From Candidatus Nitrospira allomarina (GTDB taxonomy: Bacteria; Nitrospirota; Nitrospiria; Nitrospirales; UBA8639): 64,000 bases of DNA. The stretch covers positions 186,001-250,000 of the forward strand of contig NZ_CP116967.1 in NCBI RefSeq assembly GCF_032050975.1, read 5' to 3'. Of the stretch, positions 1-64,000 are shown in pieces (within the stretch, counting starts at the first letter, position 1; each line of letters begins with the position of its first letter). The notes below the pieces were generated by a model. The model was given only the letters and a program-made list of their open reading frames with translations, was not told the DNA's origin and did no database searches. Position numbers and translations under genes: made by a program.

Positions 1-123
1 CTATACGTGGCGGGAGTGGGGCTGACCCGACTGTTTCTTGATTAGCAGGAAATTTCTTCAGCATCGCGCAATCACAATAGAAAGGTTTTTAGAAAATCAT
101 CTGGACGGGTTTGAAGGACGAAC

Positions 124-543
124 ATGGCGGAATTCATTAAACCGATTATTCACGCATTTTTAGTGTGTGACACCATTATCATCGATAGTCTGACAGGAAA
201 AAAAAGCATCATTGGGGCCTTTACCCATCTCTGGGCAAAGACATTTCCCTGCCAGCACCCACAAGTCGGCGTATATTTTTCGCTCACCGATGCGGAAGGC
301 AGGTACGCATTCGAAATCCAGCTGGTATACCTTGATCAAGATCAGATTGTCGGCAAAGGTTCCCTCCCGCCAATTGACATTTCCAACAGGTTAACTACCC
401 AGGACTTCGGCGTGAACATCCCCTATCTCCTATTTCCAGGGCCGGGACGGTATGAATTTCGTCTGTATGCCGATGGTCATTTCATCACCCAAAAAGATTT
501 CCAGGTTATCCAACAAGCCTCCTCTCCTTCACCACAGTCCTGA
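124..543 (+). CDS. DUF6941-type conserved protein
   Basis: A 139-residue protein with no signal peptide or membrane segment. The opening HAFLVCDTIIIDSLTGKKS resembles a family now called DUF6941, whose members begin with a similar 'lvCD...d..tgk.siiG.f' pattern and fold as a compact beta-rich domain. The middle (KTFPCQHPQVGVYFSLTDAEG) and the end (FPGPGRYEFRLYADG) fit a beta-sandwich. The function of the family is not known. The start is supported by GAAGGACG about five bases upstream of ATG. The gene stands alone before a 350-base gap. The family name is from memory of the motif; no search was possible. Confidence 0.7.
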   Translation: MAEFIKPIIHAFLVCDTIIIDSLTGKKSIIGAFTHLWAKTFPCQHPQVGVYFSLTDAEGRYAFEIQLVYLDQDQIVGKGSLPPIDISNRLTTQDFGVNIPYLLFPGPGRYEFRLYADGHFITQKDFQVIQQASSPSPQS

Positions 544-896
544 GTTCATATTAGCTTATTCGTCTATCGACTCCCCCTTTGCATGGAGCGGGGGACAGGA
601 AAATCCGACAGGGCTCATTCCACAATCCGGACAACGTGATCAATATCAACAAATCGACCGGGTAAAAACATGCCCTTTCCGGGTGAATTCGACAAGATGC
701 AGCCACACCTTCCAGCAATCTCGACCTCACTCCCCGGTCCCCCCCACTTTACCTTTTCCCTCTAGTCACCGATGAACTATCCGGAAAGAGACGACCAACG
801 GCTCCAAAAATCCAATCAAGATGTCAGACTACAGGGGAAATGCCTTTTTCCCCATAAAACAGGACAAAATTACCATTTCAAATAGGGAGATTTGCA
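544..896. other. Intergenic region, no gene
   Basis: About 350 bases with no convincing coding frame. Near 571-597 a C-run (ctccccc) pairs with a G-run (gggggac) and could fold as a weak hairpin after the first gene, but no T-tract follows. The right end holds GGGAGA six bases before the next start codon, which fits a ribosome binding site. Nothing else is recognisable. Confidence 0.5.
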
Positions 897-1832
897 ATGA
901 CTGCATCGCACCACCAACAGGGTAAACTACGCCTAGGCTGTCTGTTCATCCTGATCCTCTTTGTTTTAGGCACAGGTACAGCCCAAGGCCAGGTGGTCGG
1001 GGATGGGTACAACAATAGCCTGATTTACAAAATCCAATCTGATTCGAATACGGTCTATATTTTGGGATCGATCCACGTGTTGGCCGAAGAATACTATCCT
1101 CTCACCAGATCCTTCTCCTATGCCTATTACAATTCACAAAAAGTCGTATTTGAAATTGATCCGGAAATATTATTTTCTTCCGACTCATTTTCTAAATACG
1201 AAAAACAGTACACCCTCCCAAAGGGTAAAACCCTGAAAACGGTGCTCTCTCCAAAAACGTATGGGCTTGTCAAACAGAAGATTCAAGCCTTAGGAGGGAA
1301 CATTCAGGATTTCCAACAATACAAACCCTGGGTGCTCTATCTCACGTTAAGCGGACGGTTTGATTCCTCAATAGATTTCCGGCCTGAATTAGGAATTGAA
1401 AACCATTTCTATCGCATGGCCAAGGATGCCGGAAAACCGACCGGCGGGCTGGAAACCATTCAAGACCAATTGAATGTGTTCGATACTCTTCCATTCACCA
1501 TCCAAGATGCTCTTCTGCAGGAATCGCTCGCCGCCGCCGGTTCAAAGGAACGAGAGCAAGCGTTCTTACATATGGTGAAAGACTGGCACCAGGGAAACCT
1601 CGACGGGTTGGAACAGTTGGTGGAGTCATTCAAAACCTACCCGCTGTTCTATAAAAAACTGCTCGTCCAACGAAACCAGAACTGGATTCCCCAGATCGAA
1701 TCGTTCTTACAAGAGGAGAAAAACGTCTTGATCATTGTGGGTGCGGCTCACCTCGCGGGAAAGGACGGATTACTCGCGCTGCTGAGAGAAAAAGGCCACC
1801 AGATTGAACGAGTGTCTTATGCCATGCCCTAG
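897..1832 (+). CDS. TraB/GumN family protein
   Basis: A 311-residue exported protein. Residues 12-31 form a hydrophobic signal segment ending in AQG. The mature part carries the two signatures of the TraB/GumN family: GSIH at residues 57-60, followed by an acidic turn, and GAAH near residues 282-285 before the C-terminal 'GLLALLREKGHQIERV' segment. The family is related to Tiki-like metalloproteases, and the conserved His and Glu residues are thought to bind metal, but bacterial members are mostly uncharacterised. A GGAG ribosome binding site lies just upstream of ATG. The next gene is convergent and begins 20 bases after the stop. Confidence 0.85.
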   Translation: MTASHHQQGKLRLGCLFILILFVLGTGTAQGQVVGDGYNNSLIYKIQSDSNTVYILGSIHVLAEEYYPLTRSFSYAYYNSQKVVFEIDPEILFSSDSFSKYEKQYTLPKGKTLKTVLSPKTYGLVKQKIQALGGNIQDFQQYKPWVLYLTLSGRFDSSIDFRPELGIENHFYRMAKDAGKPTGGLETIQDQLNVFDTLPFTIQDALLQESLAAAGSKEREQAFLHMVKDWHQGNLDGLEQLVESFKTYPLFYKKLLVQRNQNWIPQIESFLQEEKNVLIIVGAAHLAGKDGLLALLREKGHQIERVSYAMP

Positions 1833-1852
1833 AACCGCAAAGGAATGTCCCA

Positions 1853-2662
1853 TTACGGCCGATCAGCCTCGGCCATGCCCTTTCGGGCTATCCAATCAAT
1901 CATCTGCGGGCTCATCAATTTCATCCACCGACCCCACTGTCCTCTCCAGGACGTAAACACCAGTCGCTCCCGCCGGGCCATCCCCTTGATGATCATATCC
2001 GCACATTTCTTCGCGGTTAAGAATCTGGCATGTCCTTCAAGAACTCGCCCGAAAGGTTGTCCATAAGGCCCGATACTTCGTTTATGAATTTCGGATTGCA
2101 CAAAATCGGGAGCCACAATGGTTACGGTGACTCCCGTCCCTGCCAACTCAATACGCAACGACTCAAAAAATCCGTTCATGGCATGCTTACTGGCACTATA
2201 GGCTGAATGAGCAGGCACTCCCGTCAAACTGGCAACGCTGGAGATGGCAACAATCCTGCCTTGCGTGGCCTTCAAGAACGGCAACGCCAATTTGGTACAG
2301 TACACGCTGCCGAAAAAATTCACCGCCATCACGCGTTGATACAGTTCCACGTCGTGAGCATCCTCCACCGTCGACCACATGGATATCCCGGCATTATTCA
2401 CCAACACATCAATCCGGGAATACCCATTCACCACCTCTTGAATCATTGCGGAACAGGCATGGGGATCCGTCACGTCCGTCGGAATGACCAGGGCAGACGC
2501 TCCCAGGCTTTCACAGGTAAGGGCCACCTCCTGCAAACGTGACCGGTTTCTCGCGACCAGCACCAGCCGGGGAGCCTGTGGCGCCAACGCACAGGCGAGC
2601 GCTTTTCCAATACCCGATGACGCTCCGGTAATGAGAATCACCTGGTTTGTAAATTCACTCAT
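1853..2662 (-). CDS. SDR family NAD(P)-dependent oxidoreductase
   Basis: A classical short-chain dehydrogenase/reductase of 269 residues. The Rossmann cofactor motif TGASSGIG is at residues 12-19, NNAG lies in the middle, the catalytic Ser is in ISSVASL, and YSASK supplies the Tyr-x-x-x-Lys pair. The reading frame is open for 27 more codons upstream. The start at 2662 is preferred because AAGGAAGGGACG precedes it and because SDR proteins begin a few residues before the first beta strand. The C-terminal tail (after about residue 225) is basic and aromatic, as in several membrane-associated SDRs of this class. The substrate cannot be told from sequence. Confidence 0.92.
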   Translation of the reverse strand: MSEFTNQVILITGASSGIGKALACALAPQAPRLVLVARNRSRLQEVALTCESLGASALVIPTDVTDPHACSAMIQEVVNGYSRIDVLVNNAGISMWSTVEDAHDVELYQRVMAVNFFGSVYCTKLALPFLKATQGRIVAISSVASLTGVPAHSAYSASKHAMNGFFESLRIELAGTGVTVTIVAPDFVQSEIHKRSIGPYGQPFGRVLEGHARFLTAKKCADMIIKGMARRERLVFTSWRGQWGRWMKLMSPQMIDWIARKGMAEADRP

Positions 2663-3110
2663 CGTCCCTTCCTTAGGAATCGAAATGGGATGGGCCCTAT
2701 TGACAGATTTTTTTAACGAGCGTAGCATTACATCTGCGCTCATGAAAGATGATTATGAAAGGAAGGAGAGCATGAGCGTGCATCTCCTTTCAAACCGTAA
2801 AGAGGAAAGGGGGTCTCAAATGGACGACCTTACTCCACCGGATCATGTAGGCCCATCGGCGGCGAAACCCGCCTCAGTCTCCTGACGGGCCTTCTCGTTT
2901 ACGCCGAATCATATCCCTACTCAAACACAAGCACGCCTAAGGGCATCTGCCAGCGGGAATAGCACTGAGCTTGATGATAATGAGTCAAAAGAGGGATCTT
3001 CAACCTTCACATCTGGAAGATTCGGCCAAACCCTTAACGAGAAACGCGTCATTAGCCTACTGATGGGCCACATTGAACATGAGGTTCACATTTTGTGGTG
3101 TTTGCCACAT
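2663..3110 (+). other. Intergenic region, possible small RNA ahead of a terminator
   Basis: No convincing ORF. The last 50 bases are structured: CCACA...TGTGG encloses a TGAAC/GTTCA hairpin near 3069-3097. They lead straight into a strong terminator that has no gene upstream on the + strand. A GATAAT sequence near 2976 could serve as a -10 element, but no good -35 was found. A small RNA ending at about 3158 is an inference only. Confidence 0.3.
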
Positions 3111-3158
3111 AATCCGAGGGGCTCCCTTTCACGGGACAAGCCCCTCGGATTGTTTTTT
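3111..3158 (+). terminator. Rho-independent terminator
   Basis: AATCCGAGGGGCT (3111-3123) pairs perfectly with AGCCCCTCGGATT (3139-3151) around a 15-base loop, followed by G and six T residues. The T-run lies on the + strand side only, so it ends + strand transcription. The nearest upstream gene is on the opposite strand, so the RNA it terminates is unassigned. Confidence 0.85.
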
Positions 3159-3209
3159 CAGATAGCCGTTTTCCACACCTTCTGCCACTCAAACCCCTGA
3201 CTCTCTGAT

Positions 3210-3806
3210 ATGAGCATCCCTTCTACCCGGTTTCAACCATATTGCCTTGAGTTACCAGCCTGGGTCGCCGATTATCTTGTACAACAACCGGAGACCTACC
3301 CGACTCAGGATTCCCGTATGGACCTGGTCATTAACCTGGCGCAACTCAATATTCAATATGGAACCGGGGGACCATTTGGAGCCGGGGTTTTCCGCTTGGA
3401 CACTCAAGAACTGGTCGCGCCAGGGGTGAATCTCGTCCTTTCGTCGAAAAGTTCAATTGCCCATGCTGAGGTTGTTGCGATGCTGATGGCACAGCAAATC
3501 GTGGGCTCTCATAATTTAGGAGCAATCGGATTTCCCACCCATGAGTTGGTAACCAGTTGCGAGCCATGCAGTATGTGCCTGGGAGCGATTTCCTGGTCCG
3601 GCGTTCGGCAAATCGTCTGTGGCGCCAGAGGAAGTGACGCCGAAGCGGTTGGTTTTGACGAGGGCCCCAAACCTGCAAATTGGATGTTGGAACTTGAGCT
3701 GAGGGGGATCGCCGTGACCACGGATATTGCGCGAGGCAGGGCCGCGTCTGTCCTCCAGCAATATGTCCAAAACGGCGGAGAAGTGTATAACGGCCGGAAA
3801 AGGTAG
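3210..3806 (+). CDS. Zinc-dependent nucleoside/guanine deaminase family protein
   Basis: A 198-residue member of the cytidine/deoxycytidylate deaminase superfamily. His85-Ala-Glu87 gives one zinc ligand and the proton-shuttling Glu. The PC-x2-C motif gives Cys120 and Cys123, within SCEPCSMCLGAI. The length and the 'CEPCSMCLGAISWSGV' context fit guanine-deaminase-like or general nucleoside deaminases better than TadA, which is shorter and lacks the long N-terminal part seen here. Substrate is not certain. No clear Shine-Dalgarno sequence precedes the ATG. The next gene follows 44 bases after the stop on the same strand and could be co-transcribed. Confidence 0.88.
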   Translation: MSIPSTRFQPYCLELPAWVADYLVQQPETYPTQDSRMDLVINLAQLNIQYGTGGPFGAGVFRLDTQELVAPGVNLVLSSKSSIAHAEVVAMLMAQQIVGSHNLGAIGFPTHELVTSCEPCSMCLGAISWSGVRQIVCGARGSDAEAVGFDEGPKPANWMLELELRGIAVTTDIARGRAASVLQQYVQNGGEVYNGRKR

Positions 3807-3850
3807 ATGAGGGCCCTATTTCACTTTCCCAATTTCAAGGAGAAACGTTG

Positions 3851-4684
3851 ATGACTCCTGCACAGAACACATCAAATGCTTCACACGCATCAACCATTAC
3901 TCTCGCCATTGATATTGGCGGATCCGGCATCAAGGGCCTCCTCCTCAATCAGTCCGGTCAACCTCTGTCTGAACGGGTACGAATGGTCACACCAAAACCT
4001 GCCACGCCAAAGGCCATTGTCCCCCTTATTTCGGATATCGCCAAAACTCTGGGCCGGTTTGATCGAGTATCAGTGGGTTTTCCGGGCGTCATTCATCAGG
4101 GACGGGTGAAAACAGCCCCCAACCTGGACGCATCCTGGCCTGGAACCGATCTCGTGGGAGAACTGGAACGACAACTTAACAAGCCGGTTCGGGCGGCGAA
4201 TGATGCGGATGTGCAGGGCTACGGAGCAATCAAAGGCCAAGGGGTCGAAATGGTCATTACCCTGGGAACCGGATTTGGAACCGCGTTATTTATAAATGGG
4301 CACCTCGTACCAAATTTGGAAATTGCCCACCACCCCTTTCGAAAACAAGAGACATACGAAGTGCAATTGGGTGCCAGCGCACTGAAAAATGTGGGAAAAA
4401 AGAGATGGAATCTCCGGTTGGCCAAAGCGATTGATATATTAGATCGAGTGATTAATTTCGACCATCTCTACATTGGCGGGGGCAACGGCAAAAAGGTCAC
4501 CATTCCACTGCCCTCTCATGCCACAATCGTCTCCAATACAGCCGGGCTCCTCGGGGGAATAGCCCTCTGGGCCGATCCCAATGTGGTCATTCCATCTAAG
4601 CCTAAGGTCCCTGGGAAAGGAACCGCACGAAAACAGGCTCCTCGAAAAAAGCCATCAAAAACCCTCCGGAAGAAAAAGAATTGA
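3851..4684 (+). CDS. ROK-family kinase, polyphosphate-glucokinase-like
   Basis: A sugar kinase of the ROK/ASKHA fold. DIGGSGIKG near residues 17-25 is the first phosphate-binding loop, TPKPATPKA and VGFPGVI follow, NDADVQG carries the catalytic Asp, and GTGFGTA is the second phosphate loop. The TPKP, NDADVQG and GTGFGTA set is typical of polyphosphate glucokinases, which phosphorylate glucose with polyphosphate or ATP. The last 30 residues are an unusual Lys/Arg-rich tail (PRKKPSKTLRKKKN). It might bind polyphosphate, but that is inference. The start is the ATG at 3851, eight bases after AAGGAG; a TTG lies directly before it. Confidence 0.85.
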   Translation: MTPAQNTSNASHASTITLAIDIGGSGIKGLLLNQSGQPLSERVRMVTPKPATPKAIVPLISDIAKTLGRFDRVSVGFPGVIHQGRVKTAPNLDASWPGTDLVGELERQLNKPVRAANDADVQGYGAIKGQGVEMVITLGTGFGTALFINGHLVPNLEIAHHPFRKQETYEVQLGASALKNVGKKRWNLRLAKAIDILDRVINFDHLYIGGGNGKKVTIPLPSHATIVSNTAGLLGGIALWADPNVVIPSKPKVPGKGTARKQAPRKKPSKTLRKKKN

Positions 4685-4779
4685 CTCTCCTACACGCTTT
4701 TCCACCACTCAGCTCGTTCCACGCCACGTGGTGCCTTACCTTCATCCTGAGGGAAATCGCCTAACCGGCACACGCCACC

Positions 4780-5169
4780 ATGATTCCTTACGGGTTACCT
4801 CAACTTCTCTGGGTAGGTCTGGGCGGGTTTTTAGGGTCGGTAGGCCGATTCGTGATCTCCGGCTTCTTTAACCGCCTAAGCCCGGCTCTTGCCTTCCCCA
4901 TTGGTACGTTGGCCGTGAATATTCTCGGCTGTTTCCTGATCGGGTTACTCCATGGGTGGGCCGAGTCCCGGAATATCCTCGGAACGGACACCAGAATTTT
5001 TCTGTTTATCGGCGTTCTGGGGGGATTCACGACCTACTCAACCTTCGGATTCGAATCCCTGGCACTCCTGAAAGACGGGGCCATGCTCAAAGCCTCCGCC
5101 AATATCATCATCCATGTCTTCGTGGGTCTAGCCGCCGTCTGGCTGGGTGATACATTAGGCCGCCTGTAA
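4780..5169 (+). CDS. crcB: Fluoride efflux channel CrcB/Fluc
   Basis: A 129-residue inner-membrane protein with four hydrophobic segments. It shows the family hallmarks GGFLGSVGRF near the N-terminus, PIGTLAVNILGCFLIG in the second helix, and GGFTTYSTFGFE in the third, where the Phe residues and the TTYSTF break line the fluoride pore. Fluc channels are dual-topology dimers that export fluoride passively. The length is normal. The 95 bases upstream do not match the fluoride riboswitch consensus, and no good ribosome binding site was seen. It lies between the kinase gene and a UvrA-family gene on the same strand. Confidence 0.93.
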   Translation: MIPYGLPQLLWVGLGGFLGSVGRFVISGFFNRLSPALAFPIGTLAVNILGCFLIGLLHGWAESRNILGTDTRIFLFIGVLGGFTTYSTFGFESLALLKDGAMLKASANIIIHVFVGLAAVWLGDTLGRL

Positions 5170-5315
5170 GCCCAAGGCCTTTCTTCCCCATTTCAATTCA
5201 TAAAATACATTGGAGAGTGGATTCCTTCTGTTGAAGCCACTTGGCGGGAAGGGGGTGAACACGGTACAACCATTATTCGTCTTTTTCACTATCCGAATGG
5301 GCAGCATCCCTGAAT

Positions 5316-8129
5316 ATGTCCTTAAAGAAACCGGTTTCACCTTCCAGCTCTCCCCATGCCGATCTGATCATTGAAGGCGCGCGGCAAAATAACCTCAAAA
5401 ACATTTCGCTCCGTATCCCGCACAACGCCGTCACCGTGGTCACCGGTGTGTCAGGATCCGGGAAATCCTCTTTGGCCTTCGACACCCTGTTTGCGGAAGG
5501 CCAGTGGCGCTATGTGGAATCGCTCTCCTCCTATACGCGCATGTTCCTGGACCGCGTCAAACGGCCTGATGTGGATCGACTCACCAATATTCGTCCCTCA
5601 ATTGCCTTGGAACAAAAAAATCCAATTCGGACCTCGCGCTCCACCGTCGGCACCACCAGCGAAATTTCAGATTATCTCCGCTTGGTGTTCTCCAAAATCG
5701 GACGCTTGACCTGTCCCGACTGCAAGGTGGAAGCCATCGCCCACCACCCCACCGCGGTCGCGCAAGATTTACTCAATCGTTTTCCCAAGGAACGTGCCCT
5801 CGTCTGTTTTCCCAAACCCGCCCCCCATCCTGACGCACTGGAATTTATGAAAACCGCACTCCTCAAGCAAGGCTTCATCCGTATCGTCATCGACCAACAA
5901 CTGATCAACCTCAATACCGATACCTTCCCCTCACCGCTGCCATCGGAATTGTTGATCGTCGTTGATCGCCTGACTTTGGATACGGAATCGCGCAGCCGAT
6001 TGGTCGAAGCCTTGGAATCGGCGTTTCGTGAAAGTGAAGGCCGCGCGAGCGTCATCATCGGGGATAACGAACCCATTGGCTATAGCGCCCATTTGTCGTG
6101 TCCGGGATGCGGCAGGACGTTCCCGCCGCCACGCCCGGTGTCCTTTTCGTTCAATCATCCACTTGGCGCCTGTCCCGAATGCAAAGGGTTCGGCAACATC
6201 TTGCGCTACGACGAACGGTTACTGATTCCCGACGCCGACAAATCCTTACAGGACGGCGCGATCGAACCCTGGACCAAACCATCCAATGTGTGGTGGCAGA
6301 AAGAAATGCTCAAAGCCTTCAAGAAGAAAAACCTCGACCCGACCACACCCTACAACCAGCTCACCCAAGCAGAACAAGACCTGATTTGGAAGGGAGAAGG
6401 AAAGCTCGAGGGCATCGATGATTTTTTTACATATCTAGAAGGCAAACGCTACAAAATGCATGTCCGGGTCTTCTTAAGCCGGTATCGCAGTCCCTCGCCT
6501 TGCACAACCTGCCAGGGAACCCGCTTGCGGCCGGAATCCCTCATGGTCAAAATCTATGAATGCCACATTCACGAGGTATGCGGATGGCCCCTCTCGGATC
6601 TTCAACGATGGCTTCAGAACTTGCCGCTAAGAAAATTTGAGGAGGCGATCGCCAAGGATCTGTTGATAGCCTTGCAAACGAAACTGTCATTTCTTCTGCG
6701 CGTGGGTTTGGACTATCTCACGCTCAACAGGGAAATGCGGACGTTATCCGGAGGCGAAGCTCAGCGTATTCATCTGGCGACACAACTGGGCAGTCAGCTC
6801 ATGGGCACACAATATGTTTTGGATGAACCGACGATCGGCCTCCATCCACGCGACACCGAGTCCATGGGCATGATTTTGCGGGAGTTGGCGGAGCGGGGAA
6901 ACACGGTCATTGTGGTGGAACATGATCCGCAGATTATTCAACAGGCCGATTACATCGTCGAACTGGGACCTCACTCAGGCAATCAAGGCGGAGAGGTCAT
7001 CTGCGCGGCCCCCTACCAATCCTTTCTTAAGCATCCCCAATCGCTCACCGCACAATATTTGCGTGGGGAACGAACCATTCCTTTACCATCCAAACGCGGA
7101 ACAGGAAATGGAAAAGCGCTTCAGTTCACAGGAGTGAACGAACAAAATCTCAAAAATCTCACGGTGAACATTCCCCTCGGCACGCTGGTCTGTATCACGG
7201 GTCCTTCCGGATCGGGAAAAAGCACGTTAGTCGAAGCCACCATCTATGCAGCCCTTGCGCGTTTTTTCAAGGTGGACACTCCTCCGCAACCCGAGCTAGC
7301 AAGCATGACGGGACCTGAACACCTCCGAACCGTCTGCCTCATTGACCAGGAACCCATCGGCAAAACCCCGCGTTCTAATCCCATCACCTACATTAAAGCC
7401 TATGATGAAATCCGGGCCTTATTCGCCCAGTCCCCTGAAGCGCGGGCGCACCGGCTCACGCCCGCGCATTTCTCATTTAACACCGGCAAGGGCCGATGCG
7501 CTCGTTGCCAGGGCAACGGATACGAAAAGCTGGAAATGTATTTCCTGGCGGACCTCTACGTGCCCTGCGCAGACTGTGAAGGCAAACGGTTCAAAGACAA
7601 GATCCTACAAGTCCAAGTCAAAGGGCTTTCCATTCATGATGTGTTAAACCTCACCGTCGATCAAGCGGTAGCCTTCTTCGCCACGTCATGTCCCAAGGTC
7701 CTCAAAGGATTGCGCGTGCTTCAACAGCTTGGACTTGGTTATCTCACACTGGGACAGCCAGCCACGACTCTATCCGGAGGCGAAACCCAACGGCTGAAAA
7801 TCGCCCGGGAATTGACCAACACCCCAAAACGATCAGCCGCCCACTCAGACCACAAAGGTGCCCTCTACATCCTGGACGAACCCACCAGGGGACTGCACCT
7901 TGAAGATATCACGCGCCTGTTAACCGTGTTGAATCAACTGGTGGAGGAGGGCAATACGGTCCTGGTGGTCGAACATCACCTGGACGTCATCAAATACGCG
8001 GATTGGGTCATGGACCTCGGCCCCGGCGGCGGCGAATCCGGCGGCCACATCGTAGCTCAAGGTCCGCCGGAAGACATCGCAGCTAACCCCAACTCCATCA
8101 CGGGAAGATATCTGAAGACTCTGCTTTAA
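5316..8129 (+). CDS. uvrA: Excinuclease ABC subunit UvrA family protein
   Basis: A 937-residue tandem ABC ATPase of the UvrA family, near the normal length. The N-terminal half has Walker A GVSGSGKSS near residue 46, the insertion region with a CPDC pair, a zinc module (CPGC ... CPEC), an LSGGEAQR signature and an LDEPTIGLHPRD Walker B. The C-terminal half has GPSGSGKST, a second zinc module (CARCQGNG ... CADCEGKR), LSGGETQR and LDEPTRGLH. UvrA loads UvrB at DNA damage during nucleotide excision repair. Some sequence differs from canonical UvrA around residues 85-130 (EQKNPIRTSRSTVGT) and in the insertion, so it could be a second UvrA paralogue rather than the housekeeping copy. The symbol is given at family level. 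Confidence 0.85.
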   Translation: MSLKKPVSPSSSPHADLIIEGARQNNLKNISLRIPHNAVTVVTGVSGSGKSSLAFDTLFAEGQWRYVESLSSYTRMFLDRVKRPDVDRLTNIRPSIALEQKNPIRTSRSTVGTTSEISDYLRLVFSKIGRLTCPDCKVEAIAHHPTAVAQDLLNRFPKERALVCFPKPAPHPDALEFMKTALLKQGFIRIVIDQQLINLNTDTFPSPLPSELLIVVDRLTLDTESRSRLVEALESAFRESEGRASVIIGDNEPIGYSAHLSCPGCGRTFPPPRPVSFSFNHPLGACPECKGFGNILRYDERLLIPDADKSLQDGAIEPWTKPSNVWWQKEMLKAFKKKNLDPTTPYNQLTQAEQDLIWKGEGKLEGIDDFFTYLEGKRYKMHVRVFLSRYRSPSPCTTCQGTRLRPESLMVKIYECHIHEVCGWPLSDLQRWLQNLPLRKFEEAIAKDLLIALQTKLSFLLRVGLDYLTLNREMRTLSGGEAQRIHLATQLGSQLMGTQYVLDEPTIGLHPRDTESMGMILRELAERGNTVIVVEHDPQIIQQADYIVELGPHSGNQGGEVICAAPYQSFLKHPQSLTAQYLRGERTIPLPSKRGTGNGKALQFTGVNEQNLKNLTVNIPLGTLVCITGPSGSGKSTLVEATIYAALARFFKVDTPPQPELASMTGPEHLRTVCLIDQEPIGKTPRSNPITYIKAYDEIRALFAQSPEARAHRLTPAHFSFNTGKGRCARCQGNGYEKLEMYFLADLYVPCADCEGKRFKDKILQVQVKGLSIHDVLNLTVDQAVAFFATSCPKVLKGLRVLQQLGLGYLTLGQPATTLSGGETQRLKIARELTNTPKRSAAHSDHKGALYILDEPTRGLHLEDITRLLTVLNQLVEEGNTVLVVEHHLDVIKYADWVMDLGPGGGESGGHIVAQGPPEDIAANPNSITGRYLKTLL

Positions 8130-8241
8130 AACTTAGCACCTTATGAAGAAAATATTTCAAAAGGCAGCTTCACGTCCTTGTTTCAATCAGCCGGGTTTTC
8201 TTGGATAAGTTAGGCCAGGGTTTTTACCAGCTTTCTCCAAA

Positions 8242-8265
8242 CTAGTATTTCCTTTATAGTACTAG
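8242..8265. promoter_or_regulatory. Inverted repeat, possible operator
   Basis: CTAGTA and TACTAG form a perfect six-base inverted repeat with a 12-base centre, 38 bases before the predicted start of the next lipoprotein gene. Its place fits a promoter or operator region. No known regulator motif is recognised. Confidence 0.3.
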
Positions 8266-8302
8266 AATAGATCAATGTTTGATTCAACGCGCGCTTACTC
8301 TT

Positions 8303-8827
8303 ATGCTTCTTTCTTTTCAAGAATCGTCCTCCGTGAGAGAGAAAGCTCTCGTTTTCTGTCTCTTTGTTTTCATAGTCGTCAGCATTCAAGGATGCTCTGA
8401 TTCCGAAGAAAAAGCCTCACCGACTACCCAGGAAAAGCCGGCACCGGCAACATCAGCAAATGCGCCAATAGGTACGGAGGCTCCATCAACCACGAGCGAG
8501 CAAGGAACTGATTCTCTGCCGGCCACACAACCGGAACCCTTCCGTCAACCAGCCCAGGAAGAATTGGATCACGCGAACTTTGCCATAGGAAAAGCTGAAC
8601 AACTCCTTCGTCGAGCTCCCATGGGCAAAGAATCGGACCTGGCATTATCCGCTTTGGAGCGGGACCTGGATTCGGCTCGAACCCTTCTTCGAACCGGTCA
8701 AACGCATTTTGATGAACAGAAATTTGAAATGGCCCGAACTCAGGCCCAACAAGCCACGGAAAAAGCTTCGGCCGTGTATGAGCACATTGAGCAGGCCATC
8801 AGTACGGTTAACGAAAATTCACGATAG
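8303..8827 (+). CDS. Small lipoprotein with helical C-terminal domain
   Basis: From ATG 8303 the protein has 174 residues. A hydrophobic stretch ends in VSIQGC, a lipobox whose Cys would be lipidated, and SDSEE follows. Next comes a low-complexity linker rich in Thr, Pro, Ala and Glu, then a C-terminal region of about 85 residues with the heptad pattern of two or three amphipathic helices (KAEQLLRRAP ... YEHIEQAISTVNE). This build resembles DUF4398-like or other periplasmic helical lipoproteins; the function is unknown. The frame also opens with a TTG at 8279. The downstream transpeptidase gene starts 48 bases later, so both may serve the cell envelope. Confidence 0.75.
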   Translation: MLLSFQESSSVREKALVFCLFVFIVVSIQGCSDSEEKASPTTQEKPAPATSANAPIGTEAPSTTSEQGTDSLPATQPEPFRQPAQEELDHANFAIGKAEQLLRRAPMGKESDLALSALERDLDSARTLLRTGQTHFDEQKFEMARTQAQQATEKASAVYEHIEQAISTVNENSR

Positions 8828-8875
8828 CTTGACGGCTTTTATGGTTAATCTGGTCTGTGGTGGTGTGGTCCGATC

Positions 8876-9652
8876 ATGGTTCCCGACAACCGAGATCTTC
8901 ATCGTCCCCACAAGACTTTTGAAACTCTCAAAATAAACGGGTCTATAGTTTTCTGCGTGGCGGTAGCTTCGGGAGTCTTGATGCTTCCCTTGCTCGTTGT
9001 CCTCGCGTCACCTTTCCTGAATTCTGTCCAATCCATCCCGTTATCCATACCCTTCCTCCAGACTTCTCAGAGTCTTTTCCAAGAAGGTCCTTCCTACGAT
9101 ACGCCGGTACCCATGCCGCAGACCCTTTTTCAAGAAATTGAATCCCCCTCTCAAACACTTCACGGCGCATCAAATCTCTCACCGAATCAACATCCCGCAT
9201 CCACGCAAGCGAAAATATCCCTCCTTGTGGATGTTTCCCGACATCGGCTTTTCGTAAAAGAAGGCGATCGGATTGTGCATGAGGCCCTTGCCTCAACCGG
9301 CAGCGGGAACACGTTAGCAGATCCCAGGAACCCGGAAAGAACATGGACATTCGAAACTCCCAAGGGGACGTTCAGCATTGAGAGCAAGTTAGAAAAACCG
9401 GTGTGGGTTCGTCCCGATTGGGCCTTCATCGAACAAGGCGATCCGGTTCCCGACAAGATGGCTGATCGGTTAAAACCGGGAGTGCTCGGAAAATATGCGT
9501 TGGGTTTTGGGAATGGATATTTCATTCATGGTGCCTTGTATTCAAACTTATTAGGACAGGATGTCACCCACGGATGCATTCAACTGCATTCTGACGATCT
9601 TCAAATTGTGTTTAAAGCAGTCCAATTGGGCACCCCAATCACCATTATTTGA
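8876..9652 (+). CDS. L,D-transpeptidase (YkuD domain)
   Basis: A 258-residue protein with a membrane anchor at about residues 22-45 and a Pro/Ser-rich linker, followed by a YkuD catalytic domain starting near residue 110 (ISLLVDVSRHRLFV). The active site is HG (FIHGALY) followed by THGCIQL with catalytic Cys234. Most YkuD enzymes have SHGC, so the Thr is a mild variant. These enzymes form 3-3 peptidoglycan cross-links or attach lipoproteins to the wall. GDPVPDKMADRLKPGVLGKYALGF is the usual stretch ahead of the active site in the longer YkuD group. The gene ends before a strong hairpin terminator shared with the converging slp-like gene. Confidence 0.9.
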   Translation: MVPDNRDLHRPHKTFETLKINGSIVFCVAVASGVLMLPLLVVLASPFLNSVQSIPLSIPFLQTSQSLFQEGPSYDTPVPMPQTLFQEIESPSQTLHGASNLSPNQHPASTQAKISLLVDVSRHRLFVKEGDRIVHEALASTGSGNTLADPRNPERTWTFETPKGTFSIESKLEKPVWVRPDWAFIEQGDPVPDKMADRLKPGVLGKYALGFGNGYFIHGALYSNLLGQDVTHGCIQLHSDDLQIVFKAVQLGTPITII

Positions 9653-9727
9653 ATAATCCCAGTGTTCGATTCTCTTCCGCTCGTTTGGTTTACATCCCGG
9701 GTTTGATCCAACAAATAAACCCTCTCA

Positions 9728-9770
9728 AGAGGGAATGAAAATGGGCAGATTTTCATTACCCTCTCCTTTT
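9728..9770 (+). terminator. Terminator between convergent genes
   Basis: AGAGGGAATGAAAAT (9728-9742) pairs with ATTTTCATTACCCTCT (from 9749) with a six-base loop and one bulge, followed by CCTTTT. It ends the transpeptidase transcript. The near-symmetrical stem could also serve the converging gene on the other strand. Confidence 0.8.
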
Positions 9771-9804
9771 AATGTTGTTTGCAGCCTTACTCTCGATGAA
9801 ACAA

Positions 9805-10359
9805 TCAGTAATAGGGATATGCGAGCGGACGATATCCGGTATAAAAATCCGTTGGATAACCCCGGCCCCAACCAAATCCGGAATATCCGCGACCCCAATA
9901 GAGCGCCTCGTCCCATATGGTCAAATCTTTGATGCCAAAGATGGGAACCTCTCGTGTATCTTCACCAACTTGGATAGTTCCACTGCCTATAATCTCACCG
10001 ACGATGGATATGGCTCTGCCGTTTTCAAGCACCGCTGGATCTAATGGATCCTTCCCCTTTGATAAGGCAATAAACCGTCCTTGAGTTTTGGTGCGTTGAT
10101 TTGCTGGCGTATAATCATCGTTCAGTGGAAGCTGAAGAACTTCAATTCTGGTCGCATCCTGCTTCCGATTGACCGAAAGCACTTCTCCTCCGACGACCAT
10201 TAACTCTCCTTTATGATTATCAGGGTTCTCTCGTATCTGCTTAAAGTCCAGGGTGTGGTTGACTTGATTTTCCAAGCTCTCGGGGATCACCTGGTATTGA
10301 GAACATCCAGCAAACATGAGCAAAAAAAACAGCATGGATGAAATGGTTGACTTTTTCAT
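9805..10359 (-). CDS. Slp family outer-membrane lipoprotein
   Basis: A 184-residue lipoprotein: MKKS, a hydrophobic core, then the lipobox MFAGC. The mature part matches the Slp family pattern with YQVIPESLE, a central DFKQIRENPDNHKGELMVVGG, and conserved strand-rich segments (RFIALSKGKDPLDPAVLENGR, VGEIIGSG). The end is rich in Gly, Tyr and Trp (GYSGFGWGRGY). Slp in E. coli is a starvation-inducible outer-membrane lipoprotein. Here the context gives no further hint. Start 10359 is chosen because AAGGAG lies about eleven bases upstream and the lipobox then sits at the right distance; 11 more codons are open upstream. Confidence 0.85.
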   Translation of the reverse strand: MKKSTISSMLFFLLMFAGCSQYQVIPESLENQVNHTLDFKQIRENPDNHKGELMVVGGEVLSVNRKQDATRIEVLQLPLNDDYTPANQRTKTQGRFIALSKGKDPLDPAVLENGRAISIVGEIIGSGTIQVGEDTREVPIFGIKDLTIWDEALYWGRGYSGFGWGRGYPTDFYTGYRPLAYPYY

Positions 10360-10876
10360 GGCAGCGGTTTCTCCTTGGCGAATTTTATACAAGAAAAAGG
10401 TCGAGGAAAAATTAGAGCTAAACTCTCGTGATTATTAATAACAACTATATAATTCTTAATATTAACGTAATCGCTCGGTTTTGAATCCTGCCAAAAACCC
10501 TTGGGTAAGGGGGTCAATTACGGAACGGAAAGTGTTTGGGATATTAGTCATCAGTTTCAAAAATTTTGGGCATTCTCCACAATTGTATTGTGAATACAGT
10601 GGATTAGGATGGCCGCCGAATAAAATAATCGGCCCTATTAAGAAATCGAACAAAGGCATATCGAAAGTGAACTCCCGCCCATGACCCCTTTTCAAACAAT
10701 CCCCCCAGCCTAGGCTACAAAAATATCATCAATGGAACTCTTAACAGTCTTCCCCGCCTGAACATTCCCCAGGGTTTTCTCCAGTTTAGTACTCAATGGC
10801 TAAGGGATACAGTTACGATCTCAACCGTTTACAAAGTTCATATCTAGTTGCTGCTTATCCAAGATGAGGAGGATTC
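10360..10876. other. Intergenic region, no recognisable gene
   Basis: Over 500 AT-rich bases between two divergent genes. Open frames on both strands near 10462-10695 have no start signal, no family resemblance and atypical composition, and are not called. The right end has a GAGGAG ribosome binding site for the DUF6335 gene. The region presumably holds both promoters. Confidence 0.45.
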
Positions 10877-11299
10877 ATGGCCAAGAAGAAAAATACGAAT
10901 TCATCAGAGCGGGATGCGGAAACGATGATACGCCGGTATATGGAAGATCAGGGTTCTGCTGAAGAGTCTATCCAAGAGGACTTTATCGAGACAGGGGCTC
11001 AGCAGGAGACGAAGGTAGTCCTTACTCGAGGAAGCAGCCGACAAAAACAGGCCAGACTTTCCGGTGGAGATCTTGACGCAACCATGGACGCGGGGAGTTC
11101 CGGCGATGAAACCGTAGGCGGTTCCAATCCTACTCCGGATCAAGATACCGTGGATGAATTGGGCGAGGCGGTGGGCCTTACCTTTGAAAATTCTGAGGAA
11201 CTTGCAGGAGAAAAAGTGTATGAACGGGATACCCACCGATGGGAACTCGATCCTGCATCCTCTGAAGATTATTCGGAACGCATCCAAAGATATCGATAA
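10877..11299 (+). CDS. DUF6335 family protein
   Basis: A 140-residue, highly acidic soluble protein. It carries the motif LSGGDLDATMD, then DETVGGSNPTPDQDTVDELGEA and the C-terminal RDTHRWELDPASSEDY, which together mark DUF6335, a small family best known from cyanobacteria and some environmental Gram-negatives. No function has been assigned. The N-terminal 50 residues are Lys/Glu/Gln-rich and probably disordered. The start follows GAGGAGG by seven bases. It stands alone, with two small hairpins without T-runs downstream (11299-11328 and about 11375-11404). Confidence 0.8.
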   Translation: MAKKKNTNSSERDAETMIRRYMEDQGSAEESIQEDFIETGAQQETKVVLTRGSSRQKQARLSGGDLDATMDAGSSGDETVGGSNPTPDQDTVDELGEAVGLTFENSEELAGEKVYERDTHRWELDPASSEDYSERIQRYR

Positions 11300-11511
11300 G
11301 CTTCTTCAGCACAGCCGGTAGAAGCTTCAGTTGAAAGGAGCTTTAAACAACCCGTACATCGGTGGGTTCGCGATGGGGGGGTGAGATTGACCATCCTCAC
11401 CCATCCCTATCGTAGCCTCAGGTGAAAAGCCTTCAGTCAAACATTCACGGCGCGGCTTTCAACCTCATTCCACAATTTCAAAACACTTCCTAAATAATCC
11501 AGGCGTGCGTG

Positions 11512-12063
11512 CTACATACCACCATGGGGGGAATGTCCCTCTATCTGACCCATGCGTTGATGCAAGATCTCTCTAAATTTTCCGTATTGATCCTTAGTCA
11601 ATACTCCTCTCAATTCCAGCAGGGAGTCAATGCGCGCCATCATCATATCTTCTTTAATGGTTCCAATGGTTTTGACCTGCTCTTCAATCGCCTGACGGTC
11701 TGGCTCATCCTTCCCAAGCAGAGTCGCAAGATCGACTTCCGCCGTTCGAACATCAGCGGTTTTTTTGACGACCATTTTATCGTAATCAAGTCGAAGCCGG
11801 TTAAAGGCCTCTTTTTGTTCATCGCTCAGCTTTAATTCTTCTTCCATTGAGCTGGAAAAATGATGATGATCCATATAATTTTGAGTTGCATGCGGAGATT
11901 CGGATTCGTGCGTATAGGATTCATGAGAACGTTTTCCCTCGGTAGAACTTTTTCCATCATGCGCACAGCCGGTTAATGCAAACACCATAGAAAGGAGAAT
12001 AAGGAGACCCTTTCTTCCAGGATCATGCCGAAATAGATTTTTTAATGTAGGTATGAACGCCAT
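11512..12063 (-). CDS. Spy/CpxP-like periplasmic metal-sensor lipoprotein
   Basis: A 183-residue protein with a signal segment ending in FALTGC (lipobox), a His/Ser-rich stretch (HESYTHESESPHATQNYMDHHH) and an all-helical C-terminal domain. LSDEQKEAFNRLRLDYDKM and LTKDQYGKFREIL match the two LTxxQ-type repeats of the Spy/CpxP/zinc-resistance (ZraP) superfamily, which act as periplasmic chaperones or metal-binding modulators. The His-rich stretch and the terminal HSPHGGM could bind metal ions; that is inference. AAAGGAG lies eight bases before ATG. It is monocistronic as far as can be seen. Confidence 0.75.
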   Translation of the reverse strand: MAFIPTLKNLFRHDPGRKGLLILLSMVFALTGCAHDGKSSTEGKRSHESYTHESESPHATQNYMDHHHFSSSMEEELKLSDEQKEAFNRLRLDYDKMVVKKTADVRTAEVDLATLLGKDEPDRQAIEEQVKTIGTIKEDMMMARIDSLLELRGVLTKDQYGKFREILHQRMGQIEGHSPHGGM

Positions 12064-12374
12064 AGTCGTCTCCTTTGGTTAAAGCGGTTGGCCATTTCAT
12101 TTCAATTGTTGTTTATATCCATTATCAAAGAGCAGTATACCTCTCACACCTGGCAAGAACCCTGGGTTTTTGGGATCTCAGTGACTAAAAATGAAACAGG
12201 CCGGGTCAATGTAAACAACAGACTGAATGATTTTGGTGTCAGCATGTATTTCATCATCTTCAGCCACCTTCCCACCCATTCCACGGAGACCTCACGATAT
12301 TTTAAATATTCCGAAGTCGGTGAAACGTGTTGTAAGGCATGGTTCTATCAGCAATTAATTCAGCAACAGAAAAA
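12064..12374. other. Intergenic region, no convincing gene
   Basis: A + strand frame runs through 12088-12447 but overlaps the csaA-like gene on the other strand, lacks a good ribosome binding site and matches no known pattern. It is treated as chance. The left end must hold the promoter of the lipoprotein gene that starts at 12063. Confidence 0.45.
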
Positions 12375-12713
12375 CTACAACAACTTTGTGCCTAGAGGAA
12401 CCGATTTGTCCGGAACACACAACGCCACCTCCCCGTTCTCAGTATGAAATCCGGTGACCAGGCATTCCGACATCAACGGACCGATTTGCTTGCCTGGAAA
12501 ATTCACAACAGCGACAACCAGCTTTCCCACTAATTCTTCCGGCTTGTAAAGATCCGTGATCTGAGCACTCGACTTCTTCATGCCGATGTTTTTCCCGAAA
12601 TCAACTTGCAAAATGTAGGCAGGCTTTTTGGCTTCCGGGAACCGCACCGCACTAACGATACGCCCGACACTGAGTTCGACTTTTATGAAATCATCCCATG
12701 AAATAGTCTGCAC
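12375..12713 (-). CDS. csaA: tRNA-binding domain protein CsaA-like
   Basis: A 112-residue single-domain protein of the CsaA/Trbp111/EMAP-II family, normal in length. WDDFIKVELSVGRIVSA opens the OB-fold, then the lysine-bearing AYILQVDFG, GMKKSSAQIT, VAVVNFPGKQIGPLMSECLVTGF and a short C-terminal turn follow. The domain binds the outside corner of tRNA as a dimer; Bacillus CsaA has also been described as a chaperone linked to secretion. No partner gene is nearby. Confidence 0.92.
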   Translation of the reverse strand: MQTISWDDFIKVELSVGRIVSAVRFPEAKKPAYILQVDFGKNIGMKKSSAQITDLYKPEELVGKLVVAVVNFPGKQIGPLMSECLVTGFHTENGEVALCVPDKSVPLGTKLL

Positions 12714-13028
12714 CTCAGCCCCCTAAATTAACTCATCACAGTTTTTCTCATAAGAATAGCACCCTTCTCCCGAAGCCCTTTCTCACTTTATTCTCTACCT
12801 TTGCCTTACCTCCTGGAGGTCCAATAAAATAAGTATACTCCTAATCCTCTCACCCTGATTGGTCCCCAGCTATGATTTCCAAGCTAGAGGTTAGACCATC
12901 TCCTCAAAGACATCGATTTCCAAAACCGGTTCATTGCACCAAAAAAGCACCACACGATTTGCTTAAGATAGCAAGAGGTTATGCCGACTTACAGCAATGT
13001 GATTTAACCGTATCTTAAGGAGAAGATC
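12714..13028. other. Intergenic region between divergent genes
   Basis: About 315 bases with no ORF. It should contain the promoters of the csaA-like gene (left, minus strand) and the TRL-like gene (right). TAAGGAGAAG at 13016-13025 is the ribosome binding site of the latter. Nothing else stands out. Confidence 0.45.
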
Positions 13029-13391
13029 ATGTCCAAAATCTGGAGATTGGTTCTGTTACTGACATGTATGTTGGTGGGATGCAGTACCACTGGAAACTTG
13101 GGGATTGTGACCAAAAGCTCAGCCGATCCAGCATCCCTATTAAAAAACAGCCAGGGTTTCGAGGAATTGGGACCAGCTGAAGGGCAAGCTTGCCGTCATT
13201 TCATTTTGGCCATTATCCCATTTGGCCAATCAGACATGACTAAAGCGGTGGATAAGGCCTTGGAAGCCACAGGCGGAGATGCCTTGCTCAACGTCTCAGC
13301 AGAAAGCAGTCTGTACGGCTTCATTCCCATATAAAACGTCTATACTTTTACCTGCACCACGGTCAAAGGAACCGCCATCAAATTTAAGTAG
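13029..13391 (+). pseudogene. TRL-like lipoprotein with an in-frame stop codon
   Basis: The first 101 codons encode a lipoprotein (lipobox MLVGC) ending in SLYGFIPI and TAA at 13332-13334. In the same frame the sequence continues for 18 codons as NVYTFTCTTVKGTAIKFK before TAG at 13389. That tail is the conserved end of TRL-like small lipoproteins (pattern 'CTTVxGxA'). The upstream AVDKALEATGGDALLNV also fits that family. One base change (TAT to TAA) would explain the break. The gene is therefore either a recent nonsense allele, a read-through case or a sequence error. A protein cut at residue 101 lacks only the final strand and may still be made. Confidence 0.65.
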
Positions 13392-13658
13392 AGTACTGAA
13401 TGGACCTTGATTCTAAGGTAAACAGGCCGAGCGGCATCCATGTCGGATTGGCCCTTGCTTTTCCCTCAATCTCATTCGATGATAATACTGTTGAAGGGCC
13501 ATTGAGTCATGAGTCTGCACACCTCGGCTTAGGCCGACTCTGCTGCTTCGGCAGCCCTACTCCCGCCGCCAAACGTTAAAATTAAATTCACAACGTATGG
13601 CCCTGGAGCAAAGCAGAGAAGGCTTAGCAGCCTACCTCTTAAGAATTGCAGGGTGTAT

Positions 13659-14357
13659 TCATTGAATCTTCGCCCTCTTCTCAATATTGTGGCGTGCACA
13701 TAAAAGTTGGATATTCTCGACTTTTAAGGAAGTACCGCCCTTAGAATACGGAACAATATGATCGAAATGAAGTTCATCAGTCGCTCCGCAGGATACGCAA
13801 CGGCCGCTATCACGTGCCCATACCTCCAACTTCACGCTTGTTGGAATAATACGACTACGCTCTACAAGTCTCGTGACCGGATCCTCCGCCAACGATTCAT
13901 CTTCAATGTCTTCGATCGCGACCAACTTGAACTTAAACACATTTCTTTTTCCATCGTGCTCGATCCACGAATCCACAAGGTGAAAATAGCCATTATCTGA
14001 CCAAATTCCCGCCTTAATTTTCTCGTATACGCGAACAATGTCAGGGCCTTTCTCCCCTAGCTTAAAAGCTTGCGCAGCTTTGTGAAATTTCCCATTTTCA
14101 GTCAGGGAGTTATTTTGCCTTCGCTCTGGTTGGTCCAGGTTCTTTGGATCGACACCGCCGTTTTTCTTTGGCTCATCATGCCCTTCATAGACCAGTACAG
14201 CCCCATCCTCCAACACGACATCCCTATACGGAGCATTGGGACGAACCGACATGAGAATTACTGAATGCTTTCCCTTTAATCGAAAATTCATCCCCTTCTG
14301 TAAACTGATGCCTTCCTTCTGGCACATTTCAATATAGGCGATGATGTTTCCTCTCAC
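13659..14357 (-). CDS. SRA-like domain plus HNH endonuclease
   Basis: A 232-residue protein with two parts. Residues about 25-155 read like a YDG/SRA modified-base-binding domain: VILMSVRPNAPYRDVV, DGAVLVYEGHDEPK, NSLTENGKF, then IVRVYEKIKAGIWSDNG and FHLVDSWIEHDGKRNVFKFKL. The C-terminal 60 residues are an HNH nuclease: CVSCG, ELHFDHIVPYSKGGTS, NIQLLCARHN. The SRA-HNH layout is known in modification-dependent restriction enzymes that cut 5-methyl- or hydroxymethylcytosine DNA. No methylase gene lies next to it, as expected for that enzyme type. The SRA assignment is from motif reading and is less certain than the HNH. Confidence 0.8.
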   Translation of the reverse strand: MRGNIIAYIEMCQKEGISLQKGMNFRLKGKHSVILMSVRPNAPYRDVVLEDGAVLVYEGHDEPKKNGGVDPKNLDQPERRQNNSLTENGKFHKAAQAFKLGEKGPDIVRVYEKIKAGIWSDNGYFHLVDSWIEHDGKRNVFKFKLVAIEDIEDESLAEDPVTRLVERSRIIPTSVKLEVWARDSGRCVSCGATDELHFDHIVPYSKGGTSLKVENIQLLCARHNIEKRAKIQ

Positions 14358-14425
14358 CCTGGTTCCTTCTTATGCATAACAATGTATTATCGTGAACCTG
14401 AAAGTCCTACTCGGTATGGCATTAT

Positions 14426-15154
14426 TCAGTCCGATAGCGCATTGCCCAGCGCGCGAAGTAGGTGTGCCCCGTCACCACGCCATGCACTCCCGTGCATGCA
14501 GGCCAGTGTGGTTGGATTGGTCGAGGCAAGCTTCTCCAGGAGCACACCACCGTTCTTCGTATGGGAGAAATAATCCATTTCGTGCCGAAACGCTTCGCTG
14601 GGTCCCAGAATGTCCGACTCCGTAACAGGAGAATGGTCAGCTCCTCCCTGCGTGAACAGATCGCCGCAGAACAACGTCGACGTCCGCTCTTCCATCAGTA
14701 AACCGCATTCCCAGGCATGAGGCAAATGCGGGGTATCGAACCAACGCACGGAGTGTTTGCCCAAAGTGAGCCGCTCTCCATCCCCTAGAGCGCGAGGCGC
14801 CCGATCGGCAAGATCATTAATCGAGACCATGGCCGCAACTGTCCCGCACAACGGCACAGCCTGGGGGGCAGCGGCCAGCCATTCGTTGAGTGATCCACAT
14901 TCGTCGGCTTCCACATGGGAAAACGAGATATATCGAAGCTTTCCAACCGGCAACACGCTCGCCACCGCTTCACGCACCAATGGGAACATTTTCCGGGGGC
15001 CGGTATGGAAGAGCAATGGTTCATCATCCACGATGAGGTATTGGTTAAACGAGAACCCGCCTGCACCTTCAATCACCACCGGTGTATTAATGCGATAAAT
15101 CCCGTCAGCAATCTGATGTACGTTCGTTCCTGACTGCTTATTCGTTATGGTCAT
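14426..15154 (-). CDS. Flavodiiron-type MBL-fold metallohydrolase
   Basis: A 242-residue metallo-beta-lactamase-fold protein. GIYRINTPVVIEGAGGFSFNQYLI opens the fold, SHVEADECG is the HxExD metal motif typical of the flavodiiron (ODP) branch, and FDTPHLPHAWECG, LFCGDLF and CMHGSAW supply later ligands. The flavodoxin domain of true flavodiiron proteins is absent, so this is the stand-alone diiron-type domain, perhaps an oxygen or peroxide sensor or reductase. GAGGAG lies seven bases before the ATG at 15154; 18 codons are open upstream but have no signal. Confidence 0.85.
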   Translation of the reverse strand: MTITNKQSGTNVHQIADGIYRINTPVVIEGAGGFSFNQYLIVDDEPLLFHTGPRKMFPLVREAVASVLPVGKLRYISFSHVEADECGSLNEWLAAAPQAVPLCGTVAAMVSINDLADRAPRALGDGERLTLGKHSVRWFDTPHLPHAWECGLLMEERTSTLFCGDLFTQGGADHSPVTESDILGPSEAFRHEMDYFSHTKNGGVLLEKLASTNPTTLACMHGSAWRGDGAHLLRALGNALSD

Positions 15155-15505
15155 GAGACTCTCCTCAGTTCGTATTAGGCCGCTTCCTTCAAAATATTGA
15201 ATATCCACCTGGTTGCTTAAAAAATAGTCGAGCCTAACAAATTGGATTTTTGGTCAAATAACTAAGAATGTCAATCTGCCATAGGATTCAAAGTGTTGAT
15301 CTCAAAACTGCCTGGACCATTATAGATTTTATGAATCCTTAGCTAATGCGACGGTCCTGGCTACTTTGGTATCGTATCCCTGGATCAGGGAAATCCGCGC
15401 TCAGGGCTACAGTGCCTAAAAAAGGATAACCAGGAAGGAAGTTTCCCTCACCCATTTTTAACCAGGGAACTTCTATTTGCAAGTGAACGAAGGGAGTGGC
15501 TGACC
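15155..15505. other. Intergenic region between divergent genes
   Basis: About 350 bases without a believable gene. It separates the MBL gene from the HerA-like ATPase gene and should hold both promoters. GAAGGGAGTGG at 15490-15500 is the likely ribosome binding site of the ATPase gene. Confidence 0.4.
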
Positions 15506-17968
15506 ATGTCTGATTTTGAAAAGCTCGGGGTGTTTTATTTAGGGAGGCCATACGACCTCGCCACCAAGTCAGCAAAACCCGGCCTCCTCCTCTATGACTC
15601 GAAAGATCTGGTCACCCACGCGGTCTGTGTCGGCATGACGGGTAGCGGCAAAACCGGCTTGTGTATTGGCCTCTTGGAAGAAGCCGCGATCGACAATGTC
15701 CCTGCCATCATCATTGACCCCAAAGGCGATATCGCCAATCTCTTATTAACCTTTCCTGAGCTCCATGGCAGCGATTTTCTTCCCTGGATCAATCCCGATG
15801 ATGCAAAGAAAAAAGCCCTCACACCGGAAGCGTTTGCGGACAAGGAAGCGGCCAAATGGAAATCTGGGTTGGAGGCCTGGGGGCAGGATGGAGCCAGAAT
15901 CGCGAAACTCCGTGAAGCCGCGGAATTTTTGGTCTATACTCCTGGGAGCACGGCAGGACTACCTGTGTCCATTCTCCAATCGTTTGCCGTGCCTTCCCCA
16001 AAGATTCTTGAAGACGCAGAACTCTTAGGGGACCGGGTGGGCATTACGGCGACCAGCTTACTCAATCTGGTTGGTCTGGATGCCGACCCCCTGCAAAGCC
16101 CCGAACATATTCTGCTGGCCAATGTCCTGAAAACCTCATGGGAAGCCGGACTGGACCTCACGCTTTCCTCGCTCATCCAACAGATTCAAACCCCGCCGTT
16201 TTCCAAGTTGGGCGTGATGGATCTGGAATCGGTTTTTTCCTCGAAGGATCGCTTCGCGTTGGCCATGCGTTTTAATAATTTATTGGGAGCACCAGGGTTT
16301 TCTGCATGGCTGGAGGGCCAGCCGATGGATATCGATCAGATTTTGCATTCCCCAACCGGCAAGCCCCGCATTGCTATTTTTTCCATCGCACACCTGAATG
16401 ATACTGAGCGCATGTTTTTTGTCAGTCTCCTGCTCACTCAAATGGTCAGTTGGATGCGAAGCCAATCGGGCACCACCAGTCTGCGCGCCCTGCTCTATAT
16501 GGATGAAGTCTTTGGCTTCTTTCCGCCGATCAAAAATCCACCATCCAAAGCTCCGATGCTGACCATGTTGAAACAGGCTCGAGCCTATGGCCTGGGCGTC
16601 GTGCTCGCGACTCAAAACCCGGTTGACCTGGATTACAAAGGATTGGGCAATACGGGAACGTGGTTTATCGGACGACTCCAGACTGAACGGGACATGGCCC
16701 GCGTACTGGATGGATTGGAAGGCGCCGCAGCCAACAGTCAAGGAAACTTCAACCGCCAGAAAATGGAGCAGATTATCTCCGGCCTCGGGAACCGGGTGTT
16801 TCTCATGAACAACGTCCATGACGACGGGCCGGAAATTTTTGAGACCCGTTGGGCATTATCCTATCTTCGAGGGCCGTTAACCCGGACGCAAATTAAAACC
16901 TTGATGGATCCGGTAAAAGCTGCGATTTCCATTTCTACGGCCTCATCCGCTTCCCCAAAAAGCCTAACCGCCGCTTCTCAATTTTCTGCCGGGACACCTT
17001 CCAAAGACGGCACCACGCATCCACCGGTTCTGCCTCCGGACATCCGCCAACATTTTGTGCCCATTCGGGGTGCGAGGCCCGCAGACGCTTCACTCATCTA
17101 TCACCCAAGGCTCTATGGTGCCGCATCGGTCCATTACCAGGATGCCAAAACGAAATTGGATGAAGTCCGTGAGGTTCAAGCTCTTGTCGTGATAACCACC
17201 GGTGCCGTACCGGTCCATTGGGATCAAGCAGATCCTCTCGATATTCCACCCGCCGATTTGAATACATATCCTGCTGACGGAGCACAGTTCGGGGAACTAC
17301 CGGGCGCCGCCAGCCAGGCAAAATCCTATAAGGGCTGGGAAAAGGATTTTGAGGATTGGGTCTACCGAACACAAACCTTGGACATCTTCAGAAATGCCTC
17401 GTTAGGGGTGACTTCCGGCCCGCATGAATCGGAACGTGATTTCCGCCTTCGATTACAACAGCTCGTCCGCGAACGTCGGGATGAAGAGACCGACGCACTC
17501 CGAAAAAAATATGCCGGGAAAATGACGACTCTCGAAGATCGAATCCGGCGGGCCGAACAGGCCGTTCAACGGGAATCCGAGCAAGCCAAACAACAAAAAC
17601 TCCAAACAGTGATTTCCATCGGCGCGACTCTCTTGTCGGTATTCATGGGCCGTAAAACCGTCAGCCGATCCTCGATGGGTCAGGCCACATCTGCCGTTCG
17701 AGGCATGAGCCGAACCATGAAAGAGGGAAAGGATGTTGACCGTGCCGAGGAAAACGTGAACGCCCTTCAACAACAATTGGCTGCTTTAGAGGCGGAACTC
17801 CAAGAAGAAATTCAGTCCCTAACCGCTCAGTGGGATGTCGAAACCATTCCCCTGGAGACTCTCAATATGCGCCCCAAAAAGTCGAACATTTCCACAAAGT
17901 TGGTGTCTTTGGCGTGGGTTCCGTATTGGACAGACACCAGCGACCACCAGACTCCAGCGTGGCTTTAA
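15506..17968 (+). CDS. HerA/FtsK-like ATP-binding protein (DUF87/DUF853 type)
   Basis: An 820-residue protein. Walker A GMTGSGKT is at residues 43-50, IDPKGDIANLL follows, and the Walker B LLYMDEVFGF lies near residue 333, then LKQARAYGLGVVLATQNPVDLDYKG and a conserved arginine region. This is the HerA/VirB4-like branch of motor ATPases. After about residue 500 a Thr/Ser/Ala-rich linker leads to a domain beginning PPDIRQHFVPI, and then to a long charged coiled coil (roughly residues 640-780) broken by a short hydrophobic stretch (ISIGATLLSVFMGRK). The substrate is unknown: no NurA nuclease or secretion genes adjoin, so it is a stand-alone version. GGGAG precedes the ATG. Confidence 0.85.
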   Translation: MSDFEKLGVFYLGRPYDLATKSAKPGLLLYDSKDLVTHAVCVGMTGSGKTGLCIGLLEEAAIDNVPAIIIDPKGDIANLLLTFPELHGSDFLPWINPDDAKKKALTPEAFADKEAAKWKSGLEAWGQDGARIAKLREAAEFLVYTPGSTAGLPVSILQSFAVPSPKILEDAELLGDRVGITATSLLNLVGLDADPLQSPEHILLANVLKTSWEAGLDLTLSSLIQQIQTPPFSKLGVMDLESVFSSKDRFALAMRFNNLLGAPGFSAWLEGQPMDIDQILHSPTGKPRIAIFSIAHLNDTERMFFVSLLLTQMVSWMRSQSGTTSLRALLYMDEVFGFFPPIKNPPSKAPMLTMLKQARAYGLGVVLATQNPVDLDYKGLGNTGTWFIGRLQTERDMARVLDGLEGAAANSQGNFNRQKMEQIISGLGNRVFLMNNVHDDGPEIFETRWALSYLRGPLTRTQIKTLMDPVKAAISISTASSASPKSLTAASQFSAGTPSKDGTTHPPVLPPDIRQHFVPIRGARPADASLIYHPRLYGAASVHYQDAKTKLDEVREVQALVVITTGAVPVHWDQADPLDIPPADLNTYPADGAQFGELPGAASQAKSYKGWEKDFEDWVYRTQTLDIFRNASLGVTSGPHESERDFRLRLQQLVRERRDEETDALRKKYAGKMTTLEDRIRRAEQAVQRESEQAKQQKLQTVISIGATLLSVFMGRKTVSRSSMGQATSAVRGMSRTMKEGKDVDRAEENVNALQQQLAALEAELQEEIQSLTAQWDVETIPLETLNMRPKKSNISTKLVSLAWVPYWTDTSDHQTPAWL

Positions 17969-18157
17969 CCCCCATAATTTTTCCAACTAATGATTTGGCG
18001 ATTCGGGTTTCTTTTGAAGCGGCACATCCCGTATCCTATCGTGTACGGCTGATGCTTCAGCATCAATAATCGACTGAAGTGGAAGCGATCGGCCCACCCC
18101 TCACTCACCTTTCACCCGCGTGTTCATGTATTCGATTGTTTATCAGGAGGTCTTGCC

Positions 18158-18595
18158 ATGGAATTGATTCAACAACTAGTCAGCAGTTTGAACATCAATG
18201 AAGGCCAAGCCAAAGGCGGCGCCGGTCTCCTATTCAACCTCGCGAAAGAAAAACTGGGCTCAGGCGAGTTTCAACAGCTCGCCGAGAAGGTTCCAGGGGT
18301 CAAGGACCTCTTAGGAGCAGCTCCCCCTACCTCCCCGGCAGCCTCTGCGGGGGGCGGCATGATGGGAGCATTAGGAGGAATCGCCGCTTCACTCGGAGCC
18401 GGGGGGTTAGGTGAAAAGGTGGGGGGATTGGGAAATCTCGCCAATTTGGCAAGCGGGTTTTCGCAACTTGGATTAAGCCCTGATATGATTGGAAAGTTTG
18501 TCCCGATCGTCCTTTCCTTTGTCCAGAATCAAGGCGGGGATTCCATGAAGGGTCTTCTGGAAAAGGTCTTGAAGCCCGGCCCGTCGACAACCTGA
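18158..18595 (+). CDS. DUF2780 (VcgC/VcgE) family protein
   Basis: A 145-residue protein with no signal peptide. QLVSSLNINEGQAKGGAGLLFNLAKEKL and FQQLAEKVPGVKDLL are the conserved start of DUF2780. A Gly/Ala/Met-rich linker follows, then GLSPDMIGKFVPIVLSFVQNQGGDSMKGLLEKVL, the conserved end. Function is unknown in all members. AGGAGG lies eight bases before ATG. Its TGA overlaps the ATG of the next gene (ATGA), so the two are translationally coupled. Confidence 0.85.
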   Translation: MELIQQLVSSLNINEGQAKGGAGLLFNLAKEKLGSGEFQQLAEKVPGVKDLLGAAPPTSPAASAGGGMMGALGGIAASLGAGGLGEKVGGLGNLANLASGFSQLGLSPDMIGKFVPIVLSFVQNQGGDSMKGLLEKVLKPGPSTT

Positions 18596-19329
18596 TGATT
18601 GGGCCAATGAATATGAACCATTTGCACAAGGATGACATGATGTACCCTCAATATTCTCCAGTAGGTTCTCGCAGACTCTTTCCTTACCTGACATGGGGGA
18701 TCATCCTCTTGAGTCTGAGCACGGTTGGTTGCCAGAGCATCTATTATGATGCCATGGAGAAGATCGGCTATCACAAGCGCGACTTGATGGTGTCCGATGT
18801 GGAAAAAGCCCGTGACGCTCAAGAGGACGCCAAAGAACAATTCAAGTCGGCGCTTGACCGCTTCACCACAACCCTGAATATCAAGGGCGGTGAGTTACAG
18901 GAGAAATATGAGGTCCTGAATGCGGAATACGAACGGAGCGAAGCCAAAGCCCAGGCGGTTCGAGATCGAATCGCGTCGGTGGAAGATGTCTCGGAAGCCT
19001 TATTTGATGAATGGGCCGCTGAACTCAAAGAATACTCCAGCCCGGCCTTGCGGAAGAACAGCCAAAAGCAACTCACACAGACTCGGGCTCAATATGCTCA
19101 ACTGATTAAAGCCATGAAACGTGCCGAATCGAAAATGGATCCGGTATTAGTCAAGTTTAAAGATCAGGTCCTCTTCCTCAAACACAATCTGAATGCAGAA
19201 ACGATCGCGTCATTAAAAAGTGAATTGGTCTCCGTGGAAGGCAATATCGCCTCCCTCATTAAGGAATTGAATGCCTCCATTAAGGAAGCCGATTCATTTA
19301 TCGCCTCAATGGAAAAAGATAAGTCATAA
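18595..19329 (+). CDS. DUF2959 family lipoprotein
   Basis: A 244-residue protein. A hydrophobic segment ends in LSTVGC, a lipobox, followed by SIYYDAMEKIGYHKRDLMVSDVEKARDAQEDAKEQFKSALDRF, which is the DUF2959 signature. The rest is a long helical, coiled-coil protein rich in Glu, Lys and Ala. The first ATG overlaps the stop of the DUF2780 gene; an ATG at 18640 would give a shorter leader before the same lipobox. DUF2959 proteins are uncharacterised, periplasm-facing helical lipoproteins. The coupling with DUF2780 suggests joint expression. Confidence 0.85.
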   Translation: MIGPMNMNHLHKDDMMYPQYSPVGSRRLFPYLTWGIILLSLSTVGCQSIYYDAMEKIGYHKRDLMVSDVEKARDAQEDAKEQFKSALDRFTTTLNIKGGELQEKYEVLNAEYERSEAKAQAVRDRIASVEDVSEALFDEWAAELKEYSSPALRKNSQKQLTQTRAQYAQLIKAMKRAESKMDPVLVKFKDQVLFLKHNLNAETIASLKSELVSVEGNIASLIKELNASIKEADSFIASMEKDKS

Positions 19330-19434
19330 CAATTTGGGCCGTTGCCCATCTCAACGCGTCACTCGCACTGCCCACCAATAGGTCGGCGAAGGATGCATAC
19401 AGTGGGTCATCCTGAATCACAAGGAGGGTCTTCG

Positions 19435-19686
19435 TTGGGCATTATTTCCTGGATCGTATTCGGCCTCATGGCAGGAGTCCTGGCAAAGATCATCATGCCG
19501 GGAAAAGACCCTGGTGGAATGTTCATCACCATCCTGATTGGAATCTCCGGCGCAATGGTGGGAGGATTGATCAGCACCTACTTTGGCTATGGCGAGGTCA
19601 CCGGATTTAATCTGCCAAGTTTTGGCATTGCCGTGGGTGGATCCTTTCTGCTCCTTTTTGCCTACCGGATTATCAAAGGAAACTAA
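19435..19686 (+). CDS. GlsB/YeaQ/YmgE family membrane protein
   Basis: Starting at TTG 19435 the protein has 83 residues, the usual family length. MGIISWIVFGLMAGVLAK, the glycine-rich GMFITILIGISGAMVGGLI, and GGSFLLLFAYRIIK are the three membrane helices, with the conserved PGKDPGG turn between the first two. AAGGAGGGTCTTCG places a strong ribosome binding site seven bases before that TTG, which is why the longer frame from 19342 is rejected. The family is stress-associated in Gram-positives and enterics, with no known biochemical role. Confidence 0.88.
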   Translation: MGIISWIVFGLMAGVLAKIIMPGKDPGGMFITILIGISGAMVGGLISTYFGYGEVTGFNLPSFGIAVGGSFLLLFAYRIIKGN

Positions 19687-20166
19687 TTATACCCAACCAC
19701 TAATCTTCAACTTCCGTTCCTCTCTGTGTGTCCCTCGTCTTGCCCGTTACCCTCCCATTCAGAAATCCCCAATCAAGTATCCCTATAAAAATCCATTCCT
19801 TTATTTAAGACATGAAGTTGACTAAACTCTTAGGTAATCGACACTCCGGAGAATTGGAGCGTTATCGGATCATACGAAGTATAGGGTTCCTCCCTCTTTT
19901 ATGAGAGTAACCGAGATGTTCGTCTTCCCAGGGTTCGACGCCTGCCGTCTGGTCTGAGGGAGGGAAAAGCACGATGACACGAAAATTGGTGACACCAGTG
20001 CGATACGTTCACCTCCCGACACCGTTTGTCTGACAAATTCCAAAATGAATTCCCGATACACAAAATAAAGGTGTAATACCAGAATCAGGTATTCTGTATG
20101 ATCTGTTTTACCTCCAATAACGAAAAAGGTCTCAACGCTTTCTGGCAATAGGATTCTTCCTCTTCC
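19687..20166. other. Intergenic region, no recognisable gene
   Basis: 480 bases. A minus-strand frame at 19870-20190 overlaps the AsmA-like gene start, has no ribosome binding site and matches nothing known. The right end carries the AsmA gene leader. No clear promoter or terminator hairpin was found. Confidence 0.4.
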
Positions 20167-23100
20167 ATGTCTTCCGATACCCCCCAACAAGACATACCTC
20201 CGGTGGCAAAGTCACCACGTTCAAGAAAACGTTTAAAATGGTTTGCCTGGTTAGGCCTGGGGATGTTGGCCCTTCTTCTTTGTGCGGGTCTGTTACTGAC
20301 CTACTGGTTTCCTTCAGACATGGTCCGGCAAGAGCTGGAAATTCGTCTTTCCAAGCTTCTTCAAGGAACAGTCAAAATCCACTCCCTTTCGTTTAATCTG
20401 CTGACCGGCCTTCAAGTCAGTCAGTTGGAATTGACCAAGCCGGGACACACCCCTCTCACACTCGAACACCTGACCTTGGATTACAGCCTTGTGGGACTGC
20501 TGAAGGGCACCTTCACCATCAATGAAATCTCCATCGATCAGGCAGACATATCACTCAATCTGCCTGAACTCACGAAGGCCCCAGCGGAACCACCTCCCCC
20601 ACCATCTTCTGAACCGGCGGCACTTCCCACGCTCCCTGTCTCGATTGATCTGGAAACCCTTAAGATTATCGAGAGCAATATCCGCCTTATGGTAACGCCC
20701 GACCTCACCGTGAACCTCACCCATCTGAATCTCCAGAGTTCGGGGGCCATTTCATCGGATGATGCCCTTCTCAACGGCACGCTGCAGGTTAAGCAAGTCG
20801 CGGTGGCGCTTCAAGGGAAACACATTCAACTGCCGCTGGTCGTGAAGTTTGACACCGCGATTCATCTTCCGACTCAACATCTTGACCTGAAGCAGCTCAC
20901 CATTGAATCGGATCCTGCCCTTCGCCTCACACTTGCCGGAACAATCAACGAATTCTTAACCCAAAAAGCTGTGAATCTTTCTCTTACCGATACGGATCTT
21001 GACCTTGGAAAAATTATGGCTCTCGCCAAAGATTTCGTACCGCCGGAATTTGCCACGGCTTCAATGGGGGGAAATCTGTCTCCCTCATTCACCCTCACCG
21101 GGTCACTTCCCGACTCCGGATTTGAGGGGACCATCCACGCGGGATTAGACGGAAAAAATGTCGAATTGCATCTACCAGGCCACGACCTGACCGTGGGACC
21201 GACAGATCTGGCATTCGCTGCCAAAAGTCTTCAGATCAAGGAGAACGTCCCCTTGATGGGAAACGTCTCGGCGAAACTTTCTATTTATGATTTGGCCTTT
21301 CAAGCCTATGGAATACAAAACTTTGGGTTGAGTCTCCAGAGCGACTACCAGGCCTCCGGACCTTTTTCGGGAAACCTGCAGATCTCCGGCACCACAGGAT
21401 TCCCCGGCGACCTACTTGGCACGCCTTTCACTCTTCCTTTTGCCGTGACCCTCGATACCAGTGGCAATCATCACACCCGTCACATAGAGGTGAAGCATCT
21501 GAACGCAGACCTTAGCCCTTATGCGACCTTGCAGATGAACGGTGTGATTCAACCTCATCCTGCCCCGAAGGATGGCATGGATGCCTCGCTGAAACTTCGT
21601 CTGTCACCAAAGATTAACGCCTTACTCTCCCTCATCCCCAAGGACCGGCTGCAAGGACTTGTTCTCCGGAAAGGATCCGAGCCGGATACCTTTGTGCTGC
21701 ACGCCACCGGAGCACTTCATCCGGATTTCCGCCCCGAGTGGGCAAAAGCGACGGCGGCGCTCAAACTGTCCTCTCTTCAAGCTCAACTGAAACCCTTCGG
21801 TGCAGAAGGCACCATGCACCAACTCACCTTCCTGCTTTCTTCGGGGTATCAGGAAACCAATGGTGCAATTCAGGGAACGGTCGGCTTTTCGTCAAATTTC
21901 TCTGACCTCCATGCGGCTGATACGATGACAATCGGAACCAGCCATGTGATCCTGAAATCTAACTTTCAAGGCCATCTCTCGCCGACCTATCAACCCACGA
22001 GTCTTCGCTCGGAAGATCAGCTCCAGGTCACGCTCGGCAACCTGACCTACCAGGATCCCTCCCTGACGGCCACCCTTCCCTCAATCAGACTGTCCTTAAA
22101 AACTAAGGAAGATGTGTTCAAACAGGATTTTTTACTGGAGAGTCTGCGACTGACCAGCGAAGAAATATTAAATATGGGAATGAAAGCCCGGTATCAGCAG
22201 GGGAACCAACAATTTGACGTAGATCTGCAGCTACCCCTTCTCCACGTCGGGAACCTTCTCCCGCATCTGTCGGGATCACTTATGAAGGGCCTTGACGACA
22301 TCAATCCGAAAGGACGGATCAGTCTGACTCTGCGAGCCGCGGGTAAGGTTCCCCAGGAAGATGATCTCAAGAAATTGACCCTACCCTTGGGAGTCAATGG
22401 AAAACTTACAATGCGGGATATTGAGGGGGCTGTCTCGGGCTATCGGGTTCAGGGAGGCAACGGCACCATGACCATGGCCTATTCGCCACGTGCCACGCCT
22501 CAAACCCAACTCACAACGGATGTCACACTCAATCGGATTCACCTGCCGGATACCCTCCCGATCAGAGAATTAGCCAACACTTCTGTGCACGTGAATCTTT
22601 CATCTCCGGATCTCAATGAAGTCCAGATTGATCCGATCCATGTGACATCAACAGGAATCGACCTTACCATCAAAAGTGCAGTGGTGGGCTTGCGTGAGCT
22701 GTTGTCCTCCACCTCGCCTCGTGGCACTCAATTGGCAAAACTCTTTGCCCAACTGCACACCCGCCTGGCTCTGGATGTGGAGACCTTCCAAGAAGCCTTG
22801 CAACCCTTGGGGATAAAGGGAGACGGCAAGGCCCTGGTCACCCTGTCCATGCTCAAAAAAGAACAAGGCAGCCTGGACGCCTCTGTGGAGATCGGGTCTG
22901 AAACACTCTCTGTGTCTCGGGATGGCACGGAACTCCGTGACATGAACGGTGGGATACAACTCAGAAAATCACTGGAATGGAAACCGGATGGACTCCCGTC
23001 TCCGCCGAAAAAGCCATTTCAACCGTCCGACCGTATTGCCCAGCTCAAATCATTTTCCCGGAAAGGGCAGACCCTCACCATTGATCGTCTTCAGCTCGGG

Positions 23101-23739
23101 CCATTCACGGTCGAAAAGCTCTCCACGAATTTGGCGTTTGAACAACAGTCCCTGAAAATGCAAAATCTTGCCATGAATGTGTTGGGTGGAGGGATTGGGG
23201 GAAATGTCATCATCGCCGCCGAACATCCCTTGCGGCTATCAGCGAATTTTGAAATAGCGAATCTCGATGCTAACCGACTCATTCAGACAGAATCCAAAAT
23301 CAGAGGGGATAGCAACATCGCCGCAACCATTGGACTCACAACCATACTTCAGGAATCCACGGGAGCCGTGGATTTGAGCCGGCTAGAATGCAACCTGCAA
23401 ATTACGCACATCGGAAACGAAGCGCTGGATCGCCTCCTCGTGTTCCTGGACCCGGAGGGAAGCAAACCGACGATTTCTAATGTTCGCTCCCAACTGAAGT
23501 TCGCGAATCCCTCGCGGGTGATGGTGGAAGTGGCCAGAGGGCAATTAAATCTGACGATCCACTTCCAAGGCAGTCTGATCCCCACCTTTCGATTGGAGCG
23601 CATCCCGATCGCCAAAATGAAAAACATTGAAAAACTCACCGCTGCCATTCCCAATTGGGAAGACCTGGCCAACGTGCTGAAATTAATCGGAGCCGAGACC
23701 TATTCGTTCACGCCAGAAGGGGAGATCGTGCTTCAGTAA
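20167..23739 (+). CDS. AsmA-family giant envelope protein
   Basis: A 1190-residue protein with a positively charged N-terminus, one membrane helix at about residues 25-46 (FAWLGLGMLALLLCAGLLLTY), and a long periplasmic part made of repeated beta strands. The start of that part (VRQELEIRLSKLLQGTVKIHSLSFNLLTGLQVSQLEL) is the AsmA N-terminal domain. The end (GGGIGGNVIIAAEHPLRLSANFEIANLDANRLIQ ... GAVDLSRLECNLQI) matches the AsmA C-terminal region. Relatives (AsmA, TamB, YhdP) form bridge-like beta-grooves that carry phospholipids between the membranes, so a lipid-transport role is likely. A Pro-rich stretch near residue 140 (PPPPPSS) is a probable linker. It is not operonic with neighbours. Confidence 0.8.
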   Translation: MSSDTPQQDIPPVAKSPRSRKRLKWFAWLGLGMLALLLCAGLLLTYWFPSDMVRQELEIRLSKLLQGTVKIHSLSFNLLTGLQVSQLELTKPGHTPLTLEHLTLDYSLVGLLKGTFTINEISIDQADISLNLPELTKAPAEPPPPPSSEPAALPTLPVSIDLETLKIIESNIRLMVTPDLTVNLTHLNLQSSGAISSDDALLNGTLQVKQVAVALQGKHIQLPLVVKFDTAIHLPTQHLDLKQLTIESDPALRLTLAGTINEFLTQKAVNLSLTDTDLDLGKIMALAKDFVPPEFATASMGGNLSPSFTLTGSLPDSGFEGTIHAGLDGKNVELHLPGHDLTVGPTDLAFAAKSLQIKENVPLMGNVSAKLSIYDLAFQAYGIQNFGLSLQSDYQASGPFSGNLQISGTTGFPGDLLGTPFTLPFAVTLDTSGNHHTRHIEVKHLNADLSPYATLQMNGVIQPHPAPKDGMDASLKLRLSPKINALLSLIPKDRLQGLVLRKGSEPDTFVLHATGALHPDFRPEWAKATAALKLSSLQAQLKPFGAEGTMHQLTFLLSSGYQETNGAIQGTVGFSSNFSDLHAADTMTIGTSHVILKSNFQGHLSPTYQPTSLRSEDQLQVTLGNLTYQDPSLTATLPSIRLSLKTKEDVFKQDFLLESLRLTSEEILNMGMKARYQQGNQQFDVDLQLPLLHVGNLLPHLSGSLMKGLDDINPKGRISLTLRAAGKVPQEDDLKKLTLPLGVNGKLTMRDIEGAVSGYRVQGGNGTMTMAYSPRATPQTQLTTDVTLNRIHLPDTLPIRELANTSVHVNLSSPDLNEVQIDPIHVTSTGIDLTIKSAVVGLRELLSSTSPRGTQLAKLFAQLHTRLALDVETFQEALQPLGIKGDGKALVTLSMLKKEQGSLDASVEIGSETLSVSRDGTELRDMNGGIQLRKSLEWKPDGLPSPPKKPFQPSDRIAQLKSFSRKGQTLTIDRLQLGPFTVEKLSTNLAFEQQSLKMQNLAMNVLGGGIGGNVIIAAEHPLRLSANFEIANLDANRLIQTESKIRGDSNIAATIGLTTILQESTGAVDLSRLECNLQITHIGNEALDRLLVFLDPEGSKPTISNVRSQLKFANPSRVMVEVARGQLNLTIHFQGSLIPTFRLERIPIAKMKNIEKLTAAIPNWEDLANVLKLIGAETYSFTPEGEIVLQ

Positions 23740-23757
23740 AAGACAAACCTCTTATCT

Positions 23758-24728
23758 TGTCATGCTGAGCTGAAGGCGAAGCAGCTCGCTCAGCCATGGG
23801 CCGGTGGACCTGGGCTCAGATCCTTCGCTTCACTCAGGATGACAAAGCAGAGACACTGAATAATGACGGCCCACATATACGTTGTCATGCTGAGCTGAAG
23901 GCGAAGCATCTCGCTAGGCCATGGCCCGGTTGAGCTGGGCTCAGATCCTTCGTCCGACCCAGGATGACAATGCGAAAGGCTCAGTTAACAGATGAAACAG
24001 TATTATGTGTACATTATGACAAACCAATCCGGCACACTATATACCGGGATCACCAATGATCTCATCCGTCGAATCTATGAACACAGACAGGGACAAGGCG
24101 GTCATTTCACATCAAGATACCGCATCACACGGTTATTGTACTTCGAAGAAACTCGGGATATTCACGCAGCACTCACTCGCGAGAAACAGCTCAAAGGTTG
24201 GACGCGTACAAAGAAGTTGGAATTGATTGTCACGGTCAACCCCAAATGGGAAGATCTTTCCACGGATTGGGATATTTCATAGGTTGTTATGCTGAGCTAG
24301 GCGAAGCAGCTCGCTAAGCCATGGGCCGGTGGACCTGGGCTCAGATCCTTCGCTTCACTCAGGATGACAAAGCAGAGAGCCTGGATAAGGACCGGCCCAC
24401 AATGTTGTCATGCTGAGCTAGGCGAAGCAGCTCGCTAAGCCATGGCCCGGGTGAGCTGGGCACAGATCCTTCGCTCACTCAGGATGACCAAGCCAGGGGA
24501 CTGGATAATGACCGGCCCACATATTCGTTGTCATGCTGAGTCACGCGAAGCATCTCGCCAAACCATGGGCCGGGTGAGCTGGGCACAGATTCTTCGCTTC
24601 GCTCAGAATGACAAAATTGAGGAAAGGACGATCAACGCCCAATCCCGCCGCATTCATTGTTTGTATGTCAGGCTAAGCCAAGGCCCAGCGGAACTGGCAC
24701 AGATCCTTCGCTTTACTCAGGATGACAT
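23758..24728. repeat. Tandem palindromic repeat array (family A), six copies
   Basis: Copies at about 23758-23845, 23882-23970, 24284-24370, 24405-24490, 24528-24614 and a partial one at 24661-24728. Each unit starts TTGTCATGCTGAGC, contains an imperfect central region (GAAGCATCTCGC ... CCATGGGCCGG ... GGGCTCAGATCCTTCGC) and ends CTCAGGATGACAA, so the ends are complementary and the unit can fold as one long hairpin. Neighbouring copies lie about 121-124 bases apart, and the short spacers (ACGGCCCACAT...) are repeated too. Between copies 2 and 3 the spacer is replaced by the GIY-YIG gene. The half-site GGCACAGATCCTTCGC ... GGATGACAAT recurs in the island (41570, 41970, 44725). Confidence 0.9.
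23992..24282 (+). CDS. Single-domain GIY-YIG nuclease (UPF0213-like)
   Basis: A 96-residue protein made only of a GIY-YIG domain. YYVYIMTNQSGTLYTGITNDLIRRIYEH has the two Tyr motifs and the catalytic Arg, and LTREKQLKGWTRTKKLELI carries the metal-binding Glu. Such small nucleases are widespread and mostly uncharacterised; some relatives cut branched or repeat DNA. Its stop codon abuts the next repeat by one base and its start is 21 bases after the previous repeat, so gene and repeats look like a unit. No ribosome binding site is obvious. The repeat association suggests, but does not prove, that the nuclease acts on or spreads with the repeats. Confidence 0.9.
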   Translation: MKQYYVYIMTNQSGTLYTGITNDLIRRIYEHRQGQGGHFTSRYRITRLLYFEETRDIHAALTREKQLKGWTRTKKLELIVTVNPKWEDLSTDWDIS

Positions 24729-24828
24729 GAAACTGGAACAGGATGACCATTTGGAGATTTTTCTTCAGCAGCTTTCAGGAATTTGATAAGATAAAGAAGA
24801 CCCTACCCTCTTTAGGAGCCGATTAGTT

Positions 24829-25449
24829 ATGTCCTATCCCCGAATATCCCCTTTCCCTACTGTGCACACGCTCTTTTTTCGCCCAATCTTCTTGATCTTG
24901 ATGACCCTCCCAGTTGCATTCCTCACCGCGTGTGGAGGTCCGCTGGTGGGTGTCACTGTCGTGGATGAACGCACGGCCTTGGAAAACCAGGTGCTGGGCA
25001 CGTATCAAGAACTTAATCAGCAAGTTATGCTGGTGGCCTCCGTTCGCTATATCGATCCGAAGGGAAAATTGAAACAGACCCAGGAACTTCCTCCAGGGAA
25101 AAAAGACGTTGTGCGTGCCCTCCAACGAGTGTCGTTTAACAAAGATGATCTCAATCGCTATAAATCATTGGGTATTATTGGTGAAAACAATGAAGGTGGT
25201 GTCACCCTCCTGGAGCCGGAAAAAGTCCAACCGGACGATCGAGCGTTTGTGGAAAATCTGATTAAAGAAGAGAATGAGGATCGTCTCGCGATCATGAGCC
25301 GGATCATTGAGACCAACGAGACCCTGACACCCTCAGAATTACCACGAGTCCACAAAATGTTTGCCGCACTCAACCGGGATAAGGCGCTCAAGGGAGAACG
25401 AATCCAAATGGACAATGGGACATGGACTCAAAAAGACGCCACACCCTAA
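24829..25449 (+). CDS. DUF1318-like lipoprotein
   Basis: A 206-residue lipoprotein: a hydrophobic segment ends in FLTAC, a lipobox, and GGPLVGVTVVDERTALENQVLGTYQELNQQVMLVASVRY follows. That segment and the central 'LQRVSFNKDDLNRYKSLGIIGENNEGGVTL' resemble the DUF1318 family of periplasmic lipoproteins. The C-terminal half (NLIKEENEDRLAIMSRIIETNETLTPSELPRVHKMFAALN) is helical. AGGAG lies eleven bases before ATG. The next gene starts inside the last 28 bases of this one, so the two are coupled. Location in the outer or inner membrane leaflet of the periplasm is likely. Confidence 0.75.
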   Translation: MSYPRISPFPTVHTLFFRPIFLILMTLPVAFLTACGGPLVGVTVVDERTALENQVLGTYQELNQQVMLVASVRYIDPKGKLKQTQELPPGKKDVVRALQRVSFNKDDLNRYKSLGIIGENNEGGVTLLEPEKVQPDDRAFVENLIKEENEDRLAIMSRIIETNETLTPSELPRVHKMFAALNRDKALKGERIQMDNGTWTQKDATP

Positions 25450-28400
25450 CTCAAGACTCCAGTTTGCGAGATGGACACCTGTCTCACCCTTCCCAGGAAG
25501 CTCAAGAGAGCACCTCAGGAAGAAAAGAGGGAAGATCGTTTCATTTTCACGAAGCCCTATTCGGCCTGATAGCCTTCACCGGCCTGATCGGATTCCTGTG
25601 CTCCTCCCTACCCGCTCTCGCTGCGACACCTGAACGACTGACCACTCACCCGGCCCTGGATTATCAACCGTCTGTTTCCAAGGATGGACAAACGCTTGCA
25701 TTCGTTTCTACTCGTTCAGGAAATTCGGATATCTGGGTCCAAACCCTCAAGAGTGCCGCCCTCACACTTCCCAGGCAAATGACCACTCACCCGGCCAGCG
25801 ATCAGGAACCGGCCGTGAACCGGGATGGGACCCGACTCTTGTATGTGTCGCATAAGTCCGATCCCCGTGGCGATGTGTACCTCCTGGATCTCATTACCCG
25901 TGAGGAGCAACGACTGACGGATTTAACCAGCGGGGATGGGTCTCCTCAGTGGGATCAAGAAGAACACGGATTTTTCTATCTCAAAAGTGATCCGCTCCAA
26001 AACACTTCCGCCATCTACCGGAAATCTTTCAAAAACCATTCGGAAGAATTGGTCGTGGCCCAAGCCACCAGCTTTTCTGTGAACGGTCAGGGACAGCTCC
26101 TGTATTCCACTGGTGCCCATTTGACCTTATTGGATCTTCAGGACAACAGCTCCACCTCCTTTGACCAGGACAGCCATGCTCTGGATCTCTGGCCTGCCTT
26201 GGACCACAACCCCTCTGACCTCACCACGGATCGTCACCTGGTGTTTACCCGATATGACCGGGACACCAACGATGACGGGCTGATTGACACCGATGATGAA
26301 TCCTCCGTTTGGATGAGACTCTGGGGACCGCAGCAGGCTGAGCTCCCCAACATATATCGGATCACTCCGGCGCACCAATTTCATATTTACCCTGCCGTGT
26401 CCGGGGATTTTCTCTATTACTCCGATCTGAAAGCCGGAGATATTTTTCGGATGGATATCCCGGCGTTTCTCAGGGATTACGTCGACCTCGATCGCGCCAA
26501 ATCGCTGGCCGCCTCCTATCAGGATCACGGGCAATTGGATCTCGCGCTCCTCGTTCTGGAAAACATTTCGCACAATCTGTTGGCACAACAGCCTCCTGAT
26601 GCACGAGCGGAATTTGATTTTTCCCTCGCCGAAGCACAGACACAGGAAGGAAATTTTCCTGCGGCCCGGGAATCTTTGGAGCCCTACACCAGCCAACCGG
26701 GGCGAACCGGCGCATTGGCCCGGATATATACCATCGTCTTGAGAGTCCAGGAGCAGGCACAGGGCATCAGCTCTGCGGCAAGACGCCGGTTAGTCACCAC
26801 CGGCGTGTCCGATTTACTCACCATTGGGAATGAGCACCGGGACATGGATGAGGTATACGGTCAGGCGCTGATTGAAGCCGGACGGCTCTACCTCTTTGCG
26901 GACGATCCTCTCACAGCCTTGGAGTACCTCGTCAAAGTCGAAAATCTGCACAATAAAGAGATTCGAGCCAAGGGTCTTTTCACCAGAGGGGAAGCCTATC
27001 GGATTTTGGGAGACGCTCCCAATGTGATCCGCGTGTTCGTGGATGTCATCCAATTATTTGGCGAACGTTCCTCCTGGGGCAAACGTGCCATTCAACAGGT
27101 TGTGACACTCTCTCAACAGGGTGAAACGGACCGTGAGCGCCTGACGGCCTTAAACAGGATCATTCCCCAGCATCCGGACCTTCCCGTCTTGATCGCCACC
27201 GCCCGCTTAACTATCGCCGATTTGTATCACGAACAGGGAGAACAACTGTCTGCCCTGGAAACTCTGGATTTCATTATCCCGGTTCCCGACCTTCCCAACG
27301 AACTCGTCATCCAGGCCTACCGGAAAAAGGCCGCAATTCTTTCAGAATCGGAACGGTACCAGGAAGCGGCGGATACCTATGCCGCCTTGAGTCAATTTCC
27401 CGGAGAAAATCAGACTGAACTTGAAGGAGCCAAAAGCCTTCTCATTTTACAATTGGTGAAAAAAGCCCTGAAGGACCGGAAGATCGGGGAAACCCGCATC
27501 GCCGCCAAATCCCTGAAACAGCTCATCGACCAATATCCCGAATCCGTGGAAGCCCATCGGGCGTATATTGAAACCAAAGTCATGCTCAAAGACACGGCTG
27601 AGGTCCAGGCCTGGTATACCACCTTAGTCAAAACCCATCCCGATCACGCGGTCTATCAGTATGGCCAGGCCCTGGCGTTGTCCTATGCCGAACCGCCCGA
27701 CCTCCCGTTAGTGATCCGCCTCCTCCAACGTGCCATGAAAAAAGATCCGGCCCTGGGGTATGTCCATCAAACCCTGGGATGGGCCTACGAACAAACCGAA
27801 CGGACCTCCGGCAACAAAGGATACCTTGAGAAGGCCGAGCAGGAGTATCGCATTGCGTTGGAGATCAACGATGCCGGCCGCTTTCCCGACGTGGAATCGC
27901 AACTACTCTTGAATTTAGGCAATACCTACCTGGCTCTCTCGAATGCCCGCGAAGCCTATCGACATTACCGGCAGCGTGAGGAGCAATTCGCTCCGTCCGG
28001 CGAGACCATCACCGAATTGCTCTATCGCAAAAATTATGGAGAAGCCTGTTTTAAGGCAGGACGCACCGAAGAATCGTTGGTCCAATATCAGTTGGCCTTA
28101 CGGAACGTGCCTCCCGAGCAACCCAACCTGCAAGCCGAAATCCTGGAACGCATAGGCTTGTCCCATCAGGACATCGGACAATATGCCAAAGCCATTGAGG
28201 CATTTTCCCGGGCCTTGGTCCTGAACCGTGACTTAGGACAGGAACAAAATGTCACATTGCTCCAGAGAAATATCGGGGTCAACCTGTTTAACCTGAGCCG
28301 CGCCAGCGAAACCGGTGGACGAGAGGAACTCAAACAGGCTTTGGGCAGTTACTTTACCAGCCTGGACCACCTGACCACAGGCGGCGGCAAAACGCTTTCC

Positions 28401-31400
28401 AAGGGACCAGGCTTGTTCAATGTGAATGTGGCCCTCAATGAAGGCGGGTCTCAAGCGGCCAGCGGGTTCGATCAAATGGGCGAACAAAAGCTCATGTTCA
28501 GTTATATCGCCAGCACCTATGAGCAATTGGACGAACCCGGTCCCGCTCGAGATTTTTATCGTAAAAAACTCGCGCTCCTCAATCAGGTGGCGCCGGCTAC
28601 CCAGGATGCGGCAGCTCTGACAGAAAAAGCCATTGTCCTGAACCGGCTGGGCGTGCTTTCCCACCAATTAGATGAACCTGAGCAGGCGATGGAATCCTTT
28701 CGCCAATCCTTGAATTACACCCGGACGTTGAATATCCCGTTCGGGACGGGCGTCAACATCTATAATCTTTCGACATTAGCCGTCGAAAGCCTCTTGCAAG
28801 GCCACACCCCGGACCACAGCCTTGTTGAGGCCATTACCTCTGGGATTCAGGATCTCCAACAACGAAACTATGAAGACCGCAATCTCTTCTTCACCCTCAC
28901 CAACACCGCCATGCTCCTGTCCCTTCTTCCCGACCCATCGCCGGACCAGCGCCTCAAGCCGGCTGATGCCGTCCAGCGCATGCATGAACAGTTCACAACC
29001 AGGACACTTCCGTGGTCGTATTATCAAAAGGCCGACTCGCTCCTGCACAAGCCAACCCTATTCTCAGATTCCGAACGTCTGCCCGCTCAATTTCTGGTGA
29101 AGTTGAACCAGGCCGAATTGGCACGAACATTGGATGAGTCTCAGGTCTATCGCCGGATTCAGGACGACTTGCTCAAACTGGTGGAAGACCGGCAAGCGCC
29201 CAATAGCTGGTTATGGTATCTGTCTCAGGCCGAAGCCACCGCTGATCCCCTGACGCACAAGACGCTTCTCACCCAATCCGTTGAGGAAGTCCTTCGTTTT
29301 CCCGCGCAAACCGACCCCCCCACGGGGCAGACCAACACCTGGCCTGCATACGAACGTCTGATTCAGCTCTCGGTTGACCAATTGATTGAAGCAGGCCGGG
29401 CCGACGACGCCTTTACCGTGGCGGAGCAACTGAGCATTCGACAAATGACCAGCGCCGTCTATGAAGCACTGGGAGAGGACGTCTTCCTCAAAGGATTGGG
29501 AGACTATGAACCGGAGTTACAATCCCTGCTCGGAGAACTTCGGCAAGCTAGAAATCACGGAAACGTCGCGGCCATTGAGGAACTGGCTCCTGCCCTTCAG
29601 GACACGCTCTACGCCCTGTTTGAAGAATATCCCTGGGCCACCGCGTCCTTCTGGGCCTATCCTCCGACCAGGGACCTGATATTTTTGGGAGTTGACGCGC
29701 AACACCCCTACCTGAAAATTCTCAAAGGAAGGCAAGGCTATCATGGCTTTGTTCATAACGGAGATACACTCCATTACAGCCCACTGGTGGTCACCGAAAA
29801 AGGGGTCACGGGGGATGAAGAATTTCACAAGCGGCTCAAGCAATCCGCCTCTGCCTATGTGGCGATGCCGCAGGAACTGGAATCCACCCTCCCTTCAATG
29901 GGACTCGATCAGATACCCCTCACGTGGGTCAGCAACTTCTATGATTTCCTGAATGGCTATCATCAGCGCAGCCTCTTTTTCTCTCACATCAGCACCCCAA
30001 GCACATTTCTCCCCTCCACGCCTTCGAATGCGGGAGAAATACCATTTGTGCACCGGCAATTTAGCGGGGTCGATGCACACGATCATCCGCTGGCCACCCA
30101 TACCAACATTGCCGCGTTTCTCAAAAATCCGGATACCTTCGCCTTTGAAGTACAGAAAGCTCAGAATGTTCGGGAATTTGTTTCCGTGCTCGATTTTGCC
30201 GGCAGCCAACACCATTCGATCCTGCTCTTCGGCGGTATCCCCTCCTCGTCGCCTTCTCCATGGGTGCTGATATCCTCTCTCCTGCGCGCCGGATTTCCTC
30301 ATGTCATTGTGAGCCGGACACCGCTCGACTCCCAAACCGCCGCCAGGTTTCTAAATCAATATCTCACGCATCTCAATACGCTTCCTCCCGATGAAGCCGT
30401 CATGGCCGCATCGAAGGATCTCTGGGGATCGGAGACGGGGAAATACCCCTTCCGCCATTACGGATTTGCCGGCATGGGTCCGGACGAACGTCAGGAATAT
30501 GCCGCCTCTATCTACGACCAGGAAGTGGCAGAAGCCATTCACGCATTTGAGACCAAAGACTTTCCCGCTTCTTTACGGCACATCGAGCATGCACTCGCCC
30601 TCATCGAGCATGCCAAGAAACGACAGGACTTCAAAGACCTCACCACCCTGGCCGTCGAAACCGCGTTTGAAGTCAGCGATTATGAAAAGGGCCTGTTCTT
30701 TCAACAGAAACTTCTGGATGCGCTCACGCCGGAGACTCCGGCCAACGAACGGGCCGAGGCGGAATATCGCCTGGGCATCCTGCATTCCCGTCTCGAACAT
30801 TTTGACCTCGCCGTACAACACCTCGAACAGGCCAATCAGATCTGGGAACAAGGCGAACAGCTTGATCGACTCGCGGAAGGCATGGCGACATTGGGCATTG
30901 TGCGTGAAAATATGGGTGCCTATACGGAAGCTCTGGACCAATTCAACCAGTCGTTTTCCCTGTATCAGGAAATCGGGGAAATGGGGCACACGGCCTTTCA
31001 ATACCGTCGAATCGGTCGTATTTATTACCTTCGATTGGGCCGGTACGAGAAAGCCCGTGAAAACTTTCTCGCGGCTCTCAAGCTGTATCAGGAACAAGGC
31101 GATCCCCAGGGAGAAGCCGAAGCGCTGTATGAAGTGGGATTGACCTATGAAAAAGTCGGTCTGTTCGACCAGGCGGCGGAACGCTACCACCAGGCCCTCT
31201 CGATTGGCAAAGAACTGGATGACCCCAAGCTCCTCACGACGGGCGATCTCTACCTCGCCAATGTGGCCTGGTTCCAGGGGAACTATCAAACGGCCTTTCA
31301 ACTCTTAACCCAGGCCGACAAAAAAGCCGAACAGGCCAATGACCCGCAATTACGCATTATGGTGAAAAATACCCGCGGGCTGATTTACTGGACACTCAAT

Positions 31401-33329
31401 GACACCGACAAAGGACTGGTCCATTTGCATGACGCGGTCACGCTGAGCCGGTCTTCCAATATTCAAACCGAGTTGGCCTCTTCGCTGAACAATCTTGGCT
31501 TGATCTACCGGCAACGGGGCGACCATGCCACCGCCCTGGACTATTTTCAGCAGGCGAAAACGCTTGACGAATCCCTGAAGAGCCAATGGGGTTTGGGCTA
31601 CGACCATCGGAATATCGGCATCTCCTTACTGGCCCTGGGACAGTTGGATGAGGCCGAAGGGCATTTCATCAAAGCCGAGCAGATCAGCGCCGAGATCAAC
31701 AATGTCATCAATTGGGTCAAAGCCTTGCTGGAACTGGGCAACGTCAATAAAGCGCTGCTGCGACCCCAACAGGCCCTTGGCTATTACGAGCGGGCGCATG
31801 AGATCTCCCAGCGATACGGGATCAAAGAAGTAGAATGGCGGGCCGCAGCGGGCAAGGCCACGCTGTTGCGGGAGGAAGGAAAGCTCCCGGACGCCTTAAC
31901 CTGGTTTACCAAAGGGGTCGAGGTGGTGGAAGGCATGCGGGCCGCGCTCAAAATCGATGAACTCCGCAATAGTTTCCAAACGAACAAACTGGATCTGTAC
32001 CAGGACATCATCACCCTGCTCATCACGATGGACCGGACCGATGACGCCTTTAATTTCTTAGAACGCTCCCGATCCAGAAGTTTTATCGACCTGCTGGGTA
32101 ACCAAAAGCTTTCGTTCAAAAATGAAGGTGATCAGGAAACCTGGACCAAAATCAACAGGCTGGCTTCCACAGTGGATTCACTCAAATCGGAACTGGGATC
32201 GTATGATGAGCCTCCTGCCGACCTTCAGGAACGGTATCGCAATACGAAGGCCCTGTATGAAGAAGCCATCCTGGAAGTCAAACAGCAGAATCCGGCCCTC
32301 AGTAGTTTTGTGGCTGTGGACCCGCTTAATCTGGAGGGAGTGCAACAGCTCCTGGCCCCTAGGGTGGGACTGCTCACCTACTTTTTGACAAAAGACCAGC
32401 TCTACCTGTGGCTGATTACCAAGGAGCGAACTCTCTTTAAAACGGTGTCAGCGAAAGAGGAAGATCTCACCCGCTTAGTGACCCGCTATAGGCAACTTGT
32501 TCAGCATCTGGAACCAGTTGATGATGAATTACAGAAACTCTATGGGTCTCTGATTCAACCGGTTGAAGGCGACATCGCAAACCTGGAGTACCTGGGAATT
32601 ATTCCCGATGGACCGTTACACTTTCTCTCCTTCGCGGCACTCAAACACGGTCCGGCCTATCTGGTGGATGAGATCCCGCTTTTCTACGCACCCTCGGCTA
32701 GTGTCTTCCAATTCACCTTTGCCAAACGTCAAGCCGTCAAAAATGACAAAGTCCTTGCGATCGGAAATCCGGATTTGGGAAATTTCAATTACGATCTCCC
32801 GCTGGCCGAACTGGAGGCCGAAAGCATCAAATGGAATTATCCCAACATGGATATTCTCACCGGAACAAAAGCCACCAAAGAATGGGTGGTGAAGAATATC
32901 TCCCGATATGGCATCATCCATTTAGCGGCTCACGGGGAATTCGATGAAGGCAATCCGCTATTATCCTCACTCTGGCTGGCTTCAGAAAACCCCGAAAACC
33001 GCCGACTGACCGTTAAGGAGATTTTCGGTTTGGAATTGAACGCGGATCTGGTGACGTTAAGCGCCTGCCAAACGGGCCTGGGTAAACTGGAAGCCGGAGA
33101 GCTTATCGGCCTGAACCGCGCCTTTGTCTATGCCGGCACGCATGCCCTGGTGTCCGCCCTGTGGCGGGTGGATGACCTTTCCACCTCGGTGCTCATGAAA
33201 CATTTTTACCGGAATTACGTCACGGCGAATAAAGCCAGAAGTTTGCGGCAAGCGCAACTCATCGTCAAAAAAGACTTCCCTCACCCGTCGTATTGGGCCG
33301 GGTTTAGTTTGATCGGAGACTATCAATAG
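25422..33329 (+). CDS. Exported TolB-propeller/TPR/CHAT giant protein
   Basis: A 2635-residue protein. Residues about 45-68 are a hydrophobic export signal ending ALA-ATP. Residues 69-350 hold TolB/WD40-like propeller repeats (QPSVSKDGQTLAFVSTRSGNSDIW). Residues 355-1400 and 1700-2180 are TPR arrays (for example QPNLQAEILERIGLSHQDIG; SLNNLGLIYRQRGDHATALDY). Residues about 1400-1690 resemble a degenerate CHAT domain. Residues 2295-2635 are a full CHAT caspase-like domain with His2504 in HLAAHGEF and Cys2549 in LSACQTGLG, then GELIGLNRAFVYAGTHALVSALW. CHAT enzymes are cysteine proteases of clan CD. The start overlaps the preceding lipoprotein gene in another frame. SH3 and M48 genes follow on the same strand. 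Substrate unknown. Confidence 0.88.
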   Translation: MDSKRRHTLTQDSSLRDGHLSHPSQEAQESTSGRKEGRSFHFHEALFGLIAFTGLIGFLCSSLPALAATPERLTTHPALDYQPSVSKDGQTLAFVSTRSGNSDIWVQTLKSAALTLPRQMTTHPASDQEPAVNRDGTRLLYVSHKSDPRGDVYLLDLITREEQRLTDLTSGDGSPQWDQEEHGFFYLKSDPLQNTSAIYRKSFKNHSEELVVAQATSFSVNGQGQLLYSTGAHLTLLDLQDNSSTSFDQDSHALDLWPALDHNPSDLTTDRHLVFTRYDRDTNDDGLIDTDDESSVWMRLWGPQQAELPNIYRITPAHQFHIYPAVSGDFLYYSDLKAGDIFRMDIPAFLRDYVDLDRAKSLAASYQDHGQLDLALLVLENISHNLLAQQPPDARAEFDFSLAEAQTQEGNFPAARESLEPYTSQPGRTGALARIYTIVLRVQEQAQGISSAARRRLVTTGVSDLLTIGNEHRDMDEVYGQALIEAGRLYLFADDPLTALEYLVKVENLHNKEIRAKGLFTRGEAYRILGDAPNVIRVFVDVIQLFGERSSWGKRAIQQVVTLSQQGETDRERLTALNRIIPQHPDLPVLIATARLTIADLYHEQGEQLSALETLDFIIPVPDLPNELVIQAYRKKAAILSESERYQEAADTYAALSQFPGENQTELEGAKSLLILQLVKKALKDRKIGETRIAAKSLKQLIDQYPESVEAHRAYIETKVMLKDTAEVQAWYTTLVKTHPDHAVYQYGQALALSYAEPPDLPLVIRLLQRAMKKDPALGYVHQTLGWAYEQTERTSGNKGYLEKAEQEYRIALEINDAGRFPDVESQLLLNLGNTYLALSNAREAYRHYRQREEQFAPSGETITELLYRKNYGEACFKAGRTEESLVQYQLALRNVPPEQPNLQAEILERIGLSHQDIGQYAKAIEAFSRALVLNRDLGQEQNVTLLQRNIGVNLFNLSRASETGGREELKQALGSYFTSLDHLTTGGGKTLSKGPGLFNVNVALNEGGSQAASGFDQMGEQKLMFSYIASTYEQLDEPGPARDFYRKKLALLNQVAPATQDAAALTEKAIVLNRLGVLSHQLDEPEQAMESFRQSLNYTRTLNIPFGTGVNIYNLSTLAVESLLQGHTPDHSLVEAITSGIQDLQQRNYEDRNLFFTLTNTAMLLSLLPDPSPDQRLKPADAVQRMHEQFTTRTLPWSYYQKADSLLHKPTLFSDSERLPAQFLVKLNQAELARTLDESQVYRRIQDDLLKLVEDRQAPNSWLWYLSQAEATADPLTHKTLLTQSVEEVLRFPAQTDPPTGQTNTWPAYERLIQLSVDQLIEAGRADDAFTVAEQLSIRQMTSAVYEALGEDVFLKGLGDYEPELQSLLGELRQARNHGNVAAIEELAPALQDTLYALFEEYPWATASFWAYPPTRDLIFLGVDAQHPYLKILKGRQGYHGFVHNGDTLHYSPLVVTEKGVTGDEEFHKRLKQSASAYVAMPQELESTLPSMGLDQIPLTWVSNFYDFLNGYHQRSLFFSHISTPSTFLPSTPSNAGEIPFVHRQFSGVDAHDHPLATHTNIAAFLKNPDTFAFEVQKAQNVREFVSVLDFAGSQHHSILLFGGIPSSSPSPWVLISSLLRAGFPHVIVSRTPLDSQTAARFLNQYLTHLNTLPPDEAVMAASKDLWGSETGKYPFRHYGFAGMGPDERQEYAASIYDQEVAEAIHAFETKDFPASLRHIEHALALIEHAKKRQDFKDLTTLAVETAFEVSDYEKGLFFQQKLLDALTPETPANERAEAEYRLGILHSRLEHFDLAVQHLEQANQIWEQGEQLDRLAEGMATLGIVRENMGAYTEALDQFNQSFSLYQEIGEMGHTAFQYRRIGRIYYLRLGRYEKARENFLAALKLYQEQGDPQGEAEALYEVGLTYEKVGLFDQAAERYHQALSIGKELDDPKLLTTGDLYLANVAWFQGNYQTAFQLLTQADKKAEQANDPQLRIMVKNTRGLIYWTLNDTDKGLVHLHDAVTLSRSSNIQTELASSLNNLGLIYRQRGDHATALDYFQQAKTLDESLKSQWGLGYDHRNIGISLLALGQLDEAEGHFIKAEQISAEINNVINWVKALLELGNVNKALLRPQQALGYYERAHEISQRYGIKEVEWRAAAGKATLLREEGKLPDALTWFTKGVEVVEGMRAALKIDELRNSFQTNKLDLYQDIITLLITMDRTDDAFNFLERSRSRSFIDLLGNQKLSFKNEGDQETWTKINRLASTVDSLKSELGSYDEPPADLQERYRNTKALYEEAILEVKQQNPALSSFVAVDPLNLEGVQQLLAPRVGLLTYFLTKDQLYLWLITKERTLFKTVSAKEEDLTRLVTRYRQLVQHLEPVDDELQKLYGSLIQPVEGDIANLEYLGIIPDGPLHFLSFAALKHGPAYLVDEIPLFYAPSASVFQFTFAKRQAVKNDKVLAIGNPDLGNFNYDLPLAELEAESIKWNYPNMDILTGTKATKEWVVKNISRYGIIHLAAHGEFDEGNPLLSSLWLASENPENRRLTVKEIFGLELNADLVTLSACQTGLGKLEAGELIGLNRAFVYAGTHALVSALWRVDDLSTSVLMKHFYRNYVTANKARSLRQAQLIVKKDFPHPSYWAGFSLIGDYQ

Positions 33330-33448
33330 TGGGAGGGTTCGCTCTCCCTTGCCGCACTCATAATAGAACGGTGATTAAAACAAGGTGAAAACCTGAATAT
33401 TCAAGTGTCCTTCAATCACGCCCTAGTCTCACGCTGAAAGGGGGCCTC

Positions 33449-33976
33449 ATGCCAGATCGAATCGCTCGGGTTATCTTTGGAATCGTCCTTATCACAGTAG
33501 CCGCCTGGATGTTTCCCTCATCCAATTGGGCGGCCACCCTCTACGCCAAGCAGGATGACGTGAAAGTCAATGCGGAGAAATCTCCGACCTCCGCAGTCAT
33601 CGCCACCCTGGCGCTGGGAGATGCCGTGACAGTCTTGTCCGAAGAAGGTCGATTGGCCAAAGTCAAAACCGCCACAGGAAAAACCGGTTGGGTGTTTAAA
33701 TTCCGGCTGGCAGAAGAGAAGCCTTCCACCGGTGGTGGCGGGCTTGGCCTCTCCGGCCTCACGGGACGGAATACCATTGCCGCGCGCGAGTCACGGGCAG
33801 GAGGCAGCATTCGAGGCCTCAAGGAATCCACCGAACAATATGCCAAAGCCAAAAATATCAAACAGGAAGACCGTGATGCGGTAGATCGCATGGATGCCTT
33901 TTCCATTGCCCCGGATGAATTGATGCAGTTTAAAAAAGCTGGAAACTTAGGCGAATTTTCGGGAGGTGTCCAATGA
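33449..33976 (+). CDS. Exported SH3-domain protein
   Basis: A 175-residue protein with a signal segment (VIFGIVLITVAAWMF ... NWAA) and a bacterial SH3 (SH3b) domain at about residues 30-92: TLYAKQDDVKVNAEKSPTSAVIATLALGDAVTVLSEEG, then KVKTATGKTGWVFKFRL. A Gly-rich linker and a charged helical C-terminus follow (TEQYAKAKNIKQEDRDAVDRMDAF). SH3b domains bind cell-wall peptides or partner proteins. AAAGGGGG is a good ribosome binding site. Its TGA overlaps the ATG of the M48 gene, so the two are translated together; the protein may act as an adaptor or inhibitor of the protease, which is inference. Confidence 0.85.
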   Translation: MPDRIARVIFGIVLITVAAWMFPSSNWAATLYAKQDDVKVNAEKSPTSAVIATLALGDAVTVLSEEGRLAKVKTATGKTGWVFKFRLAEEKPSTGGGGLGLSGLTGRNTIAARESRAGGSIRGLKESTEQYAKAKNIKQEDRDAVDRMDAFSIAPDELMQFKKAGNLGEFSGGVQ

Positions 33977-34872
33977 AGACCGGCAAAATTTTGGCGAGTG
34001 TCAGCATTCTGAGTCTCCTCTTATCTAGCATGGGATGCGGGGGATCACAATCCGGGCAATCGTCGCAACAAACGGATCTCATTGGAGGTCTCGGAGCGGC
34101 CCTTGGCATCAAACAACAGAAAATCGATCTTCTGAAAAAAGGCGTCGGCGTCGTTCAAGCGCTGGAGCCTATCGGAGAAGAAGAGGAAATCACGTTGGGG
34201 GAAGCGGTCGCGGTGGAAGCCTTTAGCCGTTTCGGCGGTGAATATTCGAATCCAGCCTGGACACGCTATATCAATCTGGTGGGAAAGACGGTGGCGGAAG
34301 TCTCGGACCGGCCAACCTTGAACTACCATTTCGCCATTCTTAACAGTCAGGAACAGAATGCCTTTGCCGCTCCCGGTGGCTATATCTTCATCACCGTCGG
34401 CCTCCTGAAGACTCTGACCAATGAAGCCGAACTAGCGGGCGTGTTGGCCCATGAGATTGCGCATGTCACCCAGAAACACATGCTGGACGCCATTCGGCGG
34501 GGAGCCCTGATGGGGAGTGTCTCGGAACTGACTCTCACCGCCATGAAACAGGATCCGGCGATGTTCTCCAGCGTCATCGACGAAATGACCGACCTCTTGT
34601 TCACGAAAGGTCTGGACAAAGACAAAGAATTTGAAGCCGATGTCGTGGGCGTCGAGTATGCCTATCGGGCAGGATATAACCCGCAAGGACTGGAAAATTA
34701 TCTGCAGACATTGGCCAAAGAAGAAGGGCATGTGGAGTCCAAATTTTTCACCACGCATCCTTCCACATCCTTGCGCATTTCCAAAATCGATACGCTCTTA
34801 GAAGATTATTCCGACATCAAAAATCTGCCGTTCCTCGCGGAGCGCTTTCACCAATACGTGAAGGCGGGGTAA
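33973..34872 (+). CDS. M48 family metalloprotease lipoprotein
   Basis: A 299-residue lipoprotein with lipobox LSSMGC. The catalytic domain has HEIAH at residues 160-164 (His160, Glu161, His164) and the third zinc ligand in KEFEADVVGVEYAYRAGYNP. The upstream AAPGGYIFITVGLL and downstream FFTTHPSTSLRISKI are typical of the BepA/LoiP group of periplasmic M48 proteases that check outer-membrane protein assembly. It lacks the TPR tail of BepA, but the TPR-rich CHAT protein lies two genes upstream. It is the last gene of the probable operon. Confidence 0.92.
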   Translation: MKTGKILASVSILSLLLSSMGCGGSQSGQSSQQTDLIGGLGAALGIKQQKIDLLKKGVGVVQALEPIGEEEEITLGEAVAVEAFSRFGGEYSNPAWTRYINLVGKTVAEVSDRPTLNYHFAILNSQEQNAFAAPGGYIFITVGLLKTLTNEAELAGVLAHEIAHVTQKHMLDAIRRGALMGSVSELTLTAMKQDPAMFSSVIDEMTDLLFTKGLDKDKEFEADVVGVEYAYRAGYNPQGLENYLQTLAKEEGHVESKFFTTHPSTSLRISKIDTLLEDYSDIKNLPFLAERFHQYVKAG

Positions 34873-34968
34873 GGCTTAAGTGATGGAGACGTGCAGGGAA
34901 GAAGATTGAGCCCTTCACAACAATTATGATGGCAGATTCGTATACTCACTAGTTAGGGATAAAAATCC

Positions 34969-35652
34969 ATGCTGACCCGGAAGGATGATACCGAAGGCAC
35001 ATGGTATCCTGTTGCCATCAAACAACTAGAATGTCTTATTCAGAAAGTGATCTATCCTGGTAGAGGATATCGTAACCTATACGCCCTCCGAAAGAATTTG
35101 GCTTACAATCTGCAATACATCGAATTTCTTCACCTCTGTCTCGAAGACCTCAAAATAAGCTCAGTTATAAAAACACAAATTTGGAAGAATTTTATTATGG
35201 TGGGATGCGGAATCATCGAATCATTGGTACATTTTCTGTTGATTGCGGAAGGATTTCACAAGACGATAGATTGGGAACTCGTAGACATAGCGCCAGGAAA
35301 CCAAAAGAACATGGACGGGGAAGTCAGAAAGATTGATTCCCATATCTACGGAAAACTTTCCTCACCGAGGCCGGAGAAAATGACTTTTGATGCCATGCTC
35401 AAAAAGGCAGAAAATAAATGCCTTTTAGGCAACAATCATTCTGTATATTCTAAACTCAAGATATTAAGGATTCTTCGTAATCGTATACACCTCCAAGAAA
35501 TAGGGAATCCGACTGACACTGATTGGAACGCAGTAAATGAAACCGACTTTTATGAGATGAGGGCGGTTATCTATACGATTTTTACTGGTTCCATCTTTAA
35601 ACCATCACATGAAGAGAAGAAGTTCTTTGAATATCTAAAAACGAACGCATGA
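34969..35652 (+). CDS. HEPN-like helical protein of unknown function
   Basis: A 227-residue soluble, helical protein without recognised homologues from memory. RILRNRIHLQ near residue 166 fits the Rx4-6H motif of HEPN ribonuclease folds, and the helical pattern around it agrees, but other conserved features are not clear. Composition is AT-richer than the operon before it. Right after its stop the sequence ACCTAAC looks like the outer core of an integron attC, without a matching partner. It marks the left edge of the accessory island. Confidence 0.5.
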   Translation: MLTRKDDTEGTWYPVAIKQLECLIQKVIYPGRGYRNLYALRKNLAYNLQYIEFLHLCLEDLKISSVIKTQIWKNFIMVGCGIIESLVHFLLIAEGFHKTIDWELVDIAPGNQKNMDGEVRKIDSHIYGKLSSPRPEKMTFDAMLKKAENKCLLGNNHSVYSKLKILRILRNRIHLQEIGNPTDTDWNAVNETDFYEMRAVIYTIFTGSIFKPSHEEKKFFEYLKTNA

Positions 35653-35725
35653 CCTAACAAAACACTGGATCAAAGGGCTAATGTGCGTAACTCGGCCTCC
35701 ACGCCATGTTTCCGAGAGGAACTCC

Positions 35726-36082
35726 ATGAAAGCATTTACTTCAATCTGTTTTCTGTTCGTTAGTCTATCTGCAGAGGCATCAACTTTCGATCTGGTCGTA
35801 GCGGGCAAGCGCTGCTCGGAGGGACAGTCAAAGCAGCTTGAATGCAATTATGGAGTCGGTCATGATTTATGGGTTACGATATCTGGAATTGGGCAGAAGG
35901 ACGGTGCCGTCACATTCATGAAGTCAGATGAGAATGGTGATTACTACGCTGCATTTGGACTCATGCATGAATGCGTGATAGTAAAGCCCGGCAAGAAGAC
36001 CGAAGAATTTCTCGACTTTGCCTTCATTTCACCGAGAACAGGCAAGGTGTTTAGCGCTTGGCAGGAGTGCCAAGGCGAATAA
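35726..36082 (+). CDS. Small secreted Cys-containing protein
   Basis: A 118-residue protein with a short signal peptide (MKAFTSICFLFVSLSAEAS) and a small beta-rich mature part with four cysteines (GKRCSEG, QLECNYG, MHECVIV, WQECQGE), which could form two disulfides in the periplasm. It was not recognised. ATG 35726 follows GAGAGGAAC by six bases; an in-frame extension to 35681 has no signal. The gene is followed by repeat family B. Its isolated context suggests acquired DNA. Confidence 0.6.
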   Translation: MKAFTSICFLFVSLSAEASTFDLVVAGKRCSEGQSKQLECNYGVGHDLWVTISGIGQKDGAVTFMKSDENGDYYAAFGLMHECVIVKPGKKTEEFLDFAFISPRTGKVFSAWQECQGE

Positions 36083-36153
36083 AACATAACAACCGAGTTG
36101 AAATTTTACGCGTTGAGTGCCAGGCCTGAAAGAGCGATATTCTTTTTTGAACA

Positions 36154-36520
36154 GGGGTCAAGTCTGTTGTTGAATGTTTCGTGCGCAGGTTTAGGGAAGC
36201 AGTCCACAGCCAAAGGCTCCAAGAAGCGGGTGGAAGTAGAAATTCGTCAACAACACATTTGCCTTTATACTTTACTCAGTTCTCGTGCCCAGGCGATGTT
36301 CTGTATTGCCGGGTTTCGCCCCGGCAGGCGAGGTCCTTTTCTTTCGGAAAAATGACCCAAAACCAATGACGCCCCGTCTGGCCTCATGGGAGCGGACGGA
36401 CGCCAGCCTGAGGAGGGCGGACCAACTCGCGGAGCCTGTCCTGCGCCACGCCGAAGGGCTCAAACAAAGTCCGCCGGTTCATAAGAGCGTCCCTCCTTTG
36501 GGCCAGGCGGCAGGCGTCAG
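36154..36520 (+). repeat. Repeat family B, copy 1
   Basis: It starts GGGGTCAAGTCTGTTGTTGA, continues with CGTGCGCAGG ... AAGCAGTC ... CAAAGGCTCCAAGAA, a hairpin TTGCCGGGTTTCGCCCCGGCA, CCCAAAACCA...TGACGCCCC, GCGGACCAACTCGCGG, and ends with CAGGCGTCAG. A second direct copy lies at 37681-38008. Parts occur inverted at 44414-44600 and, with the right half inverted relative to the left, near 41700-41860. No ORF is contained. Confidence 0.8.
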
Positions 36521-36645
36521 TCATCAGCGATGGGGGTCACATAGATTAAAGAACCCTTTGGAAATTAATTGAAATCACTATAGGATAAAGCAATGCCCTT
36601 TCGTATACTTATTGGTTCGGCCCACAGAACAGAAAGGAGTGATAC

Positions 36646-36858
36646 ATGAAATACAGAGTGTTGATTGAACAAGACGAAGACGGGATTTTTGTGGCTGAAG
36701 TCCCGACTTTACCTGGTTGCCTTTCCCAAGGCCCAACTAGAGCGGATGCGCTAAAGAACATTCAGGAAGCCATCGAAGTGTATCTCGAAAGTTTGAAAGC
36801 CCACGATGAGCCTATCCCGCCGTCTATTGATGAAGAGGTGGTAGAGGTCGTTGTGTGA
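36646..36858 (+). CDS. hicB: HicB family antitoxin
   Basis: A 70-residue protein with the partial RNase-H fold of HicB: KYRVLIEQDEDGIFVAEVPTLPGCLSQGPTRADALKNIQEAI is the family signature. This short version lacks a C-terminal DNA-binding domain, as in many HicB proteins that sit before hicA. GAAAGGAGTG precedes the ATG by five bases. Its stop overlaps the start of hicA. It binds and blocks HicA; antitoxin-first order is a common layout for this pair. Confidence 0.93.
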   Translation: MKYRVLIEQDEDGIFVAEVPTLPGCLSQGPTRADALKNIQEAIEVYLESLKAHDEPIPPSIDEEVVEVVV

Positions 36859-37079
36859 GCGTCTTACCGCAAGTATCGGGACGTAAAGTCCTCACCGCCC
36901 TGTCCAAGGCAGGGTATAAAAAAGACAGACAGAAAGGCAGCCATATTGTCCTCCGTCAAGTGGAGGCACCTCACCGGCGTATTGTCGTCCCCGATCACGA
37001 TGAGGTCGCCAAGGGAACATTGCGTGCAATTATCAAACAAACCGGATTGACAGTAGAGGAATTCAAGGAACTGCTATAA
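36855..37079 (+). CDS. hicA: HicA family mRNA interferase toxin
   Basis: A 74-residue double-stranded-RNA-binding-fold toxin. LPQVSGRKVLTALSKAGYKKDRQKGSHIVLR has the typical start and the catalytic His30 in GSH. RIVVPDHDEVAKGTLRAIIKQTGLTVEEF is the conserved end. The start is GTG 36855, overlapping hicB. HicA cleaves mRNA when freed from HicB. The pair is complete, so the module is probably active. Confidence 0.93.
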   Translation: MSVLPQVSGRKVLTALSKAGYKKDRQKGSHIVLRQVEAPHRRIVVPDHDEVAKGTLRAIIKQTGLTVEEFKELL

Positions 37080-37165
37080 CCCAAGATTTCACTAAAGCAT
37101 ATACTCCTATTGACACCTCAATCAGCCGCGAACTCAGTTTTTTGTCTAAATTCAGCTGCAAAGTC

Positions 37166-37453
37166 ATGAGGCAGGTCTACATGATCACCTATCCAACGGG
37201 GAAGATATACATTGGAAAGGATCGTTTTGGCAGCTATCGATACTACGGTAGCCCTGACATGGCCGTGGTGAATGCGGATTTTGAAAGTCTCCCAGAGGAA
37301 GTTCGGAAGAGCTACAACATCAAGAAGGAAATTCTATGGGAATCGGCGGATTGCTCTGAAGGTGAACTAACGGCAAAAGAAGTAGAGTTTATTCGTAAGT
37401 ATGAGTCCAATAATCCTTCGATAGGGTATAACCGATGGCCGAAATTTAAATAG
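37166..37453 (+). CDS. GIY-YIG domain protein
   Basis: From ATG 37166 a 95-residue protein. RQVYMITYPTGKIYIGKD has the GIY-YIG core (VYMI, IYIG), then SYRYYGSPDMAVV and an acidic helix KEILWESADCSEGELTAKEVEFIRKY whose Glu residues would bind metal; the end is NPSIGYNRWP. It belongs to a different GIY-YIG subgroup from the repeat-associated nuclease at 24 kb. An in-frame TTG at 37142 would add eight residues. It follows HicBA by 86 bases. Confidence 0.75.
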   Translation: MRQVYMITYPTGKIYIGKDRFGSYRYYGSPDMAVVNADFESLPEEVRKSYNIKKEILWESADCSEGELTAKEVEFIRKYESNNPSIGYNRWPKFK

Positions 37454-37525
37454 GTCCGGATCCACCATATCAAACGCACGGTATGTCATAAGCAAATAAA
37501 ATACATCGTTGCACGGATACCACTC

Positions 37526-37678
37526 ATGCCAAGTGCTACTATTAAAACTTTTCTTGTCCACGGAGACCCCAAGTGGCTCCGAACAGCAGAATTGTCAAAC
37601 TGGACAGGCAAGGCTGTCGCCGGTCCGCGAATTGGATTTGATATTGTGCTTGCCTGTGATGAATCGCAAAATTCATGC
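37526..37678 (+). pseudogene. N-terminal fragment of a GIY-YIG/DUF4357-type protein
   Basis: The first 50 codons, TIKTFLVHGDPKWLRTAEL followed by SNWTGKAVAGPR, match the N-terminus of larger GIY-YIG proteins with a DUF4357 tail, as recalled from the family. The homology stops where repeat family B begins at about 37680; the frame then runs on through repeat sequence to 38110 as unrelated, low-quality protein. The gene is therefore cut by the repeat, and no C-terminal part was found downstream. Confidence 0.6.
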
Positions 37679-37680
37679 AG

Positions 37681-38008
37681 GGGGTCAAGTCTGTTGTTGA
37701 GATTTTCGTGCGCAGGTTGGAGAAGCAGTCTGCAGGCAAAGGCTCCAAGAACCAGGTGGACAGGTGACCCCATATTTACATACTCATACTCAGCTCTCGT
37801 GCCTATATGCTGTTCTGGTATTGCCGGGTCTCGCCCCGGCAGGCGAGGCCCTTTTGTTTCGGCAAAAGGGCCCAAAACCATTGACGCCCCGTCCTGCCGT
37901 ATTGGATGGGACGGACGCAAGATAAAGAGCGGACCAACTCGCGGCGCTCAGACAGGATCCGCCAAATACCAAGAGCGTCCATCCCTGGGGCCGGCCGGCA
38001 GGCGTCAG
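37681..38008 (+). repeat. Repeat family B, copy 2
   Basis: A direct copy of the element at 36154-36520. GGGGTCAAGTCTGTTGTTGA, the GC-rich hairpin TTGCCGGGTCTCGCCCCGGCA and the end GGCAGGCGTCAG are shared. It differs by many substitutions and a few indels, so the copies are old. It interrupts the GIY-YIG/DUF4357 fragment. Confidence 0.8.
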
Positions 38009-38064
38009 AGCGGGAAAAGATTCACAACACGTTTCCAGGCCGAGGATTCAAACCTTGGGATAAT

Positions 38065-38271
38065 GGGGTTAGGCATGAGTATTGATAATTGTTCTATGTG
38101 TGGCTTTTGAAGGTTCCAGCTATGGCTGGAACACCGCGTTGAAATTCCATGACGCCCTTTCTCACCTCATTGCCTGAGACAACCACCGCATTACCCTCTA
38201 TCCTGTTGCGACGGATGATCCCAAGCATCATGCATGCCATTTAAATTAAATCAATAGTCATGCCTGACCCC
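38065..38271. mobile_element. MITE-like element with terminal inverted repeats
   Basis: GGGGTTAGGCATGAGTAT at the left end and ATAGTCATGCCTGACCCC at the right end form inverted repeats of about 22 bases with two mismatches. The interior of about 160 bases has a perfect hairpin, GTTCCAGC-TATG-GCTGGAAC, near 38114-38133, and no transposase. The ends are reminiscent of the flanks of IS200-like/RAYT elements, which is from memory. The right end touches the stop codon of the HNH gene. Confidence 0.55.
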
Positions 38272-38272
38272 C

Positions 38273-38581
38273 CTATCTTTCAATTGTCTGTTTAATTATT
38301 GAAGCTACTGTATCAGGGCTAATGTTACGTTCTTTACAATATTTTGATTGAAACCAAACCGAAAGTTGTTTTTGACCTTTGCTTGCATTACAGCCGCGGC
38401 AACAAAGTACAATATTTCCTCTAGTGATAATTTTTGCATCATTGATTATATGCTCCCAACTTGCGGCAGTTTTAATAGATACCTTTGCTAGTGTAAATTC
38501 AACGCCACAGTAGACACACTTTTTATCTCTTTCCCTTACTTCCTTTTCAAGCCAGTCTGGAATATTCCAATTATTTGACAT
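38273..38581 (-). CDS. Small HNH endonuclease
   Basis: From ATG 38581 a 102-residue HNH protein. CVYCG gives the first zinc pair, SWEHIINDAKI holds the HNH His, and NIVLCCRGCNASKGQKQL gives the Asn and second Cys pair. The Trp-rich start (NNWNIPDWLEKEVRERDKKC) is common in this subgroup. Such short HNH enzymes occur in phages, cassettes and as stand-alone nucleases. It lies downstream of the attC site and may itself be a cassette gene. AT-rich composition differs from the flanking chromosome. Confidence 0.85.
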   Translation of the reverse strand: MSNNWNIPDWLEKEVRERDKKCVYCGVEFTLAKVSIKTAASWEHIINDAKIITRGNIVLCCRGCNASKGQKQLSVWFQSKYCKERNISPDTVASIIKQTIER

Positions 38582-38690
38582 GAGAACAGAGGTCACCCAT
38601 ACCTTAGTTCCGCAAGCAGTGTCGAGATGGGATCAAAGAAGATGATTCTACTATAGTTACCAGCCCATTCATGATCTACACCTATAGGGC

Positions 38691-38748
38691 ACATAACTTT
38701 TGAGTTTAGCGGCAGCCGTAGGCTGTCCGCTGAAACGAATGGTTCGGC
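38691..38748 (-). other. Integron-type attC recombination site
   Basis: Read on the minus strand: outer core GCCGAAC (38742-38748), a five-base spacer, L'' GTTTCAGC, a stem GCGGACAGCC-TAC-GGCTGCCGC with an unpaired A, L' GCTAAAC (38704-38710), a six-base spacer and GTTATGT (38691-38697). L'' has one extra unpaired base relative to L', the hallmark of folded attC sites. The simple-site cores deviate by one base each from RYYYAAC and GTTRRRY. GTTCGGC at 39336-39342 marks the matching start of the cassette. Confidence 0.7.
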
Positions 38749-38762
38749 GTCTGCTCACGGCA

Positions 38763-39326
38763 CTAGAAAAAGAGCTCGAAGCATTTCTTGAGTGCGGCAC
38801 GAAAGACCTCGACTGATAGGAACTTGGCACTGCCCTTCAGCCAACGAACCGCGCGCGATGGTTCTGCGGGACTGGCGGGTTGGGCTGATAGGTAATTCTC
38901 GATAGCGGTGTAAATCTCTGAGAATCCGTGTACCAGATCAGCACTTTCGAGCTGCGCAATTTGAATGTCCTCTATGGCCCCCTCGTGTATACGAAAGAAG
39001 ACTACACATGGAAGCGTTGCTTGGCCTTCGATTCCAAGTGCACGGAAAAAGTGCGTGTTGAATCCCTCCACGGCGGCTCGTGTACCAGCATGCAAGTAGA
39101 AGACGCTCAACCGAGTGCCGGACAGACGATCAAGCTTGGCAAAGACGCCCTGGTTCTTGAGAATCTTGCGAAGCTCTTGATCTGTGAAGTCGTAGAAGAT
39201 GAAAGCGAATGACCGCGCTCGGCCTTGAGCCAGGTGTTGAGCGCAGATCTCATCAAAGCGCGCAAGGAACGATTCCAGGCCGTGGCCTATGCCGTTCCCG
39301 TTGCCTTGTTCGAAGATGGGGATCAT
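38763..39326 (-). CDS. Integron cassette protein of unknown function
   Basis: A 187-residue soluble protein not assigned to a family. IPIFEQGNGNGIGHGLESF opens it, a beta-alpha core follows (RSFAFIFYDFTDQELRKILKNQGVF, RLSVFYLHAGTRAAVEGFN, TLPCVVFFRIHEGAI), and the end is a positively charged helix pair. The gene lies within a cassette bounded by GTTCGGC (39336) and the attC at 38691-38748, 15 bases after its stop. No ribosome binding site is seen. Confidence 0.7.
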   Translation of the reverse strand: MIPIFEQGNGNGIGHGLESFLARFDEICAQHLAQGRARSFAFIFYDFTDQELRKILKNQGVFAKLDRLSGTRLSVFYLHAGTRAAVEGFNTHFFRALGIEGQATLPCVVFFRIHEGAIEDIQIAQLESADLVHGFSEIYTAIENYLSAQPASPAEPSRAVRWLKGSAKFLSVEVFRAALKKCFELFF

Positions 39327-39342
39327 AATTCAGACGCCGAAC

Positions 39343-39730
39343 AATGTTTAGACGGATCCGCATAAGAGCCGGATCTGCCCATTTCTGTCCGTATAACACG
39401 CCATCGAGTTTTCTGAAAATAACGACATGCACGTTGCCATTTTAATGAGTTCACCCGAATGGCATCCGGTCGCGTCTTCTTCCCTTAAATGTTCATGCGG
39501 TTCCCTGATATTTTCGGTCACTCGGGTGTGCTCTCGAAACCCTGGACCGCACAATACAGAAAGCCCCTCAATGCAACGTATTCTTGAACAATGTTGGAAC
39601 GAAATCAAGGATACTGATCTTCATTCATACCGCTTCGGAAGCGCTTTCTTCGCCTCCCGCAAGTCGAAAATCTTGTCCGGTCCGGATGAAACCCTCAGCG
39701 TGGTTTCGCGCAATAGCGTCTCGTATCAGT
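39343..39730 (+). repeat. Repeat family C, copy 1 (longest)
   Basis: It begins AATGTTTAGACGGATCCGC directly after GCCGAAC, with a GATCCG...CGGATC hairpin, then TCTGTCCGTATAACACGCC, CCGAATGGCATCCGGT, CTCGAAACCCTGG, ATTCTTGAACAATG, CTGATCTTCATTCATACCGC and CGCGCAATA. Further copies lie at 40419-40585 (left part), 41248-41465 (right part) and 44108-44405, all in the same direction. No protein is encoded. Three copies lie just upstream of minus-strand genes. Confidence 0.85.
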
Positions 39731-39851
39731 AATGGGGTCAGGCCTGAGTAAGGTAATCTCGAGACAGCAGGCTTCAGAGCAGAGGAAAAGACCCGCATAG
39801 CGCCGTCCGCTTCCCGGCGTCGGTGTTAATAAGGTTGTTCGGTTATCTTTG

Positions 39852-40394
39852 TTAATCCAGTTCTTCTAGTGCTTTCTTGGCACATTCCGGACAGTAGCCG
39901 TGAGAAAATTCAGTGCCAGAATGTTTGGAAATATAAGATTCAATTTGTTGCCAATTGCCTTCTTCATTTCGAATTTTCTTGCAGACACTGCAAATCGACA
40001 AAAAGCTTTCAAGCATTTTTATTTCCAACAGCGCTTTTCTAAGATCATCTGCTTTATTTTTTTCTAATTGTAATAAAATATTAATTTTACATATCGACAA
40101 ACCAATAATTACGAAAGAACTAAGCCTAATAAATGTATTCCATATAGCCAAAATATTTGAGGAATAATTATGTCCCGATAGTTTGTCTGCAACAAACCAG
40201 ACACATGCGCATATTATTGAGATTGCTATTGTTAGGTGAATGCCATAAAACCAAGCTGCAATGATTACGGGAATGAAGTAAAACACAAAGAAATTAAGTT
40301 CATATCCTGTCTGCCAGTCAATCCATCCGAGAAAGCATATGATTAAGACAATCCCCAGAAATCCAAATATTTGTTTGTGCATGTGAGTTTTCAT
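39852..40394 (-). CDS. Membrane protein with Cys-rich sensor-type tail
   Basis: From ATG 40394 a 180-residue protein. Four hydrophobic segments at about residues 8-105 (IFGFLGIVLIICFLGW; FFVFYFIPVIIAAWF; AISIICACVWFV; RLSSFVIIGLSI) resemble a short MASE/DUF4118-like membrane sensor. A coiled stretch follows, then the tail LSICSVCKKIRNEEGNWQQ ... HGYCPECAKK, a CxxC...CxxC module known from the ends of PAS and response-regulator proteins. No output domain is left. AAGG precedes the start by six bases. It lies between two copies of repeat C, bounded by GTTCGGC (40412) and ACCGAAC (39837), so it may be a cassette gene. Confidence 0.7.
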   Translation of the reverse strand: MKTHMHKQIFGFLGIVLIICFLGWIDWQTGYELNFFVFYFIPVIIAAWFYGIHLTIAISIICACVWFVADKLSGHNYSSNILAIWNTFIRLSSFVIIGLSICKINILLQLEKNKADDLRKALLEIKMLESFLSICSVCKKIRNEEGNWQQIESYISKHSGTEFSHGYCPECAKKALEELD

Positions 40395-40418
40395 ACGACC
40401 TTGTTTAGCTGGCCGAAC

Positions 40419-40585
40419 AAGGTTTAGGCGGATCCGCATAAGAGCGGGATCTGCCCATTCCTGTGCGTATCACACACCACCGAATTTTCTGAAAACAAGG
40501 ATATGATCGTTGCCAGTTCAATGAGATCACCCAAATGGCATCCGGTAGCATCTTCTTCCGTTAAGTGTTCTCTCGAAACACAAGG
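40419..40585 (+). repeat. Repeat family C, copy 2 (left part)
   Basis: Directly after GCCGAAC (40412-40418) comes AAGGTTTAGGCGGATCCGC, then GGGATCTGCCCATTCC, CACACCACCGAATTTTCTG, CAAATGGCATCCGGTAGC and TCTCGAAACACAAGG. It follows copy 1 closely and stops 15 bases before the end of the acetyltransferase gene. Confidence 0.8.
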
Positions 40586-40600
40586 GCCATATGGTTTCAC

Positions 40601-41185
40601 TTAACGTGCGGCACGGAGCATGGGGAAAATCCGTGGTGAACTGCCAGCCTGAATTTCTCCCACAACCTTGAATCCAAAGCGTCTATAGAGAGGAATATTG
40701 GCCGGGTTGGTCGCCTCAAGGTAAGCCGCAACGTGAGCGCCATCACTCCCCTCAACGCCCTGTGCAAGCAACGCACTGGCGTAACCCTGGCCCTGAAACA
40801 TTGGCTCAACCCCAATGGCAGGCAGGTACCAATGTGGAACCGGCGGATGCGACGCGCCGGCTTGTTCCAGTAAGGCCAACGCATCCCCTTGCAGTTCAGG
40901 GTCCACGCCTTCTTGCATGACAGTAGTGACCCCCTCTTCGTCAGGACCGACACCGGGAGGCAGCCAGAGCGCTACGGCTTTATAATCTTCCGAACGATAG
41001 GCCGTTTCGTGGTCGAAAGCGCGTCCAGCAAAGTGCTTCAATGCTAGTGGGAAGTAATGAAGATACTGTTTGGCATCGGGAAACATCCAGCGAATGAACG
41101 GATCGGAGACAAACGCGGTCACGAGAGTGGCGATAGCCCTATCGTAGTCGGATTGCAATGCGGGTGTTGCTGAGGGTGGTGACAT
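40601..41185 (-). CDS. GNAT family N-acetyltransferase
   Basis: A 194-residue protein. The N-terminal ATLVTAFVSDPFIRWMFPDA is common in the GNAT subgroup related to puromycin and other small-molecule acetyltransferases. The acetyl-CoA loop is PMFQGQGYASALLAQG near residues 128-142 (Q-G-Q-G-Y-A), and the C-terminal motif EATNPANIPLYRRFGFKVVGE is clear. Substrate unknown. AGAGG precedes the ATG. It is flanked by repeat C on both sides. Confidence 0.9.
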   Translation of the reverse strand: MSPPSATPALQSDYDRAIATLVTAFVSDPFIRWMFPDAKQYLHYFPLALKHFAGRAFDHETAYRSEDYKAVALWLPPGVGPDEEGVTTVMQEGVDPELQGDALALLEQAGASHPPVPHWYLPAIGVEPMFQGQGYASALLAQGVEGSDGAHVAAYLEATNPANIPLYRRFGFKVVGEIQAGSSPRIFPMLRAAR

Positions 41186-41247
41186 TGAGCCTCTTGGGAT
41201 GATGGCAAGGTGGAAAGGTATGCACTACGGCCATGGGAACTGCGATC

Positions 41248-41465
41248 CATTTTCGGTCACCCATGTGTATTCCCGAAACCCCTGGGGCACACCATCCAGC
41301 CAGTTTCGATGCGACCGATTCTTGAATAATGTTGTACATATGTCAAGAATTAAAATCTTCTTTCATAATGTTTCCAGAGGTTTTTTTTGCCTCCTGCTAA
41401 ACAAATATCTGCTCCGGCCCGGATAGGACTCTGAGTGATCTTTCGCGCAATAACATTTTCCACCA
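41248..41465 (+). repeat. Repeat family C, copy 3 (right part)
   Basis: TTTTCGGTCACCCATGTG, CCCGAAACCCCTGG, GATTCTTGAATAATGTTG, AATCTTCTTTCATAATG, TCCGGCCCGGATAGGACTC and TTTCGCGCAATAAC follow the right half of copy 1 with substitutions. The hairpin-bearing left half is missing. Confidence 0.7.
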
Positions 41466-41512
41466 GATAGAGATTGAGACGATGTACCTTCTTAAGATAA
41501 AACAGGCCTGCC

Positions 41513-42012
41513 GCCCAAACTCAGGACAGAATTCAGGAAAGCTTTCGCTAAGACCCTGGCCTCTCCAGCTGGGCACAGATCCTTCGCCGCCGGCTCAGGA
41601 TGACAATCAGTTTATCGCTCTTCCTCGTAAGGTGCATGCCCCCCTTTTGAGGATGTTCAAAAGAAACGAAACAGGATTCAAATATTTTATTGAGCGTGTC
41701 GTGCATAGATAGGGGGTAGCAGTCCGCAGGCAAAGGCTTCAGGAAACAGATTGGACAGATGGAGGCAAAATTTCGTCGACAATTGATTTGTTACCCTGAC
41801 TCTAAAATTTTCCTCTCCCCTGCTCCGACGTCTGCCGGGGCGAAACCCGGCAACACAGCACGTGAGTATAGGTGGGGAACCTATGTACGATGCCTTCACC
41901 TACCCACACGTTTTACTGTCTAATTCAGGACAAAATTCAGGAAAGCTTTCGCTAAGACCGCGGTCTCTCCACCTGGGCACAGATCCTTCGCCGCCGGCTC
42001 AGGATGACAATC
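41513..42012. repeat. Repeat family D (two copies) with rearranged family B
   Basis: Family D, AGGACAGAATTCAGG-AAAGCTTTCGCTAAGACC-...-CTGGGCACAGATCCTTCGCC-...-CTCAGGATGACAAT, occurs at about 41520-41608 and 41925-42012, and again at 44680-44763. Its right end equals the right half of family A. Between the first two copies (about 41700-41860) lies family B sequence in which the left part is direct and the CTGCCGGGGCGAAACCCGGCA part is inverted. No gene is contained. Confidence 0.75.
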
Positions 42013-42198
42013 TGTTTATGGCTCACTCTTTCTTATTTTTAAACCGGCCTTCGATGTTTGTTTTAATTCCGGCAATAGTCATGGAAACTTTCCAGCCAAT
42101 AGACTTCCGCTGAACTTCACCCCCTCAAATTACTCTTGGTTGGGCTGGACATTGGGATTTATGTAGAATTGAGTCAAACGCTGGAGGAAGGGTAACTC

Positions 42199-42337
42199 AT
42201 GAGTGAACTGGAACAGCTGGAGCAACAGGTCCTGAATCTGCCGCCCCAAGACCCGGCTCAGTTTCGGGAATGGTTCCTTGAGTTCGATGCACGTGCCTGG
42301 GGATCAGCAGATTGAAGCTGATCACAAGGGAGAGTAA
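42199..42337 (+). pseudogene. Frameshifted short antitoxin-like gene
   Basis: ATG 42199 follows GGAGGAAGG and opens SELEQLEQQVLNLPPQDPA ... FREWFLEFDARAWG, the start of a small addiction-module-type antitoxin. The frame ends at TGA 42313. One frame over, DQQIEADHKGE continues the expected family text (pattern 'W.Q.IEADHKAGKL') to TAA at 42335-42337. A one-base insertion near 42300 explains the break. A possible toxin remnant follows to about 42490 but was not recognised. Confidence 0.6.
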
Positions 42338-42501
42338 CTCGCTGAGTTAAAAAAGGGGGTAAGCGCGTCGAGTCGAGCAGCGCATTCGGCTGCCGCAGAC
42401 GGCTGGATTGAAGAGGCTGAAGGCAGTTGGGTATTTCACCTTCCTAGCCCGCCGTAGGGCACTTGCGGAACTGATCTGCAATCCTTAAGTGTCCGGAAGG
42501 C

Positions 42502-44007
42502 TTACATTTGCTCCATATCTTTGATGGCCGGTCCATGCAGTACTTTGCCATCAGCAGCGAAACGCGAGCCGTGACAGGGACAATCCCAACTCTTTTCCGC
42601 CGGGTTCCACTGTACGAAGCAACCCATATGAGTACAGGCCGGCGACAGGGTACTCACCGTACCGTCTTCCGCTTTATACATCGCCACTTTTCCCCGTTCC
42701 GTTTTCACAATCTTACCCTCACCAAGCGGGATGCTATCGGGTGTTTCGTTCGTCATGCGGTCGCCGACGAAATGTTTAACAATATCGGCTCCCTGCCCGA
42801 CTAAATCCGGGACTCCCGCCAGATTTGCGCGGTTCGGATCGAACACTTCCGCCCACGAATTCTCGCGATTTAAAATCAAATCGCGCAAGAGCATTCCGGC
42901 CACGGTGCTATTAGTCATGCCCCAGCCAGCAAACCCGGTGGCGACATAGAGATGCCGTGAAGATGGTCCATACCGTCCGATGTACGGCACTCCGTCAATG
43001 GTGCGATTGTCCTGTGTTGACCAGCGATATTCCACCGACTCGATAGCAAACCGCTCGCGCGCCCATTGCTCGAGCCTTTGATAACGGGCCACGGTATCAT
43101 CGCCCTGTCCGGTTTTGTGTCCTTCGCCGCCGACCAAAAGCCAGTCACCCCCGGGCACCGGATAGCTCCGCACAGAGTAGGACGGCTCCGTGCTGATAAA
43201 CATGCCAAGCGGCACCGGCTCCCCCACGCGGGCGGCCAACACATAGGACCGATGCGACTGCAGACGAAAGGAGTACAGAGCTTTGTCGTTAAACGGAAAG
43301 TGGCTGGCTACGATGACCGAGCGCGCGGCAATCGCGCCCTGCTCGGTGGTGATAGCGCACGGCTCGCCTTCTTCCACATTCACGACGCGAGTTCTTTCAA
43401 AAATATAACTGTCCTCGCCGGGGATGTCTTGCGCCAAAGCCAGCAAGTATTTACGCGGATGGAATTGCGCCTGATTGTCGAAACGCACAGCGGCTTGTAC
43501 CGAAAAGGGCAACGGCGTTTCATGCGTGAAAGTGGCCGGAAGCCCAAGCTTCAATGCCGCGTCCGCTTCAGCCTTGATCTGATTTACCTCGTCCTCAGAC
43601 TCCGTATAGGTGTAGGCCTCGCTGCGGAAAAAATCGCAGTCGATGTGTTTAGCTCGAACCAGGTCGGCGATCTGTTCGATGGCGGCCTGATTCGCCTCGG
43701 CGTACGCACGCGCCTTCTCTTCCCCGAAATGGCGGATGAGATCATCGTAAATCAATTTGTGCTGTGAAGTTATTTTGGCGGTCGTGTAGCCGGTCACACC
43801 CTGAATGATGCGCCCGGCTTCCAGCACCGCGACGGTTTTTCCCTGAGCCTTGAGCAGCGTTGCCGCCGTTAGGCCGACCAGTCCTCCGCCTATAATGGCC
43901 ACATCCACAGTCAATCCGCTTTGTAAAGACGGAAAACGTGTTTCCGGGGTCGTGTCGAGCCAGAGTGAATTCGGCTTGCCGGGCAGAGATTGATAATGAT
44001 TGGGCAT
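42502..44007 (-). CDS. FAD-dependent oxidoreductase with C-terminal Rieske domain
   Basis: A 501-residue DAO-type flavoprotein. VAIIGGGLVGLTAATLL near residue 36 binds FAD, and a typical substrate domain follows (SYPVPGGDWLLVGGEGHKTG; GTDGVP-like TIDGVPYIGRYG; FAGWGMTNSTVAG). The C-terminal 90 residues form a Rieske [2Fe-2S] domain with CTHMGC and CPCHGS. This fusion is known in many bacteria and is often annotated as a glycine/D-amino-acid oxidase-like protein; the real substrate is unknown. It lies alone among repeats and may be transferred DNA. The start follows no strong ribosome binding site. Confidence 0.92.
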   Translation of the reverse strand: MPNHYQSLPGKPNSLWLDTTPETRFPSLQSGLTVDVAIIGGGLVGLTAATLLKAQGKTVAVLEAGRIIQGVTGYTTAKITSQHKLIYDDLIRHFGEEKARAYAEANQAAIEQIADLVRAKHIDCDFFRSEAYTYTESEDEVNQIKAEADAALKLGLPATFTHETPLPFSVQAAVRFDNQAQFHPRKYLLALAQDIPGEDSYIFERTRVVNVEEGEPCAITTEQGAIAARSVIVASHFPFNDKALYSFRLQSHRSYVLAARVGEPVPLGMFISTEPSYSVRSYPVPGGDWLLVGGEGHKTGQGDDTVARYQRLEQWARERFAIESVEYRWSTQDNRTIDGVPYIGRYGPSSRHLYVATGFAGWGMTNSTVAGMLLRDLILNRENSWAEVFDPNRANLAGVPDLVGQGADIVKHFVGDRMTNETPDSIPLGEGKIVKTERGKVAMYKAEDGTVSTLSPACTHMGCFVQWNPAEKSWDCPCHGSRFAADGKVLHGPAIKDMEQM

Positions 44008-44107
44008 AGTGTTTTTTTACCGGAGTAATCCGGTGCACTCCTGGTTAATTTATAGTAGTAAAATTACCCGCCCGTAAACGTCGTAAAGTATCGCGTAGCG
44101 GGCTCAC

Positions 44108-44405
44108 AATGTTTAGGCGGATTCGCATAGGAGCTGGATCTGCCTGTTTCTGTCCGTATTACACGCCAGTCAATAAGTTCCCCCAAAATGCCATCCGGTA
44201 ACATCTGCCTCTCGTAATTATTCATGGAACTGGCTGACAAATCCTCTCACGTATTTGTGCACTCGAAACATAATTAAACCACACCATCCCACTTCTCTCG
44301 ATTCGACAAATTCCCGGACAACGAAGGAATTACGTCAAGAATACTGATCTTCATTCATACCGCTTCCGGAGTTCTGTCTTCGCCTACTGGCAGACATATC
44401 TTCTC
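44108..44405 (+). repeat. Repeat family C, copy 4
   Basis: AATGTTTAGGCGGATTCGC, GCTGGATCTGCCTG, TCTGTCCGTATTACACGCC, AATGCCATCCGGTAAC, CACTCGAAACATAATTAAAC and ACTGATCTTCATTCATACCG match copy 1 in order. It lies upstream of the FAD/Rieske gene, as copies 1 and 2 lie upstream of other minus-strand genes. The GCCGAAC core is not present at its left end. Confidence 0.8.
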
Positions 44406-44413
44406 AACGGTTC

Positions 44414-44763
44414 CGACGCCTGCCGCCCATCCCATGATCGGACGCTCTTTTTCCTGGCGGGCCTTGTGTGAGCCTGGCGAGTTGGCCCGCTCTCCCGTGA
44501 TTAGCGTCCGATCAATCAGATAAGACGGGCGGGGCGTCATTGGTTTTGGCTACTTTTGCCGGAACAAAAGTGGCTCGCCTGCCGGGGCGAAACCCGGCAA
44601 CACAAAGCATCACGTGAGAACAAGAGTGAGAACACACGTGCGATGGCTTCACCTGCCCACACGTTTTCCTGCCAAACTCAGGACAGAATTCAGGCAAGAT
44701 TTCGCTAGACCTTGGCTATTCCACCTGGGCCCAGATCCTTCGCCGATAGCTCAGGATGACAAT
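44414..44763. repeat. Inverted family B copy followed by family D
   Basis: GACGCCTGCCGCC, GAGTTGGCCCGCTC, GGGGCGTCATTGGTTTTGG and GCCTGCCGGGGCGAAACCCGGCAA (in two halves) are family B read in reverse. From about 44680 a family D copy follows, ending CTCAGGATGACAAT. The rest of the gap to 44978 holds no gene. Confidence 0.75.
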
Positions 44764-44978
44764 CCGTTGATCGCTCTGTCTTCGCATGTTTTCCCACTTG
44801 TGTTAGGGTATGTATGCTCTCATTCCGGATAGCCCTTCATCAGGTAATTGAAATACCCTCAATATTAAGCCAAGCCGTTTCCTCCCTTACTGTTCACGGA
44901 CTCTCATTTACTATGATAACCTCTTTAAGGTGTTAGGCTTCTTTAGTTATCCCGCTTCAAATTTGCAAAGATTTAACT

Positions 44979-45599
44979 ATGGCTGATTGTTGTAATGACA
45001 AAGCATGTGAGATCGAGGCCCTTCAAGATCGCCAAAGCTCCATACTCAAAATCGTGTTGGCGATCAATGCTGTAATGTTCCTGGTAGAACTCACCGCAGG
45101 GCTGCTCGCGGGTTCTGTTTCCTTAATAGCGGACTCCCTGGATATGCTGGGTGATGCGCTGGTGTATGGCTTCAGCATTTACGTCGTCGCGCGAGGCGCA
45201 AGAATGAAGGCCAAGGCCGCCTTCCTCAAGGGCGCAATCATGGCGGCCTTCGGATTATTCGTGTTTGGGCAGGCGGTTTTTAAGATGGTGTTTCCACAGG
45301 TCCCCGTATTCGAGGCTATTGGGGCCATTGGCCTACTGGCACTTGCGGCCAATAGCCTCTGCCTTCTATTGCTCTGGCGCCATCGGGCCGATGACATCAA
45401 TATGAGTTCGGTGTGGCTATGTTCCCGCAACGATATTATTGCGAATGTGTCGGTGCTGTGTGCCGCCGTGGGCGTATGGCTCACCAGTTCGGGCTGGCCG
45501 GATATTCTTGTTGGCCTGGCACTTTCAGCCCTTTTTTTGCGGTCAGCGTTATTCGTCTTGCGAGGAGCGAAGGAGGAGCTTCGAGTCATTCAGACCTGA
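44979..45599 (+). CDS. CDF-like cation efflux protein
   Basis: A 206-residue membrane protein with six hydrophobic segments and a short Cys-rich start (ADCCNDKACEIE). IADSLDMLGDALVYGFSIYVV has the DxxxD metal site of the second helix of cation diffusion facilitators, and SRNDIIANVSVLCAAVGVWL supplies the matching site in helix five. The C-terminal cytoplasmic domain is missing, as in short CDF-like proteins. It probably exports divalent metal ions by proton antiport. It is the first ordinary gene after the island. Confidence 0.85.
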   Translation: MADCCNDKACEIEALQDRQSSILKIVLAINAVMFLVELTAGLLAGSVSLIADSLDMLGDALVYGFSIYVVARGARMKAKAAFLKGAIMAAFGLFVFGQAVFKMVFPQVPVFEAIGAIGLLALAANSLCLLLLWRHRADDINMSSVWLCSRNDIIANVSVLCAAVGVWLTSSGWPDILVGLALSALFLRSALFVLRGAKEELRVIQT

Positions 45600-45785
45600 A
45601 TTGACGCTGAACTTCGGTCACCAAATCTCCTCGTGATCCCAAGAAATCACGGCTTCTCAATCTGAGCACCGATCTTTCGCCCTTGGATCAGGATAACGGT
45701 TTATTGACGGTTCGCTTGCTTCTCATGTTTCCCTACCGACTAAAGTGTTTCATGCCCATTGCAGCAGACGTTATATAATTGTTCC

Positions 45786-47042
45786 ATGCGCATTCTTATT
45801 TTGAACAGCGGAAGTTCCTCACTGAAATTCCGGCTGGTTGTTTACCCGACATCCTCGCCCACAGCCGACACCAATCCATTAACGTTAAGGCAGGGGATCG
45901 TGACGGGCATCGGGAAAGAGGCATCCCTGAAGATCAGTGCTCCCGAGCACGCCCCTTTTACCGCCACCCGGCAAGATGTTCTGAATCATGGGCAGGCTGT
46001 GGCGTGGGTATGGGAAAGCCTTCAAGACCTGAGCCGGGAGGACGGAGAAACCTTAAAAGGACCCGGGATCACCATTGATGCGGTCGGCGTTCGCGTGGTG
46101 CATGGCGGCCACCGGTTTACAAAATCCGTCCTGATCGATGAGACCGTCTTAGGCCAAATTGAAGAATTGAGCCCCTTGGCTCCGCTCCATAATCCCCCCT
46201 GCCTGGAAGGCATCTATCAGATTCGTGCTCTACTGGGTCCACAGATACCCATCGTGGCGGTATTTGATACCAGCTTTCATCGCACGCTTCCCGACCATGC
46301 CCGTACCTATGCGATTCCCCTGGAATGGACGGCACAGCATGGCATTGAGCGCTTTGGCTTTCATGGGATTGCCCATGCGTCTCTGGCCTACAGCTATGCC
46401 CGCTTTTCCGGTCGATCGTTGGAGGGAACCCGTCTTATTACGTTTCAATTGGGGCAAGGCTGCTCGGTTTCGGCCATTCAGAACGGGGCTGTGGTTGACA
46501 CGTCAATGGGATTCACCCCGTTGGAAGGGCTGGTGATGGGCACACGATGTGGAGATATGGATCCGGCCATTATTGGATACGTCGCCGAACATGGACAACT
46601 TTCGATAAAAGAGATCGACCATCTCTTGAATACGCAATCCGGGCTCCTCGGCTTGTCCGGCCAGACCTCCGATATGCGGCAACTTCTCCAAGCCGTCGAG
46701 CAACAGGACCCTCGGGCCACTCTGGCCATTGAGGTGTTCTGTCATCGCGCGCGAAAATATCTGGGAGCCTATCTGGCCATCCTGGGTGGAGCCGATGCGG
46801 TCATTTTTGGAGGCGGGATTGGTGAGCGGGCATCTGACATCCGCGCCCGAATTTGTCAGGGAATGGACTGGTGCGGTCTCTCACTGGATTACCCTCGAAA
46901 TCTCGAGGCCTCTGATGTGCAGGCAGGAGAGGCCATTTCCATTAACGGCAAGGAATCCGCTATTAAATTGCTGGTAATTGGAACCGACGAAGAATCGTGG
47001 GTTGCCCGTGAAACATTTCAAGGTCTGAGAAATGCCCGATGA
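45786..47042 (+). CDS. ackA: Acetate/propionate kinase
   Basis: A 418-residue ASKHA-fold kinase. RILILNSGSSSLKFRL is the N-terminal phosphate loop, VVHGGHRF carries the conserved Arg/His region, VFDTSFHRTLP is next, ERFGFHGIAHASLAY follows, then FQLGQGCSVSAI and FGGGIGERASDIR. It makes acetyl phosphate from acetate and ATP or the reverse. The second glycine-rich loop reads QLGQGCS instead of the more usual HLGNGAS, a real divergence. Start 45786 begins the family N-terminus. No pta gene adjoins. Confidence 0.9.
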   Translation: MRILILNSGSSSLKFRLVVYPTSSPTADTNPLTLRQGIVTGIGKEASLKISAPEHAPFTATRQDVLNHGQAVAWVWESLQDLSREDGETLKGPGITIDAVGVRVVHGGHRFTKSVLIDETVLGQIEELSPLAPLHNPPCLEGIYQIRALLGPQIPIVAVFDTSFHRTLPDHARTYAIPLEWTAQHGIERFGFHGIAHASLAYSYARFSGRSLEGTRLITFQLGQGCSVSAIQNGAVVDTSMGFTPLEGLVMGTRCGDMDPAIIGYVAEHGQLSIKEIDHLLNTQSGLLGLSGQTSDMRQLLQAVEQQDPRATLAIEVFCHRARKYLGAYLAILGGADAVIFGGGIGERASDIRARICQGMDWCGLSLDYPRNLEASDVQAGEAISINGKESAIKLLVIGTDEESWVARETFQGLRNAR

Positions 47043-47537
47043 ACACAAGCGAAAACGGATTGGCCAGACGAAAATGCCCTATAGGAGCCAATAAAATCAT
47101 TCTCATTTAGTTGATTATCAACAAGGCAAAAGCCATTCTGTGGATAAGGCATTTTTATAGGATCATAATGAGAGTTTAAGGACACTCCCGAGGATCAACT
47201 AAATCAAAAAAGTCAAGATAAAATCTGCCATCTACCTTTACGACTACGCCAAAAATTTATCACCCCTATATGTTGTACCCAAAAATAATTTTCATACAAT
47301 GCCCAAAATATGTGCATTCCGCTCATTTCTTTATCAATCCTTTAGAAAAAGGCCTGCCCTTGCCATTAACCACCAAGTTATCCACAAAATTTGTGGACGG
47401 CATTTTTCTCTCCTGGTCTGTAATTTGCCAATTAAAATAATGGGATATTTTTTTAATGTCTCAGATCAATATCGCGGCATGATATGGTCAATATAGCAAT
47501 GGCCGCTTCCTGATTTAAAAGGATTTTTCATCCACCT
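47043..47537. promoter_or_regulatory. AT-rich region with DnaA boxes and inverted repeats
   Basis: Two perfect DnaA boxes: TGTGGATAA at 47139-47147 (minus) and TTATCCACA at 47378-47386 (plus), the latter within the palindrome TCCACAAA-A-TTTGTGGA. A near match, TTATCAACA, lies at 47115-47123. TTTAGTTGAT (47107-47116) pairs with ATCAACTAAA (47194-47203), and AAAATGCC pairs with GGCATTTT around the first box. No gene is visible. It could be a DnaA titration or regulatory site, or less likely an origin. Confidence 0.45.
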
Positions 47538-48290
47538 ATGGCCCGGACACTTCAACAGGTTCCCCTACCGCCGACTTCCCTCGACATTCGGATTGTGACC
47601 TATAATATTCACCGGTGTTGCGGGATGGATCGTCGAATCATGCCCAGACGGATTGCGGAAGTTCTGTCGGACCTGCATCCGGATGTCATTGCTTTACAGG
47701 AAGTCCTGGGGCTTGGCCCCAAGGGCCGGGGGCAAGATGAACTGCTTGGTGCGTTGATGGGAATGGGATGGGTGATGGCATCTGCCAGGCTGCGTCACGG
47801 ATATCCTTTTGGAAACATGATTTTGAGCCGATTCCCGATTGTCAACGATGCGCAACATGACTTGACCTGGAGAACCCGGCGTGGCCGATGTTGCCAACGC
47901 GCCGATCTCCGGCTGGGAAATCAAACCTTACATGTCTACAACGTGCATATGGGGACCGGTTTGCGGGAACGCAAGTATCAAGCGGAGCGTTTGGCTATGA
48001 TATTGGATCAGCATCAAGGAGCCGGTCCAAAAATCATTCTCGGGGATTTCAACGAGTGGGGGCGTGGTGTGACCACTGATATCCTGACCCCACGATTTCA
48101 GAGCCTGGACATTCGCCCATTTGTCAAACGACGCCGAACCTATCCGGGATTTTTGCCCCTCTTGCATCTCGACCATATTTTTTACGAGGGCCGGATTGAC
48201 GTAAACCATGTGCATCTTCCGAAATCTCGTGCTGCACTCATCGCCTCAGATCACCTCCCGCTTGTCGCGGACCTTCGTATACGCTTTTAA
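47538..48290 (+). CDS. Endonuclease/exonuclease/phosphatase family protein
   Basis: A 250-residue EEP-fold enzyme. VTYNIHRCCGMDRR holds the Asn, IALQEVLG the metal-binding Glu, YNVHMGTG the Tyr/His, GDFNEWG the Asp/Asn pair and SDHLPLVADLRI the final Asp-His. Such enzymes act on DNA, inositol phosphates or other phosphodiesters; the precise substrate is not predictable. No signal peptide, so cytoplasmic. No strong ribosome binding site is seen before ATG. Confidence 0.92.
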   Translation: MARTLQQVPLPPTSLDIRIVTYNIHRCCGMDRRIMPRRIAEVLSDLHPDVIALQEVLGLGPKGRGQDELLGALMGMGWVMASARLRHGYPFGNMILSRFPIVNDAQHDLTWRTRRGRCCQRADLRLGNQTLHVYNVHMGTGLRERKYQAERLAMILDQHQGAGPKIILGDFNEWGRGVTTDILTPRFQSLDIRPFVKRRRTYPGFLPLLHLDHIFYEGRIDVNHVHLPKSRAALIASDHLPLVADLRIRF

Positions 48291-48704
48291 CGTTCAATCT
48301 TTCTAAGAGAACACCCCCTAACCCGTTTAGATTGTCGTTCGGATGTTTTCATTCCGAATTCTCTTGGACCTCGCCCCGCCTTCTTACCAGATAGACCCTT
48401 CACACAAACTTCCATCGCTTTCCATATCGGGAAACCCTTGCCTCTTTTCTTTTGGCAATCTTTAGGAAATTGGACACATACCTATCAATCTTGCTGAATC
48501 AACAGAGTCAATTTGAAGATAAGAAAATCTGTCGTGTGATGGATCAATTTGTCTGTTATTCCAAAATCAGGCTCTTCATTTGTTTGGAATAAAAGGAAGC
48601 AGGATATTTCTAGGACAAAAGAAGGTCCTGAGATTTCAGGGAAATTTCCATTTGAATTCATTCATCCTGTAGCATGACCCGCGAGTGCATACCGTCGGAT
48701 GTCA
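48291..48704. other. Intergenic region, no gene
   Basis: About 410 AT-rich bases without a believable ORF on either strand. They lie between the EEP gene and a sigma-54-type promoter and could hold upstream activator sites; no clear repeat was found. Confidence 0.4.
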
Positions 48705-48720
48705 TTGGCACGCCTTATGC
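48705..48720 (+). promoter_or_regulatory. Sigma-54-type (-24/-12) promoter
   Basis: TTGGCACGCCTTATGC fits the consensus TTGGCACG-N4-TTGC with one mismatch in the -12 element. The GG and GC pairs are ten bases apart as required. Transcription would start near 48731, just ahead of an AGGAGG and a small ORF. A sigma-54 activator gene lies at 60.7 kb in this window. Confidence 0.6.
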
Positions 48721-48790
48721 TTTTTATATCTCAATAATCGGAAATGGGAAGAGGAGGATTCTCCCCTAGAACGACCGGATTGATGTGAGA

Positions 48791-49042
48791 ATGACCATGA
48801 CCAAATCTATTCGCATACTTTCTATGCAACACGCAATTGACGCCGCTACAAAAATACTGAACGAATTCTCGAATTCGACTCAGTGTTTTCCGGAAAGCCA
48901 GGAGAACGATTCGTCCTGTCAAATGTCTCTCGTCGACTATGCCATTCAAGGCCCGAAGGCCTCTGCCGAGGCCAAACCCGAGGAGATTATTCACCCTCCT
49001 CCTCCCATATCAGTCACGCCCCCTGCCGATATTCACTCATAG
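48791..49042 (+). CDS. Small hypothetical protein behind sigma-54 promoter
   Basis: A predicted 83-residue protein, TMTKSIRILSMQHAIDAAT at the start, helical to about residue 35, with a Pro-rich end (HPPPPISVTPPADIHS). It matches no family known to me. The start is unclear: GTG 48785 or ATG 48791 or 48797 in frame, and the AGGAGG at about 48753 is too far away. It is called mainly because a good sigma-54 promoter points at it. Confidence 0.35.
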   Translation: MTMTKSIRILSMQHAIDAATKILNEFSNSTQCFPESQENDSSCQMSLVDYAIQGPKASAEAKPEEIIHPPPPISVTPPADIHS

Positions 49043-49396
49043 GGAAGGCCGGACGGGAAAACCTGGGAACTCTACCACCACTCGGCTCGGACCGCCTCAT
49101 ATTCATTTTTACTAAACACCCTCTACTGCTTGTCCGTTTATTTTCACCCCTCTTTCTTCCCCCAATCACTTGCCGGGCCTCATATGGTCAAAATTGAATG
49201 AGATGTCTCCGTTTTCAAGATTTTCCCTTTCATGACTTTCAGTATGAAATCCTGTTTGCTCCATCCGGATAATCTGGACCACACTGTAAAACCATCCCGA
49301 CTTTCATCATGATTCATATCCCCGCTTTAATGTTCAAATGGATGAAGTTTCAATACCTGACATGGTTTGGCTTTACCACTTTTCTTTATTTCCGAA
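49043..49396. other. Intergenic region, no gene
   Basis: About 350 bases between a small + strand ORF and the converging end of the paralogue pair. No coding frame, strong hairpin or T-run was recognised. Confidence 0.4.
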
Positions 49397-50959
49397 TTAC
49401 CACTGTAAGGCCATATCGGGATCGGGGCATTTCGGTAATGGCTTACAAATGAACGCCAATATATAAATGTTCTTGTCGGGAATATTGGGCGGGGGGGAGG
49501 CCGGTGTTGCAGTACGTGGCGCCGGCCTTCGCACCGGCGTGGTTGGCAACCTAGTATAGGCCGACGCCTTCAGGGTCACCATGGACCGGGAGTAAGCCGG
49601 GCGAGCAACCATAGGAGTCATGACCGCTGGTTGTAACAAGACATTCCCTCTGGTTGGCTGAGTTGGCACCCTGATGGCCGTGGACTTAAACGAGGCCATC
49701 GCCTGGGGCCGCATTTTCATGACTAAGGGCTGCACAGGTTGGGCTTTCATTTGTTGTGGTGGTATCGATGGCCTTTTCATCAATTGTGGTTGCACGGCTT
49801 GCAAGACAGCAGGGTTTATCCTTTTTATCGAATTTTGATCATTCACCGCATAGTTAAAACGCAGATCCACAGACATTTTCGGGTTGGAGGAAGTTGATTG
49901 GGTTGGTTTTGCCTCGACGACCACCTTCCGGGCAAAGACGATTGCCGTGACATAGGCCGGACAATCTCCGGAAGGCGGACTGCCGCCGTCAGAAAAAACC
50001 TTGGTCGAATCTGACAACCGCCAGAACCGTGACCGGAATATTTCAGAATCAAACCAGGACCGCTTGATGGCCGCAGAACTGAATTCCAAGGTCACAGATT
50101 TCATCGTGGACTCTTTTCCATCAGCCGAGAATCGCTCGCGAAGATCTGCCGGCGCTTCATTCACCAAGGTTTTGATTTCCGCCTCGCTCAGAGAGAAAGG
50201 ATTCCACGATCCTTCTTCCAACGCATTCGACGGGGTAAAGCTGCTTGGGAATACCGTGAAATTATCCTGCGCAGTGGTCTCACTATCAAGATCCTGATTG
50301 AAAGATCCCTTCCACTCATCCCAGGTTATTGTGGGAGATTTGGCTCCAAGATTCTGGTACTGACTTCGGGCGATATTGACTTCATTCTTGTAACCCTCCA
50401 GGATCCACTGATTATCCAGATCCTTCAGCTTTGCCCGAAACGCAGGCTCATCGACCTCCCGCCAGTGTTTTTTCTCGGATTCGTCCTCTGCGGCCTCACC
50501 CGTACTTCTCGCCTCCATGAATTCCTGCTCAGCCATAATATAGGCATCCTTATACTGGTTATAGACCCTGACCTTCGGGCTGTCCTGTAGAAGGCCTCCC
50601 TCACCCGGGACTTTCAGAACGGCCAACGCCTCCTGATAGGCCACTTCTTCTTCCGGTGTACGCGTCGAAGAAGCAAGCCTGCCTTCTCTCAGCACATATT
50701 CCAACTCATTCCATAAAAATCGGGCATCAGTGGGTAACCAGGCCTCGTCATGGGGAATTAAATTCACGAGCGTTGAAAACGCGGCCAGATTGGCCTTGCT
50801 CTTGAGAAGATCACTCCCGGTTTCCTGTGAAAAGAAATCCAGATCCTCTTTTGTATAGGCCAACGGTGTCACAGGAAAACTCAGAAATGTTCCTTCCTTT
50901 TCAAAAACCTTTTTGGCTTTGGACATCAAGGCCAATTGCACGATAGAGTCGATAGCCAT
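49397..50959 (-). CDS. Paralogue of upstream unknown protein (520 aa)
   Basis: A soluble protein without signal peptide or known family. Its core SAAIKRSWFDSEIFRSRFW, then KVFSDGGSPPSGDCPAYVTAIVFARKVVVE, aligns by eye with the protein encoded just upstream, and both end alike (AFICKPLPKCPDPDMALQW here). The N-terminal 280 residues are helical and acidic. Between the core and the end lies a 130-residue linker rich in Pro, Gln, Met and Arg (MKRPSIPPQQMKAQPVQ). GAGGT precedes the ATG. It is 95 bases downstream of its paralogue, so the two form an operon made by duplication. Confidence 0.75.
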   Translation of the reverse strand: MAIDSIVQLALMSKAKKVFEKEGTFLSFPVTPLAYTKEDLDFFSQETGSDLLKSKANLAAFSTLVNLIPHDEAWLPTDARFLWNELEYVLREGRLASSTRTPEEEVAYQEALAVLKVPGEGGLLQDSPKVRVYNQYKDAYIMAEQEFMEARSTGEAAEDESEKKHWREVDEPAFRAKLKDLDNQWILEGYKNEVNIARSQYQNLGAKSPTITWDEWKGSFNQDLDSETTAQDNFTVFPSSFTPSNALEEGSWNPFSLSEAEIKTLVNEAPADLRERFSADGKESTMKSVTLEFSSAAIKRSWFDSEIFRSRFWRLSDSTKVFSDGGSPPSGDCPAYVTAIVFARKVVVEAKPTQSTSSNPKMSVDLRFNYAVNDQNSIKRINPAVLQAVQPQLMKRPSIPPQQMKAQPVQPLVMKMRPQAMASFKSTAIRVPTQPTRGNVLLQPAVMTPMVARPAYSRSMVTLKASAYTRLPTTPVRRPAPRTATPASPPPNIPDKNIYILAFICKPLPKCPDPDMALQW

Positions 50960-51054
50960 GTATTACCTCATCAAGTAATTATGTTGGTCGAATTGCCCCA
51001 TTCCCCTGGTGGCCCCGCCTCAACATTGACCGTGAGGCAGGGCTACCTCGAAAG

Positions 51055-52632
51055 TTAAATCCAATCAGTGATTCCGCTCAATGGATCAGGACTCTTTGGG
51101 AACACATGGCATTTGAATCCAATAATTTGATGACCCGGCACTCTCATTTCTTGTTTTTCCGAATCGTAGTGGAATTTTGAGGAACGTTCTCCGCTGGCAG
51201 AACTACGGCCATGCGAGCCACCGAAATGGAATGGACCGAAATGCACGGCGCCACCACCACTCGCCGAGGATCGTTCCCAACTTTGTGCGGCCTCTGCAAA
51301 ACCACTGCTATTCCGAAAGCCAATCACGAGATCTTTAATGAAAATGATGGCCGTGGGATAGGCTGGGCAAAGTCCTGTTGCCGGTTTGCCGCCGTCACTG
51401 ACAATTTGCTTTGATGATTCGGGATTATTTTGGTCAAAGCGCCACAACTTACTATTGATAAAACTTGTTTTAAACCAAGGCCGAACAATTTGGCATTGGG
51501 TAATCGAAAAATTCATATAAAATTGGTTGCTGTCAAACGTGATTTTAGATTCCGACTGTCCACTGGCATTGCTGGCAGAACCGCCCCCGCCGAAAATGCC
51601 TAACCATCCCCCTCCGGCACTTGTCCTGGACCGTTTCATTTGGTAACTGGAATTGGAGGAATTATTATAATCCGAAGATTGAAAACTAAAGTTAGTCCAT
51701 CCTGCCGCCTGCATGGGGTTGCTGGGCACGAGCGAGGTATAGAAAAAATCGCTGCCGGATGACATCCCGGTGATTCTGGCTTTCTCCAAATCATCCTGAT
51801 ATTGGGCTTTCAGCAGTGCCATATCCCGTCTCATGACCTGGTCAATAAATGCGTTAATGCCTTCATAATCATTTTTGTACCCATTACTGACCCAATCTCC
51901 CATAGCCGCCTTGACCCTATTGCGCAGAATATTGGCGTTCATCCCCCAATAATGAACCGCTTTGACATTGTCGGCTGTCAGGGCATCGATACGGGCACTG
52001 TTGTAGGCCAATGCCGCCGCTTCATAGTCCGTCATCTTCTGGTTATACACATTCACTAACGCGCTAGGCTCTGAAACCTCGATCTCTTCATCAGTCAGAA
52101 GATCCTTTTTTACCCTTGTCGTGGAAAGCAGCCCTCTGAATTTTTCAATTTTTCCTTTGGTTTTTTCATCCAATTTGGTTTCCATGATTTGACTCATGCG
52201 TAAAATATACTCGAAGCGCTCTGAAAGCGATCCTTCATTGTTCATGATACTCATGGCCGCGAATTGATTATTCGTGGTTGCAGCCAGGTCGGGAACAAAA
52301 TCGACGAGCCGCGCAAAACTTTCTGCATTCATATACTGTTTGCTGGCATCTTGCGCACGCAATCCTTCTAATACTGCCGGTGTCAGTTCTGGTGGCTTCG
52401 ATTCCCCTCCCTCACCTTCAAGCACCATGTCCTTCAGGGCTTTCTTTTTCACCACACCCGTTAACCCTTGTGTTAAAAAATCAAAATCATCAGGTTCAAC
52501 AGCCAGGCCGGGTGTACACCAACTAAAAAAGTTGTCTTCCGATTTTGGGACGGTATCATCCCCATTGGTCAGCACATTGTAGATTTTCCCCATAATCGAA
52601 TTAAGCATAACGCTCGGTTCAACCTGTGGCAT
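51055..52632 (-). CDS. Unknown protein, first of a paralogous pair (525 aa)
   Basis: A soluble protein not assigned to a family. The N-terminal 300 residues are helical. Then follow ITQCQIVRPWFKTSFINSKL and SDGGKPATGLCPAYPTAIIFIKDLVIGF, shared with the next gene, and an ending GFKCHVFPKSPDPLSG. The linkers are Gly/Ser/His-rich (SASGGGAVHFGPFHFGG), unlike the Pro-rich linker of the paralogue. Segment ARITGMSSGSDFFYTSLVPSN aligns with FTVFPSSFTPSN there. A strong AAGGAGGAG lies six bases before ATG, suggesting high expression. The shared cores look like a beta-rich binding or assembly module, but that is inference. Confidence 0.75.
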   Translation of the reverse strand: MPQVEPSVMLNSIMGKIYNVLTNGDDTVPKSEDNFFSWCTPGLAVEPDDFDFLTQGLTGVVKKKALKDMVLEGEGGESKPPELTPAVLEGLRAQDASKQYMNAESFARLVDFVPDLAATTNNQFAAMSIMNNEGSLSERFEYILRMSQIMETKLDEKTKGKIEKFRGLLSTTRVKKDLLTDEEIEVSEPSALVNVYNQKMTDYEAAALAYNSARIDALTADNVKAVHYWGMNANILRNRVKAAMGDWVSNGYKNDYEGINAFIDQVMRRDMALLKAQYQDDLEKARITGMSSGSDFFYTSLVPSNPMQAAGWTNFSFQSSDYNNSSNSSYQMKRSRTSAGGGWLGIFGGGGSASNASGQSESKITFDSNQFYMNFSITQCQIVRPWFKTSFINSKLWRFDQNNPESSKQIVSDGGKPATGLCPAYPTAIIFIKDLVIGFRNSSGFAEAAQSWERSSASGGGAVHFGPFHFGGSHGRSSASGERSSKFHYDSEKQEMRVPGHQIIGFKCHVFPKSPDPLSGITDWI

Positions 52633-53305
52633 GACGACTCCTCCTTACAGTAAAACGAACCCTTTACAGGGTCCGTAGATATTAAATAGTTGGCCCCTTA
52701 ATTTATTGACATGAGCAAAACTTATTCCCGATTTGCATATGGTACGTTGACGAGTGTTGTGCAGACCGATCCCCTTTGTAATTCAACTCTTTTCAACCGT
52801 TTCTTCAGAGCTCATCTGACGCAGGCGTTCCTTTCATAACGTTCACGGTGTATCCGATTGTTAGAAATTTTTATCTGTTTAGATAACCGGATCCCCCTTC
52901 CTGGCTTGGTAAAAATTTGGATATGGAGGGAACTTCGAAGTTCAAGAGAATCTGAAACAGGTGGGACATTCTGGAAATGCACTTCCAAAACGGGATTCGT
53001 GGACAGCCCGGTGCGCCCTGTTACGCCCACTGATTGGGCTGTAAGGAAATGAGGAAATGACACCAGGAGAGAATGGAACATGCCAATCGGTGCAGGTGGG
53101 TGTCCGCGAAAAAAAGGCGCCAACAGTGGCGATTGGGCATTTCCATCCATTTCCGTTGTGGCTTCAAGAATAATGGGTGAGGGGAAGAACGAAAATTTTC
53201 CAAAAATTGGTTGACCTCATCATCCTATTTTGTTAAACAATCAATGTTTCATGCCGCTTTATTCTCCCGCTACACTTCCCCATTCATAGTTCGGAGGGTG
53301 TCACC
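52633..53305. other. Intergenic region between divergent genes
   Basis: About 670 bases. It must carry the promoters of the paralogue pair (left) and of the YcbK-like gene (right; GGAGGGTG before its ATG). A minus-strand frame at 52812-53150 has no start signal and is not called. No attachment site or clear hairpin was recognised. Confidence 0.4.
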
Positions 53306-53872
53306 ATGTCTCAGGAAACAGAAGAACTTTGGTCCAGGCGTTTCTTCCTGAAGTCCTCCCTTGCAGGCATGATGATTCTTGGTAGCCGATTGATGTTTCC
53401 GGAATCAGCATGGGCCCAGTCCCTGCCTGAGGGCCGGCTTCACCTCTACAATGCTCACACTGACGAACGACTCCAGGTGACCTATCGCAATCAATCCGGC
53501 CAATATGACCAGGAAGCCTTAAAAGACATTAATTATCTCCTGCGATGCCATCATTCCAAAAAAATATGCCAGATGGACATCCAGTTACTGGAATATATGA
53601 ATCAGGTAGAAAAGTTAGTTGGACAGGGGAAGGAAATTCACGTTTACTCTGCCTACCGTTCGCCCTCATACAACAAATTGTTGATTCGCCTTGGTCGAGG
53701 CGCCGCGCCAAATAGCCTCCATACGGTCGGACAAGCGATGGACTTCTCGATTCCCGGCGTTCGACTTTCAAAAATCCGACGCGCCGCTGTAAAGCTTCGA
53801 TTGGGTGGAGTCGGCTATTACGGCCGACGAGGATTCATTCATATCGATACCGGAGCGGTCCGGTACTGGTAA
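53306..53872 (+). CDS. DUF882/YcbK family protein, Tat-exported
   Basis: A 188-residue protein with a twin-arginine signal (SRRFFLKSSLAGMMIL ... AWAQ). The mature part is a peptidase-M15-like YcbK/DUF882 domain: RLHLYNAHTDERLQVTY, INYLLRCHHSKKICQMD, VYSAYRSPSYNKLL, SLHTVGQAMDFSIPG with the zinc ligands His and Asp, and GGVGYYGRRGFIHIDTGAVRYW with the last His. Relatives trim or remodel peptidoglycan. GGAGGG precedes the ATG. It stands alone. Confidence 0.92.
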   Translation: MSQETEELWSRRFFLKSSLAGMMILGSRLMFPESAWAQSLPEGRLHLYNAHTDERLQVTYRNQSGQYDQEALKDINYLLRCHHSKKICQMDIQLLEYMNQVEKLVGQGKEIHVYSAYRSPSYNKLLIRLGRGAAPNSLHTVGQAMDFSIPGVRLSKIRRAAVKLRLGGVGYYGRRGFIHIDTGAVRYW

Positions 53873-53922
53873 TTCTTCCTTTCATTATCACGTTCCAACA
53901 ACATCTTCCGGTTTTATAAGGG

Positions 53923-54108
53923 CTATGAGGAATAGTCCTTTAAAGGGTAATTTAAATCCTGCTTGCAGGATAGGCAGATTCCATGGGTAAATTCTGCATG
54001 GGACCGGTCCCGACTATACGTTTCAAGTGGCAGCCACTCCCCTGTTTCGTTACGAATCACTTTGCAATTGGCACAAATGGGAAGCAACCCATTCAGGATT
54101 TTCCTCTT
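53923..54108 (-). pseudogene. Remnant of a Cys-motif sensor tail
   Basis: The minus strand reads KILNGLLPICANCKVIRN, ETGEWLPLETYSRDRSHAE and FTHGICLSCKQD before TAG at 53923. This is the CxxC...CxxC tail of PAS or response-regulator proteins, as in the gene at 39852. An in-frame TGA at 54109 closes it on the left of the protein and no start codon exists; a few more codons in another frame (to about 54165) may be the lost upstream part. It is a decayed gene end. Confidence 0.6.
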
Positions 54109-54521
54109 TCACGGCATACTTCAATCGGTTTAACAGCAGGGCTTAAGGCTTCCAAAGATTTCATCTGATTTTGAGTTCCCGTGGCACTCGATCAGAGACG
54201 CACAGAGTCTCTCTCGCAGAGATCCCACCCTTTGACTCTGCACATATTCCTTCACATTGATGCTTCGACGATGTGAGTCATGCCTTTTAGAAGGACAAGT
54301 CTCGTCAAACTCAACCCCGTCAATGAAATCTTTTTGATATTGACTGTCCCTACTTCTGTGCTAGCCTTTTACGTGGGCATTTTTTTAATGGTCTTTTATC
54401 TGAATCCCGCCTTTTTCCGGCTCTCACCACGAACTATGCTATCTTTATGTGAACAGGATGGAGCATGCCCTCCTCAAATGAGTCAGACATCGTATTATCC
54501 GCTTTTCCAAAAGGAACCCTC

Positions 54522-55046
54522 ATGATGGAAGATGGCTTATCCACCCCGGTAGGAACCCGCCGGTCATTCTTTGTAAAAACCACCGTCTTTATTTCCTCCC
54601 TTATTGGAATTTCCCTTGCTGTCCCATTGATCGGATACGTCATCGCCCCTGCTCTTCAACGACGAAACAAGGAATGGGTTTCACTGGGAAAAGCCGATGC
54701 GCTACCGGTTGGTGAACCTAAGCCGATGGATTACACCATGACGGAAAAGGATGGATGGCAGGAAATCCACACCACCAAGGGCGTGTGGGCGGTAAAACAG
54801 CCCGATGGAGAGGTGACAGTATTTTCGCCTATCTGTCCTCATTTAGGTTGTGGTTATCGATGGGACCAACAGGACCGTCTCTTTAAATGCCCCTGCCATG
54901 GAAGCGTCTATGACATGAACGGAACCGTAAAAGCCGGCCCCGCACCACGCCCATTGGACACCCTGCCATCCAAAATCGAAAATGGTGACTTGCTGGTCCA
55001 ATACGAGGAATATAAATCCGGTCTGGCAAAAAAGGTTGAACTCTAA
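54522..55046 (+). CDS. Rieske [2Fe-2S] subunit of cytochrome bc complex
   Basis: From ATG 54522, which follows AAAAGGAACC, a 174-residue protein. TRRSFFVKTTVFISSLIGISL is a Tat-like anchor, and the C-terminal Rieske domain has CPHLGC and CPCHGSVYDMNG with the two His and two Cys iron ligands. It is the electron-transfer subunit of a quinol:cytochrome c oxidoreductase; the next gene, two bases after its stop, encodes cytochrome b. An upstream frame to 54465 lacks a signal. A hydrophobic ORF at 54280-54525 overlapping the start is not convincing. Confidence 0.93.
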   Translation: MMEDGLSTPVGTRRSFFVKTTVFISSLIGISLAVPLIGYVIAPALQRRNKEWVSLGKADALPVGEPKPMDYTMTEKDGWQEIHTTKGVWAVKQPDGEVTVFSPICPHLGCGYRWDQQDRLFKCPCHGSVYDMNGTVKAGPAPRPLDTLPSKIENGDLLVQYEEYKSGLAKKVEL

Positions 55047-55048
55047 GC

Positions 55049-56371
55049 ATGGCCTCACGTCTCTATCAATGGATCGACCAGCGCCTGAAACTCAAACCCC
55101 TCGAGCAAACCCTCCTGGACGAACCCATTCCCGGAGGTGCCAGCTGGAACTATGTCTTCGGCTCGGCCACGCTGTTCCTCTTTGTCTTGCAAGCCCTGAC
55201 GGGCATGTTTTTGATGATCTATTACGTCCCAGCGACCGACCATGCCTACGACACCGTTCAGTATATTCAACATGAGGTCTGGGGTGGATGGTTTGTCCGT
55301 GGCCTGCATCATTGGGGGGCCTCAGGCGTCATGTTGGCCATCGGGCTCCACATGTTGCAGGTGTTTTTTGATGGTGCCTATAAACGGCCTCGGGAACTTA
55401 TGTGGATCGTGGGCGTCATCCTGCTCGCCATCATGCTGGCGTTCGGATTTACGGGATATTTGCTACCGTGGGATCAAAACGCCTATTGGGCGACCCAGGT
55501 GGGAATCAACATGGTCGGCAGCGTTCCCCTTATCGGAGATTTCCTGGTGAAAGCTCTTCGTGGTGGGGAAACGCTCGGCGCCCTGACCATCTCACGATTT
55601 TTTGCCATTCACGTTGCCTTTCTTCCCCTCATCATTGCAGTGGGAATCATGCTCCATCTCTTTATTCTCAGACGAGTTGGACCCGCCGGCCCTCATGATG
55701 AAACGAGAGCCCGAGCCGGGAGTGAAACCTTCTACCCACGGCAGGTCTTCATGGATGCGGTGGTCATGCTTGGAGTGTTTGGCGTCGTCGCCATGTTGGC
55801 GATCAGCGTGGAATTCCCTTTGGCTGATCGGGCCGATCCGTCAGACCATTCATTTGTCCCCGTCCCGGAATGGTATTTTCTGTTTTTTTATCAGCTTCTC
55901 AAATATGCCCCAGGGGCATGGGGACCTCTGGCGACCTGGCTTCTTCCCGCACTCTTTTTCACCGGATTGCTGCTCTTGCCCTTTGTGGATCGAAATCCCG
56001 AACGACACCCATCCTCACGTCGCGTCGTGTTGGGTGCGGGGTTGGGATTTTTGATTATCGTGCTCAGCCTGTTGAGTATCTCTCTTCGTGATCTGTACGC
56101 CGTGCCCAAACGTGACCCCTCAGTGATTCGAGGCATGGCTTTAGTGGAGCAATTCCATTGCAAAACCTGTCATCGTATTCACGGGGAAGGTGTAAATGTT
56201 GGGCCAGACCTTTCTTTTGTCGCCGATCGACGACCAGACCGAGAATGGCATCTTCAGCATTTTAAGGATCCGCAATCCGTTTCCCCCGGCTCCTTCATGC
56301 CAAAATTTCCTCTAAACGACAAACAGCTGAACGACCTCACCAATTACATGCTGACTCTCAAAAGTGGGTAA
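55049..56371 (+). CDS. Cytochrome b with fused C-terminal cytochrome c domain
   Basis: A 440-residue membrane protein. The haem-b ligand pairs are in HHWGASGVMLAIGLHMLQV and AIHVAFLPLIIAVGIMLHLF; PEWYFLFFYQLLKY is the Qo-site PEWY motif. About eight transmembrane helices are present, the last near residues 320-345. The final 75 residues add a mono-haem cytochrome c: CKTCH at residues 371-375 and a Met ligand at 417 in SFMPKF. The fusion delivers electrons from the b subunit side to a tethered haem c in place of a separate cytochrome c1. It follows the Rieske gene by two bases. Confidence 0.93.
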   Translation: MASRLYQWIDQRLKLKPLEQTLLDEPIPGGASWNYVFGSATLFLFVLQALTGMFLMIYYVPATDHAYDTVQYIQHEVWGGWFVRGLHHWGASGVMLAIGLHMLQVFFDGAYKRPRELMWIVGVILLAIMLAFGFTGYLLPWDQNAYWATQVGINMVGSVPLIGDFLVKALRGGETLGALTISRFFAIHVAFLPLIIAVGIMLHLFILRRVGPAGPHDETRARAGSETFYPRQVFMDAVVMLGVFGVVAMLAISVEFPLADRADPSDHSFVPVPEWYFLFFYQLLKYAPGAWGPLATWLLPALFFTGLLLLPFVDRNPERHPSSRRVVLGAGLGFLIIVLSLLSISLRDLYAVPKRDPSVIRGMALVEQFHCKTCHRIHGEGVNVGPDLSFVADRRPDREWHLQHFKDPQSVSPGSFMPKFPLNDKQLNDLTNYMLTLKSG

Positions 56372-56567
56372 CACGTCTTCCTCGCCTGCGAGTATCGGTT
56401 TATCTCGTTAGAACAGCCTTCAGCTTGAAGCAAATTGTACTTTCAACTGAGGGCTGGGGGAGAGTGGTTCAGCCACGATACCGGCATCAGGTTGCGGCCG
56501 ATTGCTAGGTTAGAGTCAATAACATCACACCAAATTTGCAGGCCCATCCCGACTGAACAAACAGGGT

Positions 56568-56598
56568 CCCCCACGGCCATGTATAACAGCCGTGGGGG
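56568..56598. terminator. Hairpin between convergent genes
   Basis: CCCCCACGGC (56568-56577) pairs perfectly with GCCGTGGGGG (56589-56598) around an 11-base loop. No T-run follows on the + strand; on the minus strand TGTTTGTT follows at a short distance. It probably marks the end of both the cytochrome b and the channel gene transcripts. Confidence 0.55.
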
Positions 56599-56607
56599 AG
56601 GTAGGCT

Positions 56608-58077
56608 TTACCCTCGACGTTCGCCACGCGCTTGACTGAGCCAATACTCCATTTGTTTGCCTGCTGCTTCCCGGCCTCCTAGACCAAAGGATAACGCCAC
56701 CGCCACAGCAATGGCTCCGAGAGTCAGGCCAAATGCCAGATTAACGATTTCATTGGCCAACCCCATGGCTCGAAGACCCATGGCGAGCACCAACCCGAGA
56801 ATCGCGAATCGGGCAATGCTTGCAACCCCTCCAGAATTCACTCCATGAACACGAATGATGGTTTCATATGCGAGATTCGACAACCAGAATCCGATGGCAA
56901 TGATGGCACTGCCCAATAACACCTGGCTACCAAACTCTATAAACATGGTGACCAATTCGGACACCTGATGAAAACCTAACTGGTTGGCCGCTTCGACAAC
57001 CGCAAATAACATAATAAAAAAAGCCAGGACACTTCCGACCACAGACGAAGGAGTGGTTTGACCCGTAAATGCCTGTCCCAACCCCAACTTTTCCGGCAGA
57101 GCGTCGAAACCGAGTCCGCCTAATAAACTCGCCACTATTTGCGAGACTAATCGGGAAATCGCAAAGGCGATTCCTAAAATAATCGCCGCCGCAAAAATAT
57201 CGGGGATGGCCGACATCATGGTATTCAACATATCGGTGGCTGGTCCTGTAATCACGTCAATTTCCAAGGCTTGCAGTGCGGCAACGACCGCAGGGACCAA
57301 AATCAGGATATACACCACCAAAGCCAGTAAATGAGACAAGGACATCGTTCCGCGCAATCCTATTTGTTCACCCAGCCGATCGGTTCCGGCTGCCGTCAAC
57401 AGGTTACTCACCAAGTCCCTGACGATTTTGGCCAAGAACCATCCAGCAACTCCAATTAACACTGCCCCGAAAATATTCGGGAGCATGCTTAACATTTCAT
57501 TGACCATGTTTTGGACCGGAACCAACAGGCCGTCAATCTCCAGGGTCCCTAAGATAGCGGGGAGGAATAGCAGCACAACCAGCCAAAACACGACATTCCC
57601 CAAATTAGCGCTGATGGGTCGCACCCCGGCTCCCGCACTCAATTTTTCATCCATCGTCGTCGATTGCAAAGCCTTGGCCACAAGGGTTCGAAGTACGGTG
57701 GCGATAATCCACACGATTAACATCAATATTCCCCCAGCCACTAATTTCGGAACAAAGGCCATCACCTGATCGACCAAAGTCCCTAGAGGACCGGAGACCA
57801 TTTCCAAGTGTAACGCGTTAAAAAATGCCACTAAAACTAATAAAAGAATTAAATAATAGATTCCTACGGCTGTACCGCCTTCCACATCCATGGTGGTACC
57901 GGTGGTCGAACGCAATCGCTGATTGACGTTCAACATGCCCAGAGCCTTCCTGATTCCAGCTCTCACAAGCAGAGCCACTATCCACCCCAGAAGGAGGATG
58001 CCCAATGCACCCAATACATTGGGCAACGTTTCCCCAAGATTCACTTGTAACGTTTCGGTCAATTTACTCATGTCCAT
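56608..58077 (-). CDS. Mechanosensitive-channel-type membrane protein (TM-helix repeats)
   Basis: A 489-residue protein built from about five repeats of one membrane unit: LPNVLGALGILLLGWIVALL, VPKLVAGGILMLIVWIIATV, LPNIFGAVLIGVAGWFLAKI, IPDIFAAAIILGIAFAISRL and LLGSAIIAIGFWLSNLA. This is the conserved TM-helix repeat found in CmpX-like members of the small-conductance mechanosensitive channel group. The MscS beta domain that normally follows the pore helix is missing, so channel activity is not certain. AAAGGAG precedes the ATG. Confidence 0.85.
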   Translation of the reverse strand: MDMSKLTETLQVNLGETLPNVLGALGILLLGWIVALLVRAGIRKALGMLNVNQRLRSTTGTTMDVEGGTAVGIYYLILLLVLVAFFNALHLEMVSGPLGTLVDQVMAFVPKLVAGGILMLIVWIIATVLRTLVAKALQSTTMDEKLSAGAGVRPISANLGNVVFWLVVLLFLPAILGTLEIDGLLVPVQNMVNEMLSMLPNIFGAVLIGVAGWFLAKIVRDLVSNLLTAAGTDRLGEQIGLRGTMSLSHLLALVVYILILVPAVVAALQALEIDVITGPATDMLNTMMSAIPDIFAAAIILGIAFAISRLVSQIVASLLGGLGFDALPEKLGLGQAFTGQTTPSSVVGSVLAFFIMLFAVVEAANQLGFHQVSELVTMFIEFGSQVLLGSAIIAIGFWLSNLAYETIIRVHGVNSGGVASIARFAILGLVLAMGLRAMGLANEIVNLAFGLTLGAIAVAVALSFGLGGREAAGKQMEYWLSQARGERRG

Positions 58078-58513
58078 AGATCACTCCTTTCAATAAAAAT
58101 ACAGAACACCGGCCACCCCGTAGATATTCTCTACAGTTTGATGGTGAGACAGGAAGAAACTATTGGTCAGCTTATATTGAGAGTAATACGAAAGGTAGCT
58201 ATCGAGTTAGGAAGGCTCTTACCTTAACAATTGAGGAAAATTAAGTCCACCTAGGCGCAGAAAACCTTAATTTCCTGGAGATTTTTCTAAATATATAAAA
58301 TACGGCATCAGCTCATTGTCGGTCTGGGCCACACGGTCAGAAAAAATAAGCGGCATCCCTGTCATGAGGAATGCCACCCACCGCTTGATTCTGTTCTCCC
58401 CCATCAAATCGGGTTTGTGGCATCAGCACATTTTTTCAAATGATAAGTCGGCTGCTCACAAGGCCACTTCCATTTTTTCTCTCTTATGCCAACCCTGGGC
58501 CAGATATGATCCA
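58078..58513. other. Intergenic region, no gene
   Basis: About 435 bases. Holds the promoter of the channel gene to its left and the end of mscL to its right. The + strand frame at 58316-58531 overlaps mscL and is not convincing. Confidence 0.4.
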
Positions 58514-58975
58514 CTATGCGGACTTCGCTAATTCGGAAGTACAATGTCCGCACTTGGTGGCCTGAATGGGAATCGTCATGTGGCAGAATTTGCATTCTTT
58601 CGTTGTAGGATCCGCAGGCGGGGCCTCTTTTTCTTCACGTTTCATCTGATTGATGGCTCTAATCACCATAAAAACGGCAAAGGCCACAATAAGAAAGCTA
58701 ATAACCGAATTGAGAAATACTCCATAATTCATGGTGACAGCGCCCGCTGCCTGAGCGTCGGACAAGGCCAGATATGGCCCTGGAGGCACCCCCTCCTTAA
58801 GGGTGACAAACAGGTTGGAAAAATCAACGCCACCCAACAAGAGTCCAATCGGGGGCATCAACACATCGGCCACCAGCGATTTGGCAATGGTGCCAAAGGC
58901 CCCTCCAACAATGACACCGACTGCCATATCGATAACATTGCCCCGCATGGCAAACTCTTTGAACTCTTTAAGCAT
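58514..58975 (-). CDS. mscL: Large-conductance mechanosensitive channel MscL with zinc ribbon
   Basis: A 153-residue Msc[49 protein letters not shown] is the N-terminal helix and pore helix TM1, and [27 protein letters not shown] is TM2. MscL opens under membrane tension to release osmolytes. After the usual end, a zinc-ribbon tail adds two CxxC pairs (CKFC ... CGHC, TSEL end), an extension of about 30 residues seen in some but not most MscL proteins. Start 58975 is five bases after AAGGAGG; a GTG just before it is less likely. Confidence 0.93.
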
Positions 58976-59313
58976 CACATCCTCCTTATCATGAGGGTGA
59001 ACTCTAGAACCGGTTGTTGTCCAGGATGATCATAAAAAAGGCTGCATCATCCTCTCTCAACACAAACACAAATGCAAGATTATTCCAGAGCTTCCCGTCC
59101 TTCGCCTGACCGGCTTTCATCTCCATTATTTTTTATCCGTGTAACTACAGGACTGGCGACCGTTAAAAACAACCTGGGGCGGCCGGCCTATCCTCGCCTT
59201 TTTCCAGTTGAAGACCCCCTCTAAAAGCCCCAACTGTCAAGGTCAGCTCGAATAGGTTAGCCGCCCTGGGTGTTCCGCACCCTGACAAACAGTCTACCGT
59301 TACGATCCCCCTT
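58976..59313. other. Intergenic region, no gene
   Basis: About 340 bases between mscL and the end of the receiver-like gene, both read leftwards. It holds the mscL promoter. No ORF or T-run hairpin was recognised. Confidence 0.4.
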
Positions 59314-59727
59314 CTAATCGCCTTGTGATGCGCATCTTTGCGATTTCAAAAAATGACATTCATCCATTAATCTTCCCATCTGACGATAATCCAAAGGTTT
59401 TTTCAGCTCACGAAAATGCCCCGTTTCATCCGATGGAGGAAGATCTCCCAATACCACCACCATCGGAGAAACTGAGGCATGGGAGATTCCAGTGCTCATG
59501 CCACGTTTCAATTGTTCCAGAGAGTGGCTTTCAATGAATAGGGCATCAAAACTTTTCCAAGTTTTCTCCATCATGGCCTTTGGCAATTCCTCAAGGTACT
59601 CGCATTCATACCCGTGTAATTTTATAATTTGTCCCAGGAAATCACGAATAAAATGATCCCTCGTGACGACCAAGACGCGACCTGATCCGGGATTCGACTG
59701 AAGACCCTCATTTTTCGCCGTTCCCAT
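59314..59727 (-). CDS. Degenerate receiver-like protein
   Basis: A 137-residue protein. SGRVLVVTRDHFIRDFLGQIIKLHGYECEYLEEL reads like the first half of a response-regulator receiver, and SFDALFIESHSLEQL would be the region of the phospho-acceptor Asp, but Asp is replaced (FIES) and the acidic pair after the first strand is missing. VVVLGDLPPSDETGHFRELKKPLDYRQM keeps the Lys-Pro near the end. It is probably not phosphorylated. ATG 59727 follows AAGGAAGAG by nine bases; 137 upstream codons of the open frame overlap the next gene and are rejected. Confidence 0.65.
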   Translation of the reverse strand: MGTAKNEGLQSNPGSGRVLVVTRDHFIRDFLGQIIKLHGYECEYLEELPKAMMEKTWKSFDALFIESHSLEQLKRGMSTGISHASVSPMVVVLGDLPPSDETGHFRELKKPLDYRQMGRLMDECHFLKSQRCASQGD

Positions 59728-59854
59728 AAGGTCTCTTCCTTCCCGGAAGCTGCGCAAAAAAGTTTGTTCTCGACACGTCTCTTTCAGAGTTCGTTGCTCA
59801 ATGATCATCATGTCTGAACCCCAATTTGAAAGAGGCACCATTCTCTCCAGGCGT

Positions 59855-60253
59855 TCAGACAGGCCCCCATCTTCCGTTCGACTCACTGATTTTTGATGGG
59901 TCTTCTCTATTCCTTCTCCAGCAGAACGCTTCTCTTTGCCGAAGGATATCTGGGTCCGATGCGAATTCCGTGAGGAATGACAGATCCCTCGACACCTCCG
60001 GAACATAACTCCTGACCGTGATGACCGTTCCCTTTTCTTTTTTGACCACTTCGATGACTGATATCCCCACCTGAACCGTCCCGTCACATTTTGAATAGAT
60101 GGCTGGCCTCGGGGAAATGTCCATGGCATCCCACGCAATCAGTGGCTCCAGCGCTGCCGGTTCTTTTCCCAAAGTGAAAAACAACACGCCTAACATTCCG
60201 ATCGCACCACAAAGACTCATGAAGGTAATTGTTTGGAAGCTTTGAATGTTCAT
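59855..60253 (-). CDS. Small membrane-anchored protein of unknown function
   Basis: A 132-residue protein with one membrane segment (residues about 10-28, ITFMSLCGAIGMLGVLFFTL) and an exposed part containing AIYSKCDGTVQVGISVIEVVKKEKGTVITVRSYVPEV. It was not assigned to a family. It lies 127 bases upstream of the receiver-like gene on the same strand and behind a sigma-54-like promoter, so the two could be one unit controlled by the activator encoded at 60706-62508. Confidence 0.5.
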   Translation of the reverse strand: MNIQSFQTITFMSLCGAIGMLGVLFFTLGKEPAALEPLIAWDAMDISPRPAIYSKCDGTVQVGISVIEVVKKEKGTVITVRSYVPEVSRDLSFLTEFASDPDILRQREAFCWRRNREDPSKISESNGRWGPV

Positions 60254-60705
60254 TGGTTGGGTTCCACCTATCTCATTCTGTACCCATATTTATTAACAAT
60301 AATGATGCCAAATGAAATTTCCTTAAATTTCAATCAATCCCGTCTTTCATGGGGAATGTTTCCCATTGTGAAACACCAGGGTGTCTCAGGGTGTCCCAGT
60401 AAAAAACACTTTGAAGCAGGCGAGTAAAAAAACCGAAAGGACACAGGAAAGAAACAAAAAGTTGAAGGCCCGAACATTTGCCATGTCCGAGCCCTCCAAA
60501 TAGAACCTCGACTTATGCATCAAATGCCTAGCCGGACGACAGGATATATTGGGTTTCCGCTTTTTTGGTTCCAGGAGCCTGAAGTTCTATGCCATATGGG
60601 CATGCACATAGGCCGTCGATTGCAAACGATATTGACGAACACCCCATCACATGGACCCGGTTTAATCACCGAAGAATGTTCAGAATTTTTACAGAAATGG
60701 CGGAA
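60254..60705. other. Intergenic region upstream of small membrane protein gene
   Basis: About 450 AT-rich bases. Besides a sigma-54-like promoter at 60295-60311 no gene was seen; the + strand frame at 60515-60727 overlaps the activator gene end and is not believable. Confidence 0.4.
60295..60311 (-). promoter_or_regulatory. Sigma-54-like promoter
   Basis: On the minus strand TTGGCATCATTATTGTT matches YTGGCAY-N5-TTGCW except for T in place of C in the -12 element. The GG and GT pairs are ten bases apart. It lies 42 bases before the start of the small membrane protein gene and next to a sigma-54 activator gene. Confidence 0.45.
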
Positions 60706-62508
60706 TCAGCGGGAGGACTCTTCTTGAGAGATATTCAACTCGGTTAAGCGGCGATAAAAGGTAGAACGGCTCATACCGACCAATTTTGCGGCTTGCGCAC
60801 GTTTTCCTTTCGTTTGTGTCAGGGCATCAAGAATAAGCTGGCGTTCATTCGGTTTACAAAAAGGCGATGCCTGAACAATCGGAGACACGTCACACAATTC
60901 AGGAGGCAGATCGGTCGGAAGGACACTTTCTCCACGGCAATGTATCAGTGCATATTCCAAGGCCCCTTTTAATTCCCGGACATTCCCCGGCCAGGAATAA
61001 CGTAAGAACTGCTGCATCGTTTCCGGAGCAATACTCAGAACGTGCATTTTTCCAAGCGCGACGCGGCTTTTTACGAAAAAGGCCGTGCTCAACAACGGAA
61101 TATCCTCGCGGCGCTCTCGCAGAGGGGGAAGCCTTAATCGCGCGACACGGATCCGATAGAGTAAATCCGCACGGAAGGCACCCTTGTCGACCAATTCTTG
61201 AAGCTGCTGATTGGTGGCCGCCAATACCCGGACATTCACCTTCCGTGGCCGGGACTCCCCGAGACGAATAATTTCTCCCTCTTGCAGCACACGGAGCAGG
61301 GTCGTCTGAATCGATAACGGCATATCTCCGATTTCATCCAACAATAACGTGCCGCCTTCAGCCGACTCGAAAAATCCTGCATGGTCACTCGTCGCTCCCG
61401 TAAAGGCGCCGCGCTTGTGACCAAATAACTGACTCCCCAAGAGGGAATCGGTCAATCCTGCACAATTGACCGGCAGAAATGGATGATCATGACGCGGACT
61501 TAATTGATGTAACGCACGGGCGACTAATTCTTTGCCCGTCCCGGTTTCCCCATCAATAAGCACGGGCACATCTACCGTGGCAATGTCTCGAATCCGTTCA
61601 TATATCATGCGCATGGCGGGACATTTCCCAACCAGATCGTGAAATTGTGTTGGTCCCACCAACTGCCGGCGCAACTCCTCTATCTCAGTGACATCTGTTA
61701 ACAACAAAATGGTTCTTCGAGAATCTCGAGGATCATCTTGAACTTCAACTTCCAACGCGCGGGTAGAACGGTTTCTCCCATCCATCACTACCGACACAAC
61801 CTGACGCTGCGACCCGGGTAATCGTCCCATGGCCTCGATCCTGGCATTGTCTTCTGTTTTCCACGGGAGGCCCTTACCCAGAGAGCGGCCGATCATGGTG
61901 TCAGGATCGATCTGCAATAACTCACGGGCTTTTCCACTCACAAACGTCACCTCCCGATTGGAATCGACCATGATGGCTCCCAATCCCAGCCCGTCGAGCA
62001 GGGCCATCACATCATCCCGTTCTTGTTCGCTTTTCGCTAATCGAGTACCAAGCTGAGCTTCCGTGCGTTCATGATGATTGACGGCCTGACGGTGCGAAAG
62101 CTGTTCTTCTCGTGCCTTTTGCAATAAGGGCTGGATCGGAAGGATCTCGGGTCCAAAGCGTTGTAGAATCACATACCGAACAGACCCATGACGGACGGCA
62201 GTGGCTTCCAGGACAACGTCTTCTCCAAATAATGCCGGTTCACTCCACAAACCGGATTTCCATTGACCTGTCTCAGCTGAATCCCACCATAGCTGCGCTT
62301 CATGGAGAAAATGTTGAAGAAAAAACGAATGTCCCAATAATTGGCCAGGAAACACCTCACTCCCCTGGGTCATGCCAGGAGGAGGGAACCAACTGGGCAG
62401 ATCACCCACACAGTCAAAACGATCCGCTGTTTTTTTTTGGAAAATTAACGCATCAAAGACACTGAAAAGAGCGGGATCGTAGATGGAACCAGGCATGAGT
62501 CTCACCAA
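60706..62508 (-). CDS. Sigma-54-dependent Fis-family transcriptional activator
   Basis: A 600-residue enhancer-binding protein. The N-terminal 170 residues are unassigned, then a coiled coil, then a PAS domain near residues 175-260 (MALLDGLGLGAIMVDSNREV). The AAA+ domain has GETGTGKE (Walker A), GAFTGAT (the sigma-54 contact loop), GGTLLLDEIGDMP (Walker B), and the R-finger region LLYRIRVARLRLPPLRERREDIP. The C-terminal Fis helix-turn-helix is KRAQAAKLVGMSRSTFYRRL. The start is uncertain: TTG 62508, GTG 62505 or ATG 62496, with GGAG before the first two. It follows the GTPase gene at 88 bases on the same strand. Confidence 0.92.
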   Translation of the reverse strand: MVRLMPGSIYDPALFSVFDALIFQKKTADRFDCVGDLPSWFPPPGMTQGSEVFPGQLLGHSFFLQHFLHEAQLWWDSAETGQWKSGLWSEPALFGEDVVLEATAVRHGSVRYVILQRFGPEILPIQPLLQKAREEQLSHRQAVNHHERTEAQLGTRLAKSEQERDDVMALLDGLGLGAIMVDSNREVTFVSGKARELLQIDPDTMIGRSLGKGLPWKTEDNARIEAMGRLPGSQRQVVSVVMDGRNRSTRALEVEVQDDPRDSRRTILLLTDVTEIEELRRQLVGPTQFHDLVGKCPAMRMIYERIRDIATVDVPVLIDGETGTGKELVARALHQLSPRHDHPFLPVNCAGLTDSLLGSQLFGHKRGAFTGATSDHAGFFESAEGGTLLLDEIGDMPLSIQTTLLRVLQEGEIIRLGESRPRKVNVRVLAATNQQLQELVDKGAFRADLLYRIRVARLRLPPLRERREDIPLLSTAFFVKSRVALGKMHVLSIAPETMQQFLRYSWPGNVRELKGALEYALIHCRGESVLPTDLPPELCDVSPIVQASPFCKPNERQLILDALTQTKGKRAQAAKLVGMSRSTFYRRLTELNISQEESSR

Positions 62509-62596
62509 TCTCCGCTAGCGACAAGGGGATGAGGAAATTTTGTGGAGTGTGCCCAAGAATATCTACCGGTTAACGCGTCTTTCATCCAGCCCGTCT

Positions 62597-63094
62597 TCAG
62601 GATTTCAGCATCGCTTCAGATAACGCGGAAAACGCCGCCTCGACACCCTCACCGGTTTTTGCGCTAACCATGGACACCAGACAGGCTTTGCCACTGAGAT
62701 CAGAAACCATGGGACACTCCACCACCCACTCGTCCACCAAATCATGTTTATTAAGCAGGAGGACAAAAGGAACCGGGCCGATGGTCTTCAGGGCTAATTC
62801 ATGTAACCTGCATGCCACATCAACCGTTTCTTGCCTTGTTCCATCAATCACCAGAATATATCCCGATGACCCTTGCAAATATGACGCCCGAACCTTTTGG
62901 AAGTCATCATCGCCATAGAGATCCCAAAGAACCAGCAGAATGTCTTGTCCGCGGACCGACAAAGATTTTTGATCGATCTTGACGCCAACAGTGGTGAGAT
63001 ATTTTTCGGAAAAAATGCCGGAGACCAATCGTTTCACCAGGCTCGTTTTCCCCACGGCAAACCCACCCAACATACAAATTTTTTTCTGAATCAC
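62597..63094 (-). CDS. Ras-like small GTPase
   Basis: A 165-residue single-domain GTPase. G1 is GGFAVGKTS near residues 10-18, YLTTVGVKI is the switch-I/G2 region (Thr), G3 is WDLYGDDDF, with DxxG kept but an unusual aspartate-rich run where Ras has DTAGQE, G4 is NKHD and G5 is SAKTG. Bacterial Ras-like GTPases such as MglA guide polarity or act with OmpA-type envelope proteins in other phyla. GTG 63094 follows GAGGA by four bases and starts 20 bases after the OmpA gene, so the two are one operon. No GAP (roadblock/MglB) gene is in the window. Confidence 0.9.
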   Translation of the reverse strand: MIQKKICMLGGFAVGKTSLVKRLVSGIFSEKYLTTVGVKIDQKSLSVRGQDILLVLWDLYGDDDFQKVRASYLQGSSGYILVIDGTRQETVDVACRLHELALKTIGPVPFVLLLNKHDLVDEWVVECPMVSDLSGKACLVSMVSAKTGEGVEAAFSALSEAMLKS

Positions 63095-63114
63095 GATCCG
63101 ATCCTCGCTTCCAT

Positions 63115-64000
63115 TTACCTGCGCTGGGGTACCCCGGGTTCTACGACCTTAAAGGACACGCGCCTACTTCTGGAATACCCCTTTTCTTCCCCGGCAAGAG
63201 ATGTCACATCAGGATCAACCCCATTGCCCATGGCTGACAGTTTTAATACTTGAAAGGGTGGCTCACGGAGAATTCCCAATACCTTTTTCGCTCGCATTTC
63301 ACTCAGTAAAAGATTAGTCGTTCGAGAGCCCACAGGGCTGGAATATCCCATGACAACAATGGAGGGGCTCCGACCTAACTTTATGGCTTCCTTATCCAAT
63401 TCATGGAGGATGTGTTTCACCTGTTGAATTTTATCCAATTCACCATCCGGCAAACTTCCCTGTCCTTCCATAAAGAATATGGCTTGGCCTTCCAGAGCAT
63501 TTCGAAGTGCTTCAAATTGTTTCATGTCTGTGTCTATGAGACGTTCCAAGGAAATCTCCAAAATCCCCGGGATTGCCGAGGCGGATTGCTTTACTTTGGA
63601 AATCCAGGCATGAGAGCTTTCTCCCATTAGCATGATCCGGCTCCCCTCAACGCTTACCTCCACCGATTCGGGTGGCTGTAAAACTGTCACTGCCCGCCTA
63701 CGAATCATCTCCGGAGTGAGGGCAATGAACGATTCAAAATGAAAGTCGACCGCATGGGAAGGATATCCCACCTCTTCCAGCAACCGTTCAGGGTCAATCG
63801 CCAGAGGGTCTCTCAGTCCATGGAATACTGTTCGCCCCCCTTCCTCCTGAATAGTCGTCACCACAATCCCCGGCTCGGCCCCGATGCGCTTCAATAACTC
63901 AGTCCACTGTTGATGATTGAGAGAGGCCTGATAGGCCCACCATCCCAAAAGGGCCAGAAGAAGCGCACTTAATACCCAGAATACGACCGGAAGACCTTTT
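63115..64000 (-). CDS. OmpA-domain membrane protein, 5' end outside window
   Basis: Partial gene; the visible part encodes about 294 residues. The frame is open to the edge, and the codons before the first internal start encode a membrane helix (FWVLSALLLALLGWWAY), so the true start lies beyond 64000. A periplasmic part with two BON/OmpA-like repeats follows (LLKRIGAEPGIVVTTIQ; ASAIPGILEISL). The end is an OmpA-like domain: IFFMEGQGSLPDGE, IVVMGYSSPVGSRTTNLLLSEMRAKKVLGIL, SRRVSFKVV, with the peptidoglycan-binding pattern partly changed. It is followed directly by the small GTPase gene. Confidence 0.8.
   Translation of the reverse strand, partial: KGLPVVFWVLSALLLALLGWWAYQASLNHQQWTELLKRIGAEPGIVVTTIQEEGGRTVFHGLRDPLAIDPERLLEEVGYPSHAVDFHFESFIALTPEMIRRRAVTVLQPPESVEVSVEGSRIMLMGESSHAWISKVKQSASAIPGILEISLERLIDTDMKQFEALRNALEGQAIFFMEGQGSLPDGELDKIQQVKHILHELDKEAIKLGRSPSIVVMGYSSPVGSRTTNLLLSEMRAKKVLGILREPPFQVLKLSAMGNGVDPDVTSLAGEEKGYSRSRRVSFKVVEPGVPQRR

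Follow-up and report, generated by a model that had tools for sequence, protein, structure and literature searches.

The window analysed here, a stretch of 64 000 nucleotides from Candidatus Nitrospira allomarina, carries five genes in one direction on the forward strand. They code for an AsmA-like bridge protein of 1190 amino acids (20167–23739), an outer-membrane-type lipoprotein with a YdbL-type DUF1318 domain (206 amino acids; 24829–25449), a giant exported TPR/CHAT protein (2635 amino acids; 25422–33329), an exported SH3b protein (175 amino acids; 33449–33976) and an exported M48 metalloprotease (299 amino acids; 33973–34872). The last four open reading frames had been described as an operon in a sequence-only reading of the window. 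They are present as described, with a 28-base overlap between the lipoprotein and giant genes and an ATGA overlap between the SH3b and M48 genes, and the labels given to them all found a match in Pfam (DUF1318, PD40/TolB-type, TPR, CHAT, SH3_3 at 8e-7 and M48 at 9e-32). The four genes are indeed linked, but the operon begins one gene earlier, with the AsmA-like gene, which is recognized from its AF2 model, fold matches, Pfam and TIGR matches and its conserved position 5' of the DUF1318 gene. Scans for promoters and terminators gave matches at chance level.

The AsmA-like and lipoprotein genes are separated by an insertion (23740–24828, forward strand) that lies outside the module and contains a GIY-YIG ORF (23992–24282; Pfam GIY-YIG 2e-16) and several repeat copies. 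A second candidate ORF at this place (P0008, 24442–24786) consists of translated repeats and was rejected as a gene. Within the genus, the gap contains repeats, plus a GIY-YIG gene in some members including Candidatus Nitrospira allomarina; the GIY-YIG ORF is absent from the gap in G010, G008, G005, G024 and G031. Outside the genus, the two flanking ORFs adjoin or overlap in most genera.

The five genes are found in the same order and on the same strand, with short or overlapping junctions, in 15 genomes: ten or more Nitrospirales, Candidatus Nitrotoga BS and a Chromatiaceae MAG. They constitute a conserved cell-envelope module present in two bacterial phyla. The sequence-only reading had made its case depend on the co-occurrence of its four genes elsewhere, and their order does recur in many genomes. 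On a Magnetococcales contig, the first three genes are present before the sequence breaks off. In Nitrotoga M5, four genes are together and the AsmA-like gene is elsewhere; contamination was considered as the source of this copy and rejected, since the locus lies in a proteobacterial-type stretch beside surE, pcm, nlpD, rimO and rpsB. Nitrotoga BS has a copy of its own, 86% identical. The giant has a scattered distribution (29 of 235 Nitrospirales genomes and two clear cases among 120 Nitrotoga-family genomes); the first TPR array, its most specific region, served as the query in the scan of named genomes.

The AF2 model of the AsmA-like protein (pLDDT 79) has a single transmembrane helix (residues 19–47) followed by a continuous beta-groove, and this combination of an N-terminal membrane helix with a repeated groove is the structural pattern of AsmA-like and bridge-like, repeating-beta-groove (RBG) lipid-transfer proteins. 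The model matches one bridge-like lipid transporter, LPD-3 (Z 10.4, rmsd 5.9 over 299 residues) and the N-terminus of Vps13 (Z 9.0, rmsd 4.8 over 188 residues), and TamB is among its Foldseek matches. Many of the top structural matches are outer-membrane barrels, which supports a beta-groove but does not single out one nearest relative. The sequence matches Pfam AsmA (6e-4) and, at the N-terminus, TIGR04411 GspN (5e-10, under the cut-off of that model); matches to AsmA-clan families other than YdbH are weak. The YdbH family PF11739 matched neither this protein (P0005) nor three homologues spanning its family, and the match to a canonical YdbH profile is confined to a stretch of 142 columns (probability 88%). 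The case for a lipid cargo is therefore made from the fold and from the genomic company of the gene, and these suggest that the AsmA-like protein is probably a bridge-shaped lipid carrier.

The GspN match, together with a T2SSN trace in the Nitrotoga homologue, raises the alternative that the protein carries lipoproteins or other hydrophobic cargo to the cell surface and that the proteases process this cargo. GspN, a component of type II secretion, shares the beta-taco or AsmA-like fold and is needed for surface lipoproteins, which shows that proteins of related fold can work in the transport of lipoproteins (PMC12802150). GspN is much shorter, however, and a length of 1190 residues is better suited to a full bridge; moreover, the conserved block contains no type II secretion genes and the partner is a YdbL-type lipoprotein, from a family known from a lipid bridge. 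We consider a GspN-like role unlikely.

DUF1318 is the YdbL family, and YdbL is the chaperone of the Escherichia coli YdbH–YnbE lipid bridge, where it presumably stops YnbE from polymerizing. In the lipoprotein of the module, this domain is C-terminal (residues 105–202; Pfam 1.3e-9, above the cut-off) and matches the canonical YdbL profile (E 3e-11, hhalign 97%); the only match in the PDB is YdbL itself (28oj, E 0.095). An alignment of 18 homologues reveals an LTAC lipobox with an invariant cysteine (Cys35) and a conserved N-terminal segment preceding the YdbL domain. On the basis of this anchor cysteine and segment, the lipoprotein may replace both YnbE and YdbL, combining their work in one polypeptide.

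In E. coli, ydbH, ynbE and ydbL form one locus, which on a plasmid offsets the loss of other AsmA-type transporters (PMC8593681), and YdbH together with the lipoprotein YnbE delivers phospholipid to the outer membrane (PMC11784454). Like this system, the module encodes in one place an outer-membrane-type lipoprotein, a YdbL (DUF1318) domain and a protein of the AsmA clan that has a single membrane helix at its N-terminus. It differs in that its AsmA-like protein does not belong to PF11739, in the addition of the giant CHAT, SH3 and M48 proteins, and in having no YnbE, whose anchor role may have been taken over by the polypeptide that contains the YdbL domain. There is no separate YnbE (PF13617) in the module, because in most genera no space is left between the AsmA and DUF1318 ORFs; canonical YnbE proteins of relatives do score with PF13617. 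The closed Candidatus Nitrospira allomarina genome, searched as a whole with E. coli YdbH detected as a control, has no PF11739 YdbH and no second DUF1318 protein. Canonical ydbH-ynbE-ydbL operons are found in relatives, at least two of which (G031 and G008) carry the canonical operon as well as the new module, and the idea that the two exclude each other was dropped.

Near the N-terminus of the giant protein is a hydrophobic signal segment of AxA-like type (residues 46–68), followed by a TolB-type beta-propeller (25629–26456, residues about 70–345; Pfam PD40 1.6e-14, NCBIfam TolB 7e-14, PDB TolB 5e-17), a first TPR array (26469–29288, residues about 350–1289; Pfam TPR), a CHAT-fold domain lacking catalytic residues (29289–30551, residues about 1290–1710; AF2 model and fold matches), a second TPR array (30552–31901, residues about 1711–2160; Pfam TPR_12, TPR_1 and TPR_MalT) and an active C-terminal CHAT domain (32526–33320, residues 2369–2633). 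The propeller, the two arrays of many TPRs and the CHAT domain had all been proposed from the sequence; the domain between the arrays had been overlooked. Where the N-terminus of a homologue is intact, a segment equivalent to this one nearly always precedes the propeller, and by this measure the predicted export of the giant is well supported, as had been claimed. Conservation within the protein is highest in the C-terminal CHAT domain (Pfam CHAT 4.7e-66, 223 bits), and every one of the 23 giants compared has its catalytic residues, His2504 (32931–32933) and Cys2549 (33066–33068). A PDB sequence search with this region gave no match, despite the clear Pfam CHAT.

The middle domain was recognized through structure prediction only, as profile comparisons between it and the active CHAT domain were not significant (probability 4% and 32%). 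Its model (AF2 pLDDT 90, pTM 0.91) resembles Craspase TPR-CHAT (Z 17.3, rmsd 3.7 over 290 residues), separase (Z 17.2) and DdvA (Z 16.1). The invariant columns of this region include no cysteine, and we therefore regard the domain as catalytically dead. The giant shares with the TPR-CHAT proteases (Csx29 of Craspase and the HetF type) a TPR array followed by a His/Cys CHAT domain and an extra non-catalytic caspase-like domain. It differs from them in being exported, in its size of 2600 amino acids, in its TolB-type propeller and second unit of TPRs and dead CHAT, and in having no Cas or RNA partner; the Csx29 model scores 30 bits against it, for a cut-off of 300. An exported CHAT protein of this size, coupled to M48, had been regarded as unusual. 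Export of CHAT proteins is not in itself rare in this lineage: the three shorter TPR-CHAT proteins examined (782, 802 and 824 amino acids), in Candidatus Nitrospira allomarina and two relatives, all begin with sequences that resemble signal peptides.

The CHAT domain invites two other explanations of the module. The first is phage defence or programmed cell death, as CHAT proteases are known in the Craspase and SAVED-CHAT systems and as the patchy distribution and transfer between phyla would suit such a role. The conserved block contains no cas genes, however, every part of the module has an export signal or is a membrane protein, and PADLOC returned only generic TPR models and no defence effector; on the PADLOC result we set defence aside as very improbable. 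The second is an envelope-stress sensor, in which the giant would sense the state of the outer membrane and cleave a regulator in the membrane, along the lines of DegS and RseA or of the CHAT-fold anti-sigma factor DdvA. Like the transmembrane protein DdvA (PDB 8rot, 8rw5), which the dead domain resembles, the giant is an envelope protein with a CHAT-like fold, and the CHAT protease Csx29 cleaves an anti-sigma-like inhibitor (PMC10028731). The conserved block of the module nevertheless lacks sigma and anti-sigma genes, and no cytoplasmic domain is predicted in the giant, which makes a sensor of this type a rather improbable reading.

In the SH3b protein, alignment identified an invariant GGSIRGLKE motif. 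Its C-terminal tail (about residues 136–173) resembles residues 86–123 of the lipoprotein (hhalign E 1.7e-4, probability 49%), and if this likeness is real, the two segments may bind the same partner. The M48 gene stands directly behind the SH3 gene in every pair examined. Its product (P0004) has HEIAH at residue 160 and EFEAD at residue 219; HE[IV]AH is present in 14 of 14 sequences and E[FY]EAD in all those that reach that far. Its matches in the PDB are 3c37 (8e-31) and BepA (3e-19), and like BepA, LoiP and 3c37, proteases of the outer-membrane compartment, it is an exported M48 core with HExxH and EFEAD. Unlike them, it is paired with SH3b wherever examined and is tied to an AsmA-like protein and a giant. 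It also differs in lacking the C-terminal TPR half of the BepA type, Pfam matching the M48 domain alone in its 299 residues.

The linkage between the five genes was further examined in Pseudomonadota, where the lipoprotein (E below 1e-70) is present in 12 of 398 sampled genomes, with the giant beside or near it in ten (loci L096, L101 and L190–L197). Pseudomonadota other than those with the full gene order keep the AsmA–lipoprotein–giant core and have the SH3–M48 pair placed elsewhere. It precedes the AsmA-like gene in G397, G457, G429 and G477 (in G477 across a contig break inside the AsmA-like gene), lies 14 kb downstream in G465 and is on another contig in G425; in G429, the giant is on the opposite strand, 8.5 kb on. 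There are exceptions: G493 has the AsmA-like and lipoprotein genes with no giant nearby, G866 the lipoprotein and giant with no AsmA-like gene nearby, and G020 no AsmA-like gene upstream. The SH3 protein is found in seven of the 12 lipoprotein-bearing genomes and, at comparable strength, in none of 27 controls (Fisher P about 6e-5, calculated with 26 controls and uncorrected for kinship). The retention of the same five genes in permuted order argues that all five act together and that their link is functional, beyond inherited gene order.

These data bear on the model of the sequence-only reading, a general periplasmic quality control by two proteases, in which the AsmA-like gene would be adjacent for expression reasons only. 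The similarity of the M48 protein to BepA, a protease of outer-membrane assembly, is in its favour, and so is the occurrence of the SH3–M48 pair alone in other Nitrospirales families. It is, however, the SH3–M48 pair that is the movable half of the module, and the set that varies least from phylum to phylum is AsmA–lipoprotein–giant; the model in this form appears improbable. What stands of it is the idea of proteolysis in the envelope, supported by export signals and conserved CHAT and M48 catalytic residues. With the AsmA-like gene, which it had missed, the proposed proteolysis is better read as belonging to a bridge for transport between the membranes than as a general activity of the periplasm.

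On balance, we favour the interpretation that the module is an AsmA or repeating-beta-groove bridge from the inner to the outer membrane, with phospholipid as its most likely cargo and with proteases of its own. The N-terminal helix of the AsmA-like protein would sit in the inner membrane and its modelled hydrophobic beta-groove would span the periplasm and transport lipid, the far end meeting the outer-membrane lipoprotein, in which the anchor role of YnbE and the assembly-control role of YdbL would be joined. The secreted giant would dock on this bridge and form a complex, with its propeller, its TPR superhelices and the dead CHAT domain as points of attachment, and its C-terminal CHAT domain, with histidine and cysteine intact, would cut a client upon assembly, blockage or damage of the bridge. 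The SH3 protein may recruit the M48 protease there as well, where it would clear misassembled or cleaved parts. The most likely role of the module is thus the building, control or clearing of an intermembrane lipid bridge via limited proteolysis. A more specific and tentative possibility is that the separase-like giant, with its dead and active CHAT domains, belongs to the bridge as a working component, sensing its assembled or loaded state and releasing or remodelling it by limited proteolysis.

A literature search gave no description of the combination of an AsmA bridge, a DUF1318 lipoprotein, a giant CHAT protein and an M48 protease, and an AsmA-type bridge with an added protease part was not found described. 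The route of phospholipid to the outer membrane and the control of AsmA-type bridges are a recent open question in envelope biology, and the linking of a bridge to two proteases in a compact, transferable module provides a testable hypothesis on bridge control or repair. The module also offers a possible function for a family of giant exported CHAT proteins, and is common to two unrelated groups of nitrite oxidisers, the Nitrospirales and Nitrotoga. If the more specific possibility, that of the giant as a component of the bridge, is true, lipid traffic between the two membranes would be under proteolytic control in these bacteria, in an undescribed intermembrane lipid-transport machine.

Between the AsmA-like gene and the gene for the DUF1318 lipoprotein lies a GIY-YIG ORF flanked by several copies of a repeat of about 100 bases (TCATGCTGAG...CTCAGGATGACA; window 23740-24828). 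Because GIY-YIG is missing from this interval in genome G010 and in other genera, the ORF and its surrounding repeats look like a mobile unit. Elsewhere in the window, a UvrA-like ORF of 937 aa (5316-8129) was assigned by eye from the sequence.

Besides the giant TPR-CHAT protein, the organism's own genome codes for two more CHAT proteins, both outside the window (L216, C1:502800-506500 and L217, C1:438000-447500); one of them, a TPR-CHAT protein of 782 aa, likewise begins with a signal-peptide-like stretch. The variant locus of genome G404 (L203, 1600-10440) carries TPR-CHAT in a 787-codon ORF, and it also encodes a DUF1318 lipoprotein; a further ORF there, of 1967 codons, is weakly similar to the giant, as if two genes corresponded to a single giant that has been split.

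Canonical ydbH-ynbE-ydbL operons are present in five Nitrospirales relatives (G031, G008, G049, G023 and G022; L151-L155), and the window's own closed genome lacks them. In other Nitrospirales families, the SH3-M48 gene pair occurs without adjoining AsmA, lipoprotein or giant (L036-L039).

Nitrospirales and Nitrotoga are nitrite oxidisers belonging to mutually unrelated groups. The module is also found in Candidatus Nitrotoga M5 and BS (L083 and L086), whose giants are about 81% identical to that of the window. The module has been passed between Nitrospirales and Nitrotoga by transfer.
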